Below, piece after piece: positions 1 to 64,000 of a stretch of DNA of 64,000 bases; position 1 is the first letter of the stretch, and each line of letters starts with the position of its first letter. The notes beneath the pieces were generated by a model that worked only from the letters and a program-made list of their open reading frames with translations, had not been told where the DNA came from and did not search any database. The position numbers and the translations under genes were made by a program. Source of the stretch: Fibrobacter succinogenes. GTDB lineage: Bacteria; Fibrobacterota; Fibrobacteria; Fibrobacterales; Fibrobacteraceae. The stretch covers positions 1-64,000 of the forward strand of contig NZ_CACZDK010000010.1 of assembly GCF_902779965.1 (NCBI RefSeq). Direction: 5' to 3'.

Positions 1-449
1 CCAGTTTCCTTATCGACTTCGTACTGCACGAAGTTGTAGAGCATACCGGAGAAGTTCACCGGATGGCCGTGAGAAAGGTGTCCACCGTGGTCGAGCTTGA
101 GGCCGAGGACCTTGTCACCCGGTTTGAGAACGGCGAAGTAAACAGCAGCGTTAGCCGGAGAACCGGAAAGCGGCTGGATGTTCACGTGGTCGCAACCAAA
201 GAGCTTCTTGCAACGATCGATAGCGAGAGCTTCCATTTCGTCGATAACTTCGTTACCACCGTAGTAACGCTTGCCAACGTAACCTTCGCTGTACTTGTTG
301 GTGAGGACGGAACCCATGGCTTCCATCACTGCCTTGGAAGTGTAGTTTTCAGAAGCGATAAGTTCGATGCCGTATTCCTGGCGTTCGGCTTCCTTCTGAA
401 TAATGTTATAGATTTCCGGATCGGTCTGTTGCAATGTAGATTTAAGCAT
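1..449 (-). CDS. glyA: Serine hydroxymethyltransferase, N-terminal part (cut by window edge)
   Basis: This is a PLP enzyme that interconverts serine and glycine while loading one-carbon units onto tetrahydrofolate in the cytoplasm. Only about the first 149 residues are in the window. They contain the family landmarks IELIASENY near residue 30, [15 protein letters not shown] around 50-65, and the region after HGGHLSHG near residue 130. The PLP-binding lysine lies beyond the edge. The ATG at 447-449 is preceded by a good AAAGGAG ribosome binding site. It is divergent from the methyltransferase at 519. The identification is secure; the 3' end is not seen. Confidence 0.96.
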
Positions 450-518
450 TATAGCTCCTTTAAAGTTCGCGCCACAAATATAGTAAAATTTTGTATATTA
501 CCCCAAAAAGGATAGACC

Positions 519-1172
519 ATGTACCCAAATAAAGTTCGCCGTGATATTGCCATTCTCGTTCCGCCCGATGTTAAAAGTGTTCTAGAAATCGGAGCCGGAT
601 CCGGCAGAAACTGCGTTCTTTACCCGAAAGACGCCTACAAGGTCGCCATCGAGCCCGAAAACCGCGAAGATATGCAGACCGCGGACAAGGTTCCGGGCGG
701 GTTCAACGAATACCACCACGTCTTTTACGAGCAGTACACCGAAGACCGCAAGTTCGACCTCATCGTCATTTGCGATGTTCTGGAACATGTAAACGACCCG
801 GTAGACATGATCAACTTCTGTAAGAAGCATCTGAATCCGGAAGGCCACATCCTGATTTCACTCCCGAACTTTTTGAGCATCGAGACGATTTTCCAGATTC
901 TCGTGTTTCGCGACTTCCGCTATGTGCGCGTGGACCAGGGCGAACGCTGCTACGGCGTTTTGGACATCAACCACAAGACGTTCTGGACCAAAAAGAGCTT
1001 CCGCCGTTTCGCGAAAGAAAACGGTCTCGAAATCGAGCAAACTATTGGCATTAGGAAGCAGCTCAAGTTCATGCCGAGGCTCCTCGCCCACAGCAACTTC
1101 TTGCCGCTGCAATACGGCTTTTTAATCAAGGTCAAGGACTTCAAGCCCAACGAACGCCACTGGGGAATGTAG
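519..1172 (+). CDS. Class I SAM-dependent methyltransferase
   Basis: A 217-residue stand-alone methyltransferase of the UbiG/MetW-like type. Motif I is VLEIGAGSGRN near residues 21-31, the acidic ribose-binding residue lies in VAIEPEN, and the post-motif segment is ICDVLEHVNDPVDM near residues 87-100, followed by a GHILISLPN strand. The substrate cannot be read from sequence; relatives act on quinones, small metabolites or surface glycans. The ATG at 519 has an AAAGGA ribosome binding site about 7 bases upstream. The gene ends just before an intrinsic terminator and stands alone between glyA (divergent) and the pectate lyase (convergent). Confidence 0.8.
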   Translation: MYPNKVRRDIAILVPPDVKSVLEIGAGSGRNCVLYPKDAYKVAIEPENREDMQTADKVPGGFNEYHHVFYEQYTEDRKFDLIVICDVLEHVNDPVDMINFCKKHLNPEGHILISLPNFLSIETIFQILVFRDFRYVRVDQGERCYGVLDINHKTFWTKKSFRRFAKENGLEIEQTIGIRKQLKFMPRLLAHSNFLPLQYGFLIKVKDFKPNERHWGM

Positions 1173-1200
1173 GTTAGTAGACAGTAAGAAGTTGGATGTA

Positions 1201-1228
1201 GGGACGCCATAGCGAGCGTCCCTTTTTT
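1201..1228 (+). terminator. Intrinsic terminator of the methyltransferase gene
   Basis: GGGACGC pairs with GCGTCCC around an 8-base loop and is followed by six T. The T tract runs into the stop codon of the convergent pectate lyase gene at 1227-1229. On the other strand no T tract follows, so it acts in the plus direction. Confidence 0.8.
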
Positions 1229-2888
1229 ATCGAGGACCGGCTTCTTTTTTCACTCGGGCGGCAAGATCAGCATCTGCCTTTTCGACCACAGCCTTGTAAT
1301 CCGGTTTAAAGCCAAGAGCATCACCCGAAAGATTTTCACCAGCGCGACCAAACATGTTGTCTTGCATATAGACATAGCCCTGCGTCGTCACATCAGGCAT
1401 TACATCGTCGTTGAAAACTCGATAAACCAAAACCGGAGTTTCGTTATTGAAAACGTTACTCTCTATATAGCACAACGCGGAATCCGAGCATTCAAAACCC
1501 GCATATTTCACATCATCGAAGAAATTATCGTATGCATGCATTTTTCCATAACGAGCTACAACGCCTCGCGAATCCAGATTCGTAAAGTAATTATGATGGA
1601 GCGTAAACGTCTGTAGCGAATCCACATAGATCTCCGGTTCAAGCCCAAACAAAATACCGGACTGAGCGTTTTCAAAGCGGCTCCACGAGACCGTAACCGC
1701 AAGCGAGCTGCGCTTGATATCCAATTCAACTAGCGGATATTCCTCGAACAAGCAATGGTCAATCCAAATATGATGCGACATGTAATGAATCGAGAGCGCA
1801 CGGCGGCTCGTCGTATCTTGAGCCGTAATGGTAGGCGCCGTAAAGGTCAAGTTTTCAAAGATAAGGTTCGATGATTCATCCGTCAAAATGCCCATGCCCG
1901 CAATGCGAACATCGCGATCACGACCATCAATCGTCTTGTTCGATTTTACACGCAACGGAGTCCGTAATTTATACGTACCATCATTCTCGAACAAAATCCA
2001 AACGGAGCCTTCCTTTTCAGCACATTCACGGAGCGATCCCGGCGCAGCCTTCACCGAATCTTTGAACATGACATAATCTTCCGTCGTTGTCACCACACAT
2101 ATTTCGCCTTTGGCTTCCCTAATTTTTCCAGAGCTATCCGTAGCACCGGCAGCACCTAAAGTTCCCTCGGCATACCCTTCAAGCTGCTTGAGCAATGCAT
2201 CATGAGCACTCCATTCGCTTTCGGGATTATTATTTGCGGTCGACTGTTTAGACTTGGAAAACTTGATAGTCGAAGAAGTATCAGAAGCATCTACAAACAA
2301 AGTATCACCCGTATCGGTTTGGACCATAACCGAATAAACTTCTTGCGGTTCACCTATTTGAACATCGAAACTTCCCTGCGGCAAAGAATCGATTACAAAA
2401 TGTCCAGCACTATCAGGAACTACATAACGATCAAGACCAGCAACGCGAACAACAGGCGCTGATTCACCAAACACCATAAAACCCTCAATGGACGAAAGTT
2501 CACCAAGTTTTATGGTATCCACTTTAGAATCAGAAATTTCATCAAAAGCAACGGAATGTACTGCGCCCGAAGCCTTAGAATTATTCACATTACGCACTTC
2601 AATGGTGTAGCGACCATTGCGCACTTCGAACGAAACACGCCCATCCTCATTGGTTTCATTCCAAGCATTTTCCGCAGGGCCGCTAGAAAGATAATCATTC
2701 GGCAAAATTCGAACACGCGCTGCCGACGCAGGCGATCCATCTGCCGTCTGGACAAACAAAGCAATTGTAGATTCCGCTTCGGTGCCACCAGCAACTTTTT
2801 CATTGCCGCAAGCCACAAAAAGCAACGAGCACATACTCGTAATAAGTAAAATTCGGGAATGTGCAACAGAGAACCAATTATTAATCAT
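1227..2888 (-). CDS. Pectate lyase family 1 (PL1) lipoprotein
   Basis: The 553-residue product begins with a lipoprotein signal (lipobox ending FVAC, Cys27). Two small beta-sandwich-like segments of the carboxypeptidase-regulatory type follow (about 35-230), then a PL1 parallel beta-helix lyase. PL1 landmarks are HIWIDHCLF, VTVSWSRFENA and TLHHNYF, followed by an SRGVVARYG segment carrying the conserved arginines expected at the active site. It should cleave polygalacturonate by beta-elimination at the cell surface. The ATG at 2888 has an AAGGAG site; an upstream extension of the frame would run inside the preceding gene. The start overlaps the end of the TIGR02147 gene by 8 bases, so translation is probably coupled. 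Confidence 0.85.
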   Translation of the reverse strand: MINNWFSVAHSRILLITSMCSLLFVACGNEKVAGGTEAESTIALFVQTADGSPASAARVRILPNDYLSSGPAENAWNETNEDGRVSFEVRNGRYTIEVRNVNNSKASGAVHSVAFDEISDSKVDTIKLGELSSIEGFMVFGESAPVVRVAGLDRYVVPDSAGHFVIDSLPQGSFDVQIGEPQEVYSVMVQTDTGDTLFVDASDTSSTIKFSKSKQSTANNNPESEWSAHDALLKQLEGYAEGTLGAAGATDSSGKIREAKGEICVVTTTEDYVMFKDSVKAAPGSLRECAEKEGSVWILFENDGTYKLRTPLRVKSNKTIDGRDRDVRIAGMGILTDESSNLIFENLTFTAPTITAQDTTSRRALSIHYMSHHIWIDHCLFEEYPLVELDIKRSSLAVTVSWSRFENAQSGILFGLEPEIYVDSLQTFTLHHNYFTNLDSRGVVARYGKMHAYDNFFDDVKYAGFECSDSALCYIESNVFNNETPVLVYRVFNDDVMPDVTTQGYVYMQDNMFGRAGENLSGDALGFKPDYKAVVEKADADLAARVKKEAGPR

Positions 2889-3846
2889 GTTCACACTCCT
2901 TTTCTTCGACAACGGTATTCGACATTTCTTGAAGAACTTCCCTGCCATCACAATCGCAATCGCACGGTGAAACATTCTGCATTTCGGCACCGAGAATGCG
3001 GCGCTTACGCCCACGTCTCTGCGGTGGTGGATAAGGGTCCGAAAGCGGGAACAATTGCATTCCCAACTGGAACACGCGATTTGGTTTTTGGCATGCCCCC
3101 ACTTTCGCTAAAACTTCTCGACGGAAACGGCGAACCATTTCAACAAGTTCTTTATACGTATCCTCATTGCAACCAAACGCCAGCGTCGAAAGATTACGTT
3201 CACTGCGATCAAAGCGATCCATTGCAGTCTGTGCCACATCCAAATTCTGCTGGATATAAGCATTTACCGCAGTATTGTACGATTCAAAGCCACTCGAAAT
3301 AAGCCCCTGCGTTTGCTCATAAAAACCGGTCATTTCGTTTTTCTTAATCATCGAAAGGCGTTTCAAAAGCGCAATCGAAGACTTTACCTGGCTTGCTGAA
3401 ATCGGCGGACGCACCATGAGTCCAAGTGCGGCATCATCGCCCACATACGGGTAAAAAGTCACCAATTCACGGACCACGGCATGGTACCAATGATCAAAAT
3501 ATTCAAATTGGTCACGCGCTAAATTTTCAACTTTGCATTCCTTGGACGCCACAAGCTTTTCCAAGAATTGGCGGCTTTCCGAATGCGTTTTTGCCTGATT
3601 GAAAGAAACCATATTGGCAAAATATATTTTTTCGCATTCGTCACCGCAAAAGATGTTCGCAAAAACTTCGACCATTCTATCGGTCAAATTGCGCTTGCCC
3701 TGCAATATTTTATTGAACATCGAAGAATCAAATCCCGCTTTTTCAGCAATATAACGATGGCTAAAACGCCAATCGCTTGCATGGCGCTCCTCGTAAGCGT
3801 CTTTCAAAAATTCGCGATAATTCAGATATTCAAAAATATTAATCAT
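2881..3846 (-). CDS. TIGR02147-family HTH regulator-like protein
   Basis: A 321-residue protein opening with FEYLNYREFLKDAYEER, the signature of the TIGR02147 family, which is expanded in Fibrobacter and also found in Bdellovibrio-like bacteria. Residues about 30-65 (HRYIAEKAGFDSSMFNKIL and following) read as an XRE-like helix-turn-helix. The rest is helical with no enzyme motif. The C-terminus is acidic and Cys-rich, with a CDCDCDG segment that might bind metal. The family function is unproven; DNA binding is inferred. The gene directly precedes and overlaps the pectate lyase gene, so control of that lyase is the natural guess. Confidence 0.8.
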   Translation of the reverse strand: MINIFEYLNYREFLKDAYEERHASDWRFSHRYIAEKAGFDSSMFNKILQGKRNLTDRMVEVFANIFCGDECEKIYFANMVSFNQAKTHSESRQFLEKLVASKECKVENLARDQFEYFDHWYHAVVRELVTFYPYVGDDAALGLMVRPPISASQVKSSIALLKRLSMIKKNEMTGFYEQTQGLISSGFESYNTAVNAYIQQNLDVAQTAMDRFDRSERNLSTLAFGCNEDTYKELVEMVRRFRREVLAKVGACQKPNRVFQLGMQLFPLSDPYPPPQRRGRKRRILGAEMQNVSPCDCDCDGREVLQEMSNTVVEEKECEHD

Positions 3847-4011
3847 TGTTTAGCAGGCCGTTAATGGTAAACAGTAATCAGTTTCTAGATAATGTAAATA
3901 TACATTATTGTCCACAGTTCCACAAATTGAATGTCCACGTTATGTTGTAAAAAACATGAGTTTCGCCCCTCCATCGAAACATGTTTAATGAAAAATTTGT
4001 TTTTTCAGTTT
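3847..4011. promoter_or_regulatory. Upstream region of the TIGR02147-PL1 unit with TGTCCACA-type motifs
   Basis: This gap follows the 3' end of the first CE12 gene and precedes the minus-strand regulator. It contains TGTCCACA at 3909-3916, TTCCACAA at 3918-3925 and TGTCCACG at 3932-3939. The same word recurs upstream of the PL11 gene. The regulatory role is inferred only from recurrence. Confidence 0.35.
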
Positions 4012-5754
4012 TTAATAGCGGAAATAATAACCCTTGGGCAACTTTTTCAGGTCTTCGCGGTCGTTCGCATTTAGCACTTTTCGGCCAAGAGCATTGACCG
4101 TAAAGCCATTCTTGCGCGGCGCTGTCGCATGCTTTTTCGAAGCTATTGAAACAGGGCCTGTTTTTTGACGAACCGCTTTGCAACCAGTACGATACACATC
4201 CTTCATGTCAAAGGCAATCATGTCCACATTCGGGCCACCATCAGATGTTGCCGATTGCAAAATCACCTTGAAGTCAAGCGCATCAACCCACACTTCATCA
4301 ATATAGACCGTATCCCATTTATCCCAACTCCCAGTCGGCGGGAATGCGACATCGTAAACGCCGTTGTCAATCGTGATTTTCATATCACGATTCGCGGTGC
4401 CGGCAAATGCATAGCGAATCATCACACGAGCGTGTTCTGCAGACTGGTCAGACGTCACCATGTAGGTCGCCTTGCTGTACGCAGAATTGTCGAGATTGAA
4501 AAATCCCTTTCCAGTATAGCCTTCATGATTTGCTTCCGAGAAACCATCAGCAATTTCGGGTTCGTACGTTTCAATCACAGAAGGCCAAGCATCCGTCCCC
4601 GCGTCAAGCGAGCAAAGGTCTTCTTCGAGATCTTTGATGGTCACTTCACTGCCAGAACTGCTAGAGCTACCGGGACCTTCTTCGTAAGCATCTTCAGAAC
4701 CATGCGTAATCGGCGTGCAAGCAGCACCGCCCTTGAACATGGCCGTATAGGTAATATCACGAGCTTTCGTCTTGAACCCGTAATAAATCATCTTGTTGGA
4801 AATTTCTTTGCAATCGTCATCGACCCACTTTTCAAACGTCTGGCCATTCGGCGTTACGCGAAGCGTCATCGGCGAACCCGCCGGGAAATACTGCGTCTGC
4901 GTGATGAGGCCGTTGTAATTCGAGAGGTTCGTCTTGACCTTGATGGTATAGCGTTTCTTGATGCTTGCAACAAGCGTCGTGAGAGCCGTCTTAGCTTCTG
5001 CAGAAAGGTTCGTGTTGGACTTGAGATTTTCTTCGAGTTCTTCGCAAATCATCTGTGCATGGCCCATCGATCCCATTTCCTGGAAATGCGTCGTACCATC
5101 GTTTACGCCATCGGGGAAATTCGGATATTCGCCCTTTTCCAACTTCTTATAAAGGTAACGGGTTACATAATCGCCCATACCTTTGTACGTATTGTTATAC
5201 GTGTTGTACGACTTCATGTTCAAATCGACAAACGGAATCTTGTTATTCTTCGCTACAGTCTGCATCATGCCGCGAGCATCGTAGTTGTTGCTACCCGTCG
5301 AGAACACGTTGCGGCTTCCGTTCAAGTTCATTGGCGAAACGAGAACGACATTTGCGCCTTTCGCCTTGCCGGCATCTACATACTGCTGGATGAATCCAGA
5401 AAACTTTGACGGTTCCACATAGCGGGCGGCCTTTGAATAGTCGCGGTCGTTATGGCCAAACTGCACGAATAAATAATCGCCCTTCTGGAGCTTGCCTTTG
5501 ACCTCATCTAAACGGCCTTCTTCGATAAACGTTCTGGAACTACGGCCACCAATTGCATAATTCAAGACCTTCACACGGGAGGCATCGAAGAAATATCCAA
5601 GCACCTGGCCCCAGCCCGTTTGCGGATAAACGTTATCCTTGTAGGTTTGGACAGTCGAATCGCCAACGACATAAATCGAAAAACTGGTGGAATCACTCAC
5701 GGCAACACCCGTGAACACCGCAGCAGCAATAAGAAATTTCAATACAGATTTCAT
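4012..5754 (-). CDS. Rhamnogalacturonan acetylesterase-like SGNH hydrolase (CE12) with CBM35-like module
   Basis: The 580-residue secreted esterase likely removes acetyl groups from rhamnogalacturonan I. A signal peptide covers about residues 1-20. SGNH blocks are visible: VVGDSTVQ with the nucleophile at Ser33, AIGGRSSR, QFGHND and the DGTTHF Asp/His pair. After a middle beta-type domain comes a CBM35-like module (about 395-530) with the segment TSDGGPNVDMIAF also found in the next two genes. A short basic tail ends in LPKGYYFRY, typical of secreted Fibrobacter enzymes. The ATG at 5754 opens the signal peptide directly, with only a weak ribosome binding site. The gap to the upstream gene holds a dispersed repeat. 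Confidence 0.85.
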   Translation of the reverse strand: MKSVLKFLIAAAVFTGVAVSDSTSFSIYVVGDSTVQTYKDNVYPQTGWGQVLGYFFDASRVKVLNYAIGGRSSRTFIEEGRLDEVKGKLQKGDYLFVQFGHNDRDYSKAARYVEPSKFSGFIQQYVDAGKAKGANVVLVSPMNLNGSRNVFSTGSNNYDARGMMQTVAKNNKIPFVDLNMKSYNTYNNTYKGMGDYVTRYLYKKLEKGEYPNFPDGVNDGTTHFQEMGSMGHAQMICEELEENLKSNTNLSAEAKTALTTLVASIKKRYTIKVKTNLSNYNGLITQTQYFPAGSPMTLRVTPNGQTFEKWVDDDCKEISNKMIYYGFKTKARDITYTAMFKGGAACTPITHGSEDAYEEGPGSSSSSGSEVTIKDLEEDLCSLDAGTDAWPSVIETYEPEIADGFSEANHEGYTGKGFFNLDNSAYSKATYMVTSDQSAEHARVMIRYAFAGTANRDMKITIDNGVYDVAFPPTGSWDKWDTVYIDEVWVDALDFKVILQSATSDGGPNVDMIAFDMKDVYRTGCKAVRQKTGPVSIASKKHATAPRKNGFTVNALGRKVLNANDREDLKKLPKGYYFRY

Positions 5755-5768
5755 AGTAGTTAAGATTT

Positions 5769-5868
5769 GGGCGGCTACGCCGCAGTTGGCAGAACTTAGT
5801 TGGCCCTTCGACAAGCTCAGGGACCCAACAAGGTTGGTGAGCCTGCCGAACCAAAGCTCTAAGTTCTA
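5769..5868. repeat. Mini-hairpin plus dispersed repeat between the two CE12 genes
   Basis: GGCGGC-TAC-GCCGC is followed by a roughly 60-bp element containing CTTCGACAAGCTCAGG and AAGGTTGGTGAGCCTG, then heptamers of the TTCTAAG type. A second copy of the 60-bp element lies at about 42831-42885. It may interrupt an otherwise continuous pectin operon. Confidence 0.75.
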
Positions 5869-5872
5869 AATT

Positions 5873-7714
5873 CTATTTCACCTTCGCCCATGTCGTGGCG
5901 TAATTCGTTTTACCTTGGCGGACCATCACTCGATAAAGCCCGTTTGCACGCACGATAGAGGATAAATCAACATCGCCGGCCTGCACCGTTTTACGCACCA
6001 CTATGCGACCGCTCATATCGAATACACTTACTTCGGCACGCTCCGTCAGCGAAAGCAAATCACCGCGAAGTTTTACGCCGGCATCAGCTTTGACACCCTG
6101 CAATTTCGTTGTATGGCAATCTACACCCACGCGGCAAACGCCCTCCAAGCTAAAGCCAAATGCATCAAGGTTCGGAGCACCATCAGACGTGAGCGACATG
6201 AACTTGAGTTTTGCTTCGCCCTGCGGGACATCCAAAACAACATAAGCCGTATCCCACTTGTCCCAGCCACCTGTCGGTGGAGCATTCAAATAATAGTCAT
6301 GGTCGAGATAAGCGTTGAACATGCGATCTGTGGAGCCACCATTTGCGTAGCGAACCGCAAGAGTCACGTAACCTGCACCAGGGAACTTCATATTGTAAGT
6401 AGCAAATGAAGAGTTTGTGTTATCCAGATTGTAGTAGCCCTCGCCAGTAAAACCGGGCCATTCTTCTTGCGTCCAACCGATTCCAGCGTCATCCGGCTTG
6501 GCGGCATCAAAATATTTCTTGATATCCTTATCGATCTTGAGTGTCGTATCCTTCGGGCCATCAATCGGCGTAAACGGTTCGAACGTCACGTCGTCGAGGC
6601 TCTTCGGGGTCGTGGTCGGGAATGCGGTCAGCGCCTTGCCATCGCCTTCGTACTTCTGGGCAGTACCGCCCTCATAAACAGCAGTGTACTGCGTTGCGGC
6701 ATCACCCATGACAAATGTATGGATGTACGGAGACTTCACATTGGAACGGCTCGGAGCACCAACCTTGTTGCCCTTGCCATCATACCAGCCGAGGAACTTC
6801 TTGCCGCTCTTCGGGATAGTCTTGAGCATCACGGTCATCCCCTTCGGGTAATAAGCGCTGATAGAAGTCGCTTCGGCAGCGCCTTCCGGGCTCACCTTGA
6901 CACTCACCTGGTACATGGGCGCCATGTAGTCGCCAAGCTTTTTCACAATCGGGTCCTTGTGAGCACGCATCTGTTCCGTGATAATACGGCCAAAAGCATT
7001 CGCACCGTTCATCTGCAAATGCACGGCGTCTGTCTGGTCGCTTCCCAAGTTGCTGTATTCAGACTTGCTTGCATAATTGAAGACATACTGTTCCGCATAG
7101 CGTTCTCCAACAGAAATCATATAGTTCGCCACCATTTCGCTCATGTCGATAAACGGCACGTTGAGTTCTTCGGAGAGCTTTTGGTTCAGCGCCGGGTAGC
7201 CACGATAGCTGTTATGAATCTGCGTCGGAGAATCATAATACTTACGACGAATCGGGCTCATGATAATCGGGTAAGCGCCTTTCGCCCTCACATCGCTCAC
7301 CATCTTTTTCATGTTGGATGCGAAAAAATCTTCTGTACTGTAGTTCACGTCATTAATGCCGAACTGGATAACAACATAATCGCCAGCTTGAAGTTTATCC
7401 GCAATGCAGTTGCCGTTGGAACAGCCCTTCTTGAAGAACATGTCGTAGTAGCCGACAGCAGTGCCACCTTTCTTGTCCTTGCCTCCGCCACCAAGCGACA
7501 TGCCTCCCTGGCCACGATTCACCACCACAGCCTTGTTCACATCGAACCAGTAATGAAAATCCTGGCCCTGTCCCTGCTTGGGGTAATAACCTTCGGCCCA
7601 ATCTTGCATGGTGGAGTCACCACACATATAAATAGTGACCTTAGCCATTGCAATCGGTGCGGCCAACATAGAAGCCGTAACAACTCCTTGCCAAACTTTG
7701 CTAAACATTCCCAT
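5873..7714 (-). CDS. Second SGNH/CE12 esterase with CBM35-like module and C-terminal sorting-type domain
   Basis: The 613-residue secreted esterase is a paralogue of the preceding CE12 protein. A signal peptide ends near AMA at residue 24. SGNH blocks are CGDSTMQ (Ser34), GQGGMS, QFGIND and TDAVHLQMNG. A middle segment with GWYDGKGN and a TYTAVYEGG-like end resembles the small beta repeats of secreted Fibrobacter enzymes. The CBM35-like module spans about 420-550. The last 70 residues (VSVFDMSGRIV, GLYRVMV) resemble a type IX secretion/sorting tail. The ATG at 7714 is preferred over a TTG two codons upstream because AAGGGG then lies about 8 bases upstream. The gene starts 11 bases after the PL11 stop, so both are co-transcribed. 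Confidence 0.84.
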   Translation of the reverse strand: MGMFSKVWQGVVTASMLAAPIAMAKVTIYMCGDSTMQDWAEGYYPKQGQGQDFHYWFDVNKAVVVNRGQGGMSLGGGGKDKKGGTAVGYYDMFFKKGCSNGNCIADKLQAGDYVVIQFGINDVNYSTEDFFASNMKKMVSDVRAKGAYPIIMSPIRRKYYDSPTQIHNSYRGYPALNQKLSEELNVPFIDMSEMVANYMISVGERYAEQYVFNYASKSEYSNLGSDQTDAVHLQMNGANAFGRIITEQMRAHKDPIVKKLGDYMAPMYQVSVKVSPEGAAEATSISAYYPKGMTVMLKTIPKSGKKFLGWYDGKGNKVGAPSRSNVKSPYIHTFVMGDAATQYTAVYEGGTAQKYEGDGKALTAFPTTTPKSLDDVTFEPFTPIDGPKDTTLKIDKDIKKYFDAAKPDDAGIGWTQEEWPGFTGEGYYNLDNTNSSFATYNMKFPGAGYVTLAVRYANGGSTDRMFNAYLDHDYYLNAPPTGGWDKWDTAYVVLDVPQGEAKLKFMSLTSDGAPNLDAFGFSLEGVCRVGVDCHTTKLQGVKADAGVKLRGDLLSLTERAEVSVFDMSGRIVVRKTVQAGDVDLSSIVRANGLYRVMVRQGKTNYATTWAKVK

Positions 7715-7725
7715 TTTCAAGCCCC

Positions 7726-10353
7726 TTACTTCAAAGCGTTATGTATGGACTTCAAGATTACACGGCCATTCAGCTTCACGACCATCATGTAGGCACCACG
7801 CGGGAGCATTTCACGATCAAACATGACCTTAGACGTTCCGGCAGTTACGTTGCGGGAAATTCCGCTAACAAGCTTACCCGTCATATCGTAAGCGTAAATT
7901 TCTGCAAGCCCGGCTTCACGAGTCTTGAGAATTCCCGTCACCGGATTATAGACATTCGGCATAAATGTCTGCGGGGCAATCGATACAGGCTTATCGATAA
8001 CCTGAGTTCCGTCGTAAAGTTCTACGCCATCGATGCCAAATGTGAACATATCGACATTCGGGCCACCATCGCTCGTCATCGATGTAAGCTTGAGCGTATT
8101 CACGCCAGCCTTCAACTTCACATCAATTTTCGCTTCTTTATACGTTGTCCAACCTGTAGCCGGGAAACTCACCGTACCTGCCGACTTGCCATTCACGCTA
8201 ACAGCCATGCCACGATCAGCATTTCCGCCATTAGCATAACGGATTGTAAGCGTTGTCTTCGCTTCGGTCTTCGAGAAGATTTCCCAAACGCCATAGCTAG
8301 AAAGATTGTTATCAAAATTGAAGTAACCGTTCTTGAGGAATCCCTCGTTCTCGGTTTGCGTCCAGCCAACACCATCCTTCGGCGTAGATGCATCGAGCAA
8401 GGACAAACCATTGTTCACCACCGGAGTTGTGTCGGCAGGTGCAGGGTCTTCGCCCACCACATAAATATCCGGCTGCTTGAGAGATTTCGCCATATCGGGC
8501 AAGAAGTATCCCGGATGCGGTGGCTGGTTGTAAGCTGTATTTTCGGAAGCGACTGCCGTGCGGTAGGTGGCATCGTGCATCAGCGTATAAAGGCGATACG
8601 GAGATGTCACCGGAGTAGAGACAATGTATATCGTGGTCGGATCCTTTTCGCTACGCACCACCAGTTCTTCGCGCCAGTCGCCGAAGAGATCGGCCACGAG
8701 GCTCGGGGTATTCTTGGAGCCGTTGCAGCCCGTCACGCCAAGCGCGGCAGGGCCATCAAAGTAAACTTCAGCCTTGATATCCTTAGAATTGAACTTGGTC
8801 ACGTAGGCTCCATCCAAGAGTTCATCCTGCAGGTCACCGTCAAAATAAATGCGGAAGTTCTGCGAAACAGCCGGAGAACCGATTCTTTCGTGCTTTACGG
8901 TAAACATTCCACCGCCCTTCGCAGACCACATTTCGTAACCGCGATGGGTAGAATCTACGTCAGCAGCCATGCCGCGTCCGTTATCTACGCCAGGGTTCGG
9001 CTGTGGCGTCCCCCAGATAATCGTACCGTCGTTTGCACGGAGTTCATCGGTATATTTGGCATCCTTGTGTTCGTGCACGTCCCAGGATTCAAGACCCGGA
9101 CGGTCCGGATCCATATCGGCAATATGGTGGGCATCGCCATGACCAAGGCCAGTGCGGTAACGCAGGGTGCCATCGTGATTCAAGGCTGCAGCACCGAAAA
9201 ACACTTCATCATAACCGTCTCCATCGAGGTCAGCCGCCTGAAGACTGTGGTTACCCTGTTCGTAAAGACCCTTGCCTGGATCTTCGGACTTGTGAAGCCA
9301 GCGCAACTTCAAATCCTTGCCGTCAAAATCGTACGCAGCCACGTAAGCCGAGCTGTAGTAGCCACGGACGAAAATAGCACTCGGATGTACGCCATCCAGA
9401 TAACCCGTCGCCGCCAAGTAGCGTTCGCAGCGGTTGCCGTAGTTGTCCCCCCACTTGCCTTTAGCCTGCGGAGAAGAATGGCTCAAGATATTTCGGCTGG
9501 GTGTATATTCGATTGTCGTAATAGCAGCACCATCAGTGCCACGGAACACCGTTAGATATTCAGGCCCCTTGAGGATAATTCCGTTACCATCGCGATAATC
9601 CGCAGACTTGTCACCAATCACCTTGCCTGTTCCGTCAATCGTTCCGTCGGCGGTTTTCACAATCATTTCGGCCTTGCCGTCGCCATCGTAGTCAAATACC
9701 TGGAACTGCGTGTAGTGCGCACCGGCGCGAATATTCTTGCCGAGGTCAATGCGCCACAAGCGCTTGCCATCGAGCTTATAAGCATCAATGAACACAGTGC
9801 CCGTGTAACCCGTTTGCGAGTTATCGTGAGCATTGCTCGGATCCCACTTCAAAATCAATTCATATTCGCCGTCACCATCGAGGTCGGCTGTGCTCATATC
9901 GTTCGGAGTGTAAGTGCACTTTTCGCCATCCGGCATTGTCTGCGCAGCCGGAACTTCTAGTTTAATCGTCTTATACGGGAACGATTTTCCGCTGTTCGAA
10001 ACCGTCTTGTCCAAGACGAGCGACTGAGCGACCTTAGCCTGTTCCTTGCCATCAACAACAGCAGCAATCGTGTACTTGGAAGTTGATTTTCCATCTTTAT
10101 CGAGGAAGTTCGTGCCACCCGTCTTTCCAATAGAGGCAATTTTCGTACCATCGCGATAAAGATTAAATTCCGTAGCCGGGCCATCCGTACCGAGCAAGCG
10201 CCAGCTCACAAGCATGCCATTGCCCACATTTGACGCGACAAGTCCACGAGTCAAGTTTTCCATCTGACGCGGCGCAGCAAATACAGGAACAGCCAGCCCT
10301 GCAGCAAGCAAAGAACTGGCAAAAAACGTCCTAAAATTTCGATTACATCCCAT
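7726..10353 (-). CDS. Rhamnogalacturonan lyase, PL11, with CBM35-like module
   Basis: This 875-residue secreted lyase should cut the rhamnose-galacturonate backbone of rhamnogalacturonan I. A signal peptide (residues about 1-27) precedes a fibronectin-like strand region starting APRQMENLTRG, as in YesW/YesX. The beta-propeller body carries several calcium-binding DxDGDG-type loops (LDGDGEYEL, YDGDGKAEM, LDGDGYDEV). Next come a CBM35-like module (about 680-800, with SDGGPNVDMF) and a C-terminal sorting-type tail (IYAYDMTGKLV). It is the first gene of a minus-strand unit with the CE12 esterases, a logical pairing because acetylation blocks RG-I lyases. The ATG at 10353 has AGGAAA upstream. Confidence 0.92.
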   Translation of the reverse strand: MGCNRNFRTFFASSLLAAGLAVPVFAAPRQMENLTRGLVASNVGNGMLVSWRLLGTDGPATEFNLYRDGTKIASIGKTGGTNFLDKDGKSTSKYTIAAVVDGKEQAKVAQSLVLDKTVSNSGKSFPYKTIKLEVPAAQTMPDGEKCTYTPNDMSTADLDGDGEYELILKWDPSNAHDNSQTGYTGTVFIDAYKLDGKRLWRIDLGKNIRAGAHYTQFQVFDYDGDGKAEMIVKTADGTIDGTGKVIGDKSADYRDGNGIILKGPEYLTVFRGTDGAAITTIEYTPSRNILSHSSPQAKGKWGDNYGNRCERYLAATGYLDGVHPSAIFVRGYYSSAYVAAYDFDGKDLKLRWLHKSEDPGKGLYEQGNHSLQAADLDGDGYDEVFFGAAALNHDGTLRYRTGLGHGDAHHIADMDPDRPGLESWDVHEHKDAKYTDELRANDGTIIWGTPQPNPGVDNGRGMAADVDSTHRGYEMWSAKGGGMFTVKHERIGSPAVSQNFRIYFDGDLQDELLDGAYVTKFNSKDIKAEVYFDGPAALGVTGCNGSKNTPSLVADLFGDWREELVVRSEKDPTTIYIVSTPVTSPYRLYTLMHDATYRTAVASENTAYNQPPHPGYFLPDMAKSLKQPDIYVVGEDPAPADTTPVVNNGLSLLDASTPKDGVGWTQTENEGFLKNGYFNFDNNLSSYGVWEIFSKTEAKTTLTIRYANGGNADRGMAVSVNGKSAGTVSFPATGWTTYKEAKIDVKLKAGVNTLKLTSMTSDGGPNVDMFTFGIDGVELYDGTQVIDKPVSIAPQTFMPNVYNPVTGILKTREAGLAEIYAYDMTGKLVSGISRNVTAGTSKVMFDREMLPRGAYMMVVKLNGRVILKSIHNALK

Positions 10354-10619
10354 AGCAACTTTCCTAATTATAGGTTCATATTACTCTTAATATAATCTAA
10401 TATCTATAAAAAAGTCCACATTGTTTGTTATATTAATGTTTCAGTATTAACTGTTCTAAACAGCCATGTCCACAGTCTTCATAAAAAAATTGTCTACAGT
10501 TTAAAAGCCGTTTTTCACGCGACTTTATGACCAAAAATGACGATTATTAGACAGAAACAAACATACAAAAGACGTTTTTTGGGCAATTACAATCGCGTAA
10601 GTCATTCCTTTAACTATAT
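10354..10619. promoter_or_regulatory. Divergent promoter region of the PL11 operon and yihY-like gene
   Basis: An AT-rich gap between divergent genes. It holds AGTCCACA (10413-10420), TGTCCACA (10467-10474) and TGTCTACA (10491-10498), the same word as upstream of the TIGR02147-PL1 unit. A 13-bp inverted repeat, CTGTT-CTA-AACAG, lies at 10451-10463. No convincing sigma-70 boxes were pinned down. Confidence 0.35.
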
Positions 10620-10631
10620 TTGACGACGAGT

Positions 10632-11597
10632 ATGCCGCATTGGTGGAAAAATTTTTCGTGGGAATGGTTGTTCGATAACATCGCAGCCCGTTCACCGACT
10701 TTTGTAAAGATTATGGTTGTCACAGGAAAGTCGTTCCTGTATTACCACGGCATGACCCGTGCCGCGTCCTTGACCTATACAACGCTTGTAGCAGTCGTCC
10801 CGCTCCTCATCATGCTCACCTCCATTACACTTGCGGTCGGGTTCGGTAATTTCATTTCGGACTACCTCCCCATCGTGATTGACATGCTCAATTTGGACTG
10901 GCCAACCGAGCAGATTATGGATATCGTTGAAAACGCGGAACACATTCCGATTCGTAAACTTGGCTTCATCGGTGCCGGCGGTCTTTTTGTAACGTTCATT
11001 CTTGCCTTTGGAAGCCTCGAAACCAATTTTAACGTGGTCTGGGAAAACAAGACTTCGAGAACTTTGGTGCGCCAAATTAAAGTCTACACACCGTTTTTGC
11101 TCATCGGCGCGATTGTCGTCGGCATGTTCGCCGGGTTCGTAAACCACGTGCAAAACGTGCTCTCGGTTATTATTGTCGACGGGTTCCATTTTTCGCCAGA
11201 AGTCATCAAAGCGCTTATTACCGCATTCTGGTATTCGGCATTCCATATCGCCGTTCTGCTTGTAATTTTCATTATGCTTTACTTGTTGCCGGCACGCCCC
11301 GCAGGCCACAAGCCTTACACCCGCAAAAAACTGTTCTTGGCATCGATGCTCTCGACCATGATTTCTTGGCTCGCCATCAACATTTACGTGAAGATTTTGA
11401 TGCTCATCCAAACGGCAATGGTCACGCGTATGTCCATTTTCTACGGATCGCTAGCTTTTATTCCACTATTCCTCTTCTTGCTTTTTGGCGTTTGGTCCAT
11501 CATTTTGTGCGGCAACAGTCTCGTGTGGACGATTTGCCACTGGCCAGCAGTCAGCACAAAGAGCTGGAGATGGGAAGGTCAACCGGAGGATCTATAA
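10632..11597 (+). CDS. YihY/UPF0761 family inner-membrane protein
   Basis: A 321-residue polytopic membrane protein of the YihY/BrkB family, often annotated as ribonuclease BN although that activity is not supported for the family. The family signature FLYYHGMTRAASLTYTTLVAVVPLL lies near residues 37-61. About six hydrophobic segments follow, including LFVTFILAFG, FLLIGAIVVGMFAG, HIAVLLVIFIMLYLLP and IPLFLFLLFGVW. Function is unknown. The ATG at 10632 is chosen; an in-frame TTG at 10620 is an alternative and neither has a strong ribosome binding site. The stop overlaps the next start (TAATG), so the two genes are coupled. Confidence 0.82.
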   Translation: MPHWWKNFSWEWLFDNIAARSPTFVKIMVVTGKSFLYYHGMTRAASLTYTTLVAVVPLLIMLTSITLAVGFGNFISDYLPIVIDMLNLDWPTEQIMDIVENAEHIPIRKLGFIGAGGLFVTFILAFGSLETNFNVVWENKTSRTLVRQIKVYTPFLLIGAIVVGMFAGFVNHVQNVLSVIIVDGFHFSPEVIKALITAFWYSAFHIAVLLVIFIMLYLLPARPAGHKPYTRKKLFLASMLSTMISWLAINIYVKILMLIQTAMVTRMSIFYGSLAFIPLFLFLLFGVWSIILCGNSLVWTICHWPAVSTKSWRWEGQPEDL

Positions 11598-12196
11598 TGA
11601 AAGCAAAACTTTTGACATCTCTCCTTATGGCACTCACTCTTGCCGTAAGTTCCCATGCAGAACTCCAAGGTTCCAAGGATTACGAACCAAGTAAAGTGGC
11701 AACCTCTGATTGGAGCGCGCTCCTTGGCGTCAGCGGCGGCAATTCCCTGATTGCTCGCGACGGCACCATTTTCATGAACCTCCGCGTCGGTGTCGTGTTG
11801 AACCCGCACATTAGCCTGGGCGCATACTTTTCCACCATCCTCAGCGACGTGAAAAACCCGAAGGTCCGCCACCCGCAAATGCTCGACTACCATTCTTACG
11901 GCATTTTCGCTGAACCGGTCGTTTTCCGCAGCGGACTTTTCTCTATTTCGCTCCCGGTGAGCATCGGTGGCGGCAGCGTGAACTTTTTGAACAAGGGCGA
12001 CGAAGACGGTTTCAAGTCTGATGACGCATTCTTTATCTCGGACTTTTCGGCACAGTTCAACTTCCGCGTCACAAAACTCCTTGAAGTTTCTGTTGGCGGC
12101 GGCTACAGGCTGTTTGCAGGCATCGAAGAAAACAACCTCAAGAACAAGGATTTCCGCACGCCGTTCGGCGAACTGAGATTCACGTTTAAGGAATAA
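11597..12196 (+). CDS. Small outer-membrane beta-barrel-like protein
   Basis: The 199-residue product has a signal peptide (MKAKLLTSLLMALTLAVSSHA) and alternating hydrophobic strands such as MNLRVGVVLNPHISLGAYFS, ISLPVSIGGGSVNF and LLEVSVGGGYRLFAG, ending in a phenylalanine-containing strand (LRFTFKE). This pattern fits a small outer-membrane barrel; no enzyme motif is present and no named family is recognised. The ATG overlaps the yihY-like stop by one base and has a strong GGAGG site. Role unknown. Confidence 0.7.
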   Translation: MKAKLLTSLLMALTLAVSSHAELQGSKDYEPSKVATSDWSALLGVSGGNSLIARDGTIFMNLRVGVVLNPHISLGAYFSTILSDVKNPKVRHPQMLDYHSYGIFAEPVVFRSGLFSISLPVSIGGGSVNFLNKGDEDGFKSDDAFFISDFSAQFNFRVTKLLEVSVGGGYRLFAGIEENNLKNKDFRTPFGELRFTFKE

Positions 12197-12208
12197 GCGC
12201 GAGGCGCA

Positions 12209-12237
12209 GTAGGAAGTAGACAGTAGACGGTAGGAAG
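12209..12237. repeat. Heptanucleotide (STRR-like) repeat array
   Basis: Four consecutive 7-mers of the form GTAGRMR: GTAGGAA, GTAGACA, GTAGACG, GTAGGAA. Arrays of the same kind recur through the window. Confidence 0.8.
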
Positions 12238-12245
12238 ATAGTCTC

Positions 12246-12379
12246 AGTCATCCTCAGTGAAGTGCGAAGCACGAAATCGAAGGATCTAATATAATTAGAA
12301 ACGCCCGGCAGAAGTGAACTGCACGGGCTGTTTTTTTTTTGAAAATTATGGATCCCGTCGCTACGCCCAGGATGACTGT
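12246..12379. repeat. Dispersed repeat with inverted ends (GTCATCCT...AGGATGAC)
   Basis: The left end starts GTCATCCTCAGTGAAG and the right end reads CGCCCAGGATGAC, so the ends are inverted copies. The terminator at 12303-12340 sits between them. There is no coding content. With the neighbouring array and palindromes this fills most of the 380-base gap 12197-12576. Confidence 0.65.
12303..12340 (+). terminator. Intrinsic terminator downstream of the yihY-like operon
   Basis: GCCCGGCAG pairs imperfectly with CTGCACGGGC around AAGTGAA and is followed by T's. It separates the barrel-like gene from the Panacea pair. Confidence 0.75.
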
Positions 12380-12409
12380 AGGCAAAGGATGCTTAGCAAA
12401 TGGTTGATT

Positions 12410-12451
12410 GCAAAATCGTTTATTTTGCCAACAGCTGTTTGCAAAATTTTG
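12410..12451. promoter_or_regulatory. Cluster of three palindromes upstream of the Panacea pair
   Basis: GCAAAAT-CGTTT-ATTTTGC (12410-12428), AACAGCTGTT (12430-12439) and CAAAATTTTG (12442-12451) follow one another almost without spacing, about 80 bases upstream of the -35 box. They could be operator sites; this is inferred from symmetry alone. Confidence 0.4.
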
Positions 12452-12528
12452 AGTATTTCCGTTTTTCGAGATTTCCGTTTGTAGATTTAGTACACAAAAA
12501 AACAAAATGTCATGAAAAACACGAATCA

Positions 12529-12557
12529 TTGACATCGGATTTTTTAAAACTTATTTT
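12529..12557 (+). promoter_or_regulatory. Sigma-70-type promoter of the Panacea pair
   Basis: TTGACA at 12529-12534 is followed after 17 bases by TATTTT at 12552-12557. The start codon lies 19 bases further at 12577, so the leader is very short. Confidence 0.55.
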
Positions 12558-12576
12558 TAGAGGCAAAGGCTCATGA

Positions 12577-13014
12577 ATGGCATACAAGGCAGAACAAATA
12601 GCTCAATTGCTTTTATCAAAAGCTGCAGAAGGAAATCAGGAATTGATGTCCAATCTCAAGCTGCAGAAAATGCTTTATTACGAACAGGGCTTCCATTTGG
12701 CGGCATTTGACACCCCTTTATTTGACGAAAATATCGAAGCATGGATGTTTGGCCCCGTAGTTCCCGAAGTCTATGAAAAATATGCAAAATACGATGCAAA
12801 AGGAATAGAACCCCCTGCCCAAATTGACATCAAGCTAAGCGAAGAAGAAACAACATTGTTCAACAATGTCTTTGATGTTTACAACCAGTATTCTGCTGTA
12901 AAATTAGTGGAAATGACTCACAGCGAGCCGCCATGGAATTCAGTTTCTCCTGGCAAAGGAAATATTATCAGCCAAGAATCAATGAAAAGATTCTTTTTAA
13001 CAAGACTCGCCTAA
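12577..13014 (+). CDS. Panacea-domain protein (SocA/GepA-like), candidate antitoxin
   Basis: A 145-residue protein matching the Panacea domain (DUF4065). Near the start LKLQKMLYYEQGFHL matches the usual L.KLLYf pattern; LFDENIEAWMFGPVVPEVYEKY (about 47-68) is the diagnostic core; helices follow and it ends HSEPPWNSVSPGKG...ISQESMKRFF. Panacea domains are established as antitoxin modules that pair with many unrelated toxins. The gene is AT-rich compared with its neighbours and is followed after 9 bases by an unrecognised small gene. It probably neutralises that partner. The ATG at 12577 is used; an overlapping ATG at 12573 is out of frame. Confidence 0.8.
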   Translation: MAYKAEQIAQLLLSKAAEGNQELMSNLKLQKMLYYEQGFHLAAFDTPLFDENIEAWMFGPVVPEVYEKYAKYDAKGIEPPAQIDIKLSEEETTLFNNVFDVYNQYSAVKLVEMTHSEPPWNSVSPGKGNIISQESMKRFFLTRLA

Positions 13015-13023
13015 ACAACATCA

Positions 13024-13434
13024 ATGACACATAAATTCAAAATCATCCCGCCAATACAAGGAGTCGCAAGCGTTTCTAGAACAGCTGTATCTAGCAACAA
13101 CGTTCTTTTTTCTTTCAAATATTTGGTTGAAGAATCATACAACAGATGCTGTAACTCAAAATTTTTTACAGATTTATTAGGACGATTCAAAAAATATTCA
13201 ACATTAGGCTGGCAAGAAATCTGTGCTTCTGGGCGACATCAATGGGGCATGGAAAAAATGCCTGTTGAGCAGATTAAACACACCGCAAAAGTTGAATGTT
13301 TAACACCTGACGTAAAAGATTTGCATATTCTCCGTTCAAGCGGGGACAATCGCGTTTTAGTAGGATTACAAGAACAACAAGTATTCCACATTTTCTTTAT
13401 AGAAGCAAACTTCGGCGATATTAGCAATCATTGA
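13024..13434 (+). CDS. Unrecognised small protein, candidate toxin partner of the Panacea protein
   Basis: A 136-residue protein with no family that I can name. It opens FKIIPPIQGVASVSRTAVSS and has a middle FKYLVEESYNRCCNSKFFTDLL segment, a GRHQWGMEKMP stretch and a C-terminal beta-rich end with DLHILRSSGDNRVLVGLQEQ and VFHIFFIEANFGDIS. The ending resembles small BECR-type or interferase-like toxins that finish with an F-x-I-x-W-x-D-x-x-H pattern, but the Trp and terminal His are replaced here, so this is only a hint. It lies 9 bases behind the Panacea gene on the same strand and shares its AT-rich composition, which is the main reason to suspect a toxin. Confidence 0.55.
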   Translation: MTHKFKIIPPIQGVASVSRTAVSSNNVLFSFKYLVEESYNRCCNSKFFTDLLGRFKKYSTLGWQEICASGRHQWGMEKMPVEQIKHTAKVECLTPDVKDLHILRSSGDNRVLVGLQEQQVFHIFFIEANFGDISNH

Positions 13435-13472
13435 TAAAAGCATCTCCTTTCTTAATAATTATCTTTTAAGCA

Positions 13473-15965
13473 ATGCTTGATTACATTTCGATTCGCGGTT
13501 GCAGACTCCATAATTTAAAGAATGTCAACGCTCAGTTTCCACTGGGGAAAATTACGGTTGTGTGCGGACCGTCAGGTTGCGGAAAATCGACGCTCGTGAT
13601 GGACACGCTCCACGGTGAAAGCAAGCGGCGTTACCTCGAAACGCTCTCGCCCTTTGCGGCAGATTTGCTCGGAGGCAAGCGAAACATTCCGCTTGACAGC
13701 GCCGAAGGACTCCCGGCAAGTTTAGCGATTGCCGCCACGCGAGGAGAGGCACCTGCGAAAGCAACTGCACTTTCGATAGCCGAATGCGACAACGCCTTGC
13801 GTACATTGTTTGCAGCGTTCGCAAAGCCCGCCTGCCCGATTTGCGGAGCTCCGATGGTAAGCCAGAGCCGCGAAGAGATTATTCGCGAAATTGCGGGAAT
13901 GTCCGTTGGGACAAAGCTACAGTTCTTGGCGAGAATCGAGACGGGGAATGACAAGGAGAATGCGCAGGGCAAAAGTCGCACGACTTTGGATAAGTTGTCC
14001 GCAGTGTTTTTGGCACAAGGTTTTACGCGTGCGATAGCCGATGGCACCATGTATTCGCTTGCAGACTTGCTCCCCGGCGAAAAAGTCTTGACTCCCAAAG
14101 AATTTTTCATCATCGTTGATAGAATCATCGTCCGCGAAAACACGCGCACACGAATCGCAGAAGCTGTTGACGGCACGCTAAAACTTACGCATTCCGCAAT
14201 CACGCTTGACATTGCTGGCGAACGCAAGTTCTACAGCACAAAGCCGTGCTGCCCAAACGCAGGCGATGAACAGCACCAATCGCAAATATCCAGCGAAACC
14301 GTCGCCAACCTAGATGCCCGCGCATTTTCGCCTTACAACCGCACCAGTATTTGCGAATACTGCGAAGGCACCGGAATCGTTCAGGAAGCGACAACAAAAG
14401 AGAACGCGAACCGTCAAAAGAACCGCGCCGACAACGATGTAAAAAGCGACGATGACGAAAACGCTGAATGCCCGCATTGCCACGGATTCCGCCTCAAGAA
14501 AACATATCTAAACGCCACCATTGACGACGTGAGTTACAAGCAAATTCTCACAACTGAATTTACGGAATTGCCGAAACTTTTGCACCAAATTTTCGACAAC
14601 AAAATCGGGCAGAATTTAAAAGCGACATTCAATTCGCTCCTCGACCGCATCGAGGCAATTAACGATTTGGGCATTGGCTACCTCACGCCAGGGCGCGCGG
14701 GGCAAACGCTTTCGGGCGGCGAATTGCAAAGGCTCAAGCTCGCAAGCCTCAGCACCGGGCACTTGAACGGGCTTTTGATTGCGCTTGACGAACCTGCCAG
14801 CGGTCTCCACGCCAGCGATGTCGCCGCACTCTGGAAAGTGCTCGAGAAAATCCGCAAGCGCGGCAATACGCTCGTACTCATTGAGCACAATCCGCAAATC
14901 ATCAAGCGAGCCGATTACATCATTGAAATGGGTCCTGGCGCAGGCGAAAAGGGCGGCGAGATTCTGTTCCAAGGCTCTCGCGACGAAGTGCTTGAAAATC
15001 CAGAATCACCCACGGGGAAATGGATTAAAGTAGTAGGAAGTCGGAAGTCGGAAGTCGGAAGAAATGCAAAATGTCATTGCGAGGAGCAAAGCGACACGGC
15101 AATCCACAAAGGCAAGGAAAACGCAGCAATTCTCGTTGAGAATTTTGCGAAGTTCGACATGGCGCCGGTGAACGCGGCCTTCCCCATCAACAAATTCAGC
15201 GTGATTACGGGCCAAAGCGGCAGCGGAAAATCGACACTCCTTTTCGAAAACATTGCCAAACGCGCCAAAGCCGAAGAATTCAAAAAACTAGGTATCGACG
15301 CCCTTTCCATTCTCACGACCGGAGATTTTCACGGAAGCAAACGCAGCACCGTCATGAGCGCCATCGGTCTCACCACGCTATTGCGCGACTTATTTGCGAA
15401 TCTCCCCGAAAGCAAAGTGCGCGGCTACACGGCATCTAAATTCACGACGCACGCCCCCGGCGGTCGCTGCGAGAACTGCAAAGGCGAAGGAGTCATCTAC
15501 GATCCGCTCGGCTACGAAGAATCCGAATGCCCCGTTTGTCTCGGTAAACGCTTCCGCGATGAAGTCTTGGAAATCCGTTTCAAGTCGCTTTCCATCGCCG
15601 ACATTTTGGACATGGAAATCGGCAGTGCATACAAGCTATTCACAAACATGAAGCCATTCGCCGAAAAGCTCAAACCGCTTGTCGATACAGGCCTCGACTA
15701 CCTCAAACTCGGACAAACGACAGCGCACCTCTCCGGTGGCGAACGCGCACGACTCCGCCTTTCCATTACGCTCGCACGCGCCAAAGCGCCAAACACATTG
15801 TTCCTCTTTGACGAACCCGCCCGCGGGCTGCATCAAAAAGACATCCAGCAATTGCTCGGCCTCATTCGCGGACTCTGCAATGCAGGCCACACAATCATCG
15901 CCATCGAACACGCGCAAGACTTTGTTGACGCAGCGGATTACGTTGTGGAATTGAAACGGAAATAA
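13473..15965 (+). CDS. UvrA-like ABC ATPase (UvrA paralogue) with an in-frame dispersed repeat
   Basis: The 830-residue tandem ABC ATPase is of the UvrA class, about 110 residues shorter than canonical UvrA. Module 1 has Walker A GPSGCGKSTL (about 32-41), signature LSGGELQRLKLAS and Walker B LLIALDEPASGLH. Module 2 has GQSGSGKSTL, LSGGERARLRLS and LFLFDEPARGLH. Zinc-type Cys pairs are CPIC, CEYC...CPHC and CENC...CPVC. It may take part in excision repair or belong to the drug-resistance-associated UvrA2 type; the cellular role is inferred. Residues about 519-546, between the modules, are encoded by repeat DNA (see 15029-15111). No uvrB or uvrC lies nearby. Confidence 0.83.
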   Translation: MLDYISIRGCRLHNLKNVNAQFPLGKITVVCGPSGCGKSTLVMDTLHGESKRRYLETLSPFAADLLGGKRNIPLDSAEGLPASLAIAATRGEAPAKATALSIAECDNALRTLFAAFAKPACPICGAPMVSQSREEIIREIAGMSVGTKLQFLARIETGNDKENAQGKSRTTLDKLSAVFLAQGFTRAIADGTMYSLADLLPGEKVLTPKEFFIIVDRIIVRENTRTRIAEAVDGTLKLTHSAITLDIAGERKFYSTKPCCPNAGDEQHQSQISSETVANLDARAFSPYNRTSICEYCEGTGIVQEATTKENANRQKNRADNDVKSDDDENAECPHCHGFRLKKTYLNATIDDVSYKQILTTEFTELPKLLHQIFDNKIGQNLKATFNSLLDRIEAINDLGIGYLTPGRAGQTLSGGELQRLKLASLSTGHLNGLLIALDEPASGLHASDVAALWKVLEKIRKRGNTLVLIEHNPQIIKRADYIIEMGPGAGEKGGEILFQGSRDEVLENPESPTGKWIKVVGSRKSEVGRNAKCHCEEQSDTAIHKGKENAAILVENFAKFDMAPVNAAFPINKFSVITGQSGSGKSTLLFENIAKRAKAEEFKKLGIDALSILTTGDFHGSKRSTVMSAIGLTTLLRDLFANLPESKVRGYTASKFTTHAPGGRCENCKGEGVIYDPLGYEESECPVCLGKRFRDEVLEIRFKSLSIADILDMEIGSAYKLFTNMKPFAEKLKPLVDTGLDYLKLGQTTAHLSGGERARLRLSITLARAKAPNTLFLFDEPARGLHQKDIQQLLGLIRGLCNAGHTIIAIEHAQDFVDAADYVVELKRK
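15029..15111 (+). repeat. Heptamer array plus TCATTGCGAGGAGC-type repeat inside the UvrA-like gene
   Basis: GTAGGAA followed by three GTCGGAA heptamers (about 15033-15060) is joined to a dispersed repeat containing TCATTGCGAGGAGCAAAGCG and CAATCCACAAAG. It is read in frame as the peptide KCHCEEQSDTAIHKG. The same families occur in gaps of this window. Confidence 0.8.
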
Positions 15966-16032
15966 AAATATCTTTCTGTAATTCAAAAAATATATTTTAG
16001 ATGTACCGCACAGGACGTTGCAAGGAGGATTT

Positions 16033-17061
16033 ATGAACATTCGCAAATACTGGAAAAGGATTTTGTTTTCGGCCACAGCTCTATTTTGGGCTAGTTGCGG
16101 CGGAGACAGCGAAAATTCACCATTCATTCCATACAACAACGGAAACGAAACTCCATCCAGCAGCTCCGCCGAGAATACAACAAGCAGTTCTGTAAACAAC
16201 CTTGCAAGCAGTGCAGAAATTCAGGAAAGCAGCTCAAGCGAAACACCATTGAGCAGTTCCCAAACTCTTTCCAGTAGTTCTATCGCGCAATCTTCCAGCA
16301 GTTTCAACGTAACACCTACACACAAACTCGCAAGCGACACAACGGTAAAGTGTTATGGAGAACAAATGGGATACCACAAACCCGATTGTTTTTTACCTGG
16401 GAACAACTCTTATAAAAAAAAATCGACCATCGTATCCGATCTTAAAGACCTCTTGGAAAACAACAAGACAAGAACCCTAGAAGAACTCAACGCCCTTGAA
16501 GATTCATTAGAAGCAATACATGAATTTGAAGATGCTCCCGTTTACGGCGTTTCTTATTGCGTCAGATACACATGGTTGATCCCCTACCATTGCTCAGATG
16601 GAAACCAATACTCCGTACACATACCCGATGACAATCCTACAATTGTGGAACACAATACTCTCCCTGCAGACGAATACATGCAAGAAGACAACACCATATA
16701 TTCATGGAAAGAATACAAAGAAAAATTTCTCAGTTCTAGCAGTGAATCGTCCAGTAGTTCAACCGTTCCTTCACCCCTCTGCACAAAAAACAATTTTGCC
16801 AACATTTTTGATATACAAAAGACTTTCAATAAAACAAGAACAGACCTTACAGATAGCACCATAAGCACCTTAAGTGAAGAAGAGCTTAAAGCGAAAAAGA
16901 ACTGTCTAAACAAAATCTGGCCATTGGAACTACGCAGTTCTATCGCCACCAAACAAATTTGCGACGGTGACACAATAGTGAATCCGCGTTATCAGGCAAA
17001 GCTCGATTCCAACACAGAATATATACAAAAGCAAATTGACGAATGTATGAAAGAGGAATAG
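16033..17061 (+). CDS. Poly-serine-linker lipoprotein of unknown function
   Basis: The 342-residue product has a lipoprotein signal with the lipobox ending WASC (Cys22). A Ser-rich linker from about 40 to 100 (SSSSAENTTSSSVNN and similar) precedes a region with several Cys residues and a second short poly-Ser stretch near 240. No enzyme motif is recognised. Such linkers tether surface proteins in Fibrobacter. The ATG at 16033 has an AAGGAGG site. It ends 3 bases before the GH18 gene, so both are one transcription unit and both products are probably envelope-located. Confidence 0.7.
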   Translation: MNIRKYWKRILFSATALFWASCGGDSENSPFIPYNNGNETPSSSSAENTTSSSVNNLASSAEIQESSSSETPLSSSQTLSSSSIAQSSSSFNVTPTHKLASDTTVKCYGEQMGYHKPDCFLPGNNSYKKKSTIVSDLKDLLENNKTRTLEELNALEDSLEAIHEFEDAPVYGVSYCVRYTWLIPYHCSDGNQYSVHIPDDNPTIVEHNTLPADEYMQEDNTIYSWKEYKEKFLSSSSESSSSSTVPSPLCTKNNFANIFDIQKTFNKTRTDLTDSTISTLSEEELKAKKNCLNKIWPLELRSSIATKQICDGDTIVNPRYQAKLDSNTEYIQKQIDECMKEE

Positions 17062-17064
17062 CAC

Positions 17065-18294
17065 ATGAAAAAGACCGCACTTTCGATTCTAGCATTCGCA
17101 GCATTTTGCTCTGCATACGCAGCACCGCTATTTATCGGCTATTACCCTGATTGGGGCAAATGGCATAAGCCCGCCTACACTGTAGATAAAGTTCCGTACA
17201 ACAAATTAACGCATGTGCTGTGGAGTTTCATCACGCCAAACACGGATGGTTCATTGCGCGGAGACGCCGCAGAAGACCCAAGCGCACTCGATGAAATGGT
17301 AACACTCGCCCATGCAGCCGGCACAAAAGTCATCGTCTCGCTCGGCGGTGGCGGACAAAGCGAAAATTTTGTACCCGTGGCCTCAAACGATGCGCTCCGC
17401 CAAAAATTCATTGCCAATCTCGTCAAATACGTCGCAGACCACAATCTCGACGGACTCGACATGGACTGGGAATGGGAATACAATCCCGTCCCCGAAGCAG
17501 ACACAATCGCCTACAGCAAATTGCTAACAGAGCTACGCGAAGCCCTCCCCAAAGACAAAAGCCTTTCGGCAGCACTCCCCTGCTCGCCCTATTACGGGAA
17601 ATGGTTCACAGCCGAAGTCCTCGTGAAAAACTTGGACTGGTTCGGATTCATGACCTACGACATGACCGGCGATTGGGACGAAAAAGCCATGTTCGATTCT
17701 CCGCTCTACCCGCATGACGGATACACCACATGGTCGTGGGAAGAAACGCGCAACTATTGGAAAAAGCGTGGCGTCCCGACAGAAAAGATGGTCTTTGGAA
17801 TTCCTTCGTTCGGCTTTGAATTCCAAGGAGCAACAGGACCGGGCACCGACTTTACCAAAGGTACCGCCAAGCAGGTACCGTACAAGGATATCGTCGCGAA
17901 TACCGCGTGGAAATTCCATTTCGATAGCGTATCCGTGGAACCCTACGGAGTCTCTTCGACTGGATACGTCACCTTCGAAGACCCGCATTCTTCCGCCATC
18001 AAATCGCGTTGGGTCAAGGAGAACGGTTACGCCGGCATCATGGTCTGGGAAGTTTCGCACGACTACATCGAAGACGTCGGAAATCCGATTCTCGACAGCA
18101 TTGCCATTGTATTGCGCGAAGAAACTACGGGAATCCGCGACTTCCACAAGAAGCACACGGCAGGCTCTCGGCTAGACGCATCACAATTGCAAAATTTGCA
18201 AATCAAACGCGTGGATGCACTCGGAAAAAGCGTACAAAACAAAGGCCGCGAAAATCGCCTAAAGAACAAATTTATTTTCAAAGTAAAACCGTAA
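17065..18294 (+). CDS. Glycoside hydrolase family 18 (chitinase-like)
   Basis: The 409-residue secreted enzyme has a signal peptide (about 1-19), then FIGYYPDWGKWHKP at the barrel start, SLGGGGQS on strand 3 and the catalytic DGLDMDWE motif with Glu136 as acid. MTYDMTGDWD and the late GIMVWEVSHD complete the GH18 pattern. It should hydrolyse beta-1,4-linked N-acetylglucosamine polymers such as chitin or peptidoglycan-like chains; GH18 also contains endo-N-acetylglucosaminidases, so the substrate is open. The C-terminus is a short basic tail (LKNKFIFKVKP). Three bases separate it from the upstream lipoprotein gene. Confidence 0.87.
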   Translation: MKKTALSILAFAAFCSAYAAPLFIGYYPDWGKWHKPAYTVDKVPYNKLTHVLWSFITPNTDGSLRGDAAEDPSALDEMVTLAHAAGTKVIVSLGGGGQSENFVPVASNDALRQKFIANLVKYVADHNLDGLDMDWEWEYNPVPEADTIAYSKLLTELREALPKDKSLSAALPCSPYYGKWFTAEVLVKNLDWFGFMTYDMTGDWDEKAMFDSPLYPHDGYTTWSWEETRNYWKKRGVPTEKMVFGIPSFGFEFQGATGPGTDFTKGTAKQVPYKDIVANTAWKFHFDSVSVEPYGVSSTGYVTFEDPHSSAIKSRWVKENGYAGIMVWEVSHDYIEDVGNPILDSIAIVLREETTGIRDFHKKHTAGSRLDASQLQNLQIKRVDALGKSVQNKGRENRLKNKFIFKVKP

Positions 18295-18308
18295 ATATTC
18301 CTTTCCCC

Positions 18309-18356
18309 TTGCCAAATATCTCTTACTTTAGTATAATTTGATAACGGTTATCAAAT
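18309..18356 (+). promoter_or_regulatory. Promoter with Zur-type operator upstream of the Fur-family gene
   Basis: TTGCCA (18309-18314), a 17-base spacer and TATAAT (18332-18337) form a strong sigma-70 promoter. A perfect 21-bp palindrome at 18336-18356 with arms ATTTGATAAC and GTTATCAAAT around one G overlaps the -10 box. Its GATAAC/GTTATC core resembles Zur boxes. Autoregulation by the adjacent Fur-family protein is the simplest reading. Confidence 0.8.
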
Positions 18357-18368
18357 TTCGAGATAAGC

Positions 18369-18794
18369 ATGGGCATTATTAAATACAAAACCAAACAGCA
18401 GGAACTACTTCTTTCTTGCTTCAAAGCGATGCAGGGCCGCCATTTTACTGCAGAAGATGTGTCGGCTTATTTCCAGAAAAAAAACATTTCTATCGGCATT
18501 GCAACAATCTATCGACAAATTGAGAAGTTTGTGGCGCAAGGCGTCGTCCAAAAATATTTTCTTGGCGAGCAGAACGCCGCATGCTTTGAATACATGGGCG
18601 AAGAATGCCACAAAGAAGTTTCCCATTTTCACTTGAAGTGCGAAAAATGCGGCACGCTCATCCATCTCGAATGTCATGATCTTGAAAAGCTGAGTTCGCA
18701 CCTGATGGCGGATCATGGTTTTACGCTAGACCCCTTCCGCACAGTTTTTTATGGACTTTGCAAAAATTGCAGCCACGCCGCCAATAGTTTATAA
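18369..18794 (+). CDS. Fur-family metalloregulator, probably Zur
   Basis: The 141-residue product has a winged helix (about 1-75) with recognition-helix segment IGIATIYRQIEKF, then a dimerisation domain with His-rich SHFHLKCEKC and structural zinc cysteines Cys91, Cys94, Cys131 and Cys134. Assignment to Zur rather than Fur or PerR rests on the operator sequence and on the downstream COG0523 GTPase, a frequent Zur target; residues alone do not decide it. The gene follows its promoter-operator by 12 bases. No terminator separates it from the GTPase gene. Confidence 0.82.
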   Translation: MGIIKYKTKQQELLLSCFKAMQGRHFTAEDVSAYFQKKNISIGIATIYRQIEKFVAQGVVQKYFLGEQNAACFEYMGEECHKEVSHFHLKCEKCGTLIHLECHDLEKLSSHLMADHGFTLDPFRTVFYGLCKNCSHAANSL

Positions 18795-18831
18795 CGCAGT
18801 CGATTTCATTTAAAACATTTGCCGAAATAAA

Positions 18832-18860
18832 TCGTCATCCTCGTGAATACGAGGATCAAT
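18832..18860. repeat. Small palindromic dispersed element
   Basis: ATCCTCGT-GAAT-ACGAGGAT forms a hairpin between the Zur-like and COG0523 genes. It belongs to the TCATCCTCG...CGAGGATC family seen at 35188-35265. Confidence 0.6.
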
Positions 18861-18888
18861 AAAACTTTTACACAAACAAAGGATTCTT

Positions 18889-20046
18889 ATGAAAAAGAAT
18901 AAGAAACCGGTGATTCTCATCACTGGGTATTTGGGCTCGGGTAAAACGACCCTTTTGAACAACCTTCTCAAGCAAGAGAAACGAAAAGTCGCCCTCATCG
19001 TTAACGACATGGGAAGCATCAACGTCGATGCCGAAATCTTGAAAAAGAACGGCTCGAATGTTACCGAATGCCCGATGTTCGAATTGCAAAACGGCTGCAT
19101 TTGCTGTACGCTTCGCGACGAATTCATTCAGCAGATTGAAAAAATTTCCAATCTCAATTCTGTAGAAGTCGTGTTCGTCGAAGCCTCCGGCATTAGCGAT
19201 CCCGGCGCCGTCAGCGCCAGCTTCCTCGCTTACGAAGAAGACAATCCGAATACAAATGTTTACTTGACCTCTATCGTCACGGTTGTTGATGCAGACAGAA
19301 TCTTCCGCGAATTTCTTAGCGACTTGAAGCAGAGAAAAGAAGCCAAAGACAGTCTTGCCGAAAAATACGATCTCTCGCAAGAAGAAATATCGACGCTCAT
19401 CGTGGACCAAATCGAGTTCTGCAACTTCATCATTTTGAACAAATGCGATTTGCTCAGCGCAGACCAACTCAAGGAAGTGGAATCCATCGTGCGCGATTTC
19501 CAGCCGCGAGCCCCGATTATCCATTCAGTCAACGGCGATATCGACATTGAAAAAATCATGACGACAAAGCCGTTCAACTATGATCAAATTGATTCCTCTT
19601 CGGCCATCCAGAAGGCTACCGCAACATTAACCCAGCCAGGTCGCAAGAACAATGGTTGCGTTGACGAATACGGAATTACATCGTTTGTTTTCGAAGCTAG
19701 ACGCCCGTTCAACAGAACCCGCTTTATGGAATTTGTCAACAACAGATACCCGTCACAGCTCATCCGTTCCAAGGGTTACATCTGGTTTTCAGACTCCAGC
19801 AAGGACGTGCAGCTTTTCGAACAGGCAGGTCGTAATTCCTCGATTTTGCCCGTTTCGTACTGGATTGATGCTCTGCGCGAAGACGTTAAGCAATCGTACA
19901 TCGCCGAAAATCCAGAAATCAAAGAAAATTGGGACTCACGATTTGGCGACCGCGAAAATCAGGTCGTATTCATCGGCAAAGGCTACAACAAGGAAGACAT
20001 CATGCTCGAACTTGAAAAATGCCTTGACGAGAGAGCGTTTGCTTAA
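18889..20046 (+). CDS. COG0523 (CobW/ZigA-like) GTPase metallochaperone
   Basis: The 385-residue SIMIBI GTPase has Walker A GYLGSGKTT (about 13-21), the family CxCC metal-binding motif NGCICC (Cys70, Cys72, Cys73), EASGISDPG as switch region and NKCD for guanine recognition. A CobW C-terminal domain follows (about 240-385). Proteins of this type hand zinc to client enzymes during scarcity. Linkage to a Fur-family gene with a Zur-like operator supports a zinc role over cobalt. The ATG at 18889 has AAAGGA 8 bases upstream. It is convergent with the GH53 gene. Confidence 0.88.
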   Translation: MKKNKKPVILITGYLGSGKTTLLNNLLKQEKRKVALIVNDMGSINVDAEILKKNGSNVTECPMFELQNGCICCTLRDEFIQQIEKISNLNSVEVVFVEASGISDPGAVSASFLAYEEDNPNTNVYLTSIVTVVDADRIFREFLSDLKQRKEAKDSLAEKYDLSQEEISTLIVDQIEFCNFIILNKCDLLSADQLKEVESIVRDFQPRAPIIHSVNGDIDIEKIMTTKPFNYDQIDSSSAIQKATATLTQPGRKNNGCVDEYGITSFVFEARRPFNRTRFMEFVNNRYPSQLIRSKGYIWFSDSSKDVQLFEQAGRNSSILPVSYWIDALREDVKQSYIAENPEIKENWDSRFGDRENQVVFIGKGYNKEDIMLELEKCLDERAFA

Positions 20047-20062
20047 CTCGGCAAATTTCACT

Positions 20063-21532
20063 TTAGAAAAATTCTTCAAAGGCCTTTGCGTTGGCGTAAA
20101 GGTCTTTTCCTTTCCAGTCAAAGAGCCCGGCGCCCCACGCACCGCCAATTGTCGGTTCCCAGAAGAACGTACCAATCCAGCGATTCATGCCGCTGATCAT
20201 TTCGCGCGTCTTTTTACGGGAGCCATCGAATTTGTAATGGTTATCGGAATCACCGCCGTTGTATTCAGCTACGATAAATTCCATTTTTGAATACTTTGTC
20301 GTAACTATATTGAACAAATTTTTCCAATTATCGGGAGTGCCATCGCCGTATGCAGTGTAAGCGGAAAAGCCCATCACATCAGCCGGAACCTTATAATCGT
20401 CAAAGATGACGCCCATCCACCAGGTAACCGTATTTGCTTGGCGGATACGTTCGATGTGGAGCACAGTTTTCGTTGTCGGAGAAACTTCTTTGACGGCCTT
20501 GATACCGGCGTTGAAATACTTGGCCGCATTCGCCTTGCCCGCCGCGGTTCCCATGTCGCCATTGACTGAAGTGGCCGCCTTATCGACACCATTTCCCCAG
20601 CAGTCCGTTTTGCTGTTCGGCTTGTGGATCAATATGCCCGGAGTCGTTTCGTTGCCAACCTGCACCATGTCCGGCGTTGCACCGGCATTCTTAAGAGCAA
20701 TCATCAAGTCCTTCGTGTAAGCGTAAACGGAATCCGCCATCGCATTAGCGTTATTCACGCCGCGCCAGCGTTCAGGAATAATTTGCTTGCCCGGATCCGC
20801 CCAGACATCGCTGTAATGGATATCCACGAGGAGCCCCATGCCTGCAGCCTTGACTTTTTTCGCATAAGCCACAACATGTTCCTTGTCGCCATAAGCTTCG
20901 GCATCATGGCCGCAGCCACTTGCCGCATAGCCATACTTAGCCTTGGGCGATACAAACGTGCGCAAACGAATCGAGTTGAATCCGTGATTTTTCAAAATCG
21001 TGAAGATATCGCTTTCTTTGCCATCGACATCGTAAAATTTTGTGTTATTTCGTTCGTATTCTTGGACTTCAGAAATATCAGCGCCATTAAAGAAATCAAT
21101 TTTGATAGGTTGTGCGGAAGATGAAGATTCTCTCGAAGAGGATAGTTGCGACGCATTAGAAGACGAAGACAGAGCTTCGGACGAGGATGAATTCTGCGAT
21201 GGTTCAGATGAAGTCGGTTCTACCGCAGACGATGTTGCTACAGATGAAGATGATTCTGAATCAAGTTCGGAATGACATGACGAAAGAGCCTCAGTGGATG
21301 AACTTGAAGATGAAATCTTTGCAGACGATAACGCAAGAGACGAAGACCAAGCCCCTGCAAAGGATGAAGACGAATATGGGGTCGCATCCGAAGAGGATCC
21401 AAGCGATTCCTGCGCAGACGAAGAATTTAAAGCATAAACTGGCGATGAAGCAGGATCATCACCACAACCCTGCGAAAGAATCGCAAGCGAAACGCACGCT
21501 AAACCGATAAAAGAATATTTTAGAATACTCAT
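20063..21532 (-). CDS. GH53 endo-beta-1,4-galactanase lipoprotein
   Basis: The 489-residue product has a lipoprotein signal (lipobox LSQGC, Cys23), a poly-Ser linker from about 35 to 145, then a GH53 catalytic domain. Landmarks are FNGADISEVQEYE, GFNSIRLRTFVSP, LLVDIHYSDVWADPGKQ, MVQVGNETTPG with the acid/base Glu, and EFIVAEYNGG with the likely nucleophile Glu. It should cut galactan side chains of pectin at the cell surface, complementing the RG-I enzymes at 1.2-10.4 kb. A piece of the linker (SCHSELDSESS) is read from a dispersed repeat. The start is the ATG opening the signal peptide. Confidence 0.9.
   Translation of the reverse strand: MSILKYSFIGLACVSLAILSQGCGDDPASSPVYALNSSSAQESLGSSSDATPYSSSSFAGAWSSSLALSSAKISSSSSSTEALSSCHSELDSESSSSVATSSAVEPTSSEPSQNSSSSEALSSSSNASQLSSSRESSSSAQPIKIDFFNGADISEVQEYERNNTKFYDVDGKESDIFTILKNHGFNSIRLRTFVSPKAKYGYAASGCGHDAEAYGDKEHVVAYAKKVKAAGMGLLVDIHYSDVWADPGKQIIPERWRGVNNANAMADSVYAYTKDLMIALKNAGATPDMVQVGNETTPGILIHKPNSKTDCWGNGVDKAATSVNGDMGTAAGKANAAKYFNAGIKAVKEVSPTTKTVLHIERIRQANTVTWWMGVIFDDYKVPADVMGFSAYTAYGDGTPDNWKNLFNIVTTKYSKMEFIVAEYNGGDSDNHYKFDGSRKKTREMISGMNRWIGTFFWEPTIGGAWGAGLFDWKGKDLYANAKAFEEFF
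21250..21282 (-). repeat. Dispersed repeat read in frame inside the GH53 poly-Ser linker
   Basis: On the minus strand it contains TCATTCCGAACTTGATTCAG and encodes CHSELDSES. It interrupts an otherwise Ser/Ala/Glu linker and supplies the only Cys and His there. Confidence 0.7.
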
Positions 21533-21552
21533 GCCAAACCCAATGTCAATAC

Positions 21553-21627
21553 GTCATTCTGAGCCTTTTTATGGCGAAGAATCCAGTTACAAAACTTCCT
21601 AGATCTTTCACTCCGTTCAGGATGACA
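21553..21627. repeat. Dispersed repeat with inverted ends
   Basis: The left end is GTCATTCTGAGC and the right end GTTCAGGATGAC, so it can fold into a long imperfect hairpin of about 75 bases. It lies between the divergent GH53 and methyltransferase genes. Confidence 0.7.
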
Positions 21628-21722
21628 AAATGCAAAGTCCATCCATTCTAAAAATACATCTTAATCGCCATTCCTCAAAATTTTAAATTGTAAAATTCCT
21701 GCATAAAAATTAAATTTCACAT

Positions 21723-23108
21723 ATGCTCAACGCGGAACTTCTTACATCGGCAAAAGTCCAAGATTTCATCGAACTCGCGACCAAGAAAAAAATGGACGCG
21801 TTGCAAGTTTCGACGCATTTGGCCAAGGAATTCAGCAACGAAGACCGCGCCGCGATTATGGACTACATGGCACTCGTCCCCAAATTTAGAGACAAGTTCT
21901 TTGCCGAAAATTCCATAAAATCCGCGAAAAACGCACCAGCAGCATTCTTACTTTGCGATAAGCTCGCTTTGGAACAGAGTACCGCCCAAGATATCGGCCG
22001 TTGGAAATCGACACTTTGGGAACGCGCCCGCCAAGCGAACAAAAGTAATAGCGAAAATAAAAGCAGCGAAACTGCCCCCGTCGTTCACGATCTGTGCTGC
22101 GGCATGGGAGGCGATTCCTTCTACTTATCTAAAGACTTTTTGACCATCGGTGTAGACCTCGACGAAAACCGCCTTGAAATGTACCGCTACAACAGCAAGG
22201 TCATGCGAGATTCGAACGACCACACCATTCTCGCCGATGTCCGCGAAATCGCCAAGCAAAACGATTCCGAGCACGCGACGCTCGCCCAGCCCAAAGCGGA
22301 CTACTTCACGATTGACCCCGCCCGCCGAGCCATCGAAGGAGAAAACCAGCGCGACTTGCGCAACCTCACGCCCACGTTCGAAGAAGTCATCGAAATTTCA
22401 AAGCATTACAAAGGCGGCATGGCGAAAATTCCGCCTGGTTACCCCATTTGCGAAATCCCGCAAGGCACAGAAATCTTATACATCGGTTCGCGCACGGACT
22501 GCCGCGAATGTTTAGTGCTGTTCGGCGAACTCGCCAAGAATCCCGACCATGTACGCGCCGTGATGGTCGATAAAACAGGCAACACCATCGCTGAATGGAA
22601 CGAGATGCGCGACGAAAAACGCGAAGCCCGCAACGAGAGCGAGCAATCACAATACGACCACAACTACGAACTTGAAGGCCGCGACCGCGTCTACACCACA
22701 GCAAGCAGCGAATCCGACTTGCCGCTCGGAAGCGTTTCAAAGTTCATTTCGGAACCTTCCCCCGTACTGCTCCGCAGCCACCTCTTTGGCGTTGTCGCAC
22801 TCGCCCACGATGAATCAACGCACCTAATTTCACCGGGCATCGCTTACGTGACGAGCGAAAAGCCTCTCCCCGCGCCTGGTTTCTCGAACTTCGAAGTTCT
22901 CGATTCCGCTGAAATTTCGACCGGAGCCGTCCGCGCGATGCTCAAGGCCCACGACATCGGGAAACTCACGCTCAAGCTCCGAGGCGTCAAAGTTGATCCC
23001 GACCAAGAAATCAAACGCCTCAAGCCGAAAGGCAAGAACACAGCAACGCTATTCTACACACGCCTCAACGGCGAGAAAATCGCGATACTTACGAGGAGAA
23101 TCGAATAG
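21723..23108 (+). CDS. Class I SAM methyltransferase with THUMP-like C-terminal domain
   Basis: A 461-residue protein with a helical N-terminus, then a Rossmann methyltransferase: VHDLCCGMGGDSFYLS (motif I, about 120-135), VDLDENRLEMYRYN, and YFTIDPARR at about 196-204, a variant catalytic loop typical of this Bacteroidota/Fibrobacterota family. The C-terminal 130 residues (LGSVSKFISEPSPVLLRSHL, then GKLTLKLRGV) match the THUMP-like domain. RNA is the probable substrate but the modified base is unknown. It is a single gene with flanking repeats. Confidence 0.75.
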   Translation: MLNAELLTSAKVQDFIELATKKKMDALQVSTHLAKEFSNEDRAAIMDYMALVPKFRDKFFAENSIKSAKNAPAAFLLCDKLALEQSTAQDIGRWKSTLWERARQANKSNSENKSSETAPVVHDLCCGMGGDSFYLSKDFLTIGVDLDENRLEMYRYNSKVMRDSNDHTILADVREIAKQNDSEHATLAQPKADYFTIDPARRAIEGENQRDLRNLTPTFEEVIEISKHYKGGMAKIPPGYPICEIPQGTEILYIGSRTDCRECLVLFGELAKNPDHVRAVMVDKTGNTIAEWNEMRDEKREARNESEQSQYDHNYELEGRDRVYTTASSESDLPLGSVSKFISEPSPVLLRSHLFGVVALAHDESTHLISPGIAYVTSEKPLPAPGFSNFEVLDSAEISTGAVRAMLKAHDIGKLTLKLRGVKVDPDQEIKRLKPKGKNTATLFYTRLNGEKIAILTRRIE

Positions 23109-23199
23109 CACCTCAAGAACTTAACTGGATGGAGCAAAGCTCCAACTCTTTGGCTCGGTTATGCCCATGCAAGCATGGTCGCAACACTCGCCTTCTGAG

Positions 23200-23268
23200 T
23201 TGTCTTCGACTTCGCTCAGGATGACAAGAAACAAATCAACTTCTAACCGTCTACTTCCTACTGTCTAC
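23200..23268. repeat. Composite repeat upstream of ung (reverse orientation)
   Basis: CTTCGCTCAGGATGAC (end at about 23225) is followed by heptamers that read TAGACAGTAGGAAGTAGACG on the minus strand (about 23241-23268). It is the inverted counterpart of the repeat at 23954-24082. Confidence 0.7.
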
Positions 23269-23274
23269 TATATC

Positions 23275-23952
23275 ATGTCCGTCAAACTTGAACAATCTTG
23301 GCTGAACCTGCTCGCTGACCAGTTCGAACAGCCGTATTTCAAACAAATTAAAGCAAAACTTTTGCAAGAACATGCAGAACATCACGTGGTGTATCCTCCT
23401 GGACCACAGATTTTTGCTGCCCTCGACTATTGCCCCGTCGATAAAGTCAAGGCAGTCATCATCGGGCAAGACCCATACCACAATCCAGGCCAAGCCCACG
23501 GTCTCTGCTTCTCGGTGCCGTTCGGCATTGAGCCGCCGCCCTCCCTAATCAACATTTTCCAAGAACTCCACGACGATCTCGGTATCACGCCGCCGCCACA
23601 CGGGAACTTGGAAGGTTGGGCCCATCAAGGAATTTTACTTTTAAACGCCTCGCTCACGGTACGCGCCCACATGGCTGCCAGCCACGCAGGCATTGGCTGG
23701 CAACAGTTCACGGACACGATTATCCAGCGTCTTTCGCAAGTCCGCGAAAACCTCGTCTTTTTGCTCTGGGGCAGTTTCGCCATCAAAAAGCAAGTGCTCA
23801 TCGCACCCAATCGCGGGCACCTGATTCTCACCGCTCCGCACCCGAGCCCCCTCTCGGCATACCGCGGATTCTTCGGTTGCAAGCACTTTAGCAAAGCAAA
23901 CGCTTACCTTGTCAGCAAAGGACTCGAACCAATCGACTGGAGCATTAAATAA
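23275..23952 (+). CDS. ung: Uracil-DNA glycosylase (family 1)
   Basis: The 225-residue enzyme removes uracil from DNA to start base excision repair. Diagnostic motifs are GQDPYHNPGQAHGLCFSV with catalytic Asp66, SLINIFQEL, LLLNASLTV and HPSPLSAYRGF with His189. The length is normal. The ATG at 23275 is chosen because the frame upstream is only repeat DNA and the family starts near SWLNLLADQF. It is flanked on both sides by inverted copies of the same composite repeat. Confidence 0.95.
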   Translation: MSVKLEQSWLNLLADQFEQPYFKQIKAKLLQEHAEHHVVYPPGPQIFAALDYCPVDKVKAVIIGQDPYHNPGQAHGLCFSVPFGIEPPPSLINIFQELHDDLGITPPPHGNLEGWAHQGILLLNASLTVRAHMAASHAGIGWQQFTDTIIQRLSQVRENLVFLLWGSFAIKKQVLIAPNRGHLILTAPHPSPLSAYRGFFGCKHFSKANAYLVSKGLEPIDWSIK

Positions 23953-23953
23953 A

Positions 23954-24082
23954 GTAGGAAGTAGACAGTAGGCTGTAGGAAGTGATTAGTGGTTAGTAAA
24001 CAGTGGTTGGTGGTTTGGTTCGGTAGTCTCGCCGACCTTGTGTCATCCTGAGCGAAGTGTAACGGAGTCGAAGGATCCAGTG
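23954..24082. repeat. Composite repeat downstream of ung (forward orientation)
   Basis: Heptamers GTAGGAA, GTAGACA, GTAGGCT, GTAGGAA, then GTGATTA, GTGGTTA, GTAAACA, GTGGTTG, are followed by TCATCCTGAGCGAAGTG and GTCGAAGGATCCAGT. It fills the gap between ung and the CDF gene. Confidence 0.75.
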
Positions 24083-24124
24083 AATTTAGACGAGTAAATA
24101 AAAAATATAGAAGGGAGAATATAT

Positions 24125-25267
24125 ATGTCCAAAACGCAAACGCACAACGATAACATCGACAAAGAAGTCAACAGAAATAAAGTCATCGTCAAGACTAGCG
24201 TTGTCGGGATTGTCACTAACGTCATTCTCGCGAGCGTCAAGGCGGTTATCGGCCTTATGGCAAACTCCATTGCCGTCGTTCTCGACGCCGTGAACAACCT
24301 CTCGGACGCGCTTTCATCCATCATTACAATTGTCGGCAACAAGCTCTCGCGGAAATTGCCCAACGAAAAGCACCCGCTCGGATACGGCCGCATTGAATAC
24401 CTGACCGCCATGGTCATCGCCTCCATCGTGATTTACGCGGGCATCACCTCTTGCGTGGAATCCGTCAAGAAAATCATCCACCCCGAAGCAGCCGACTACT
24501 CCACCGTTTCGCTTGTCATCATCGCCATAGCCGTGGTCGTGAAAGTCGTCCTCGGGCGTTACGTGAAATCGCAAGGCGAACGCGTGAATTCCGGTTCGCT
24601 CATCGCCTCCGGCTCCGATGCTCTCTTTGACGCCATCCTCTCCCTTTCCGTTCTCGCCTCGGCACTCATCTTCATTTTCACGGGACTCTCGCTTGAAGCC
24701 TACGTCGGCGTTCTGATTTCCATCTTCATCGTCAAAGCAGGCTTTGAAATGTTGAAGGATACCGTCAGCGACTTGCTCGGCAAGAAAAATGATAACGAAC
24801 TTACCAAGCAAATCAAGAGCCTCATCCGCAGCGAAGAAGGCATCCACGGTGCATACGATCTCGTCATCAATGATTACGGCCCCGAAAAGAAGCTCGCCTC
24901 CGTGCACGTGGAACTCCCCGATACCATGACCGTTGCCGACCTGGATTCTCTCACGCGCAAAATTGAAAAAAAGGTCTATCGCGAAACAGGCGTCATCCTC
25001 ACCGCCATCGGCGTTTACTCTTATAATACCAAGGACGACGAAGCCGCCAAAATCCGCGACACAATTTCAAACAAAATCAAGTCTCACGATTGGGCACTCC
25101 AGATGCACGGTTTTTACGTGGATATCGAAGCCAAAGAAATGCGCTTTGACGTGGTCATTAAATTCGGCGTGGACGCCCAGGAAGCTCTCGATACAATAAA
25201 GAGCGAAGCGGCGCTGCTCTACCCCGACTACAAGATACAGGTTTCACCCGATATCGATTTGGGATAA
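24125..25267 (+). CDS. Cation diffusion facilitator (CDF) metal exporter
   Basis: The 380-residue inner-membrane antiporter has about six helices in the first 230 residues and a cytoplasmic ferredoxin-like domain (about 230-310). TM2 carries SIAVVLDAVNNLSDALSS and TM5 SGSDALFDAILS. The transport site therefore looks like Asp/Asn plus Ser/Asp rather than the HxxxD pairs of typical zinc exporters, so manganese or iron is possible; this alignment is by eye. LGYGRIEYL after TM2 is a family hallmark. The C-terminal 70 residues are an extra domain. The ATG has a GAAGGGAGA site. Confidence 0.85.
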   Translation: MSKTQTHNDNIDKEVNRNKVIVKTSVVGIVTNVILASVKAVIGLMANSIAVVLDAVNNLSDALSSIITIVGNKLSRKLPNEKHPLGYGRIEYLTAMVIASIVIYAGITSCVESVKKIIHPEAADYSTVSLVIIAIAVVVKVVLGRYVKSQGERVNSGSLIASGSDALFDAILSLSVLASALIFIFTGLSLEAYVGVLISIFIVKAGFEMLKDTVSDLLGKKNDNELTKQIKSLIRSEEGIHGAYDLVINDYGPEKKLASVHVELPDTMTVADLDSLTRKIEKKVYRETGVILTAIGVYSYNTKDDEAAKIRDTISNKIKSHDWALQMHGFYVDIEAKEMRFDVVIKFGVDAQEALDTIKSEAALLYPDYKIQVSPDIDLG

Positions 25268-25338
25268 TATTCAAGTTTTACTGAATCCTTCACCCATAAA
25301 GGGTTCAGGATGACATTGCAAATTGTTATATTTGCGGC

Positions 25339-25665
25339 ATGACTCACAAAAACTCATTGGCACGAGTTGTCCTTTTTATTTTTGTCGGCCTGATTTTGGG
25401 CGGCATCATGAGCGAAGCTCTCGGAGCTTTGTTTGGCGAACTCGGAGTGCTATTAAACGCTGGCGGCTACGATAACAGTGTTCATCACGTTTTTACAGAG
25501 GCTGCCGATTTCAGTATCGGTTTTTCTGGCGATACACCGCAGCCCGTCGTCATTGATTTGTACCTTGTCAAATTTGCGCTTGGATTCGGCATCAAAGTGA
25601 ACTTTTTGAGTGCAATTGGCATGTTCATCGCTCTTTACATCATGAAATGGTCCGGAGAAAGATAA
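25339..25665 (+). CDS. DUF4321-like small membrane protein
   Basis: The 108-residue product has two hydrophobic segments (about 8-35, VVLFIFVGLILGGIMSEALG, and about 78-100, KFALGFGIKVNFLSAIGMFIALY). The short length and FVGLILGGI followed by a late KVNFLSAIG segment suggest DUF4321, a family of unknown function. It overlaps gatA (TAATG) and is probably co-expressed with it. A TCATCCTGA-type repeat (about 25287-25316) lies upstream. Confidence 0.65.
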   Translation: MTHKNSLARVVLFIFVGLILGGIMSEALGALFGELGVLLNAGGYDNSVHHVFTEAADFSIGFSGDTPQPVVIDLYLVKFALGFGIKVNFLSAIGMFIALYIMKWSGER

Positions 25666-27083
25666 TGCAGACTATTCAGGAACTTCAGGCTCAGCTTGCT
25701 AACGGCAGCACCACTGCCGAAAAGCTCGCACAGGCTTCCCTCGAAAAAATTGAATCTACAAAGAATTTAAACGCCTATATTTCGGTGCTGAACGACCGCG
25801 CTCTCGAACGCGCTAAGGAAAGCGACAAGCGCCGCGCCGAAGGCAAGTCTCTGGGCGCCCTCGATGGCATCCCGGTTGCCGTGAAGGACAACATGTGCTT
25901 GACCGGCACTCGCACCACGGCCGCATCCAAGATTCTCGACAACTTCGTTGCTCCATACACCGCAACGGCACTTGAAAAGCTTGAAGCTGCAGGCGCCATC
26001 ATCGTCGGCAAGACGAACATGGACGAATTCGCCATGGGTTCCAGCAACGAAACCTCTTACTACGGCCCGGTCAAGAATCCGCTCGACGAATCCCGCGTTC
26101 CGGGTGGTTCCTCGGGTGGTTCCGCAGTCGCCGTTGCCTCTGGCACGGTTCCCTGCGCTCTCGGTTCTGACACGGGTGGATCTATTCGCCAGCCGGCAGC
26201 CTGCACGGGCGTCGTCGGTTTGAAGCCGACCTACGGCCGCGTTTCCCGTTACGGCCTCCTCGCCTACGCAAGCTCTCTCGACCAGATTGGTCCGTTCGGT
26301 GCAACCGTTCGTGACTGCGCAACACTCCTCGGTGCCATCTGCGGCATTGACCCGCACGACAACACCACGAGCACTCGCCCGACCGAAGACTTTACCGCAA
26401 AGCTCGGCACTGGCGTTAAAGGCAAGGTCATCGGCGTTCCGAAGGAATACTTTGGCGAAGGCCTCGATGCAGAATGCAAAGCTGCCATCGAAAACATGCT
26501 GAAGAAGATGGAAGCCGAAGGCGCCACGATCAAGGAAGTGAGCCTCCCGCACATCAGCTACGCCGTGTCCAGCTACTACATCATTGCAACAGCAGAAGCA
26601 AGCTCCAACCTCAGCCGCTACGACGGCGTGCGTTACGGCTACCGCAGCGCTGAAGCCCGCAAACTTTTCGACCTTTACGCCAAGTCCCGCAGCGAAGGTT
26701 TCGGCAAAGAAGTGCAACGCCGCATCCTCCTCGGAAGCTACGTTCTCTCCGCCGGTTTCTATGACGCTTACTACGTGCAGGCCCAGAAGGTTCGCCGCCT
26801 CATTACAGACGACTTCACCGAAGCCTTCAAGACCTGCGACGTGATTGCAAGCCCGACGATGCCGGGTCTCCCGCTCAAGTGCGGCATGAACGAATCTGAT
26901 CCGATGGCCGTTTACCTCTCCGACATCTACACCGTGAGCTTGAACCTCGCCGGTCTCCCGGGCGTGAGCGTTCCGTGCGGTATGGCAGGCGGCCTCCCGG
27001 TTGGCCTCCAGTGGATTGGCAAGCCGTTCCAGGAAGCAGACTTGCTCGCCGTCGCCGAAGCAACGGAAAAGCTTGCCAAGTGA
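25665..27083 (+). CDS. gatA: Asp-tRNA(Asn)/Glu-tRNA(Gln) amidotransferase subunit A
   Basis: The 472-residue glutaminase subunit of GatCAB supplies ammonia to convert Glu-tRNA(Gln) or Asp-tRNA(Asn). Amidase signature residues are the Lys in IPVAVKDNM, PGGSSGGSAVAVASG and the nucleophile region GSDTGGSIRQPA. The length matches GatA. The ATG at 25665 overlaps the DUF4321 stop by one base; upstream in-frame codons belong to that gene. gatB and gatC are not in the window. A tRNA-Gln gene lies 8 kb away, with no direct link implied. Confidence 0.96.
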   Translation: MQTIQELQAQLANGSTTAEKLAQASLEKIESTKNLNAYISVLNDRALERAKESDKRRAEGKSLGALDGIPVAVKDNMCLTGTRTTAASKILDNFVAPYTATALEKLEAAGAIIVGKTNMDEFAMGSSNETSYYGPVKNPLDESRVPGGSSGGSAVAVASGTVPCALGSDTGGSIRQPAACTGVVGLKPTYGRVSRYGLLAYASSLDQIGPFGATVRDCATLLGAICGIDPHDNTTSTRPTEDFTAKLGTGVKGKVIGVPKEYFGEGLDAECKAAIENMLKKMEAEGATIKEVSLPHISYAVSSYYIIATAEASSNLSRYDGVRYGYRSAEARKLFDLYAKSRSEGFGKEVQRRILLGSYVLSAGFYDAYYVQAQKVRRLITDDFTEAFKTCDVIASPTMPGLPLKCGMNESDPMAVYLSDIYTVSLNLAGLPGVSVPCGMAGGLPVGLQWIGKPFQEADLLAVAEATEKLAK

Positions 27084-27180
27084 GTGTCGCGCAGTCAAGT
27101 TTACTTGGCTGTATGACCGAACGCAGCAGCGGACGCCGAAGGCGTCAACGCTTGAACAAGTAAAAGTCGCGTTTCAGAAG
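27084..27180. repeat. Structured intergenic element after gatA
   Basis: It contains GACGCC-GAA-GGCGTC and the inverted pair TTTACTTG / CAAGTAAA about 50 bases apart. CAAGTTTACTTG also occurs near 36290. No coding content is seen. Confidence 0.45.
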
Positions 27181-27190
27181 TCGCGCATGA

Positions 27191-27219
27191 CGCCCTTCAG
27201 GGCGCCGTTTTTATTTTTT
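27191..27219 (+). terminator. Intrinsic terminator of the DUF4321-gatA unit
   Basis: CGCCC-TTCA-GGGCG is followed by GCC and a T-rich tract. It lies about 110 bases after gatA. Confidence 0.7.
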
Positions 27220-27242
27220 GCACAATTCTTAAATCGAGCGAA

Positions 27243-27995
27243 CTAATCCCAGACGCTCTTCTTTGGAGCGTTCTTACGAGGCGTTGTCGCTCTATGCTCT
27301 TTCCAATTTGCTTCTGCACGTACAGAACAATAGGCACATTCAAGAACGGGAGTATCCTCGAACAATTTTTTAACGACAATTTCCATAAGGTTTTCCCAGT
27401 TGGATCTTGAAACTCCAAAAGCATATTCTTCAAGAGCGCTCAATGTACCATAGCCTAGACGTTCGTGAGTTTTGCCATCATAAAAACCATAGTTTCCCAC
27501 CATCGTCAAGATGCCTTCGTGCAGCAAGAAGCCAAGCAAGCCCAATCCTCCACCTGTAAGCATAGAATTAATCTGAATGGAATCGACAAATAAATAGACA
27601 TCAGCATCAGGCAAAGCAAGGCGTTCATCATCGATAGCAAATACATCCCTGTTGTTTATCATCACTCCAGATTCACCCATATAAAAATTATTTGCACCCG
27701 AAATCCCCAACGGATAAGCCACAACAGAAACATGCATCCGAGAATGATCGTTAAGGTTTTCAGCCTTAGCCTCAATGTTTCTCTTTAATCCTGCAGACAT
27801 CCACACAGGGAACGAATTGACATACTCCGGCAAGTCATCCTCAACATCGTCCGAATTAGCAACAACCGGATTTGTATAAATCACAGCGATTGTCGCCGGG
27901 CGCCAATTCCAATTTTCGGAAATAACAACCCTCGGGGTACATCCTGTCAAAAACAACAAAAACAAAACCCCAAGAATAAATTTCATTCTATTCAT
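27243..27995 (-). CDS. Lipoprotein, paralogue of the 29159 gene, unknown function
   Basis: The 250-residue product has lipobox FLTGC near residue 19. It is clearly related to the lipoprotein at 29159-29809: both have an IYTNPV or VYTVPV strand, a long acidic loop followed by a Pro-Trp-type segment, and a DADVYLFVDSIQI or SAEVYLIYDNFKF strand, then a GNYGFYDGKTHERLGYG-like segment. No catalytic motif is seen and no named family is recognised. The start at 27995 has an AAAGGAG site. The two paralogues flank the expansin gene. Confidence 0.65.
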   Translation of the reverse strand: MNRMKFILGVLFLLFLTGCTPRVVISENWNWRPATIAVIYTNPVVANSDDVEDDLPEYVNSFPVWMSAGLKRNIEAKAENLNDHSRMHVSVVAYPLGISGANNFYMGESGVMINNRDVFAIDDERLALPDADVYLFVDSIQINSMLTGGGLGLLGFLLHEGILTMVGNYGFYDGKTHERLGYGTLSALEEYAFGVSRSNWENLMEIVVKKLFEDTPVLECAYCSVRAEANWKEHRATTPRKNAPKKSVWD

Positions 27996-28060
27996 GCCAA
28001 CTCCTTTTTGAATAAAGCCCAATCACTCAATTTTGTTTAGGCGTAACATTAAATACAAAC

Positions 28061-29074
28061 TTATTGTTTCCGATGTTCGTAGAGATAAAGGTTCGCTTCG
28101 GGGACAGTAAGTTCCGAGCCTTTGATAATCCACTCGTCATCAGTACCAGTTCGGTACGTCACTACAACGCGATAGCGGAGATCCGTCTTAAGAACATCCA
28201 CAGGGACCGTCCAGAAGTTTTCCGTCCCGACAACCATTTCAAGCATGTAAATATCATCGGTTTCCACCCCGTGAATCTTAATTTTCTTGACCATATCCTT
28301 GGGATTTCGCACTTGGATAATGCTCCAATATTCGCTCGCGCCTTCTTTGACCCAAATCGACGTAGAGTCCCCCCACACGCCTTCGACGCCTTCACAGCTC
28401 ACGAATTCCCATTCGCCGTAATAGCGCCCGACTTGAATTCCCATGATATCACTAGCAGGGGCTCCGCCCAAATCCACACCGCAGTTTGCATCCGGGCAAC
28501 GGTCGGTAATACGCACGGTCACCTCTTTCCAACCATCCGGCGTTTTGGCTTTCACATGAACACAGCCGCCACAAGCAGCGCCACCATCCCACGGGCCCTT
28601 ATCATCGCCCGGAGAGACATTCACATGGATTGCCGCATAATACTGGATATTCGTCTGTCCGTAATTGCAGGCGCCACCGAGACTCGTCTCTTTTGCCGTA
28701 ATGCTCCCGTAAGTCGTTACAGAGCCTTTGCCGCCATTTTCTACAAGTATCGGATCTGCAGCCGTATAGCTATCGCAGTTCGTGCAAACACCACTGTCCG
28801 ACGACTCCGCAGAAATTTGCACTGAGGACGATGATGGCGCAGCATTTTCAGAACTACTCGAAGAGGATTCCGCAGGCTTTTTTGCGGAACTGCTCACAAC
28901 AACTTCAGAACTTGAGCTAACTTTCGCAGAACTCGACTGCACGACCGATGAACTACTAGACGGATCCTCGCCCGCCGCCAGCGAACCATCCGAATCGCCA
29001 CAAGCCCAGAACACAAGCGAGCTAGCCAAAACAGCCGCCGGAACAAAGCCAAAAACAAACTTACGCAAATTCAT
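28061..29074 (-). CDS. Bacterial expansin-like lipoprotein
   Basis: The 337-residue product has lipobox FWAC (Cys25), a poly-Ser linker to about residue 95, then a double-psi beta-barrel (GSVTTYG, GGACNYG, YYAAIHVN, CGGCVHV, RITDRCPDANCG with the key Asp, VDLGGAPASDIMG) followed by an expansin C-terminal beta-sandwich of the CBM63 type (about 235-335, with YWSIIQVRN). Expansins loosen cellulose-matrix contacts without hydrolysis. Membrane or surface anchoring through a lipid and Ser linker is unusual for expansins, which are mostly freely secreted. The start at 29074 has a GAGG site and opens the signal peptide. Confidence 0.87.
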   Translation of the reverse strand: MNLRKFVFGFVPAAVLASSLVFWACGDSDGSLAAGEDPSSSSSVVQSSSAKVSSSSEVVVSSSAKKPAESSSSSSENAAPSSSSVQISAESSDSGVCTNCDSYTAADPILVENGGKGSVTTYGSITAKETSLGGACNYGQTNIQYYAAIHVNVSPGDDKGPWDGGAACGGCVHVKAKTPDGWKEVTVRITDRCPDANCGVDLGGAPASDIMGIQVGRYYGEWEFVSCEGVEGVWGDSTSIWVKEGASEYWSIIQVRNPKDMVKKIKIHGVETDDIYMLEMVVGTENFWTVPVDVLKTDLRYRVVVTYRTGTDDEWIIKGSELTVPEANLYLYEHRKQ

Positions 29075-29122
29075 AAAATTCCAACCTCGCCGAAGTGCCC
29101 TCAGCACACATTTAATATACAT

Positions 29123-29150
29123 CAAAAAACGCAGCCTAGAAAAGCTGCGT
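29123..29150 (-). terminator. Intrinsic terminator downstream of the 29159 lipoprotein gene
   Basis: On the minus strand ACGCAGC pairs with GCTGCGT around an 8-base loop, followed by a T run. It separates this gene from the expansin gene, so the two are distinct transcripts. Confidence 0.8.
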
Positions 29151-29158
29151 CATCATTA

Positions 29159-29809
29159 TTAGTACTGCGCTACCGGCGTTTTTTCAATCGAATGCATCAC
29201 TAAATCACGTAAAGCATTTTGCCAATCGTGCTCGAAAGCTTTATCCTCGGCACAGCCGCTTTCTTCTAGGAAACCATAATCCAACAGTTTTCCATTCTTT
29301 GCGTCATAATACGCATACGAAGCAGAAATTTTCACACAGCCATGAGAACTACCAGTCGTTACACCAACCATCATACCGCCACCCATTCCAAAGCTCGGTC
29401 CAGCAGCACCAGGAACAAAGTTCGTGTACGGTTCAAATTTGAAATTATCATAAATCAAATAAACTTCGGCACTATCCGACATCGAATTCAACTTGGGAAC
29501 CAGAATACTATCGCCATCGGCTTCCTGTTTGGAATAAGAAACAAGATCCTTCGAAACTTCATTCAACTTGTAATGAGAGGCCGCATTGAACTTAAGCGTA
29601 TTGTCCACATTACTCCAAATCCAGGGGGATAACGTTTTCATGCTTTCGGGCAATTCAATGGAATCAGGAATAACAGGAACCGTATAAACGACCTGCAACA
29701 TCGAAGGCTTCGCCGTCCACGATGGGTCTTTATGTTGTCTTGAATTATAGCAGCCCACAAAAGCGAAACCAATCAAGGCTAGAATCAAAAAAGTTTTTGT
29801 AATTCTCAT
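29159..29809 (-). CDS. Lipoprotein, paralogue of the 27243 gene
   Basis: The 216-residue product has lipobox FVGC near residue 19. Shared landmarks with the 27243 protein are VVYTVPVIPDS, the PWIWSNVDNTL region, SAEVYLIYDNFKF and SYAYYDAKNGKLLDYG. The Gly/Met-rich GPSFGMGGGMMVG segment corresponds to the Gly/Leu-rich GGGLGLLGFLL of the paralogue and might insert in a membrane. No function can be assigned. The start at the codon opening MRITKTF has AAGGAG upstream. A terminator follows immediately. Confidence 0.65.
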   Translation of the reverse strand: MRITKTFLILALIGFAFVGCYNSRQHKDPSWTAKPSMLQVVYTVPVIPDSIELPESMKTLSPWIWSNVDNTLKFNAASHYKLNEVSKDLVSYSKQEADGDSILVPKLNSMSDSAEVYLIYDNFKFEPYTNFVPGAAGPSFGMGGGMMVGVTTGSSHGCVKISASYAYYDAKNGKLLDYGFLEESGCAEDKAFEHDWQNALRDLVMHSIEKTPVAQY

Positions 29810-29848
29810 TTTCAACTCCTTCTTAAAATTTTTTGTTGAGGGAAATAT

Positions 29849-29883
29849 AAAAAAAATCCGGCATGCTTTTTGCACACCGGATT
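29849..29883 (-). terminator. Intrinsic terminator of guaB
   Basis: On the minus strand AATCCGG pairs with CCGGATT (extra GTGC/GCAT-type pairing inside), followed by eight T. It lies about 95 bases after the guaB stop. Confidence 0.8.
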
Positions 29884-29976
29884 GAAATTTTTGAAAAGGG
29901 AATCCAGCCCTTCGAACCGAGCAAACAGTCCTAAGTGAAAGATGCAGGATGAAACATCCTACCGTCTACTTCCGAC

Positions 29977-31482
<1,506 letters not shown>

Positions 31483-31533
31483 CTAGCTCCAAACCGCTAG
31501 AAATGTGTAAAAAAGTGGTTATTCGTTAGCATT

Positions 31534-31556
31534 TTAAAAAGGGGGAAGCCTCCCCC
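31534..31556 (-). terminator. Intrinsic terminator of the pth operon
   Basis: On the minus strand GGGGGA-GGCT-TCCCCC is followed by five T. It is preceded by about 65 bases of GC-rich DNA after the pth stop. Confidence 0.8.
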
Positions 31557-31621
31557 TGGTTCGCACTACGTCGCTCTCCACCCCTTCGAACGGGCGCTCA
31601 GTCGCCGCCCCGTAACGCCCC
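31557..31621 (-). other. GC-rich structured 3' element between pth and its terminator
   Basis: The minus strand contains GGGGCGTTACGGGGCGGCG, GACTGAGCGCCCGTTCGAA and GGGTGGAGAGCGACG. It is much richer in G and C than its surroundings and has no reading frame. It may be a dispersed repeat or a structured 3' UTR; I cannot tell which. Confidence 0.4.
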
Positions 31622-31623
31622 GG

Positions 31624-32178
31624 CTACTTTCCGTTATAGCGTTCCATACACTTTTCGATGCCTAGCTTAAAATAGCATTCCACAAGCGCTGGGACCTTTG
31701 CAATCGCTTCGTCAAACTTCGGACGATCTTCGGGCGGGAACTTCGCCAGCACCCAATTGCTCAAATCAAATTTCGGCGGGCACTTGCCCACGCCAAAGCG
31801 GATACGCGGGAACTTGTCGCCCACATGCTCGATGATGTTGCGCAGCCCATTCTGGCCACCATGACTACCATTTGCACGGCAACGAATGCGGCCTACATCC
31901 AAATTAATATCGTCGCTAAACACGAGCAAGTGATCGACTTTGACCTTGTACCATGTCATCAGAGCCTGCACCGCTTCACCAGACAAATTCATGTAAGTTT
32001 GCGGTTTTACGAGGAGACATTCCTCTCCCGCAATGTTCACCTTCATGGTGAGCGCCTTGTGTTCGCTTTTCCAGTCCTTGCTAGAATCAGCGAGCTTTTC
32101 GACCGCCATAAAGCCAGCGTTATGATGCGTGTTAGAATACTGCGTTCCAGGATTCCCGAGACCAACAATAAGATACAT
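31624..32178 (-). CDS. pth: Peptidyl-tRNA hydrolase
   Basis: The 184-residue enzyme recycles peptidyl-tRNAs that drop off the ribosome. Motifs are LIVGLGNPG at the N-terminus, YSNTHHNAGF with catalytic His19, LVKPQTYMNLSG, VFSDDINLDVGRIR and GSHGGQNGLRNI. The length is typical. It is the last gene of a minus-strand run that starts at bL25; a terminator follows. The start is the ATG that opens the conserved MYLIVGLGNPG. Confidence 0.96.
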   Translation of the reverse strand: MYLIVGLGNPGTQYSNTHHNAGFMAVEKLADSSKDWKSEHKALTMKVNIAGEECLLVKPQTYMNLSGEAVQALMTWYKVKVDHLLVFSDDINLDVGRIRCRANGSHGGQNGLRNIIEHVGDKFPRIRFGVGKCPPKFDLSNWVLAKFPPEDRPKFDEAIAKVPALVECYFKLGIEKCMERYNGK

Positions 32179-32208
32179 GACAAGACCTATACGTTTTTAA
32201 CTTATACG

Positions 32209-32760
32209 TTACTTAGCCCAAAGAACCTTCGGCCAGTCGTTGCCTTCTTCGCCAAGCATAAACAACGGCTTCATTTTCGAATCGAGCACAATCGTACGCG
32301 GCAAGCTGATTTCTTCATTTTCCTTGACGAGCCCAAACCCTTCCGTAAGGCGCTTAAACGGGTCGATTACAACAGTAAATACAGAAGCATTCAGCTTTTG
32401 GATCCATTTTTTTATGGATTCTTCATTTCGTTCGCCAATGTTCACAAGCACAACAGAAACTTTGTTCTTATTGAGCTCATCTACATTTTCGACCAAGCGC
32501 TTGATTCCCGCCCTGCAAGGGAGGCACCACGTTGCAAAATAGACCAGCGCTGTACGATCGCTCTTTTTCGCAATCTTTTCTAGATGTGTACGCGTAAACG
32601 GCACCAAGCTTTCTGAAAATTCACGAACGGCAAACCACGGCAACGAATCCGAAATGGCAGTCGGCAATTTCATCTTCTGCGATTTTTCAGGCAATGAAGC
32701 CGGAGCGGCAAAAGAAAACGACACCGCCAAAAACGCGACAAAAAGCAAAACGCGGATCAT
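32209..32760 (-). CDS. Thioredoxin-like protein (TlpA/ResA type), exported
   Basis: The 183-residue product has a signal peptide ending near SFA (residue 18), then a thioredoxin fold with ALVYFATWCLPCRAGIKRL: redox motif CLPC near residue 98. LPRTIVLDSKMKPLF carries the cis-Pro region. It probably reduces or rearranges disulphides, or aids cytochrome maturation, in the periplasm. Its ATG overlaps the stop of the lipoprotein gene upstream (ATGA), so translation is coupled. Confidence 0.82.
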   Translation of the reverse strand: MIRVLLFVAFLAVSFSFAAPASLPEKSQKMKLPTAISDSLPWFAVREFSESLVPFTRTHLEKIAKKSDRTALVYFATWCLPCRAGIKRLVENVDELNKNKVSVVLVNIGERNEESIKKWIQKLNASVFTVVIDPFKRLTEGFGLVKENEEISLPRTIVLDSKMKPLFMLGEEGNDWPKVLWAK

Positions 32761-33914
32761 TTAAGTCTCCACTTGTCCAATTCTAAAATCCACTCTTCGA
32801 ACCAATAGCCTTTAGCCACATTTTCATTCAAACGTTCCTGTGCTTCCTTGGCATCATAACGACCGTTTCCCTTGACTTTTGCATTGATGGTAAAGTACGA
32901 TTCTCCATTACAACTCGAACCACTCAGGCTCAAGTTCGAAGAGCACGAAACACCAAGGCTCTTTTCAACACATTCTGCAGGCGAAACGCTCAACTTCAAC
33001 AAAAGGCCGTTCGAGCAAGTCGCATTTCGCACCGGATACTTTGCCGAGATGCGTTCGAATACCAGGCGACGTTGCGAAGCCGTTGCATCGGAGCCGTTTT
33101 CATCTTGATAATAAAAAGCATACTGCGAACGGAAATCGTTGTACTTCAGCTGTGCAGAATCAAAGGCAGCCTTTACATCGCGACCAACATCCACTCCAAG
33201 TCCATGAAGAACATCTTCGACAGCCAGCGTACGCACATAAATTTCGCGGGCCGTTATAAACGCCTTGTTCTTAACAATCGGATGATTCTGCTCTTCAAAA
33301 GTCTTGAGGGCAAGCATTACGGAATCCTGCATGAGCGCAGCTTCCTTGACAAACGGCCTTGCCGCATCAGAGCGTTGCATACAAGCAATCACGCCATACT
33401 TTCCAGACTGCGTCAACGTCGCGATAGGCTTTGCATCCTGAGCATTTTGCAAGCGCGTAATCACTTGCGTTTTCGCCTCGAACGAAGACGTCAACGTTTC
33501 ATTGCCCGAAGCATCCACATTCGCCTGTCGAGTTTGTTCCGTCTGCGCAATAACGACAGACTGGATTTTAGCCGAAATTTCCTTTTGCGCAATCACTAAT
33601 GCGGCATTCGCATCAGTTGCAATTCCCATGCCACGCAAATCATCCGCATTCGGGCAAGCATAAGTCTGAAGCAAATCAGAAAGCGGCACTTGAGATTCAG
33701 CAGAAATCACCGTTTCTGCCTTTGAGGCGCTTTCCTGCGCTTCACCTTTTTGCAAAGAAGCCGTGGACTGAGCCGGCTCCATCTCGTCATAGGCATGCGA
33801 TGCTCTCGCACGAATATCATCGGCATTCACGCTACGTTTGGCAGCAGATTCACTCCCCGCACAACCCAAAAGCATAACAAGACTGCCACAAAACAGTAAC
33901 TTTAAGGATTTCAT
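32757..33914 (-). CDS. LPP20-like lipoprotein
   Basis: The 385-residue product has lipobox MLLGC near residue 18 and a disordered stretch to about residue 75. A segment (NAALVIAQKEISAKIQSVVIAQTEQ) resembles LPP20-type lipoprotein domains that decorate the outer membrane, and a C-terminal part with several Cys (ATCSNGLLL, ECVEKSLGVSCSS, SSCNGESYF) may form disulphides, which would fit the co-expressed thioredoxin-like protein. Its first 50 residues are a close copy of the 53-residue lipoprotein just upstream. Function unknown. Confidence 0.65.
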   Translation of the reverse strand: MKSLKLLFCGSLVMLLGCAGSESAAKRSVNADDIRARASHAYDEMEPAQSTASLQKGEAQESASKAETVISAESQVPLSDLLQTYACPNADDLRGMGIATDANAALVIAQKEISAKIQSVVIAQTEQTRQANVDASGNETLTSSFEAKTQVITRLQNAQDAKPIATLTQSGKYGVIACMQRSDAARPFVKEAALMQDSVMLALKTFEEQNHPIVKNKAFITAREIYVRTLAVEDVLHGLGVDVGRDVKAAFDSAQLKYNDFRSQYAFYYQDENGSDATASQRRLVFERISAKYPVRNATCSNGLLLKLSVSPAECVEKSLGVSCSSNLSLSGSSCNGESYFTINAKVKGNGRYDAKEAQERLNENVAKGYWFEEWILELDKWRLK

Positions 33915-33942
33915 GCCGATAAATATAAATTTTTACAGACGC

Positions 33943-34104
33943 TTAGTGGTTCACCTGTACTGTATCAAGTTCACTGTACGCCTTAGCAGCATTCGCACGA
34001 ATTTCATCCGTGTTTACGCTACGCTGTTGAGCAGGCGGTTCGGAACTAGCACAACCGATAAACGCAAGGAGTCCTATACAGAAAAGAATTTTCAAAGTTT
34101 TCAT
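33943..34104 (-). CDS. Mini-lipoprotein, 53 residues, copy of the next gene's N-terminus
   Basis: A short lipoprotein with lipobox FIGC (Cys18) and RSVNTDEIRANAAKAYSELD, which parallels RSVNADDIRARASHAYDEME in the downstream 385-residue protein. It ends soon after this, at QVNH. It may be a real small envelope protein or a decayed duplicate of its neighbour; intact signal and lipobox favour expression. There is no strong ribosome binding site at the ATG (34104). Confidence 0.6.
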   Translation of the reverse strand: MKTLKILFCIGLLAFIGCASSEPPAQQRSVNTDEIRANAAKAYSELDTVQVNH

Positions 34105-34172
34105 GTATAGGAATATAGCATTTTTGATGGCGAATAGACCACCCATTCTTTACTTCACGTTCACGCGTTTAT

Positions 34173-34203
34173 AAAAAAGACCTGCCCCAATCAGGACAGG
34201 CCT
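34173..34203 (-). terminator. Intrinsic terminator of the bL25 gene
   Basis: On the minus strand GGCCTGTCC pairs (two G-U) with GGGCAGGTC around TGATTG, followed by six T. Confidence 0.75.
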
Positions 34204-34232
34204 CAAATTCGCTTTTTAGCTTGGTGCCAAAA

Positions 34233-34853
34233 TTAGTTGGCAGCCGGAGCAGCAGCGGCAGCTTCAGCAGCCGGAGCAGCAGCAGCGTCCTTCTTCTTAG
34301 ACTTAGAAGAAATTGAGAAGATAACGGTACGCGGAACAGAAGCGAGCTGAACGCCTTCCGGAAGCTTGAAGTCCTTAGCGTAGAAGGTCACGTTCGTTTC
34401 GAAGTTGGAGATATCCAATTCGAGAACAGACGGGATGCAAGCCGGCTTAGCAGCGAGCATGAGGTAACGAGCTTCCTGAGAGAAGATACCACCCTGAGTC
34501 TTAACACCAACCGGGAGACCGGAGAGCTTGACCGGGATACGAACCTTCACGAATTCGTCATCAGCGATCTTGATGAAGTCAACGTGAGTGATCTTCTGGG
34601 TGATAGCGTCCTTCTGGACACTGTAGACGATAGCCGGATTGCCAGCCTTGCCGTCGATTTCGAGGTCAAGAAGCGTGTAACGCTTGCCCGGAGCAAGAAC
34701 CTTGCGGAGGTCGATTTCGCTTACTGCAATGTTCTTAGCTTCGATACCCTTACCATAATAGACGGCCGGAATCTGACCAGCCTTACGCAAACGAGCGTTT
34801 TCGCGGTTTGCACCTAGCACTCTCGAGGTAGCCTTGAGCGTTGTGAGTTCCAT
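34233..34853 (-). CDS. rplY: 50S ribosomal protein bL25 (Ctc type, long form)
   Basis: The 206-residue protein binds 5S rRNA. The N-terminal domain begins with LTTLKATSRVLGANRENARLRKAGQIPAVYYG. The TL5/Ctc C-terminal beta domain (about 95-185) follows, with HVDFIKIADDEFVKVRIPV at the junction and a final Ala/Pro-rich tail. It is the long Ctc form rather than the 94-residue E. coli form. A terminator follows; tRNA-Gln lies just upstream on the same strand. Confidence 0.93.
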   Translation of the reverse strand: MELTTLKATSRVLGANRENARLRKAGQIPAVYYGKGIEAKNIAVSEIDLRKVLAPGKRYTLLDLEIDGKAGNPAIVYSVQKDAITQKITHVDFIKIADDEFVKVRIPVKLSGLPVGVKTQGGIFSQEARYLMLAAKPACIPSVLELDISNFETNVTFYAKDFKLPEGVQLASVPRTVIFSISSKSKKKDAAAAPAAEAAAAAPAAN

Positions 34854-34884
34854 TGTATTATCTCCATTAGATAAAAAAAATTCA

Positions 34885-34956
34885 TTGGGGTAGCTGGACT
34901 CGAACCAACGAATAACGGAATCAAAATCCGTTGTCTTACCACTTGACGATACCCCA
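34885..34956 (-). tRNA. tRNA-Gln (UUG)
   Basis: The cloverleaf reads from TGGGGTA (acceptor) to TACCCCA with discriminator A. The anticodon stem ACGGA/TCCGT encloses the loop TTTTGAT with anticodon UUG. The T arm carries GGTTCGAGTCC. The CCA end is not encoded. It lies 31 bases upstream of the bL25 start codon on the same strand. Confidence 0.95.
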
Positions 34957-35045
34957 ATGGTGCGACAAAGATAGTAAAAAAATCTCTTTTGTCAAAGATA
35001 AATGCCTAAAAATTTTCAAAAAAAAAGAGCATTTTACAGAAATTT

Positions 35046-35115
35046 AGTTACTAGCTAATAGTTAGTAGTTACTAGAGGCTCTTTAGTTACTAGATACTAG
35101 TTAATAGTTACTAGA
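35046..35115. repeat. Heptamer array of the TTACTAG type
   Basis: Units TTACTAG, CTAATAG, TTAGTAG, TTACTAG and, after a short gap, TTACTAG, ATACTAG, TTAATAG, TTACTAG, all 7 bases long. A second array of the same type is at about 44970-45001. Together with the next element it fills the 340-base gap 34957-35296, which holds no gene. Confidence 0.8.
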
Positions 35116-35187
35116 AAGAATCTTGCTGTAAAGTTCTAGTAACTTGCAACTTAGATTTTTTAACTGTGGCTCCGCCACCTACATAAG

Positions 35188-35265
35188 GTCATCCTCGCGA
35201 AGCGAGGATCCATACAATTCCAATTGCACTTACAGGATGTATGGATTCTCCTAGCGGAGAATGAC
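35188..35265. repeat. 78-bp inverted dispersed repeat
   Basis: GTCATCCTCGCGAAGCGAGG...CCATACA at the left mirrors TGTATGG...CTCCTAGCGGAGAATGAC at the right, so it can fold into a long hairpin. Mini-hairpins of the GTGGCTCCGCCAC type flank it. Confidence 0.75.
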
Positions 35266-35296
35266 TAGAGCCAACTCTTAACTGCGGCACCGTTGC

Positions 35297-36208
35297 CTAC
35301 CGGTGCCAGAATTTCGTCACGGTCTGGTAGCGAGAAATCGGCTTTAGTGCTGCGTCTGCCTTTTCAGCAAGTTCCTTGGTCTTGAAAATTCCGAAAACAG
35401 ACGCCCCCGAACCGGACATCAAGGCGACATCGGCTCCAAGTTCAATGAACTTTTGCTTCATCTCGGCGACAAGCGGGTGCGTCGGGAAAACGGAAATTTC
35501 AAAAGCGTTGAAACAAGAATCCGATTGCAAGAAGAGCGGTGCTGCGGACTCGGACGGAGCTGAAGTCGACGCACCAGAAGACTGCGCGGCTTTTGAAGTG
35601 TTCCATGCCGTCTTGTACTGTTCCCAGCGGTCCGGGCCAGATTTCGGGACTCCGGCATAGGCATCTTTCGTCGGGACGGAATCCAGCGGAGTCGCAATCA
35701 GGAGTGCGGCACCTTCAGGCAATTCCAGCGGTTCCACAAACGTCAGGCGCTCACCGATACCTTCGGCAAAAGCAGTACCACCGCGAACGAGGAACGGCAC
35801 ATCGGCTCCAAGACGGGCACCGATGGATTCCAAAGTTTCAAACGGGAGGTTCAAGTTCCACAAGTTGTTGAGCAAGCGAAGCGTTGCCGCGGCATCTGCA
35901 CTGCCACCACCAAGGCCCGCCCCCAGCGGCATAACCTTCGTGAGGTGGATGTCGGCACCAAGAGCGCAATTGGCATACTCCTTGAGCGCTTTCGCCGCCT
36001 TGAACACGAGATCCGATTCTAACGGATAGTTCTGCGGTTCGTTATAGGTCAGGTGTATTTCGCCATCTTCGCGAAGCGTCGCTTCGACAGTATCACCCGC
36101 ATCAACCGTCTGGAAAACAGTCCCCAAATCGTGGTAACCATCTTCACGTTTGCGGATGACATCGAGAAATAAATTGATCTTTGCTGGAGCGTATTCTTTC
36201 ATAGTCAT
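35297..36208 (-). CDS. ispE: 4-diphosphocytidyl-2-C-methyl-D-erythritol kinase
   Basis: The 303-residue GHMP kinase of the MEP isoprenoid pathway. Motifs are YAPAKINLFLDVIRKREDGYHDL at the N-terminus, the ATP-binding MPLGAGLGGGSADAAA (about 92-107), LGADVPFLVRGG and the C-terminal MSGSGASVFGIF. Residues about 200-225 form a Ser/Ala-rich low-complexity insert (SSGASTSAPSESAAP) not usual for IspE. The ATG at 36208 is used; 36202 is possible. Confidence 0.95.
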   Translation of the reverse strand: MTMKEYAPAKINLFLDVIRKREDGYHDLGTVFQTVDAGDTVEATLREDGEIHLTYNEPQNYPLESDLVFKAAKALKEYANCALGADIHLTKVMPLGAGLGGGSADAAATLRLLNNLWNLNLPFETLESIGARLGADVPFLVRGGTAFAEGIGERLTFVEPLELPEGAALLIATPLDSVPTKDAYAGVPKSGPDRWEQYKTAWNTSKAAQSSGASTSAPSESAAPLFLQSDSCFNAFEISVFPTHPLVAEMKQKFIELGADVALMSGSGASVFGIFKTKELAEKADAALKPISRYQTVTKFWHR

Positions 36209-36211
36209 TGG

Positions 36212-36378
36212 TCAATAGTCAATAGTTGGTAGAGCTTAGATAGATTGCCGCGCTTCGCTCGCAATGACGTGGGAGCCGAATACAGCGACAAGTTTACTTG
36301 TTCATTGTTGAGGCGAACCAGTCATGCGCTCTGCGCAATAACGTTTTTCTAAGTTCTAAGTTCTAAGCTCTAAGTTCT
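36212..36378. repeat. Repeat-filled gap between ftsK and ispE
   Basis: GTCAATA heptamers (36214-36230), an inverted TCATTGCGAGC-type element (GATTGCCGCGCTTCGCTCGC near 36242), CAAGTTTACTTG, then TTCTAAG heptamers (four units, about 36349-36376). Confidence 0.7.
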
Positions 36379-36381
36379 TCT

Positions 36382-39300
36382 TTATCCAAATCTCCCGGAG
36401 CGTTCGAGTTGCATAAGTTCGTCCATTCCGATAAGCATGGCTCGCGGTTTCGAATTGCCCTTGCTGGGGCCGCACACGCCAAGGCCATAAAGCTGGTCCA
36501 CAATCTTCCCTGCTCGGCTGTAGCCCACACTAAAGTGGCGCTGTACCGCCGAAGTCGATAGACCGTTCACGCTAATCGCCCACTGCGCGACCTCGAACAA
36601 AAGCTTGTCCAACTTTTCGTTTTTCAGCGAACCGCCGCCTTCGTCGTCGCCATCTTCGCCGCCCGAGACATCGAACGATTCCACCTGCGGGTAGAACACG
36701 TTCTGGTCGGAGCAGGCATCGGCCAAGCGTTCGGCTTCTTCGTCGCTCAAGAACGCCCCATGCACGCGTACCGGATCAGGGTCGTTCACAGCCTTGTAAA
36801 GCATATCGCCACGCCCGAGAAGTTTTTCTGCACCGGCATGGTCCATGACAGTGCGGGCGTCAATCTGCGATGCCACCTTGAAGCTGATTCGAGTCGGCAA
36901 GTTCGCCTTGATGATACCCGTAATGACCTTCACGGACGGACGCTGTGTCGCCAGCACCAAGTGAATACCCACGGCACGAGCCTTAGCCGCCAAGCGGGCC
37001 ACAGACTTTTCGATTTCCTTGCCAGCAACCATCATAAGGTCCGCCATTTCGTCGATAATCACGACGATAAACGCCATGCGATGGCCGCGATCTTCTTCAG
37101 GAACTTCATCCGGCAATTCACCCGCTTCGAACTTTGCATTAAAGCCGCCGATATTACGCACCTTTGCTGATGCCAAAACTTCGGTACGGCGGTCCATCTC
37201 GTAACAAAGCCACTGGAGCGCCTGGATTGCAATTTCAGGCTTTGTAATGACAGGCGCCAAGAGGTGCGGGATGTTTTCGTACATCTTGAGTTCCACGGCC
37301 TTCGGGTCCACAAGAATCATGCGGAGTTCATCCGGAGTCTTGCTGAAGAGCATGGATGCCATGAGGGCGTTAATGCAAACGGACTTACCAGAACCCGTCT
37401 GACCAGCAATAAGCAAGTGCGGAGCCTTTGCCAAATCCATCGTGAACGATTCGCCCGTAATATCCTTGCCAAGCGCCACGAGAATCTTGTCCGGAGCGGG
37501 CTTGAACTTTTCACTCAGGAACACATCGCGGCAGAACACGGTCTGGAACTTGCGATTCGGGATTTCCACGCCAACCGCAGCCTTGCCAGGAATCGGCGCC
37601 AAAATGCGGATTGATGAAACCTTGAGCGGGAGCGCCAAGTCTTCTTGCAACGCCGAGAAGCGGCTCACCTTCACGCCCGGACCCGGTTCTACTTCAAAAC
37701 GAGTAATCATCGGACCCGTTTCGCAACCGATCACGCGGCCTTTCACCTTGAAGTTTTCCAGCTTTTCTTCGAGCATCTTTCCGATGGCATTCAGCTCTTC
37801 TTCGGTGTAATCCGCCGTCTGCACTTCGTGCGTGTCGAGAATCTTTGCAATTTCGGGAACTTGATATTTGTCATAAGAAGCCGCCGGAGCAGCAGGAATT
37901 TGAGCAGATTGAACAGCCTTCGCTGCCGGGCGCGCATTTCCGCCAACATTTCCACCAACATTCCCGCCAGCACTTCCGCGGCCACCTCGTCCACCCTGCG
38001 CACTTGGAATCGGTTCTTCGAATTCCGGTTCCTCGCCCACTTCATCCGCAGTCACAACTACAGGCGCAAAAGTTTCATCATCTTCAACAGCTGGGCTCCC
38101 CGGGAAATCTTCGATACGGGCACCATCGCCACCCAAAAGGTCTTCGGCATGGATTGCAGCACGAGTTTCAACAGAATCCGAAAGCGTCGCATCGCGCACC
38201 ACCGTATTCACACTCGTTTGCGATTTCGCAGATGGCGGCACATCAACATGACCAACAACAGTCCGTTCTGCCGTGCGACGAGTAGCCTCGTTCGCAGCAG
38301 CCATCTTTGCTTTCGCAGCGGCGTCCCCCCCAGCCTGAGCACCTGCATTTGCAGCTGTCACCGCCTCCAAAGTTTCCGCATCGCCGTTACGGCGCACGTC
38401 ACCTTTCACCTTCATCCGTCCGCCATGCCCCTTTTCCCAATCAATCATGTCGCGGGCACGGCGAAGCGCACTGATGCGTTCCTTGATTTCCAAAATCTGG
38501 AGCGCATTCATGTGGCGTTCATTCAAGCGCAATTCTTCTTCCAAACGGCGAATTTCAGGATCTTCGTAAACTCCATCGCCCAAAGTCTCCTCACCCGCAA
38601 CAGGTTGTGCACTATGCGGATCTCCAGGCATCATTCCGTTCGCAACAGCAGCGGCATTTTCATTACCGCCCATAGCGGCAGCCCCAGCAACATTCCCCGG
38701 CAAAGCGTTCCCGGCATACTGCTTAAGTCCAAAAGCATCGTTCCCCACTTGCGTTTGCATATCCGAGCGGCTTACATCCAATTCATCCGTGAGCCAGTTA
38801 TGGCGGCCGTTAAACGGCTCGACCTTCCCGCGCCTGCGCATTTTCACGGAATCGGGAACAAAAATCATCGTCTCGTCTTCCATCACGACACCGCGGCGAA
38901 GCGTCTTTTTCTCGGACTCTTTCTTATCGTTCTTCACCGCTGGGACTTCAACTGTTTCGACCTCAATCGGCGCCATCGAGCGGCGCTGTCCAAAAACGCC
39001 ACTCACATATCGCATCGTCTGCGCCACAAACTTAAAATGCCTCGGACGCACACCGAACGAAAGCACAAGAATCAAAGCAAACGCCACCACAAGCAAGATT
39101 AGCGGAGCGACAAACGAAACACGCCCAAACACGGGAATCGCCAAATTCTGCAAAAAGAACTCGCCCAAAACGCCACCGCTCATCGAAAGCGCATCGTTCG
39201 AAACATTCTTTACGCCAAAATTCTTGAGCGACATAAGAAACGATACATTCACAACAAGCAAACTTACGCCCACCGCAAAGCGCAGCAACTTCGGTCGCAA

Positions 39301-39606
39301 CGAAGCAACCGCAATGAAAAGTCCCCAAAGGATTAGCGATGCCGTAAAAACGACAACCGCCACACGTCCAAACAGGAACGTCATAAAACTTGGATATATA
39401 ACGCCAAAATAATGGCCTAGCCAGTTTTCAGTTTCGCCAACAATCGAAATCGTGACGCATCCAAGCAACAGGATTACGCCCGCAAGCAAAACCATATAGC
39501 CCACCATCATCGTAATAAAGTACGAATCCGGCTCCTGAATTTCCTTTTTCGGTTCAACCTTGGGCTTTTTTGTTTTCTTAACAGTTTTTTTCTTTTGAAC
39601 AGCCAA
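36382..39606 (-). CDS. ftsK: FtsK/SpoIIIE DNA translocase
   Basis: The 1074-residue product moves chromosome ends through the division septum. Four hydrophobic segments lie in the first ~190 residues. A long, low-complexity linker (about 230-580) includes Gly/Asn repeats such as GGNVGGNVGGN. The motor has Walker A AGQTGSGKS (about 735), MILVDPKAVELKMY, Walker B VVIIDEMADLMMV and LATQRPSVKVITG. The C-terminal gamma winged helix is seen in STSAVQRHFSVGYSRAGKIVDQL. I place the start at the TTG at 39606 because GAGGAG then has correct spacing; a GTG at 39612 is too close to it. Confidence 0.95.
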   Translation of the reverse strand: MAVQKKKTVKKTKKPKVEPKKEIQEPDSYFITMMVGYMVLLAGVILLLGCVTISIVGETENWLGHYFGVIYPSFMTFLFGRVAVVVFTASLILWGLFIAVASLRPKLLRFAVGVSLLVVNVSFLMSLKNFGVKNVSNDALSMSGGVLGEFFLQNLAIPVFGRVSFVAPLILLVVAFALILVLSFGVRPRHFKFVAQTMRYVSGVFGQRRSMAPIEVETVEVPAVKNDKKESEKKTLRRGVVMEDETMIFVPDSVKMRRRGKVEPFNGRHNWLTDELDVSRSDMQTQVGNDAFGLKQYAGNALPGNVAGAAAMGGNENAAAVANGMMPGDPHSAQPVAGEETLGDGVYEDPEIRRLEEELRLNERHMNALQILEIKERISALRRARDMIDWEKGHGGRMKVKGDVRRNGDAETLEAVTAANAGAQAGGDAAAKAKMAAANEATRRTAERTVVGHVDVPPSAKSQTSVNTVVRDATLSDSVETRAAIHAEDLLGGDGARIEDFPGSPAVEDDETFAPVVVTADEVGEEPEFEEPIPSAQGGRGGRGSAGGNVGGNVGGNARPAAKAVQSAQIPAAPAASYDKYQVPEIAKILDTHEVQTADYTEEELNAIGKMLEEKLENFKVKGRVIGCETGPMITRFEVEPGPGVKVSRFSALQEDLALPLKVSSIRILAPIPGKAAVGVEIPNRKFQTVFCRDVFLSEKFKPAPDKILVALGKDITGESFTMDLAKAPHLLIAGQTGSGKSVCINALMASMLFSKTPDELRMILVDPKAVELKMYENIPHLLAPVITKPEIAIQALQWLCYEMDRRTEVLASAKVRNIGGFNAKFEAGELPDEVPEEDRGHRMAFIVVIIDEMADLMMVAGKEIEKSVARLAAKARAVGIHLVLATQRPSVKVITGIIKANLPTRISFKVASQIDARTVMDHAGAEKLLGRGDMLYKAVNDPDPVRVHGAFLSDEEAERLADACSDQNVFYPQVESFDVSGGEDGDDEGGGSLKNEKLDKLLFEVAQWAISVNGLSTSAVQRHFSVGYSRAGKIVDQLYGLGVCGPSKGNSKPRAMLIGMDELMQLERSGRFG

Positions 39607-39707
39607 AAACACGCTCCTCTATTTACCTTCCAAATATAGTCTATTATCGACCTTAATTTTTGCGCAAAAAATGACACACTTAACTCAATTATTATTTTTT
39701 TTAGGCC

Positions 39708-42700
39708 ATGGCACAAAAAAATTCAAAAGACATAATCACAAAACTGTTTACAGGGGTAACACTTTCGGCAATCGCCGTAATCCTCATTCTTGTCTTCGGA
39801 AATCCACAAAACAACTATACCGCAGAATCAGCAGAAAATATTTTCTATGACCAATTTTTTAAATGGACAACTGCAGTTCAGGATTCCATCATTGTAACGA
39901 CAAAAAGCAAGGGCGACACAGTCTTAGCAATAAAAGATCTTGAAAATTACAGAAAAGAACAAGAGCAAAAAAATGATACCGTCATGGTAAAAGGACACAT
40001 TGATAACAACGATTCAAACATTATTGTCGTTGATATCGATGAAAAATCGTTGCAGCAGCTTGGCAGCTACTACACCTGGGACAGGTCCGTTCATGCCCAA
40101 GTCATCAAGAATTTAAGCGAAGGTGGAGCCGCCGCTGTCGCATTCGATATTCTCTTCAAAGATGCCGACTTCGGAAAAAGAAGAGGAGATCAATGCAACC
40201 AAATTCTCACATCCCTAGATCCTGATACAAGTCATTTTGCCCTTTTTTCTCAAATCCATTCCTATTACAATTTCGACTCCATGCTCGTCGAAGCCACGCG
40301 CAATTCCGGCATTTGTATTGTCAGTTACTTAATGACCAACACTTCGTACTACAAGTACAAAAGCGACTGGTACCCGCTAAGCACATGGGACCGAGCAAAA
40401 AAAATCGGATTCTCTTCAACGTTCCAATTAAACCAAGCTGATAAACCGCAAGACATCGAATCACGCCAGCTACTCGATAATATTTTTCCAGAGCTAGCGA
40501 ATGCTGGGGTCAGACTAGGAGCCGTAAACGCCTACCCCGACAACGATGGCATCGTTCGCCGTGTCAATATGTTGTACAAATTCCCGTTCGTACAAGACGA
40601 CAAACTTGCCCCCCAGCGAATTTATTCCACGCTTTCGCTGATGACCATATTGCATTTATTTCACAAATCCCCGAAAGACGTCAAAATCAAAATGGGGCAA
40701 TATATCGATATCGGCAAACCTTTCGGAATTTATCGAGACTCTGTGGGCGAATACCATACGACATATCCAAACTTTACGTACCCCATGTTCATCGGTTTGC
40801 GCGACAAGATGAAAGAAATTATGGCTAGCGGTGCAAAAAAAGCAAGCCTCATCGAAACATCTTCAAAAATCACAGCCAGACGAAACAACGAAGGGAATAT
40901 CGTCTTCGATATTTTTGTTGAAGACGACCAAAATTTAAACGACACCCTGTCAAGACTTTTACGAAGAATGCCTATCAGCATTTTTGACAAATTGAAAGAA
41001 AGTGAATCTATCGATCTCGGTCACGGATTCACAATGGCAAAAAGCGAAGATGAAGAAGGCGTTTACATCATCAAAGACAAAGCAGAAAACGAAACCTACA
41101 TTACCCCCAACGTCGTCAAGACTATTCATTTTTACGAGTCTAGCTATCACAAACTCAAAATCGGTGAGCACAAGCATTTATCTCACCACATGAATATCAG
41201 TTACAACAAAGCTAGGAACGAATGGTCTACATCCATCAGCTTTTTCACAAACAAAATTCTTCAAGAAATTTCTAAAGTCAACGATGAAAAAATCAGCAAT
41301 CTAAAGATGGGCGAAGAACTTCGATTTGGCACTTACAAACGTATTCCTATTGACAATCATGGCAAATACCTCATCAAATTCACAGGTCGATTTAACCGAG
41401 TTCTGCCAGAAACTAGAGCGTTCAAGCATATTTCCTATTACGACATTTACAAAGATTCTACAAACATTGATCAATACGCCGGTAAAATATTCATTCTCGG
41501 ATCTTCTGTTTCGGCACTTCTCGATATTGTGAACGGGCCCCACGAAGAAAATCTTCCGGCCATTCTCGTCCATGCCAATATCATCAAAAACATTCTCGAA
41601 GATGACTACATGACCATTCTAAAAGAACAATACCAGAATTATATAGTCATCTTGCTTGCCATTCTTTGCACGTTCATCGGGCTTTACTGCAGAAGTTTCG
41701 TATCGTTAATTAGCGCCATCAGCATCACTATTTTTTACATTCTGTTCGCTTACGTTTGTTTCAGGTACAACCTCTACATCGGCGTATCAAAACAAATATT
41801 AACAATCATTACCACAAACATGTTTGCAATGGTCGTACAGGCCGTCTTCGAAAACAAAGAAAAGCAATTTATCCGAAATACATTCCAGCAATTCTTATCC
41901 GAAGAAGTGATTGAAGAAATCATTCAAAGTGGTGAAATGCCACAGCTCGGTGGACAGGAATCCGTCATCACGGCATATTTCACGGACATCCAGGGATTTT
42001 CAACATTCTCTGAGCAAATTGGCAGCGCAGATCAGCTCGTTAAACTGCTAAACGAATATTTGACCGTCATGACCGATGTTCTTAAGATTAAGAACAAAGG
42101 AACTCTAGACAAATACGAAGGCGATGCCATTATCGCATTTTTCGGTGCGCCAAGACCATACGAAGACCACGCCAAACGTGCCTGCGATACCGCCCTCGAT
42201 ATGCAAAGCAACCTTTTGGAACTCCGCAAAAAATGGATTAGCGAAGGCAACAAATGGCCCAAAGTGGTGCACGAAATGCACATGCGAATCGGCATTAATA
42301 CAGGTAACATAGTGACTGGATTCATGGGCACAACCACACGAAAAGACTATACCATGATGGGCGACGAAGTGAACCTCGCTGCACGTCTTGAAAGCATAGC
42401 CAAGCAATACGGAGCCTACATTCACGTGTGCAAGAATACAGTCGATCAACTGATAGAACAAAAAATTGACGGGCTGTACATTTTCCGTTCCCTCGACATT
42501 ATCCGCGTTGTCGGTAAAGATGAACCTGTTGAAACATTTGAACTTTTGGCATACGCTAGCGATGACAACGCCATGGTTTTGGAAAAGCTGGTATCCATTT
42601 GGAAACCGGCTCGTGAAGCATACCTCGCGATGGAATGGGACAAAGCCATAGAACTCTTTACACAATGTCTAGACTTTGAGCCGCATCTTCCCGAACGCGA

Positions 42701-42821
42701 TCCAGGAAGTAAGACATGTCCGAGTCAAGTTTTCATCAAGCGCTGCATCGCCTATAAAGAAAATCCGCCCGCAAAAGCAGGCGAAAAGTGGGATGGCATC
42801 TTTACCGCTACGGAGAAGTAG
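39708..42821 (+). CDS. CHASE2-domain class III adenylate cyclase
   Basis: A 1037-residue membrane sensor. After TM1 (about 17-35) comes a large extracytoplasmic CHASE2 domain (NIIVVDIDEKSLQQLG, GAAAVAFDILF, VRLGAVNAYPDNDGIVRRV). Three close helices follow (about 643-717), then a cytoplasmic cyclase domain (about 750-940): YFTDIQGFSTF and KYEGDAIIAFFGAP give the metal-binding Asp pair, Lys in KYEGD and Asp in RKDYTMMGDEVN suggest adenine selection, and VNLAAR gives the transition-state Asn/Arg. It should make cAMP in response to an outside signal. The sensory domain has an unusually long insert (about 280-560). Confidence 0.9.
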   Translation: MAQKNSKDIITKLFTGVTLSAIAVILILVFGNPQNNYTAESAENIFYDQFFKWTTAVQDSIIVTTKSKGDTVLAIKDLENYRKEQEQKNDTVMVKGHIDNNDSNIIVVDIDEKSLQQLGSYYTWDRSVHAQVIKNLSEGGAAAVAFDILFKDADFGKRRGDQCNQILTSLDPDTSHFALFSQIHSYYNFDSMLVEATRNSGICIVSYLMTNTSYYKYKSDWYPLSTWDRAKKIGFSSTFQLNQADKPQDIESRQLLDNIFPELANAGVRLGAVNAYPDNDGIVRRVNMLYKFPFVQDDKLAPQRIYSTLSLMTILHLFHKSPKDVKIKMGQYIDIGKPFGIYRDSVGEYHTTYPNFTYPMFIGLRDKMKEIMASGAKKASLIETSSKITARRNNEGNIVFDIFVEDDQNLNDTLSRLLRRMPISIFDKLKESESIDLGHGFTMAKSEDEEGVYIIKDKAENETYITPNVVKTIHFYESSYHKLKIGEHKHLSHHMNISYNKARNEWSTSISFFTNKILQEISKVNDEKISNLKMGEELRFGTYKRIPIDNHGKYLIKFTGRFNRVLPETRAFKHISYYDIYKDSTNIDQYAGKIFILGSSVSALLDIVNGPHEENLPAILVHANIIKNILEDDYMTILKEQYQNYIVILLAILCTFIGLYCRSFVSLISAISITIFYILFAYVCFRYNLYIGVSKQILTIITTNMFAMVVQAVFENKEKQFIRNTFQQFLSEEVIEEIIQSGEMPQLGGQESVITAYFTDIQGFSTFSEQIGSADQLVKLLNEYLTVMTDVLKIKNKGTLDKYEGDAIIAFFGAPRPYEDHAKRACDTALDMQSNLLELRKKWISEGNKWPKVVHEMHMRIGINTGNIVTGFMGTTTRKDYTMMGDEVNLAARLESIAKQYGAYIHVCKNTVDQLIEQKIDGLYIFRSLDIIRVVGKDEPVETFELLAYASDDNAMVLEKLVSIWKPAREAYLAMEWDKAIELFTQCLDFEPHLPERDPGSKTCPSQVFIKRCIAYKENPPAKAGEKWDGIFTATEK

Positions 42822-42830
42822 TTGGAGCCC

Positions 42831-42885
42831 TTCGGCAAGCTCAGGAACCTTGTAAGGTTGGTGAGCCTGTCGAACCAAAGTTCTA
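42831..42885. repeat. Second copy of the 60-bp dispersed repeat
   Basis: It contains CCTTCGGCAAGCTCAGGAAC and AAGGTTGGTGAGCCTG, matching the element at 5808-5866 at most positions. It lies between the convergent cyclase and panC genes. Confidence 0.8.
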
Positions 42886-43731
42886 ATTAAGCTCCATGTT
42901 GTCAATGAGGCGCGTCTTGCCGAAGAAAGCAGCGGCCAAGATAACAGCCTTTTCTTCGCCCAAAGCGCCATTGCACTTCTGCAAAGTCTTTTGGCTTGCG
43001 ACTTCAACATACTGCACAACGCCACGAGCAGCCACAATCGACTTCACGACGGTATCGCGAATTTTCGAAACACTGCGTTCGCCCGCTTCGTAAGCAGCCT
43101 TAGCCGCCTTCAAGCCATTGTAAATGCCAAGTGCCTGAGCACGTTCTTCTTCCGTCAAATATTCGTTACGGCTAGAGCGAGCAAGGCCACTTTCTTCACG
43201 AACAATCTTCACGCGATGAATCTTGATGTTAAAGTTCAAGTCCTTCACCATCTTTTCGATCAAGAACACCTGCTGGTAATCCTTTTCGCCAAAGAAGGCA
43301 TCGTTTGCGCCCGAAATCAGGAACAACTTGGAAACGACCGTCAACACACCGCGGAAATGTCCCGGGCGGTAAGCGCCGCAATACATGCTTTCGAGCTGTT
43401 CATCGCGAACAAGCGTCATCGGGTCGCCATCCGGATACATTTCCTGAACAGACGGAGCAAACACGAAGTCCGCGCCAATCGATTCCGCAAGTTTAGCATC
43501 AGCTTCCAAGCGCTTCGGATACTTGTCCAAATCCTCGTTCTTACCGAACTGGATAGGGTTTAAAAACACACTTACAACAGTCACATCGCACTCGCTCACG
43601 GAAGCCTTGATAAGAGCGCCATGACCTTCATGGAGTGCACCCATCGTTGGAACGAGACCGATTCTTTTCCCTTCTTTCGCGAGAGGAGCAAGCGCTTGAC
43701 GTAGGGAATCGATAGACTTAATTATCTGCAT
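42883..43731 (-). CDS. panC: Pantothenate synthetase
   Basis: The 282-residue enzyme condenses pantoate and beta-alanine with ATP. Motifs are VPTMGALHEGHGALI (HIGH-like nucleotide site), VSVFLNPIQFGKNEDLDKYP, FFGEKDYQQVFLI and the SSRNEYL loop. It follows the deoxynucleoside kinase gene by 2 bases in a folK-dNK-panC operon. folK and panC are commonly neighbours in other bacteria because both serve coenzyme synthesis. Confidence 0.96.
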   Translation of the reverse strand: MQIIKSIDSLRQALAPLAKEGKRIGLVPTMGALHEGHGALIKASVSECDVTVVSVFLNPIQFGKNEDLDKYPKRLEADAKLAESIGADFVFAPSVQEMYPDGDPMTLVRDEQLESMYCGAYRPGHFRGVLTVVSKLFLISGANDAFFGEKDYQQVFLIEKMVKDLNFNIKIHRVKIVREESGLARSSRNEYLTEEERAQALGIYNGLKAAKAAYEAGERSVSKIRDTVVKSIVAARGVVQYVEVASQKTLQKCNGALGEEKAVILAAAFFGKTRLIDNMELN

Positions 43732-43733
43732 GA

Positions 43734-44384
43734 TTAGTTACCTTCTGGAACAAAATAAGTCGTTTGACTTGGGCAGGACGCAATTGCGTTCAATACCATT
43801 TGCAAATGGCTTTCGTTATGGACAAAATCAATGTTATCAGTATTGATAATCAATACAGGAGCGTCGGTGTAATGCCAAAAATGATGGTCGTAACGGTCCT
43901 GCAAATCGCTCAGGTAGTTACCGTCAATCGTCTTTTCCATCGAGCGGCCACGACCCCTGATGCGTTTTAAAAGCGTCGGAACGCTTGCTTGCAAATAAAC
44001 AACGTAATCCGGCTTGCGGATATCGTGGTTCAAGGCGTTCGACACCTGGTCATACATTGTAAGTTCGTTTTCGGTGAGGTTCTGCGAAGCAAAGATGCGG
44101 TCCTTGTCAAACGTGTAATCGCTCACGAGCAAATCGTGGAACAAGTCGCTTTGCAATGCAGAATTCTGGAGCTGTTTAAAACGGTCAAGCAAAAAGAACA
44201 ACTGTGTCTGGAAGGCATATGCCGCGCGGTTCTCGTAGAACTTGGGCAAGAAAGGATTATCCGCAAAATTCTCTTCGATAAACATCGCGTTCCAGCGTTC
44301 AGAAATGGTGCGTGCAAGTGAAGTTTTTCCAACGCCAATCACGCCTTCAATAGCCATAAAATGAATATTTTTGTCTGCAAGCAT
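43734..44384 (-). CDS. Deoxynucleoside kinase (dNK/dGK-dAK family)
   Basis: The 216-residue salvage kinase has P-loop EGVIGVGKTSLA (about 13-24), FIEENFADNPFLPKFY with the substrate-contacting Glu, LLVSDYTFDKDRIFA as the DRS-type motif, and LLKRIRGRGRSMEKTI as the lid. It phosphorylates deoxyadenosine or deoxyguanosine, or possibly other deoxynucleosides; specificity is not readable. Its ATG overlaps the folK stop (TGATG). Confidence 0.88.
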   Translation of the reverse strand: MLADKNIHFMAIEGVIGVGKTSLARTISERWNAMFIEENFADNPFLPKFYENRAAYAFQTQLFFLLDRFKQLQNSALQSDLFHDLLVSDYTFDKDRIFASQNLTENELTMYDQVSNALNHDIRKPDYVVYLQASVPTLLKRIRGRGRSMEKTIDGNYLSDLQDRYDHHFWHYTDAPVLIINTDNIDFVHNESHLQMVLNAIASCPSQTTYFVPEGN

Positions 44385-44893
44385 CAGGGTTCCTCCCCTT
44401 CTATGACGCGGAACGGAATTTTGTCTTCACGTTGAAGCAATTCCGAAAGCAAGTCCTTTACAGCCTTATTCGTCTTTGGATCCACCCAGTCCGGAGCAAT
44501 GTCGTTAAGCGGCACAAGCACAAACTGGCGGTTATAAACCTGCGGATGCGGGATAGTCGGGCGACCAGTGCAAATTTCACAGCCAAAGAACAACAAATCC
44601 AGGTCCACTTCCCTAGAATTCCAATGTCCGCGGTCCTTGCGTCCAAGAATAAGCTCGGATCCCTTTAAATAGTACAGCAATTTTGTCGGGTCACCATCGT
44701 ACCAAAAGCTCACAACCTGATTAAAATAAGGTCCCTGGCCAGCCGGTCCAACAGGTGGAGTCTCGTAAATCGGGCTTTCTACCCATCCCCCCGCACTCAC
44801 GCGGCGGAGCATGTCCCTCCCGGCTTTCAAGTGGGCCGAGCGGTCTGGAAGATTGCTTCCGAGTGCTACATATACTCTATTTAAAGATTCCAC
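44384..44893 (-). CDS. folK: 6-hydroxymethyl-7,8-dihydropterin pyrophosphokinase
   Basis: The 169-residue folate-pathway enzyme. Motifs are VYVALGSNLPDRSAHL, ESPIYETPPVGPAGQGPYFNQVV, the signature GHWNSREVDLDLLFFG and TIPHPQVYNRQFVLVPLNDIAP. Length is typical. It is the first gene of folK-dNK-panC. Confidence 0.96.
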   Translation of the reverse strand: MESLNRVYVALGSNLPDRSAHLKAGRDMLRRVSAGGWVESPIYETPPVGPAGQGPYFNQVVSFWYDGDPTKLLYYLKGSELILGRKDRGHWNSREVDLDLLFFGCEICTGRPTIPHPQVYNRQFVLVPLNDIAPDWVDPKTNKAVKDLLSELLQREDKIPFRVIEGEEP

Positions 44894-45246
44894 GCCCCAA
44901 ATATAGTCATTTTTAGAGTAGGATGTAGGAAGTAGACAGTAGGAAGTAAACGGCAGGCAATAAGAAGTACTTAGTTAATAGTTACTAGTTATTAGTTACT
45001 AGTGTTTCTAAAAATAAAATTTTCTTGTAACTTAGGACTTAGAAATCAAAACACATAATATTTTTCATAAAAAAAATTTTTTTTATGACATTTCACAAAT
45101 TATTATGTATCTTTTAACCCGTTCCGCCATTTCGGAACATAATATTTAATCATCATTAAAATTTTTGGGGCAACAAAGCCCTTATTATCCATTCACTATA
45201 TAAGTCTATTTCATTTTCTTGAAATATCTAATTATAGGACGCAATC
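44894..45246. promoter_or_regulatory. Intergenic region: heptamer arrays, then rho leader
   Basis: Positions 44915-44960 hold GTAGGAA/GTAGACA-type heptamers and 44970-45001 hold TTAATAG/TTACTAG heptamers. Further on, a perfect A/T palindrome CAT-A8-T8-ATG lies at 45066-45087 and a GTTCCG-CCATTT-CGGAAC hairpin at 45121-45138, about 110 bases before rho. The latter could be part of a regulated leader; many bacteria autoregulate rho. Confidence 0.5.
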
Positions 45247-47283
45247 GTGCCCAGAACACCTAAGAATCAAAATTTAGAACAAAACACCCAATCATCATCT
45301 TTGACGGACCTCGTTTATCCCGAAAGCACGGGAATCCCCGTACCCGACTACTTGGGAACTCCAGACAAACTTCCTGAGAATGTAGAAGAGGCACCTCAGC
45401 CGAAACGTCGTGGCAGGAAGCCGGGCTCCAAGACCAAAGTCCACAAGGAAGTCGAAACAAATTACCAGGCCGATGTAGAACAGGATTTCCAAGAAAAGAA
45501 AGAACCGGTCGATGGCATTGCAGCCGCCGAAAAGCGCCTTGCCGAACAGTACGGAGTTTCAAACATAGACGCTATTTCTGAACCGATTTTCGCTAGCGCT
45601 CCATCTTACGAAACTTCGAACGACCAACCGGGCGAACAAGCTATCTACACAAACGAAAACGCCGGCGAAGCCGCTCCGCAAAACGCAGAAGTTGCACAGC
45701 AAGGTGAAGGCCAAGCTGACCCGAACGCACCTCAGCAAGGCGATGCTCAGGCTCAAAACGGCGAAGGTCAGGACGACCGCCGTTTCAACAACCAGAACGG
45801 CAAATTCAACAAGTTCAATAAGAACAATAAGTTCAACAAGAACAATCGCAACAACCGCAATTTCCAACAAGAAGAATTTGTCGATGACTCTGCAACGCTC
45901 CCGGCACCGGGTTCCGAAGCCATTTTAAAGGCAAAGGAAAACTGGCTCAAATTCCGCAAGCTCTCCATGAGCGAATTGCAGGAACTCGCCGTGCAAAAGG
46001 AAGTGGACTTCCGCAGAATGCGTAAGCAGTCCCTCAACTACATTTTGCAGAGTCTCGAAAACGAAGGCAACATCATTTATACAGAAGGCGTCCTCGAAGT
46101 GACTCCGCAAGGCCACGGGTTCCTCCGCATGCCGGATCAGAACTACCAGACCAGCACCGACGATGTGTATGTTAGCCAAAACCTTATCCGTAAATTCAAC
46201 CTCAAGATTGGCGATACGATTGAAGGCCTTGTGCGCACGCCTCGCGAACAAGATAAGTACTTCTCGATGCGCCGCATTGACCGCGTGAATTTTGAAGAAC
46301 CGGACAAGATGCGCCGTCGCGTGGCATTCGAATATTTAACGCCGATTCACCCGGAAGAAAAGATCCACCTCGAATGGAACGAAACGGAATACAGCACCCG
46401 TATCATGGACTTGTTCTCGCCTATCGGTAAGGGACAGCGTAGTATCATTCTTGCACCTCCGCGTACCGGTAAGACCGTTCTCTTGCAGAACGTAACCCGC
46501 GCCATCGCAAAGAACCATCCTGAAATCATCCTCATCACGCTCCTCATCGACGAACGCCCGGAAGAAGTCACCGAAATGCGTGACATCATCACGGAAATCA
46601 AGGAAAAGGCAGCCGACAAGGGAATCGAAATCAAAGCAGAAGTCGTTGCCTCCACATTCGATGAACCGCCTGAGCACCATACCCGCGTGGCAAATATGGT
46701 TTTGGAAAAGGCAAAGCGCCTTGTGGAAAGCCAGAAAGACGTCGTGATTTTGCTCGACTCCATCACGCGTTTCGCTCGTGCAAACAACGTTGTAATTCCG
46801 CACTCCGGCAAGATTCTCTCCGGTGGTGTGGATGCCAACGCCATGCAGTTCCCGAAAAAATTCTTCGGTGCCGCCCGTAAAATTCAGGACAAGATTCGCA
46901 CCGTCAAAAACGAAGACGGTTCCATCAGCGAAGAAGTCCAGAAGAACGGCTCCCTCACCATCATCGGTACCGCTTTGATTGAAACCGGTAGCCGCATGGA
47001 CGAAGTGATTTTCGAAGAATTCAAGGGAACCGGTAACATGGAACTCGTGCTTGACCGCCGCATCGCAGAAAAGCGCATCTGGCCCGCCATTGACGTATTC
47101 AAGTCCGGCACCCGCAAAGAAGAACGCTTGCTTACGCTCCTCGAACAGAATGCCGCCTGGAACTTCCGTCGCGGTAGTCAGAACGAGACGGAAACGGGCA
47201 TCATGGAGAACCTGCTTAAGCTCATGAGCAAGCTCAAGACGAATGCCGAACTCCTCGCCGTCCTGTCCAAGCCGAAAGTCTAA
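45247..47283 (+). CDS. rho: Transcription termination factor Rho with long disordered N-terminal extension
   Basis: A 678-residue hexameric RNA helicase, about 260 longer than E. coli Rho. Residues 1-215 are disordered: an AT-hook-like [11 protein letters not shown] at about 52-62, then Gln/Ala/Glu-rich sequence, then an Asn/Lys/Phe-rich stretch ([19 protein letters not shown], about 183-206). The conserved core follows: Rho N domain ([15 protein letters not shown]), cold-shock RNA-binding part ([14 protein letters not shown]), Walker A APPRTGKT (about 404), [13 protein letters not shown] and the Q/R-loop region. Start codon GTG with AGGA upstream. Monocistronic. Confidence 0.96.
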
Positions 47284-47292
47284 CGAAATTTG

Positions 47293-47325
47293 GCGGAACG
47301 CTCACAAGGCGTTCCGCTTTTTTTT
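47293..47325 (+). terminator. Intrinsic terminator of rho
   Basis: GCGGAACGC pairs perfectly with GCGTTCCGC around a 7-base loop and is followed by eight T, 9 bases after the rho stop. Confidence 0.9.
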
Positions 47326-47364
47326 ACAATGTTCCCCAGCCTCCGCACGGGCTGTTCTTTTTAA

Positions 47365-47532
47365 GCCTGTCATGCCCGCCTCCGAGCGGGCATCTCCCTT
47401 TTTACAAGCAAAAAATTTTTACGTTTACTATTGAAATTTTATAATAGCGCAATCGCAACTATCCTCATTGCGAAAAACGCTCACAACTTACGTCATTGCG
47501 AGACCCCTGTAAGGGGCCGAAGCAATCCATAA
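47365..47532. repeat. Dispersed repeats between rho and proC
   Basis: TGTCATGCCCGCCTCCGAGC with a GCCCGC/GCGGGC hairpin (about 47367-47395), and TCATTGCGAGACCCCTGTAA...GAAGCAATCCATAAAG (about 47492-47533), related to the repeat inside the UvrA-like gene. Confidence 0.7.
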
Positions 47533-47552
47533 AGCTTAAAAAGGACACTAAA

Positions 47553-48359
47553 ATGAACTCAACGATTTTCTTTGCCGGTACTGGCAACATGGGCGGGGCC
47601 ATTCTCCGCGGTCTTTTGAACGCAGGCACCGACGCCAAAAACATTTTCTTCTTTGACCCAAGCGACAAGGCTGCCGAAGCCGTGAGCGCCCTCGGTTGCG
47701 TCCGCGTCAAGAGCTTTGCCGAAGGTATCGAAAAGGCTAACGTCACATTTCTTTGCGTAAAGCCGCAGATTTTCAAGCTCGTCGCCGCCGAATGGAAGGC
47801 TGCAGCAGCAACGCTCAAGAGCGAAAAGACATTCATCAGCATCATGGCTGGCGTTGTCCGCAAGAACCTCATCGAAGTTCTCGGCGAAAAGAACCAAGTG
47901 CTCCGCGTGATGCCGAACTTGCCGCTTACCGTTGGCAAGGGCTCTGTTGGCCTTGCTACAGACGGAGTCTCCGAAGAAACGCTCAAAATTGCAGAAGAAA
48001 TTTTCGGTAACATCGGCGTGACCTGCCGCGTTGCAGAATCTCTTATCGACGCCGTCACCGGACTTTCCGGCAGCGCCCCCGCTTACGTCTTTGAATTCAT
48101 CGAAGGCCTTACCCGCGGCGGCGTTAAAGCAGGCCTCACCCGCGATGTCGCCCTCAAGCTCGCCCTCGGCACCATCGAAGGCAGCGTTGAACTCGTGAAA
48201 CAGTCCGGCAAGAGCCCAAGCGACCTCTGCGCCATGGTTTGCTCTCCGGCAGGCACGACCATCGCAGGTATCGACGCCCTCGAAGAAGGCGCATTCCGCA
48301 GCACGCTCATCAAGGCTGTCGTCGCCGGCACGAACCGCAGCAAGGAACTGGGAAAGTAA
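47553..48359 (+). CDS. proC: Pyrroline-5-carboxylate reductase
   Basis: The 268-residue enzyme makes proline from pyrroline-5-carboxylate with NAD(P)H. Rossmann GxGxxG appears as FAGTGNMGGAILRG, then LCVKPQ, RVMPNLPLTVGKG, and the signature TGLSGSAPAYVFEFIEGL with AGLTRDVALKLA and CSPAGTTIAGIDALEEG. The ATG at 47553 has AAGGA upstream; in-frame codons further upstream come from a dispersed repeat. Heptamer repeats follow the stop. Confidence 0.96.
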   Translation: MNSTIFFAGTGNMGGAILRGLLNAGTDAKNIFFFDPSDKAAEAVSALGCVRVKSFAEGIEKANVTFLCVKPQIFKLVAAEWKAAAATLKSEKTFISIMAGVVRKNLIEVLGEKNQVLRVMPNLPLTVGKGSVGLATDGVSEETLKIAEEIFGNIGVTCRVAESLIDAVTGLSGSAPAYVFEFIEGLTRGGVKAGLTRDVALKLALGTIEGSVELVKQSGKSPSDLCAMVCSPAGTTIAGIDALEEGAFRSTLIKAVVAGTNRSKELGK

Positions 48360-48452
48360 ACAGTAGACGGTAGACAGTAGGAAGTAGACTGTATTAAGTT
48401 TGGCGGCAAAGCCGCGATTATAAACTTCCGACTTCCAACTTCCTACTTCCAA
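48360..48452. repeat. Heptamer arrays around a mini-hairpin
   Basis: GTAGACG/GTAGACA/GTAGGAA units run forward (48364-48390), then GGCGGCAAAGCCGC, then the same type in reverse (CTTCCGA, CTTCCAA, CTTCCTA, CTTCCAA; about 48425-48452). The whole is a large inverted structure. Confidence 0.75.
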
Positions 48453-48457
48453 CTAAA

Positions 48458-49822
48458 ATGCCTTCCATCGATTTTTTCACAAAAGAGACTGCAACGTCCT
48501 CGTTCATCTTGGACGTTCTTTCTTCTGTGGATAATAAGGTCGATGTTCATACCCCAACCAATGACGATTCGCCTGAAATCGCAGAAGCGCTCCGAGCTCC
48601 GCTCGCGGCTATTGTCATTTGGGATTTAGATTCTTTTACCGCAAAAAACGTAGAATTGCTTTCAAGCCTCCGCGAGCACAATCCAGACTCCATGATTCTC
48701 GCCTACGCCGAAGCCCCCGAGCGCCACGCCACTGTTTCTAGCAAACTTTACGATGCGATCCTTTCAACTGAAGCGTTGCGCCTTCACTTGATGAGCAAAA
48801 TTTCACGTCTCAAGGAAATCTACAACGCCAAACGAGTTTTTCGCGAAAGAATGTCGCACCTCGTCGGCAAAAGCGATGCCATAAAACGTTTGCGCAAGAA
48901 CGTAGAACGCGCCATTTTGCATACAGGCCCAGTGCTCATTCAAGGAGAATCAGGAGTCGGCAAGGACTTGATTGCACGCGCTATTGCCTGCGTTTACGAC
49001 AAATTCGTTACCGTCAACTGTAGCGCTATTCCCGAGGCACTTTTCGAAAGCGAACTTTTCGGGCACACACGCGGAGCCTTTACGGGAGCGCAAAACGAGC
49101 GCATCGGCTTATTCGAAGATGCCAACGGCGGAGCCATATTCCTCGATGAAATCGGCGACATGCCTCTGCACGCTCAAGTCAAGCTTTTGCGAGTCATCCA
49201 GAATCACGAAATCCGCCCCATTGGCGCCAACAAAACACGCCACATCAACGTACGCATCATCGCGGCCACCAACCGTGACCTCAAAGAAGAAATTTTCGAA
49301 AAGCGTTTCCGCGAAGATCTTTACTACCGCCTAAACGTCATTCCAATGCAGCTTTCACCGCTCCGCGACCGCAAAGAAGACATTGAGGATTTAGCAAATT
49401 ACTTTATCCGTCAGTATGCTCCAGCAGGCGAACCTTACACACTCTCGCCCGATGCTTTGAAAAAACTCCAGGAGCATAACTGGCCCGGAAACATTCGCGA
49501 ACTCGAAAACGTCATCCAGCGCGCGCTTTGCTTTACAGACCCCGGAGTTTTAAATCCCGAAGACCTGCAAATCGACGAAGATTCACGCAAAATTTCAGGA
49601 TTTTCAAGCGCCGATAGCGCCACCATCAAAGCTTATAACGCCAATAGCTATGACGACTTCCGCAATATGCAACTCGACGAAGAACGCGAATTTTTAAAAT
49701 CAACCATCCGCAATTGCGATGGATCTGTAAGCCTTGCCGCCGAACGCCTTCACATGAACCGCACCGCGCTATACAACCGCCTCGCCCGCCTTGGCTTAAG
49801 CGTTAAAGACGTTCAATCTTAA
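48458..49822 (+). CDS. Sigma-54-dependent activator with degenerate receiver domain
   Basis: The 454-residue product. Residues 1-120 look like a receiver fold ([28 protein letters not shown]) but lack the usual acidic pocket and Lys pattern, so phosphorylation is doubtful. The AAA+ core (about 135-370) has Walker A GESGVGKD, the sigma-54 contact GAFTGA, Walker [13 protein letters not shown] and the arginine-finger region [12 protein letters not shown] Fis-type HTH ends the protein ([21 protein letters not shown]). No partner kinase is nearby. Its 3' end overlaps the convergent TraB/GumN gene by 20 bases. Confidence 0.9.
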
Positions 49823-50744
49823 AGCCGCGCTTGCGAAGCGTTTCAATCACATTGTCTTTTTCAAGCGCCAAATGCGCTACACCCACAACAACAAAAACTT
49901 TCCTGTCTTCACGCAAAAAAGTAGCTATTGAATCAGCCATTTTTGCGTTGCGGTTCACGTAAATACGTTGTTCAAACTCATCTTTAAATTTGCTTTCATG
50001 CAAAGGCATTTCATCATTTTCGCCATCATCCAGCAAGCGGCGCAACATGTCATCATCGCCCGTTTTCCAAGCTTGCATCAGATTTGAAACCAAAGATTCA
50101 AATTCTGCAATTTCATGCAAAGTCGTCTTTAAATAGTAAACTCCAGCCGAATCCGATTCCGTTGTATCCGCAAGAGCGCCAATTTGTTCTTCAGCCGTTT
50201 CCAAACCGATAATCGCCTTGCCATCCATCGCCGCACGATCTAGCAGCACGTAATCAATTCCATATTCTGGATTCAAACCCGCCTGCATAAACGCATACGA
50301 ACTGAGCGTCATTGCCGCAAGCCACGGACGAGTTTTCTCAATCATTACAATCGGAACATCCCAAGCCGTACAAAGGCTATCTACTGTATTCCACATGTCC
50401 TGCGGCAACAAATCGCGAAGCGTTCCCTCAGCAAGCATTCCTTGCGCTGCCGATTGCTCCCCCACTTCTTTCACGACTTCTTCATCGTTCATGTTGAGTT
50501 CTACAGCAAGTTCATCCGCATGCGCAAAAGCAGAATCAATTACAGGTGCAAGCGGATAAAGAGTCGAATCGGCCAAATGAATACTCCCCAGCACCCATAC
50601 CGAAGAATTTTCATCGGACACTTTCCAAAAGAAATGTTTGCTTTCTGGCTGAGACGCATTTTTTTTTGAAGTCCCCGAACAAGCAATCAAGCAAGCCGCC
50701 AAGAGTACATAAAATAAAGCAAACAAAGTATATATTTTTTTCAT
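49803..50744 (-). CDS. TraB/GumN-family lipoprotein 1
   Basis: The 313-residue product has a lipobox (LIAC, near Cys22), then the TraB/GumN fold: WKVSDENSSVWVLGSIHLADSTLYPL (about 40-65), ELAVELN, LETAEEQIGAL and [24 protein letters not shown] at the end. The two GxxH-like motifs and the conserved Glu residues suggest a metal-dependent hydrolase of the Tiki/TraB clan; substrate unknown, peptidase activity is known for eukaryotic relatives. It is a tandem duplicate of the next gene (50780). Confidence 0.85.
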   Translation of the reverse strand: MKKIYTLFALFYVLLAACLIACSGTSKKNASQPESKHFFWKVSDENSSVWVLGSIHLADSTLYPLAPVIDSAFAHADELAVELNMNDEEVVKEVGEQSAAQGMLAEGTLRDLLPQDMWNTVDSLCTAWDVPIVMIEKTRPWLAAMTLSSYAFMQAGLNPEYGIDYVLLDRAAMDGKAIIGLETAEEQIGALADTTESDSAGVYYLKTTLHEIAEFESLVSNLMQAWKTGDDDMLRRLLDDGENDEMPLHESKFKDEFEQRIYVNRNAKMADSIATFLREDRKVFVVVGVAHLALEKDNVIETLRKRGFKIERL

Positions 50745-50779
50745 AAAATAAATCTTAAAAATTTTACAGCAAAGAGCTT

Positions 50780-51727
50780 TTAATAGCGTTCAACTACATA
50801 GCCCCGATTTCTGAGATTTTCAATCACGTTGTGTTCTTCAAAAGCCAAATGGGCAGCACCCACTACGACAAAAACGTTTCTATCGTCACGCAAAAAACTG
50901 GCAACAGAATCTGCCATTTTCGCATTGCGATTTACCAAAAGACGTTGTTTAAACTCTTCCATATACAGCACTTCGCTCGGTGTGTAATCTTGCGTGTTTT
51001 CTTCTGACAACATACTATTCAACAGTTCATCATCGCCCGTTTTCCAAGCTTTAACCAAATCTCTTATCGAAGGTTTAACTTTAGGAAGTTCGCGTATAGC
51101 AGACTTCAACAAGCAAATGCCAGCCGAATCGGATTCCGACGAACCCGCTAACGCCTCAACTTGCTCTTCTGCAGTTTCCAAGCTGATGATAGGTTTACCA
51201 CCCTCTGAGGCCTTCCGCATGAACACATTATCAAACCCATATTCAGATTTCAACCCAGCCTGCATATACGCATAAGTGCTAATACTCGAAGCTACCAACC
51301 AAGGTCGCATCGATTCAAACGTACTCACAGGCAAATTCCATGCAGAGCAAAGACTATCTAAAGAATACCACAATGTTGTTGGCAATAAATCCCATAAAGT
51401 TCCCTCAAGAAGCATTCCACGCCGATTGATCAGCCACTGTACTTCGCTTGATGTATAAGCATCACTCATATTTATTTCAACAGCAAGTTCACTCGCCGCA
51501 TTAAAAGCAGAATCAATCACCGTTGGAAGTGGGTAAAACGAAGCATCAGCCACATGGATACTCCCCAGCAACCATACCGAAGAATTTTCATCCGACACTT
51601 TCCACAAAAAGTGTTTGTCCCCCCAATCCACTGACGGTTCCGGTAATACTGACGATTCAGAACACGCCACCAACCATGCCATGCAGCATGTCAAGCAAGT
51701 CCCCAGCAAAGCACGAATTTTTTTCAT
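50780..51727 (-). CDS. TraB/GumN-family lipoprotein 2
   Basis: The 315-residue paralogue of the preceding protein: lipobox LVAC, WKVSDENSSVWLLGSIHVAD, ELAVEINMSD, LETAEEQVEAL and VVVGAAHLAFEEHNVIENLRNRGY. All core motifs are kept in both copies, so both are probably active. The start at 51727 is chosen because GGGAGG lies 9 bases upstream; an ATG at 51736 would leave no spacing. It lies 42 bases after the ABC ATPase gene on the same strand. Confidence 0.85.
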   Translation of the reverse strand: MKKIRALLGTCLTCCMAWLVACSESSVLPEPSVDWGDKHFLWKVSDENSSVWLLGSIHVADASFYPLPTVIDSAFNAASELAVEINMSDAYTSSEVQWLINRRGMLLEGTLWDLLPTTLWYSLDSLCSAWNLPVSTFESMRPWLVASSISTYAYMQAGLKSEYGFDNVFMRKASEGGKPIISLETAEEQVEALAGSSESDSAGICLLKSAIRELPKVKPSIRDLVKAWKTGDDELLNSMLSEENTQDYTPSEVLYMEEFKQRLLVNRNAKMADSVASFLRDDRNVFVVVGAAHLAFEEHNVIENLRNRGYVVERY

Positions 51728-51769
51728 TATTTTCATCCTCCCTAAAGAAATCAATTTAAATATACACAA

Positions 51770-52513
51770 CTAAAAAAGATCTGTCCAATCAAGCAATCCA
51801 TTTTTACGAGCTTCGTCCGCAGGCGCCACACGCACAGCACCACCATTCACCACCATAATTCTATTGCAATAGCGTTCCGCATATTCCACAGAATGAGTCG
51901 AAACAATGATGCCCATATTTCGTTCCGTTACGATTTTCTTAAGCAACCGGAATAGCGCGTGGCTACGCGGAATGTCCAAGAACGCATTCGGTTCATCGAG
52001 CAACAAGACCTTCACCTGTTGCGCCACAGCCTCCGCTAAAAACACGCGGCTTCGTTCGCCATCGCTCAGTTCTGCAATCGGGCGATTCGCAAAATTCGCA
52101 ACATCCAAAAGCGCCATCGATTCCTCGACAATGCGTTTGTCTTCTTCCGTGCGACTGTCAAAAATTCCAGAATAGGGGGATCGGCCTAAACGAACAAATT
52201 CACTCACACTCATGCGAGGCGGTACAGCACTCGACATGCGCACCAGCGAAATAATCTGCGCACGTTCACGCGGAGCCCAATTTACAAGCGGTTTCCCTTC
52301 AAGCGAAACCTCGCCCGCAACCGGCGAAAGCAAGCCCGCAAATGTTTTCAACAGCGAACTTTTGCCGCACCCGTTCTCGCCCATCAAGGCCACAACCGTT
52401 CCAGGCGTAAGCGCAAAATCAAACGGCTCATTCATTGTCGAGAGCGCATTGCCATAACCCACAAGCAAATTTTTGCATTCCAACAAAACAGAAGATTTTT
52501 TCAATTCACTCAT
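51770..52513 (-). CDS. ABC transporter ATP-binding protein (FepC/BtuD type)
   Basis: The 247-residue ATPase has Walker A ALMGENGCGKSSLLK (about 43-57), Q-loop region, signature LSDGERSRVFLAEA, Walker B VLLLDEPNAFLDI and the H-loop STHSVEYAERY. It pairs with the FecCD-type permease 9 bases upstream, making an importer for a siderophore, heme or cobalamin-like ligand; the ligand is not deducible. ATG at 52513 with AGGGGG upstream is preferred over a TTG at 52516. Confidence 0.88.
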   Translation of the reverse strand: MSELKKSSVLLECKNLLVGYGNALSTMNEPFDFALTPGTVVALMGENGCGKSSLLKTFAGLLSPVAGEVSLEGKPLVNWAPRERAQIISLVRMSSAVPPRMSVSEFVRLGRSPYSGIFDSRTEEDKRIVEESMALLDVANFANRPIAELSDGERSRVFLAEAVAQQVKVLLLDEPNAFLDIPRSHALFRLLKKIVTERNMGIIVSTHSVEYAERYCNRIMVVNGGAVRVAPADEARKNGLLDWTDLF

Positions 52514-52522
52514 CAACGCCCC

Positions 52523-53494
52523 CTACATCCGCGCACCAGAACCGCGCACAAGCACCCACATAATCACGGGAACGCCCACAAGCGAGAGCACTGCATTCAG
52601 CGGCACCGAAGCAGGGAAAAGCCCGCCCAAAAGCGCAAGCGCAATCCCGCAAAACGCAGCCCCCGGCAAGAGCACGCGATGATTCGTCGTCTTGAAAAGC
52701 AAATACGCCAAATGCGGAACCGCAATTCCAATAAAAGCAACAGGCCCGCAAAACGCCGTCGTTGCCCCCGCCAAAAGACTTGCCCCAAGCAACACGCAAA
52801 TTTTGGAACGCTTCACGTTGAGCCCAAGTCCATGCGCAAAATCGTCTCCCAGCAAAGCAGCATTCAAATAACGGAGCGAAAAACCAATCAGCGCCATGCC
52901 CACAATAACAGTAGACACAAAAATCCAAACGTCTCCAAGCGTCACACGGCCAAAGCTACCCATGCCCCACGCCACATAAACACGCAGCGATTCCGAAGAG
53001 TTCCCAGCAATCAATACGCTCACAATCGAATCGATAAAGTATCCCGTCAAAAGCCCGACAATCAAAAGCACACCCGTCTGTGCAAAACGGCTCGCCGCAA
53101 ACATCACGACAAGCGTCACGAGCAAAGCCCCAAGCGCTGCCGAGCCCAGCACGCCGACACTTCCAAAGCCAATACCCGCCAAAAGCGCAAGCGCCACACC
53201 GAGACTTGCGCCACTGCTAATGCCAAGCACAAACGGCCCCGCAAGCGGATTCCGAAACACCGTCTGTAGCGACAAGCCCGACACAGCAAGCGATGCGCCT
53301 GCAAGCACCGCCGCAATCATCTTCGGGATTCTCAAGTTCCACAAGATATTCGACGAAACATCCGCACCCGGGCTAAACAGCGCCTGCACCACATCTGCAA
53401 ACGGGATGTTCACCGCGCCAAAGCAAAGCGTCGCCACACACAACAAAAAAATCAAAACAATCAGGGTCACAAACCCAATCAACAACCGCCGCAA
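52523..53494 (-). CDS. FecCD-family ABC permease
   Basis: The 323-residue inner-membrane permease with about ten helices. Family marks are NLRIPKMIAAVLAGASLAVSGLSLQTVFRNPLAGPFVLGISSGA at about 52-95, GLNVKRSK (ATPase-coupling loop region) and FCGPVAFIGIAVPHLA. The start codon is TTG at 53494 with GGAGG upstream. The first 8-9 codons and this ribosome binding site are repeated at 55101-55147, on the far side of the AAA ATPase gene. No substrate-binding protein gene is visible nearby. Confidence 0.9.
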   Translation of the reverse strand: MRRLLIGFVTLIVLIFLLCVATLCFGAVNIPFADVVQALFSPGADVSSNILWNLRIPKMIAAVLAGASLAVSGLSLQTVFRNPLAGPFVLGISSGASLGVALALLAGIGFGSVGVLGSAALGALLVTLVVMFAASRFAQTGVLLIVGLLTGYFIDSIVSVLIAGNSSESLRVYVAWGMGSFGRVTLGDVWIFVSTVIVGMALIGFSLRYLNAALLGDDFAHGLGLNVKRSKICVLLGASLLAGATTAFCGPVAFIGIAVPHLAYLLFKTTNHRVLLPGAAFCGIALALLGGLFPASVPLNAVLSLVGVPVIMWVLVRGSGARM

Positions 53495-53515
53495 AATAAG
53501 CCTCCGCGAAAAAAT

Positions 53516-54931
53516 TTAAAACAAGTCATCCAGCGTAAGTTCTTTCTGAACAAAACCACTGTACTTATTATGCTTTAAACCAAACGAAGTCACCATCGTG
53601 AACATGACAGATTTTTTCGTATTCGTCTCCGAAATAAAAGCCTCTATCTTTTTTTCAAAATTTTCGCAGTCACTCTTTGTAATTTCGTATTCCGTCTTAG
53701 AAAATTTCATTTCACACAGATTTATCGTCTGATCAGCCCTATCAATAAGCAAATCAATTTGAGCACCTTTAACTTTATTTTTATGCGTACGCCAACTGCA
53801 AACACGGCTTTGAACACCTGATATTCCAAGCGCATTTTTCATTTGAGCGACATGATTCAGGCAAAGCATTTCAAACGCAAGCCCGCTCCACGTTTTGAAC
53901 AATGGCGACCGAAGCGAATTTGTCCAGAAATGGTCATCCTGATTTTTATTTTCGGATTCAAAGTAAAAATGAAACAACGTAAAAGGATCAATAAGTTGAA
54001 TAAGTACATCCCTTTTGGTATTTCCAATAGGAGTGTATTCTCGCGTAAAACCGCACTGTTCCAATTCCGTCAAAACAGTCGAGAAAGCCTTATTGTTATT
54101 AAGCCCAGTCGTATCCAAGATTTCCTTTCTTGTCATTCCCATTTTCTTGGTTGCAAGAGCTTCTATAACAGCTTCATGCCCAGCACTTTGTTTAAACAAA
54201 GACCTGTATAAATTCTGAAATTCAAGTCGCAACTCGCCAATTCTCGAAAACACAAGCCTGTCAATATTTTGGGCAACACTTTCATCAACATTCATCAGGG
54301 AATAATAATAAGGAACCCCTCCAAACGCCATATAACATTCCGCAATTTCTTTTCGACGATAGCCAAAGCCATAAATCTTAAAATATTGTTCCGCCTCGTT
54401 CAGTGTAAACGGAGCTATCTCTATTTGATGAGTAACGCGGTTGTGAAGCCCACCCCGATTGCAAATTAATTTGTCAATCATCCAAGATGTAGCAGAACCG
54501 CATACAATCAATTTGATATCATTCCGATCAGAAGCAAAGCTATTCCAAAAATGTTCCAAAGCCCCCACAAATAGAGACCTTGCCGTATCAAGCCAAGGCA
54601 ACTCATCAATAAAGACAATTTTTTTTTTCGAACCAAGGCTATCCAAATACCGTTCTAATTGGTCAAAAGCCGACAGCCATGTTGTCGGTTTGGAACACTC
54701 TCCAATTTTTTTCTGCAAAGCAAGTTGAAAATTTTCCAGCTGTGTCACCAAAGAAGCAGTTTCCATTCCAGAAAAAGAAAAAACAGCATTTTTTCCAACA
54801 ACTTGACGTATAAAAAAAGTTTTGCCTACACGCCGCCGCCCATAAACAGCAATAAACTCCGACTTATCGGATTCAAGGTATTTTTGAAGCAATTGAGTTT
54901 CTTTTTCACGGCCAACCAAAACAGGCTGCAT
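53516..54931 (-). CDS. AAA ATPase of the archaeal-type COG1672 class with DUF234-like C-terminus
   Basis: The 471-residue product has P-loop AVYGRRRVGKTFFIRQ (about 32-47), Walker B KKIVFIDELPWLD, sensor-like LIVCGSATSWM, a winged-helix middle (MGMTRKEILDTTGL) and a C-terminal PD-(D/E)XK-like core (GAQIDLLIDRADQTINLCEMKFS, about 405-427). Such proteins are common, mobile-looking and of unknown function. It is AT-rich compared with its neighbours, sits inside an ABC operon, and is preceded by a 52-bp-period repeat array. The start at 54931 has AAAGGAGG 9 bases upstream; an upstream in-frame GTG/TTG-type extension is less likely. Confidence 0.85.
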   Translation of the reverse strand: MQPVLVGREKETQLLQKYLESDKSEFIAVYGRRRVGKTFFIRQVVGKNAVFSFSGMETASLVTQLENFQLALQKKIGECSKPTTWLSAFDQLERYLDSLGSKKKIVFIDELPWLDTARSLFVGALEHFWNSFASDRNDIKLIVCGSATSWMIDKLICNRGGLHNRVTHQIEIAPFTLNEAEQYFKIYGFGYRRKEIAECYMAFGGVPYYYSLMNVDESVAQNIDRLVFSRIGELRLEFQNLYRSLFKQSAGHEAVIEALATKKMGMTRKEILDTTGLNNNKAFSTVLTELEQCGFTREYTPIGNTKRDVLIQLIDPFTLFHFYFESENKNQDDHFWTNSLRSPLFKTWSGLAFEMLCLNHVAQMKNALGISGVQSRVCSWRTHKNKVKGAQIDLLIDRADQTINLCEMKFSKTEYEITKSDCENFEKKIEAFISETNTKKSVMFTMVTSFGLKHNKYSGFVQKELTLDDLF

Positions 54932-54973
54932 AGAGAGGCCTCCTTTCCTCAATAATATAATAAAAAAAAATCC

Positions 54974-55099
54974 ATTTCAGCACTTTTCAACACGAAAATT
55001 GCTGAAATCAATATTAAAACAAACCATTTCAGCACTTTTCAAAACAAATATTGCTGAAATGACTATAAAAATTCATAATTTCAGCACTTTTAATTTTTC
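54974..55099. repeat. 52-bp-period array of palindromic sites upstream of the AAA ATPase gene
   Basis: ATTTCAGCA starts at 54974, 55026 and 55078, exactly 52 bases apart. In the first two units TGCTGAAAT follows at 55000-55008 and 55052-55060, giving two 35-bp inverted repeats; the third unit is a left half only. CTTTTCAA follows each left arm in the first two units. A possible promoter on the minus strand uses CTGAAA (in the first arm) and TATTAT 17 bases on. The 302-base gap 54932-55233 otherwise holds the vestigial permease start and AT-rich DNA. Confidence 0.8.
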
Positions 55100-55147
55100 A
55101 AACGCAATAAACCCAATCAACAGCCGCCGCAAAAAAGCACCTCCAAT
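55074..55147 (-). pseudogene. Vestigial 5' end of the FecCD permease gene
   Basis: Reading the minus strand, GGAGG then TTG and codons for MRRLLIGFI match the real permease start at 53494 (MRRLLIGFV); 25 of 26 bases agree between 53471-53496 and 55109-55134. After codon 9 the match is lost and the frame ends at TGA near 55074 (19 codons in all). It is read as the scar of an insertion or duplication. Confidence 0.7.
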
Positions 55148-55233
55148 TAGACTTTTTCAATTTAAAAATAGCTAAACAGAAATCTGTCTAGCCTTTACTT
55201 TAATTTACCAATTTCTGGTATTTTCAAAAAAAA

Positions 55234-55815
55234 CTAAAAAGACAATATCGCATTCGCACCAAAGCTTGCATTAGCCAAATTCAGTGTAGGAACAACCCTT
55301 AACTGAACAGACTGCCATCCTTCTTGCAGCATCCTTACTTTATAACGATCCAAAGCCTCTTGATATTGGTCTCGTTTGATTGCATGTTCTTTGCGAACAT
55401 TGTATTTATGAATGTTATAAGCAAGAACAGGTATCCCCAAAAGGTAAAATGGAATGGAGACACCTATTGACACTCCACCAGCAACCCTATCAAAAACCTC
55501 ACCCCACCCATCATCACTATCACTTGTTTCATTTATCGCGTAAATTCCAATAGCAAGAAAAAATGTTCCTACACAAACAAGTCCACCACCAAATACAATA
55601 CCCTCAATGTTTGCTCCATACGAAGCGTCTTTATTTTCAAACTCAATCAATTCTTTATAAATATCAACACTATCCAACTCAACTAGATAATAAACATTTT
55701 CTACTTCCGACGAAGCTTCAGTTTCGGGCACCCCGCGAAAATCAGACATATCATCCGCAAAAGCAAACGACAAACCAGCAACTAGGAGAATCAAGAAAAA
55801 TAACTTATTATTCAT
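55234..55815 (-). CDS. Small membrane protein of unknown function
   Basis: The 193-residue product has a signal peptide (MNNKLFFLILLVAGLSFAFA), then two hydrophobic segments (about 73-95, GIVFGGGLVCVGTFFLAIGIYAI, and about 112-135, GGVSIGVSIPFYLLGIPVLAY). A KYNVRKEHAIKRDQYQEALDRY helical segment follows and the end is VPTLNLANASFGANAILSF. It resembles small glycine-rich envelope proteins common in Bacteroidota/Fibrobacterota. No function is assigned. AT-rich. Confidence 0.6.
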   Translation of the reverse strand: MNNKLFFLILLVAGLSFAFADDMSDFRGVPETEASSEVENVYYLVELDSVDIYKELIEFENKDASYGANIEGIVFGGGLVCVGTFFLAIGIYAINETSDSDDGWGEVFDRVAGGVSIGVSIPFYLLGIPVLAYNIHKYNVRKEHAIKRDQYQEALDRYKVRMLQEGWQSVQLRVVPTLNLANASFGANAILSF

Positions 55816-56102
55816 TTTATACGCTTCCAAAAAGAAATAATTCCACCATGTTAAGTTTTCACTCTAAAGTAACCATATAAATTCGCAGCTTTAGGTTTTC
55901 CCCTATAAATCTATATTAAATTATACAAAATAATTTGTTCCACTAATAAATTTAAATTTTTCACTACAGCTAATTTTCAACCCATGTTGCCAGCAATAAA
56001 ATCAACAGGCAAGGATGGGGTGGGCGCAAAGAGGGGCCCATGCAGCCTTCGTAACTCCAAGCAGAACCCTACCCGCATCTTGAAATTTCTATCTTTCTTA
56101 CC

Positions 56103-57230
56103 ATGCTCGACTATTCTCAAGTTCCAAGTCCTTGTTTCGTACTTGACGAAACACGTCTCCGCCGCAACATGGAAATCCTCGATGATATCCAGAAAAAGAC
56201 CGGCGTCAAAATCATCTGCGCCCTCAAGGGTTACAGCTTCTGGCGTTCTTTCCCGCTCATTGGCGAATACCTCGCCGGCGCCACCGCCTCTAGCCTTAAC
56301 GAAGCTCGCCTTGCGCGCGAAGAGATGAACAAGGAAGTTCACGTTTTCGCACCGGTTTACGAAGACGACGAAATCGACGCGATTCTTGATACCGCCGACC
56401 ACATCACGTTCAACAGCTTTTCGCAATGGCAGCGTTTCAAGGACAAGACGCTTGCCCACGGCGTGAGTGCCGGCATCCGCGTGAACCCGGAATACTCCTC
56501 AGTCGAGACCGACATTTACAACCCCTGCGGCAAGTACTCCCGCCTCGGCGTAACCGAAATCGAATTCAAGCCAGAACTCCTTGACGGTATCGAAGGGCTC
56601 CACTTCCATGCGCTTTGCGAACAAGATTCCGACGCGCTCGAAATTGTCCTTGCCGAATTCGAAAGACACTTCGGCAAGTTCCTTCCGCAAATGAAGTGGG
56701 TGAACTTCGGCGGCGGTCACCACATCACGCGTAAAGACTACCATCGCGATGATTTAGTCCGCATCCTCAAGGAATTTTCGGCACGCTACCCGCACTTGCA
56801 AATCATCATGGAACCGGGCGAAGCCATCGGTTGGCAAACAGGCGAACTCGTCGCCAGCGTTGGCGATATCGTCCACAACGAAATGGACATCGCCATCTTG
56901 AACGTTTCCGTCAGTGCACACATGCCGGACTGCCTTGAAATGCCGTACCGCCCGAATATCATCGGTGCAGCACTCCCGCGCGAAAAAACTCATACGTACA
57001 AACTTACAGGCAATTCTTGCCTCGCCGGCGACCAGCTCGGTGACTATTCGTTCGACGAACCGCTCAAAGTTGGCGACCGCATCATCTTCGAAGACATGAT
57101 CCATTACACGATGGTCAAGACCACGTTCTTCAACGGAGTGCGCCACCCGAGCATCGGCAAGTTTGACGAAAGCGGCAAATTCCACCTGCTGCACAAATTC
57201 ACGTACGAACAGTTTAAGGAGAAGCTATAA
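56103..57230 (+). CDS. nspC: Carboxynorspermidine/carboxyspermidine decarboxylase
   Basis: The 375-residue PLP enzyme of the alanine racemase fold makes norspermidine or spermidine from the carboxy form. Lys42 in CALKGYS is the PLP lysine. LEGLHFHALCEQDSDALE (written here from the GIEGLHFHALCEQ segment), WVNFGGGHHITRKDY, IMEPGEAIGWQTGELV and the late GNSCLAGDQLGDY are family motifs. The usual partner, carboxynorspermidine dehydrogenase, is not next to it. There is no strong ribosome binding site at the ATG. A repeat-rich gap follows. Confidence 0.92.
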   Translation: MLDYSQVPSPCFVLDETRLRRNMEILDDIQKKTGVKIICALKGYSFWRSFPLIGEYLAGATASSLNEARLAREEMNKEVHVFAPVYEDDEIDAILDTADHITFNSFSQWQRFKDKTLAHGVSAGIRVNPEYSSVETDIYNPCGKYSRLGVTEIEFKPELLDGIEGLHFHALCEQDSDALEIVLAEFERHFGKFLPQMKWVNFGGGHHITRKDYHRDDLVRILKEFSARYPHLQIIMEPGEAIGWQTGELVASVGDIVHNEMDIAILNVSVSAHMPDCLEMPYRPNIIGAALPREKTHTYKLTGNSCLAGDQLGDYSFDEPLKVGDRIIFEDMIHYTMVKTTFFNGVRHPSIGKFDESGKFHLLHKFTYEQFKEKL

Positions 57231-57233
57231 GCG

Positions 57234-57440
57234 GCTTCGCCGCAGTGATTAGTAGACAGTAGGCAGTAGACAGGGAAACGCAATGTCAAAACAGTTTTTC
57301 TCACTGTCATTCCCGGCTCCGACCGGGCGGACAGCACTTGGCAACTTGTTGCCTTAGTGCGCATGGCCACCTTTAGGTGGGAATATCCTTGAGTGGTTAA
57401 GGATATCAAAGATGGGCATGACAAAGAAAGACTTTATGAG
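57234..57440. repeat. Repeat-rich gap between nspC and tsaE
   Basis: Mini-hairpin GCGGCTTCGCCGC (57232-57245), heptamers GTAGACA/GTAGGCA/GTAGACA (about 57246-57270), then GTCATTCCCGGCTCCGACCG and a short hairpin (CCACCTTTAGGTGG). Confidence 0.65.
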
Positions 57441-57446
57441 CGAAAA

Positions 57447-57860
57447 ATGAAATTCAAAAGCGAAGACGATACATACAACTGGGCGTTGCAATTCGCCAAA
57501 GAACTCAAGGTCGGCGACAAGGTTGCTTTGTACGGGAATCTCGGCGCTGGCAAAACCGTCATTAGTCGCGGCATCTGCAAAGGGCTCGGTTTCGACGGCA
57601 CCGTCTGTTCACCAACCTACACCATCCTCCACGAATACCCGAACAACCCGCCCATTTTCCACTTCGACCTTTACCGTCTCGAAGGAGGCGCCGATCTTTA
57701 TGAAGTCGGTATGGACCCTGACTATCTCGAAAGCGGAATCAGCCTCATCGAATGGCCCGAACGCCTAGAAGAAAACGACGCAGGCATCACCCACGTCGTC
57801 AAAATTCAAATTGTTTCCGAAACTGAACGCGAAATTACTGTCGAGAAAATCGCGAAATAA
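57447..57860 (+). CDS. tsaE: tRNA threonylcarbamoyladenosine biosynthesis protein TsaE
   Basis: The 137-residue P-loop ATPase supports TsaB/TsaD in making t6A37 of tRNA. Walker A GNLGAGKTVISRGI (about 30-43), CSPTYTILHEY and HFDLYRLEGGADL are characteristic, then ISLIEWPERLEE. The start at 57447 gives a normal TsaE length; in-frame codons upstream come from repeat DNA. Repeats lie on both sides. Confidence 0.92.
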   Translation: MKFKSEDDTYNWALQFAKELKVGDKVALYGNLGAGKTVISRGICKGLGFDGTVCSPTYTILHEYPNNPPIFHFDLYRLEGGADLYEVGMDPDYLESGISLIEWPERLEENDAGITHVVKIQIVSETEREITVEKIAK

Positions 57861-57867
57861 TATTTCA

Positions 57868-58015
57868 GTAGTTAGTGATTAGTGGTTAAGGAACAGTAGG
57901 AAGTAGTCGGTAGGAAGTAGGAAGTGTTTTATAATCGCGGCAAAGCCGCCTAACTATCTAGCTATTACTGTTTACTGCCTACTAACCACTGTTTACTAAT
58001 CACTACTGACTAAAT
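57868..58015. repeat. Inverted heptamer arrays around a mini-hairpin, downstream of tsaE
   Basis: Forward units GTAGTTA, GTGATTA, GTGGTTA, then GTAGGAA, GTAGTCG, GTAGGAA, a CGCGGCAAAGCCGC mini-hairpin, and reverse units TACTGTT, TACTGCC, TACTAAC. It is an extended inverted structure like that at 48360-48452. Confidence 0.75.
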
Positions 58016-58018
58016 CAC

Positions 58019-58711
58019 CTATTGCGCTTTTTTGCGCTTACCCTTGCGAGCAAGTTTCTTGTTCGCCTTTTGAATCGAATCAGCAACAGCCTTTGCACGG
58101 AGTTCCGCAGCAACCTGAGCTAAAGAATCAGCAATCGCCTTTTCCCTTGCAATCGAATCGGCGCGAGCAGCGGCGGCAGCCACACAAGCCTTAACTTCTT
58201 CGCTATTGGCAATCTTACTCCAATCCTTGCGGTCACCCTGGCTCAAAAGCATCGGGCCCTTGTAATCCTTCACTATATTATATGCAGCCACCGTATCGCG
58301 GGCAGCCATAGCGCCCATGGCATCGGCATACAAATCCTTCTGCTGGTTGCGCATATCTTCAATAGCGCCCAAGCGGTTCTGGCGGAGGATTTCCATGGAA
58401 TCGCTCACGAAACTCAAGTCCCACGTTTCGTTATAGCAGGCTTCAGCATCTGCATACTTCAAAACGTTTGTTTCTGCAGCGACATACATGGCATCGCACG
58501 AGGCAAACACTTCTGCACTTTGCTGCTTTGTATATTGGTACCAGTAATACCCGCCCACGATTAAACCGGCGAGCACGAGCAAGAACACACCGTCTTGCCA
58601 ACCCATAATCGGCGTCTGCGAAAGCTTCGGTCTCCCATTAATGGTTTCACCGGCTTCCAGTTTTTCTTCAGCCTCGTCAAACGGGCTCTTTCCATTCAAA
58701 AAACTAAACAT
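58019..58711 (-). CDS. Single-pass membrane protein with helical C-terminus
   Basis: The 230-residue product: cytoplasmic N-terminus of about 40 residues, one membrane helix (about 42-60, GVFLLVLAGLIVGGYYW), then a helical domain with AETNVLKYADAEACYNETWD and a long Ala/Lys/Asp-rich C-terminal helix (ADSIAREKAIADSLAQVAAELRAKAVADSIQKA) ending KRKKAQ. The first part recalls tetratricopeptide-type membrane proteins but no repeat is clear. It lies 9 bases after the sufE-like gene. Confidence 0.6.
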   Translation of the reverse strand: MFSFLNGKSPFDEAEEKLEAGETINGRPKLSQTPIMGWQDGVFLLVLAGLIVGGYYWYQYTKQQSAEVFASCDAMYVAAETNVLKYADAEACYNETWDLSFVSDSMEILRQNRLGAIEDMRNQQKDLYADAMGAMAARDTVAAYNIVKDYKGPMLLSQGDRKDWSKIANSEEVKACVAAAAARADSIAREKAIADSLAQVAAELRAKAVADSIQKANKKLARKGKRKKAQ

Positions 58712-58720
58712 ATATTAGTC

Positions 58721-59173
58721 CTACTTTTTTGAAATTGCGTCAAAGACGCGTGCATATAAATAAATCTGTTTCATCAAGCTAGCAAATCCATTCGAACGCG
58801 TCGGCGAAAGCCCCACATTCAACCCAATCTGCTGGAAAAACGTCGGGTCCACCGAAAGGATATCTGCCGGAGTCATGTCATTGAAAATCTGCAAGGCAAG
58901 CGCACCCAAGCCACGGCTAATGAGCGGGTTCGTCGTACCGCCTTCGACATCCATTTCAAAATGAATTTTTCCGTTTTCAAATTTCGGCACAAGATACATC
59001 GTCGAAGCGCAACCCTGAATTATGAACTTTTCGGCCTTGAGCGAAGCATCCATGCCCTTGTGCTCACGAGCCAAATCCAAGAGGAATTTCCACTTGTCAT
59101 CCGGATCGCTAAACGAAGCGAACTTGGCCCTAATCTTTTCTTGACGATCAACAATACTTTCTGACATACTCAT
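58721..59173 (-). CDS. sufE: SufE-like sulfur acceptor protein
   Basis: The 150-residue SufE-family protein: FSDPDDKWKFLLDLAREHKG near the N-terminus, then IIQGCASTMYLVPKF with the sulfur-accepting Cys55, LISRGLGALALQIFNDMTPADIL and LSPTRSNGFASLMKQIYLYA at the C-terminus. It receives persulfide sulfur from a cysteine desulfurase (SufS/CsdA) for iron-sulfur cluster assembly. The ATG at 59173 lies 1 base after the flavoprotein stop, so it is co-transcribed. No other suf gene is in view. Confidence 0.9.
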   Translation of the reverse strand: MSMSESIVDRQEKIRAKFASFSDPDDKWKFLLDLAREHKGMDASLKAEKFIIQGCASTMYLVPKFENGKIHFEMDVEGGTTNPLISRGLGALALQIFNDMTPADILSVDPTFFQQIGLNVGLSPTRSNGFASLMKQIYLYARVFDAISKK

Positions 59174-59174
59174 A

Positions 59175-60371
59175 TTAGTGCAAAAAAGAACGCATTTTCC
59201 AAATTACCGACGGACAAGACCACAACACAGCAAAGAAAATCCGGAGCAAAGTTTGCTTCTCGCGCGGGAGCTTCGACAAGCGTTTTGCCGCCTTATCAAA
59301 CTGCTCGTCCTTGATTTTTGCAAGTCCGGGTTTCGCCTTTGCAATCTGCAAATGGGACTTTCCCAAAGAAGACATCCAGCGGTCAAGGACAGAAGCTTCG
59401 ATGCGAGCACGGGATGCGTCATCTGTAGCATTCAGCCATTCGTGAACCGCTTCCGCAGTAATCTTTCCGCTCAAAAGCGCTTCGACAATCCCCGAACGGC
59501 TCATCGGGTTTACGCAACTGGCGGCATCCCCCGCCTTAAAAAGCCCGCACTTGGCAAGCGGCTTGTTGGACTGGCCGCAAGCAATCATGCCACCATAAAT
59601 AGCCTTGATACTAGCACCTGGATAATGGGTATCAATAAAATGCTTGAGCTTTTCGCGCAAAGGCATATCGGGCTTTACATCTTTCGCAAGAACAAAACCA
59701 ATATTTACTTCCTTGCCATCACGCGGGAAAATCCAGCCGTAACCGCCCGGGAATTCACTCCCGTAAAACAAATCGATATGGTCGCGCTTGTGTTCGATAC
59801 CCTCGGCCACCGCAAAAATTCCCGGTTCCAAGTCAGTATCACCCGATTCAATCCCTTCTAGGCATGGGATTCCACGAGTGAGGCGGCAGCCCGGGCCCGT
59901 TGCATCGATAACCGTTTTTGCCGAAATTTCAAAGAATTCTTCGCCCACCTGGACATTCAAATTCCAGCCATTTTCGCTACGCGAAATGCTTTTAACAAGA
60001 GCGTCAAAACGGCACTCCACGCCCGCTTCAACGCAGGCATCGGCAATCGCATGATGGAATTTGGAACGGTCGAGCAAACGCCCACAATCTTTACTGTAAA
60101 ATTCAGCCTTGTAACCCTTGGGCGAGGTAAAGTAAATACCGGAAATACTCCCGCGCACCCAAGATTCGTCGATCGGCCACAATTCGTTCAAACGATGGGT
60201 AGATACAGCTTCGGCGCAAAAAATAGGCTCTTTCCAAGGTTCCTTTTTATCCAAAAGAAGGATTCGTCCGGCACCGCCTGTCATTTTTCCTAGCTGGAAA
60301 GCAGCCATAAGACCGGCAGGCCCCGCACCGCAAATCACCGCATTGTAAGAATTTGAACGAAAAGTTGTCAT
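59175..60371 (-). CDS. Geranylgeranyl-reductase-family FAD oxidoreductase
   Basis: The 398-residue flavoprotein: dinucleotide motif AVICGAGPAGLMAAFQLG (about 11-28), GRLLDRSKFHHAIAD, TVIDATGPG and the FAD ribityl motif KCGLFKAGDAASCVNPMSRSGIVEAL. Relatives reduce isoprenoid double bonds (menaquinone or lipid precursors); the exact substrate is unknown. It is the first gene of a three-gene run with the SufE-like and membrane proteins. The ATG at 60371 has no strong site. Confidence 0.8.
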   Translation of the reverse strand: MTTFRSNSYNAVICGAGPAGLMAAFQLGKMTGGAGRILLLDKKEPWKEPIFCAEAVSTHRLNELWPIDESWVRGSISGIYFTSPKGYKAEFYSKDCGRLLDRSKFHHAIADACVEAGVECRFDALVKSISRSENGWNLNVQVGEEFFEISAKTVIDATGPGCRLTRGIPCLEGIESGDTDLEPGIFAVAEGIEHKRDHIDLFYGSEFPGGYGWIFPRDGKEVNIGFVLAKDVKPDMPLREKLKHFIDTHYPGASIKAIYGGMIACGQSNKPLAKCGLFKAGDAASCVNPMSRSGIVEALLSGKITAEAVHEWLNATDDASRARIEASVLDRWMSSLGKSHLQIAKAKPGLAKIKDEQFDKAAKRLSKLPREKQTLLRIFFAVLWSCPSVIWKMRSFLH

Positions 60372-60493
60372 TTCAACGTAAAATTAGTATTTATTTGGTC
60401 AGTTTTTATTTTTCATTGTTAGTTTTGCAAATTTTTTAGTTATTTTAGGGCTATCCGTTATTTGATTTACTTTTTCATAAAGGGAATTTGACT

Positions 60494-61807
60494 ATGAATA
60501 TGAAGAACGTCTATAAATTTGGTCTCTGCCTCCTTAGTGCTCTTGCGCTTAACGTGTCTGCGCAAGACTTCAGAGGTAAGGACCTGAATACATCCTTCCG
60601 CGACAAGCGTATCGACAACTATCAGTTCCAGAAGGCAAGAGCCGTCAAGGGCGTTACGGACTTCCAGCGCTCTGCCGGTGAGTCTCCGGACTTCGAAGGC
60701 GCAAACCTTCCCGAAGTCTCTTTCCGTAATGCCGTGATTAGCGGCGCAAACTTCGAAGGCGCAAACCTCAAGGGTGCAACGATTAGCGGCGCAGACATTC
60801 GTTCTGCAAACTTCGAAGGTGCAAACCTCGAAGGCGCAAACCTCTATCGTGCAACTCTTCTCGATAGTAAATTCCCGAAGGCCAACCTCAAGAACGCCCG
60901 CATGGACGCTATGAAGGTCTCTGACGAATGCGATTTCAGCAAAGCTGACCTCACTCAGGCTTCTGCTATGGACATGGACCTTACCCGTGCCGACTTCAGC
61001 AAGGCTAACCTCACCAATACGAACTTCTCCCGTTCCTTGATGGCTAATAGCGACCTCCGCAAGACCACCATGGAAAAGACGGACTTCACGGCTTGCAACC
61101 TCATCGCTGCAAACTTCAAGGGCGTCTCGCTCAACAATGTGAACTTCGCCAAGGCCGGTCTTTCTCAGGCTAACTTCAGCGGTGCAACGTTCAACAACGT
61201 GAACCTCCAGGAAGCAGACCTTTCCTTGACCACCTTCAATGACGTGGACCTTTCCAGAACCCAGCTCCAGAAGGCTAAGTTCGCCCAGTCCAAGGTCAAG
61301 AACATGAAGTTCAACAACCAGGACTTGAACGGCGTTATTTTCGACAAGGGCGATGTTTCCAAGAGCACCTTCGACAAGACCAAGCTCAACAAGGCTTCCT
61401 TCTTCGATGCTAGCGTTAGCAAGAACGTGTTCAACTACACCGAACTCATGAAGGCCGTGTTCGACGGTGCATACGTCTTCAAGGACATCTTCGACAACGC
61501 CGACCTCACCAAGGCAAACTTCGCCAACTCCACCATCGAACGCTCTGCATTCAACAATGCACAGCTCTCCGGTGCAAACTTCTCCGGTGCTAAGCTCATC
61601 AAGGTTACCTTCCTCAACGCCAAGATGGAAGGTGTCAAGATCGATGCCGACACCAAGATGGAAGACGTGGACTTCTCCGGTGCAGACTTGACCGGTGCAA
61701 AGATTGAAAAGTTCACCGCCAAGAAGGTGACCTACAACGAAAGAACCAAGTTCCCGGCCGGCTTTGATCCGCGCGCCTACGGTTTCAAGAGACCGGGCGA
61801 AAAATAA
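60494..61807 (+). CDS. Exported pentapeptide-repeat protein
   Basis: The 437-residue product has a signal peptide (about 1-23, ending NVSA), then a continuous series of A(D/N)LXX/F pentapeptides from about residue 65 to 420 (FEGANL, ISGANF, LKGATI, FSKADLT). Such repeats fold into a four-sided right-handed beta-helix. An exported pentapeptide protein of this size is unusual; most known ones are cytoplasmic. The ligand is unknown. The ATG at 60494 has AGGGA at about 10 bases. A terminator follows. Confidence 0.85.
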   Translation: MNMKNVYKFGLCLLSALALNVSAQDFRGKDLNTSFRDKRIDNYQFQKARAVKGVTDFQRSAGESPDFEGANLPEVSFRNAVISGANFEGANLKGATISGADIRSANFEGANLEGANLYRATLLDSKFPKANLKNARMDAMKVSDECDFSKADLTQASAMDMDLTRADFSKANLTNTNFSRSLMANSDLRKTTMEKTDFTACNLIAANFKGVSLNNVNFAKAGLSQANFSGATFNNVNLQEADLSLTTFNDVDLSRTQLQKAKFAQSKVKNMKFNNQDLNGVIFDKGDVSKSTFDKTKLNKASFFDASVSKNVFNYTELMKAVFDGAYVFKDIFDNADLTKANFANSTIERSAFNNAQLSGANFSGAKLIKVTFLNAKMEGVKIDADTKMEDVDFSGADLTGAKIEKFTAKKVTYNERTKFPAGFDPRAYGFKRPGEK

Positions 61808-61831
61808 GCCCAATTGAATAACGGAAATTAG

Positions 61832-61860
61832 GGACGCTCAATCGAGCGTCCTTTTTATTT
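61832..61860 (+). terminator. Intrinsic terminator of the pentapeptide-repeat gene
   Basis: GGACGCTC-AATC-GAGCGTCC is followed by TTTTTATTTT, 24 bases after the stop. Confidence 0.88.
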
Positions 61861-61889
61861 TACTTCTCGCATCCCTCTGATCCCAGACC

Positions 61890-61925
61890 TCTAACCATTG
61901 TTTACTAACCACAAACCACATCCAA
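61890..61925. repeat. Degraded heptamer repeat before radA's 3' end
   Basis: Units such as TAACCAT, TGTTTAC, TAACCAC resemble reversed GTAAACA/GTGGTTA heptamers. Weakly conserved. Confidence 0.45.
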
Positions 61926-61936
61926 ACCCCTAACAA

Positions 61937-63325
61937 CTACTTCTTATCCATGAGCCAGTTGATTGCATCAGAAAGGCTATGGACTTTCACGACTTTCATG
62001 GAACCTACATTTTCGGAAAGCTTGCAACTCGCAGGCACTACAGCTTCAGTCATTCCCAAACGATGAGCTTCTTTTAATCGCTGTTCCAAGAGGCTTACGC
62101 CACGCACCTCGCCAGACAGTCCAAGTTCGCCAATCGCAATCGTCTGCCTAGATATCGGTATGTTCAAATGATTGCTTGCAACAGCAAGTGCAAGCGCCAA
62201 GTCCGACGAAGCATCGTTCACCTTCATGCCTCCAGCGATACTAGCAAACACATCCGACGCCCCAATCGTCACACCTCCAAACTTTTCCAAAAGCGCGAGG
62301 ATAATCGTCAAACGCTTCGGGTCAATCCCCGCCGCCACTCGCTGCGGCACGGCAAAATTGGTCTGGTTCACAAGCGCTTGCGTCTCAAACAACAGCGCCC
62401 GAGAACCTTCCATCGTACAGCAAACGGCACTCCCTGGTGTGGGCGGCACGCCTTCCTGCAAAAAGACCTTACTCGGGTTGAGCACCGGATTGAGTCCGTG
62501 ACTCGTCATCTCGAAAACGCCAATTTCATCTGTCGCGCCAAAGCGATTTTTGATGGTTCGCAAAAGCCTGTACTGATGATTCCGGTCGCCCTCGAAATAC
62601 ACCACCGTATCGACCATGTGCTCCAAAATTCTCGGACCGGCAATCTGCCCGTCCTTCGTCACATGCCCAATCAAGATTGTAATGCAACCGGAATTTTTCG
62701 CAAAGACCATCAAGTCGAGCGTACATTCGCGCAACTGAGTTGCGCACCCAGGCGTTCCCGCAAGGTCGCTCTTATAAACCGTTTGGATAGAGTCTATCAC
62801 AAGCACCTGAGGCTTCACCTCACGTGCCTGTTCCAAAATCTTTTCGAGATTCGTTTCGCAAAGGAGCATCATGTCGCTCCCCGAAACGTTCAATCGCTCA
62901 CTGCGGAGCTTCACCTGGCACGCACTTTCTTCGCCGCTCACATATAGCGCTTTGACACCCGCCGCATTCATGGTAGCAAGAGTCGTAAGCACAAGCGTGG
63001 ATTTACCAATGCCAGGATCGCCGCCAATCAGTACCAAGCTACCCGGAGCAAAACCGCCCCCCAGCACTCGGTCGAACTCCGAATTCGCCGTACTCAAGCG
63101 GCGCGTATCTTCCGTCGCCACATCCTTGAGCAAAACAACCTTGTGCACCGGGCCACCGAGCCCGCGCCCAGCACGCCCAACCTCAGCGACTCTTTCAACT
63201 ACATGTTCTTTAAGGGAACTCCACGCTCCGCAAAACGGGCACTTGCCTGCCCACTTGGGAGTCGTATTTCCACATTCCGTACAGAGATACTCAATTTCTT
63301 TTTTAGACTTATTTAGTGCTACCAT
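61937..63325 (-). CDS. radA: DNA repair protein RadA (Sms)
   Basis: The 462-residue hexameric helicase helps branch migration in recombination. An N-terminal C4 zinc finger uses Cys15, Cys18, Cys29 and Cys32. Walker A LIGGDPGIGKSTLVL follows, then VLVIDSIQTV (Walker B), the RadA-specific KNRFG in LLRTIKNRFGATDEIG, and a Lon-protease-like C-terminal domain (GGMKVNDASSDLALALA, IGELGLSGEVRGV). The ATG at 63325 gives the family's usual start before CTECG; an upstream in-frame start would extend into weak sequence. Confidence 0.96.
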   Translation of the reverse strand: MVALNKSKKEIEYLCTECGNTTPKWAGKCPFCGAWSSLKEHVVERVAEVGRAGRGLGGPVHKVVLLKDVATEDTRRLSTANSEFDRVLGGGFAPGSLVLIGGDPGIGKSTLVLTTLATMNAAGVKALYVSGEESACQVKLRSERLNVSGSDMMLLCETNLEKILEQAREVKPQVLVIDSIQTVYKSDLAGTPGCATQLRECTLDLMVFAKNSGCITILIGHVTKDGQIAGPRILEHMVDTVVYFEGDRNHQYRLLRTIKNRFGATDEIGVFEMTSHGLNPVLNPSKVFLQEGVPPTPGSAVCCTMEGSRALLFETQALVNQTNFAVPQRVAAGIDPKRLTIILALLEKFGGVTIGASDVFASIAGGMKVNDASSDLALALAVASNHLNIPISRQTIAIGELGLSGEVRGVSLLEQRLKEAHRLGMTEAVVPASCKLSENVGSMKVVKVHSLSDAINWLMDKK

Positions 63326-63400
63326 GAGCACCAATATAACAAAACGTACTGACAAAAGGTGTCAGCACGATAAATAATGCACAAAAAAGCAGGGATTATT

Positions 63401-64000
63401 TTATTTTTTTACAGTCTCGATATTTTCATTCTGAAGTTTCAAGATGATATCGCCAGAATCCGGATCCATCATCATACTAAAACTTGATCGAATGGTAAAA
63501 AAGGTATTCTCGATATCATAGCTCACATCCAGCGGCGGCACGATATTCTTATTAAAGTAATCGAGAATCAACTTTTCACGAGTGTAATCTACTGTTTTTC
63601 GAATATTTGCAAAATCATTCAACATCAAAGTTCTCAAAAAGCGGTAGTGAGCCTCGTAAGTATATTTATCCGTGAGTTCCGCCGGAATGTAAGTAATACC
63701 ATCCATTCGAATCACGGGCGAATTCTTCGTCAAGTTCCAGAATAAAAATCCCTTATAGCCAGGTTCATACGATCTCGTATGCGTAGCCTCGCCAGACGCC
63801 ATAAACTCATCAAAAGTTTCCTTACGAGTAAAGTAACTTTTCATTGCCATGTCATCTTCTGAAATAAATACAGAGAACACGCTGCCATACGGCGTATCTT
63901 TAAAGACTTTTCCGACATGATAGATGCGCTTGATTTTTCCTTTAGCCGTTCTGGCTCGATAAGTCACCTGTTTCGTAGCCGTACTACCGCTCTGGACCTG
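63401..64000 (-). CDS. Unrecognised protein, 3' part (cut by window edge)
   Basis: The frame stays open to the right edge, so the start is outside the window. About 199 residues are visible. They are rich in aromatic and charged residues: KRIYHVGKVFKDTPYGSVFSVF, KGFLFWNLTKNSPVIRMDGITYIPAEL and TFFTIRSSFSMMMDPDSGDIILKL. The alternating pattern suggests a beta-rich fold with helices. I recognise no family. Confidence 0.6.
   Translation of the reverse strand, partial: QVQSGSTATKQVTYRARTAKGKIKRIYHVGKVFKDTPYGSVFSVFISEDDMAMKSYFTRKETFDEFMASGEATHTRSYEPGYKGFLFWNLTKNSPVIRMDGITYIPAELTDKYTYEAHYRFLRTLMLNDFANIRKTVDYTREKLILDYFNKNIVPPLDVSYDIENTFFTIRSSFSMMMDPDSGDIILKLQNENIETVKK

What the first reader, a model, noticed from the sequence alone, without database searches (positions are those of the whole stretch)
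53471..55147. AAA ATPase apparently inserted at the 5' end of an ABC permease gene, leaving a copy of that 5' end
The permease start (TTG, preceded by GGAGG) and its first 8-9 codons occur twice: once at the functional gene (53471-53496) and once at 55109-55134, with 25 of 26 bases identical. The AT-rich ATPase gene and a 52-bp-period array lie between. The outer copy loses identity after codon 9 and ends in a 19-codon frame. This looks like an insertion that regenerated the target gene's 5' end. No integrase is visible, so the mechanism would be unusual. A local duplication followed by loss is the alternative. No substrate-binding protein is visible upstream.
Basis: partly seen in the sequence, partly recalled or inferred. 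Interest (0 to 1): 0.72.

Follow-up and report, generated by a model that had tools for sequence, protein, structure and literature searches.

The report
Candidate defence gene inserted, leaving scar
A mobile ATPase gene of a candidate anti-virus family sits in front of a transporter gene, and the stray second copy of the transporter's start is best read as the leftover start of the cell's own transporter gene after DNA carrying the ATPase was pasted in with matching sequence on one side only.

Summary
In detail: the permease start occurs twice (25/26 bases; the only two such words in the genome) and flanks a PF01637/DUF234 ATPase and its palindrome array. The insertion reading is supported. 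Five relatives have one permease start and no ATPase, and one of them (G042) has the same upstream gene, so it is a true empty site. The outer copy is not a general mark of the insertion: three other relatives carry the same ATPase at this locus without it. A parallel case at polA shows the likely origin. There, an ATPase-free form, an ATPase form without duplication, and a recombinant joining them at a 5-bp ACAAA microhomology all exist. The truncated second polA start is the recipient's own gene start, left by acquisition that was homologous on one side and illegitimate on the other. The same forms exist at the permease. The ATPase is a full-length PADLOC PDC-S27 protein with an ORC/Cdc6-like fold. 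Across phyla, members carry a private array of alternating half-sites (43/45 half-site columns invariant here against 24/68 spacer columns). Near-identical ATPase+array modules lie in unrelated contexts with sharp ends. How the module first reached each site is unknown.

The parts
52523..53494 (-). FecCD-type ABC permease, intact copy, start TTG
   Evidence: Pfam PF01032 E=2e-68; 93-94% aa in five relatives
51770..52516 (-). ABC transporter ATP-binding protein, next gene of the operon
   Evidence: Pfam PF00005 E=4e-30
53471..53505 (-). inner copy of the permease 5' end with its GGAGG (53501-53505), about 10 bp after the ATPase stop codon
53516..54931 (-). AAA+ ATPase (PF01637) with winged helix and C-terminal PD-(D/E)XK-like DUF234 domain; PADLOC PDC-S27; ATG at 54931 (upstream TTG at 54952 also possible)
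54952..54980 (-). weak promoter-like site (CTGAAA-17-TATTAT) whose -35 lies in the innermost half-site
   Evidence: not above the shuffle expectation, but TTATATTATTGA is invariant in four strains
54974..55086 (.). array of five alternating inverted half-sites (54974-54982, 55000-55008, 55026-55034, 55052-55060, 55078-55086), centres 26 bp apart
55101..55144 (-). outer, truncated copy of the permease 5' end (GGAGG, TTG, about 11 codons), contiguous with native upstream DNA
55170..55193 (-). terminator-like hairpin of the upstream gene, conserved in the ATPase-free allele G042
55234..55830 (-). hypothetical gene without Pfam match; directly upstream of the permease in ATPase-free G042 (82% nt)

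Best explanation
The block [half-site array + PDC-S27 ATPase + permease] was acquired from a relative. On the permease side the incoming DNA recombined by homology. On the other side it was joined illegitimately inside the recipient's own permease, about codon 11. This left the recipient's native upstream gene, intergenic DNA and the first ~44 bp of its permease region as an outer remnant, while the donor supplied the intact permease start directly behind the ATPase. The ATPase most likely binds its private array through the winged helix and controls its own promoter; since the permease start lies 21 bp behind the ATPase stop, the transporter genes are now probably co-transcribed from that promoter. 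Shown: empty sites, same ATPase without the outer copy, the recombinant structure at polA, constraint on half-sites. Inferred: which allele was donor and recipient at the permease, autoregulation, co-transcription. Unknown: how the module first reached each site.
For: Five ATPase-free alleles have one permease start. Three further carriers lack the outer copy; the inner junction is the same in the two where it can be read, and the DNA beyond the outermost half-site differs in all four carriers. Both parental arrangements exist: hypothetical gene-permease without ATPase (G042) and array-ATPase-permease without duplication (G069). The permease gene tree groups the four carriers (support 0.964), while trees of the neighbouring ABC gene and of the gene at 56103 do not, consistent with movement of ATPase and permease as a block. 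At polA all three states are seen: ATPase-free G061; ATPase-bearing G064:C81 with native upstream DNA and no duplication; and G049 plus G064:C82, where G061-type DNA through polA codon ~53 (98-bp internal deletion) is joined at ACAAA to G064:C81-type DNA. Homology-facilitated illegitimate recombination through 3-10-bp segments is documented in transformable bacteria (PMC6382021).
Against: The exact donor and recipient of the window strain are not in hand and its junction microhomology cannot be read. Only 4 sites in the permease are fixed between carriers and non-carriers (window: 3 carrier-like, 1 other), so block transfer there is weakly resolved. Inner and outer copies share a G (GATTGGG) not seen in the seven relatives aligned, which a direct duplication would explain more simply. 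Natural transformation of these bacteria was not tested.
Confidence: 0.62

Rival explanations
1. Transposition-like insertion with target duplication: the array-ATPase module inserted itself into the permease 5' end by a staggered cut (perhaps by its own PD-(D/E)XK domain), duplicating ~44 bp; the outer copy later decayed in G073, G069 and G090.
For: Module ends are sharp and recur in unrelated contexts. Upstream and downstream flanks share direct repeats in 13/65 Fibrobacter loci against 0/195 mismatched pairs, and 24/75 loci of other taxa against 0/225, e.g. 153 bp at L078. The outer copy abuts the array and the inner copy lies about 10 bp from the ATPase stop. Inner and outer copies share an otherwise unseen G.
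Against: Many of the flanking repeats are the palindrome arrays themselves, a few are simple or neighbouring-gene repeats, and the others vary from 21 to 339 bp. At polA the duplication is absent from one carrier and explained by a microhomology hybrid. Outer junctions differ among all four permease carriers. No conserved terminal repeat or fixed target duplication was found.
Confidence: 0.25
2. Local duplication of the permease 5' end before or without insertion, then loss.
For: The outer copy is in native position and decayed.
Against: No ATPase-free relative (five examined) has a second start, and this leaves unexplained why the ATPase lies exactly between the copies.
Confidence: 0.06
3. 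Assembly chimera joining an ATPase-free and an ATPase-bearing strain allele.
For: Draft genome (76 contigs, 2.2% contamination); polA recombinants are partly from a mixed genome (G064 has several polA loci).
Against: The window contig is 109 kb. G049 (20 contigs, 100% complete) has the polA recombinant and shares its exact junction with G064:C82 at 95% overall identity, so at least that one is biological. A 26-bp word is unlikely to mislead an assembler across 1.6 kb.
Confidence: 0.07

Closest known systems
PADLOC PDC-S27 (candidate single-gene anti-phage system: ATPase fused to a PD-(D/E)XK domain)
   Same: Full-length match (E=4.4e-194, residues 4-470 of 470); reported as spread by horizontal transfer between bacteria and archaea (PMC12988326)
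   Different: The two papers consulted do not, in the passages read, mention a private half-site array, module ends or insertion in front of genes; defence activity is unproven in general and untested here
Homology-facilitated illegitimate recombination scars (Acinetobacter, S. pneumoniae, P. stutzeri; PMC6382021)
   Same: One homologous end, one microhomology end, truncated recipient gene left behind (polA: ACAAA)
   Different: Inferred from natural genomes, not a transformation experiment; at the permease the microhomology is not resolved
Archaeal ATPases of PF01637 with solved structure (2qen PABY2304; 2fna) and Orc1/Cdc6 initiators
   Same: AAA+ followed by winged helix; Orc1/Cdc6 also bind arrays of repeated, partly inverted sites (own knowledge)
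   Different: Extra C-terminal PD-(D/E)XK-like domain; best TM-score 0.57 by target length; no replication role tested
Transposons and insertion sequences
   Same: Discrete module in many contexts, empty sites exist
   Different: No transposase or integrase family hit in the module's gene, no consistent terminal inverted repeats or fixed-length target duplication

Membership tests
PDC-S27 (PADLOC) | full-length profile match | tested here: met
   E=4.4e-194, residues 4-470 against profile 4-473/474
PDC-S27 (PADLOC) | ATPase fused to a PD-(D/E)XK-type domain | tested here: met
   PF01637 above cutoff; DUF234 E=6e-4, just below its cutoff; D392 and E406-x-K408 invariant in 9 diverse members; the strands and helices around them are modelled with good confidence
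PDC-S27 (PADLOC) | anti-phage activity | not testable with these tools
   no experiment
Transposable element | discrete ends in unrelated contexts | tested here: met
   near-identical modules share about -118 to the stop codon only
Transposable element | terminal inverted repeats or fixed-length target duplication | tested here: not met
   no common ends; flanking repeats variable or absent
Transposable element | encoded transposase or integrase | tested here: not met
   only ATPase_2/AAA/DUF234 and PDC matches, plus weak clamp-loader or regulator hits; no DDE, HUH, tyrosine or serine recombinase family hit
Homology-facilitated illegitimate recombination scar | both parental arrangements present among relatives | tested here: met
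   permease: G042 and G069; polA: G061 and G064:C81
Homology-facilitated illegitimate recombination scar | 3-10-bp microhomology at the illegitimate end | tested here: inconclusive
   met at polA (ACAAA); unresolved at the permease
Autoregulatory operator array | sequence-conserved sites upstream of the gene, spacers free | tested here: met
   43/45 against 24/68 columns, Fisher P=1.6e-11; strong palindrome in 68/78 upstream regions of other taxa against 3-5 of 70-78 in controls
Autoregulatory operator array | binding by the ATPase and repression | not testable with these tools
   no binding data

The most novel reading that the evidence does not exclude
PDC-S27 genes are self-moving single-gene elements: the ORC-like AAA+ core assembles on its private half-site array and its PD-(D/E)XK domain cuts the target, so that array plus gene is the whole element (in some members the array is found on both sides), and the variable flanking duplications are its insertion products.
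Probability: 0.17. Interest if true: 0.88.

Novelty: new variant of a known kind. Interest (0 to 1): 0.58.

Why it matters
Thousands of PDC-S27 genes are catalogued as candidate defence systems with no known mechanism. The private half-site array in front of most of those examined here gives a direct handle: bind the protein to its array, test repression, and ask whether phage infection relieves it. The natural recombinants show how such modules spread between strains and settle in front of housekeeping genes such as polA without destroying them, and warn that a flanking duplication is not by itself proof of transposition.

Tried and rejected
Target duplication by transposition was the leading reading after and was demoted when the polA loci resolved into two parents and a hybrid. 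An apparent module boundary at -515 in the polA locus turned out to be native upstream DNA. A dispersed-repeat origin of the array was rejected: the exact palindrome occurs only at this locus, in 4 of 80 genomes. Flanking-repeat hits judged irrelevant: L114 (shared leader of two genes), L135 and L228 (simple repeats), L129 (weak), L137 (other subfamily, repeated neighbouring genes). The 153-bp repeat at L078 lies in remnants of a recombinase-like gene and was not traced to its origin. Literature searches for DUF234/DUF4143/PF01637 with mobility gave nothing relevant. NCBIfam gave no match.

Full report
1. The observation. The two 26-bp words at 53471-53496 and 55109-55134 match at 25/26 positions and are the only ones in the 4.09-Mb genome at up to 3 mismatches. 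Both have GGAGG in front of the TTG. The ATPase (53516-54931) and an A+T-rich array of 52-bp period lie between.

2. Empty sites. The permease at 93-94% aa identity was found in five relatives. All five have one permease start and no ATPase in front of it. In G042 the same hypothetical gene, intergenic terminator and Shine-Dalgarno precede the single permease start, so the ancestral join can be read directly. Against these alleles the outer copy of the window is seen to sit in native position and to run to about codon 11 (GCGTT), then stop.

3. Same ATPase, no second copy. G073, G069 and G090 carry the ATPase at the same place (94-95% aa). Where it can be read (G073, G069) the inner junction, ATPase stop to Shine-Dalgarno to permease, is the same; in G090 that side is at a contig end. 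None of the three has the outer copy; beyond the outermost half-site each has different DNA: G073 enters the end of the hypothetical gene, G069 reaches native upstream DNA through a short unrelated piece, G090 has other DNA. The second copy is therefore a feature of the window strain's outer junction, not of the ATPase's presence.

4. The polA parallel. A PDC-S27 module of another subfamily ends 26 bp before polA in G049, G064 and G036. In G049 and G064:C82 a decayed piece of the polA 5' end (upstream leader, a 98-bp internal deletion, then codons ~34-53, 95% identical) lies before the module. G061 shows the ATPase-free arrangement, 95% identical to G049 up to that point. G064:C81 shows the ATPase-bearing arrangement without duplication, with native DNA upstream. 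The hybrid switches from one to the other at GCACAA/ATCTAT, where both parents read ACAA(A). This is the signature of acquisition that is homologous on one side and joined by microhomology on the other, documented with 3-10-bp segments in transformable bacteria (PMC6382021).

5. Applying it to the permease. Both parental arrangements exist there too (G042 and G069). The permease tree groups the four ATPase carriers (0.964), but trees of the genes on either side do not, as expected if ATPase and permease travel as a block. Sites fixed between carriers and non-carriers are few, so this is support, not proof. I put one-sided recombination at 0.62 and target duplication at 0.25.

6. What the module is. 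The protein matches PADLOC PDC-S27 over its full length. An AlphaFold model (mean pLDDT 86) has AAA+, winged-helix and C-terminal PD-(D/E)XK-like parts; the nearest solved folds are PABY2304 (2qen) and, among others, ORC/Cdc6 proteins. PDC-S27 is a catalogued but mostly unvalidated defence candidate with thousands of members in bacteria and archaea (PMC12988326; PMC13356809).

7. The array. It consists of five 9-bp half-sites in alternating orientation with centres 26 bp apart. Among the four permease carriers 43 of 45 half-site columns are invariant against 24 of 68 spacer columns (P=1.6e-11). The subfamilies have their own half-site sequences, and in the well-resolved arrays the spacing is similar (25-27 bp; some about 30). 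In 78 relatives from other genera and phyla (mostly Bacteroidales, also Clostridia, Kiritimatiellae, Synergistaceae, a Succinatimonas), 68 have a strong palindrome within 200 bp upstream, against 3-5 of 70-78 control stretches. The exact palindrome of the window occurs nowhere else in 80 genomes of the genus. A private operator for autoregulation is the simplest reading; the innermost half-site covers the -35 position of a weak promoter match.

8. Mobility. Near-identical modules in unrelated contexts share only about -118 (array edge) to the stop codon. Flanking direct repeats are commoner than in mismatched pairs (13/65 against 0/195; 24/75 against 0/225), but many of them are a second copy of the array behind the gene (L197, L207, L238, L242, L262, L263) and the rest vary in length. 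Self-mobility is not excluded and is given as the novel case (0.17). In 27 of 62 loci the module ends within 60 bp of a same-strand open reading frame, for example a gene that reads like hsdR, and polA.

9. Limits. Genomes are drafts, several from metagenomes; genome handles are anonymous. No expression, binding or defence data exist. The two papers on PDC-S27 were read only in the passages found.

Noticed in passing
L197, L207, L238, L242, L262, L263 (also L041, L085 in the genus): PDC-S27 genes with a direct copy of their palindrome array, or half-unit, immediately behind the stop codon as well as in front, so the gene is bracketed by its own array.
   Followed up: partly
L119, about 160-240 bp upstream of its ATPase start: An array of the subfamily of L041 (ATTTAGAGA...) standing in front of an ATPase that has a different array of its own: a possible solo array left after loss of its gene.
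   Followed up: partly
L122, L123, L124: PDC-S27 module between a type I restriction specificity gene (Methylase_S) and a gene that reads like hsdR, whose ATG overlaps the ATPase stop codon.
   Followed up: no
L078, -252..-99 from ATPase start and +45..+198 from stop: A 153-bp direct repeat (97%) flanking an ATPase, made of remnants of a tyrosine-recombinase-like gene that is intact in G049.
   Followed up: partly
window 15032-15061, 35045-35115, 36347-36378, 44972-45003, 48423-48454: Short tandem arrays with 7-bp units of different sequence (AGTCGGA, TAGTTAC, TTCTAAG, AACTTCC).
   Followed up: no
window 49803-50744 and 50780-51769: Two adjacent TraB/PrgY/GumN-family genes (PF01963) downstream of the ABC transporter genes, apparently a tandem duplication.
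   Followed up: no
window interval 53495-56102 and its orthologues: The interval between the permease and the gene at 56103 is a variable spot: without the ATPase it holds no gene (G034, G055), this hypothetical gene (G042) or an unrelated membrane-like gene (G047, G050).
   Followed up: partly
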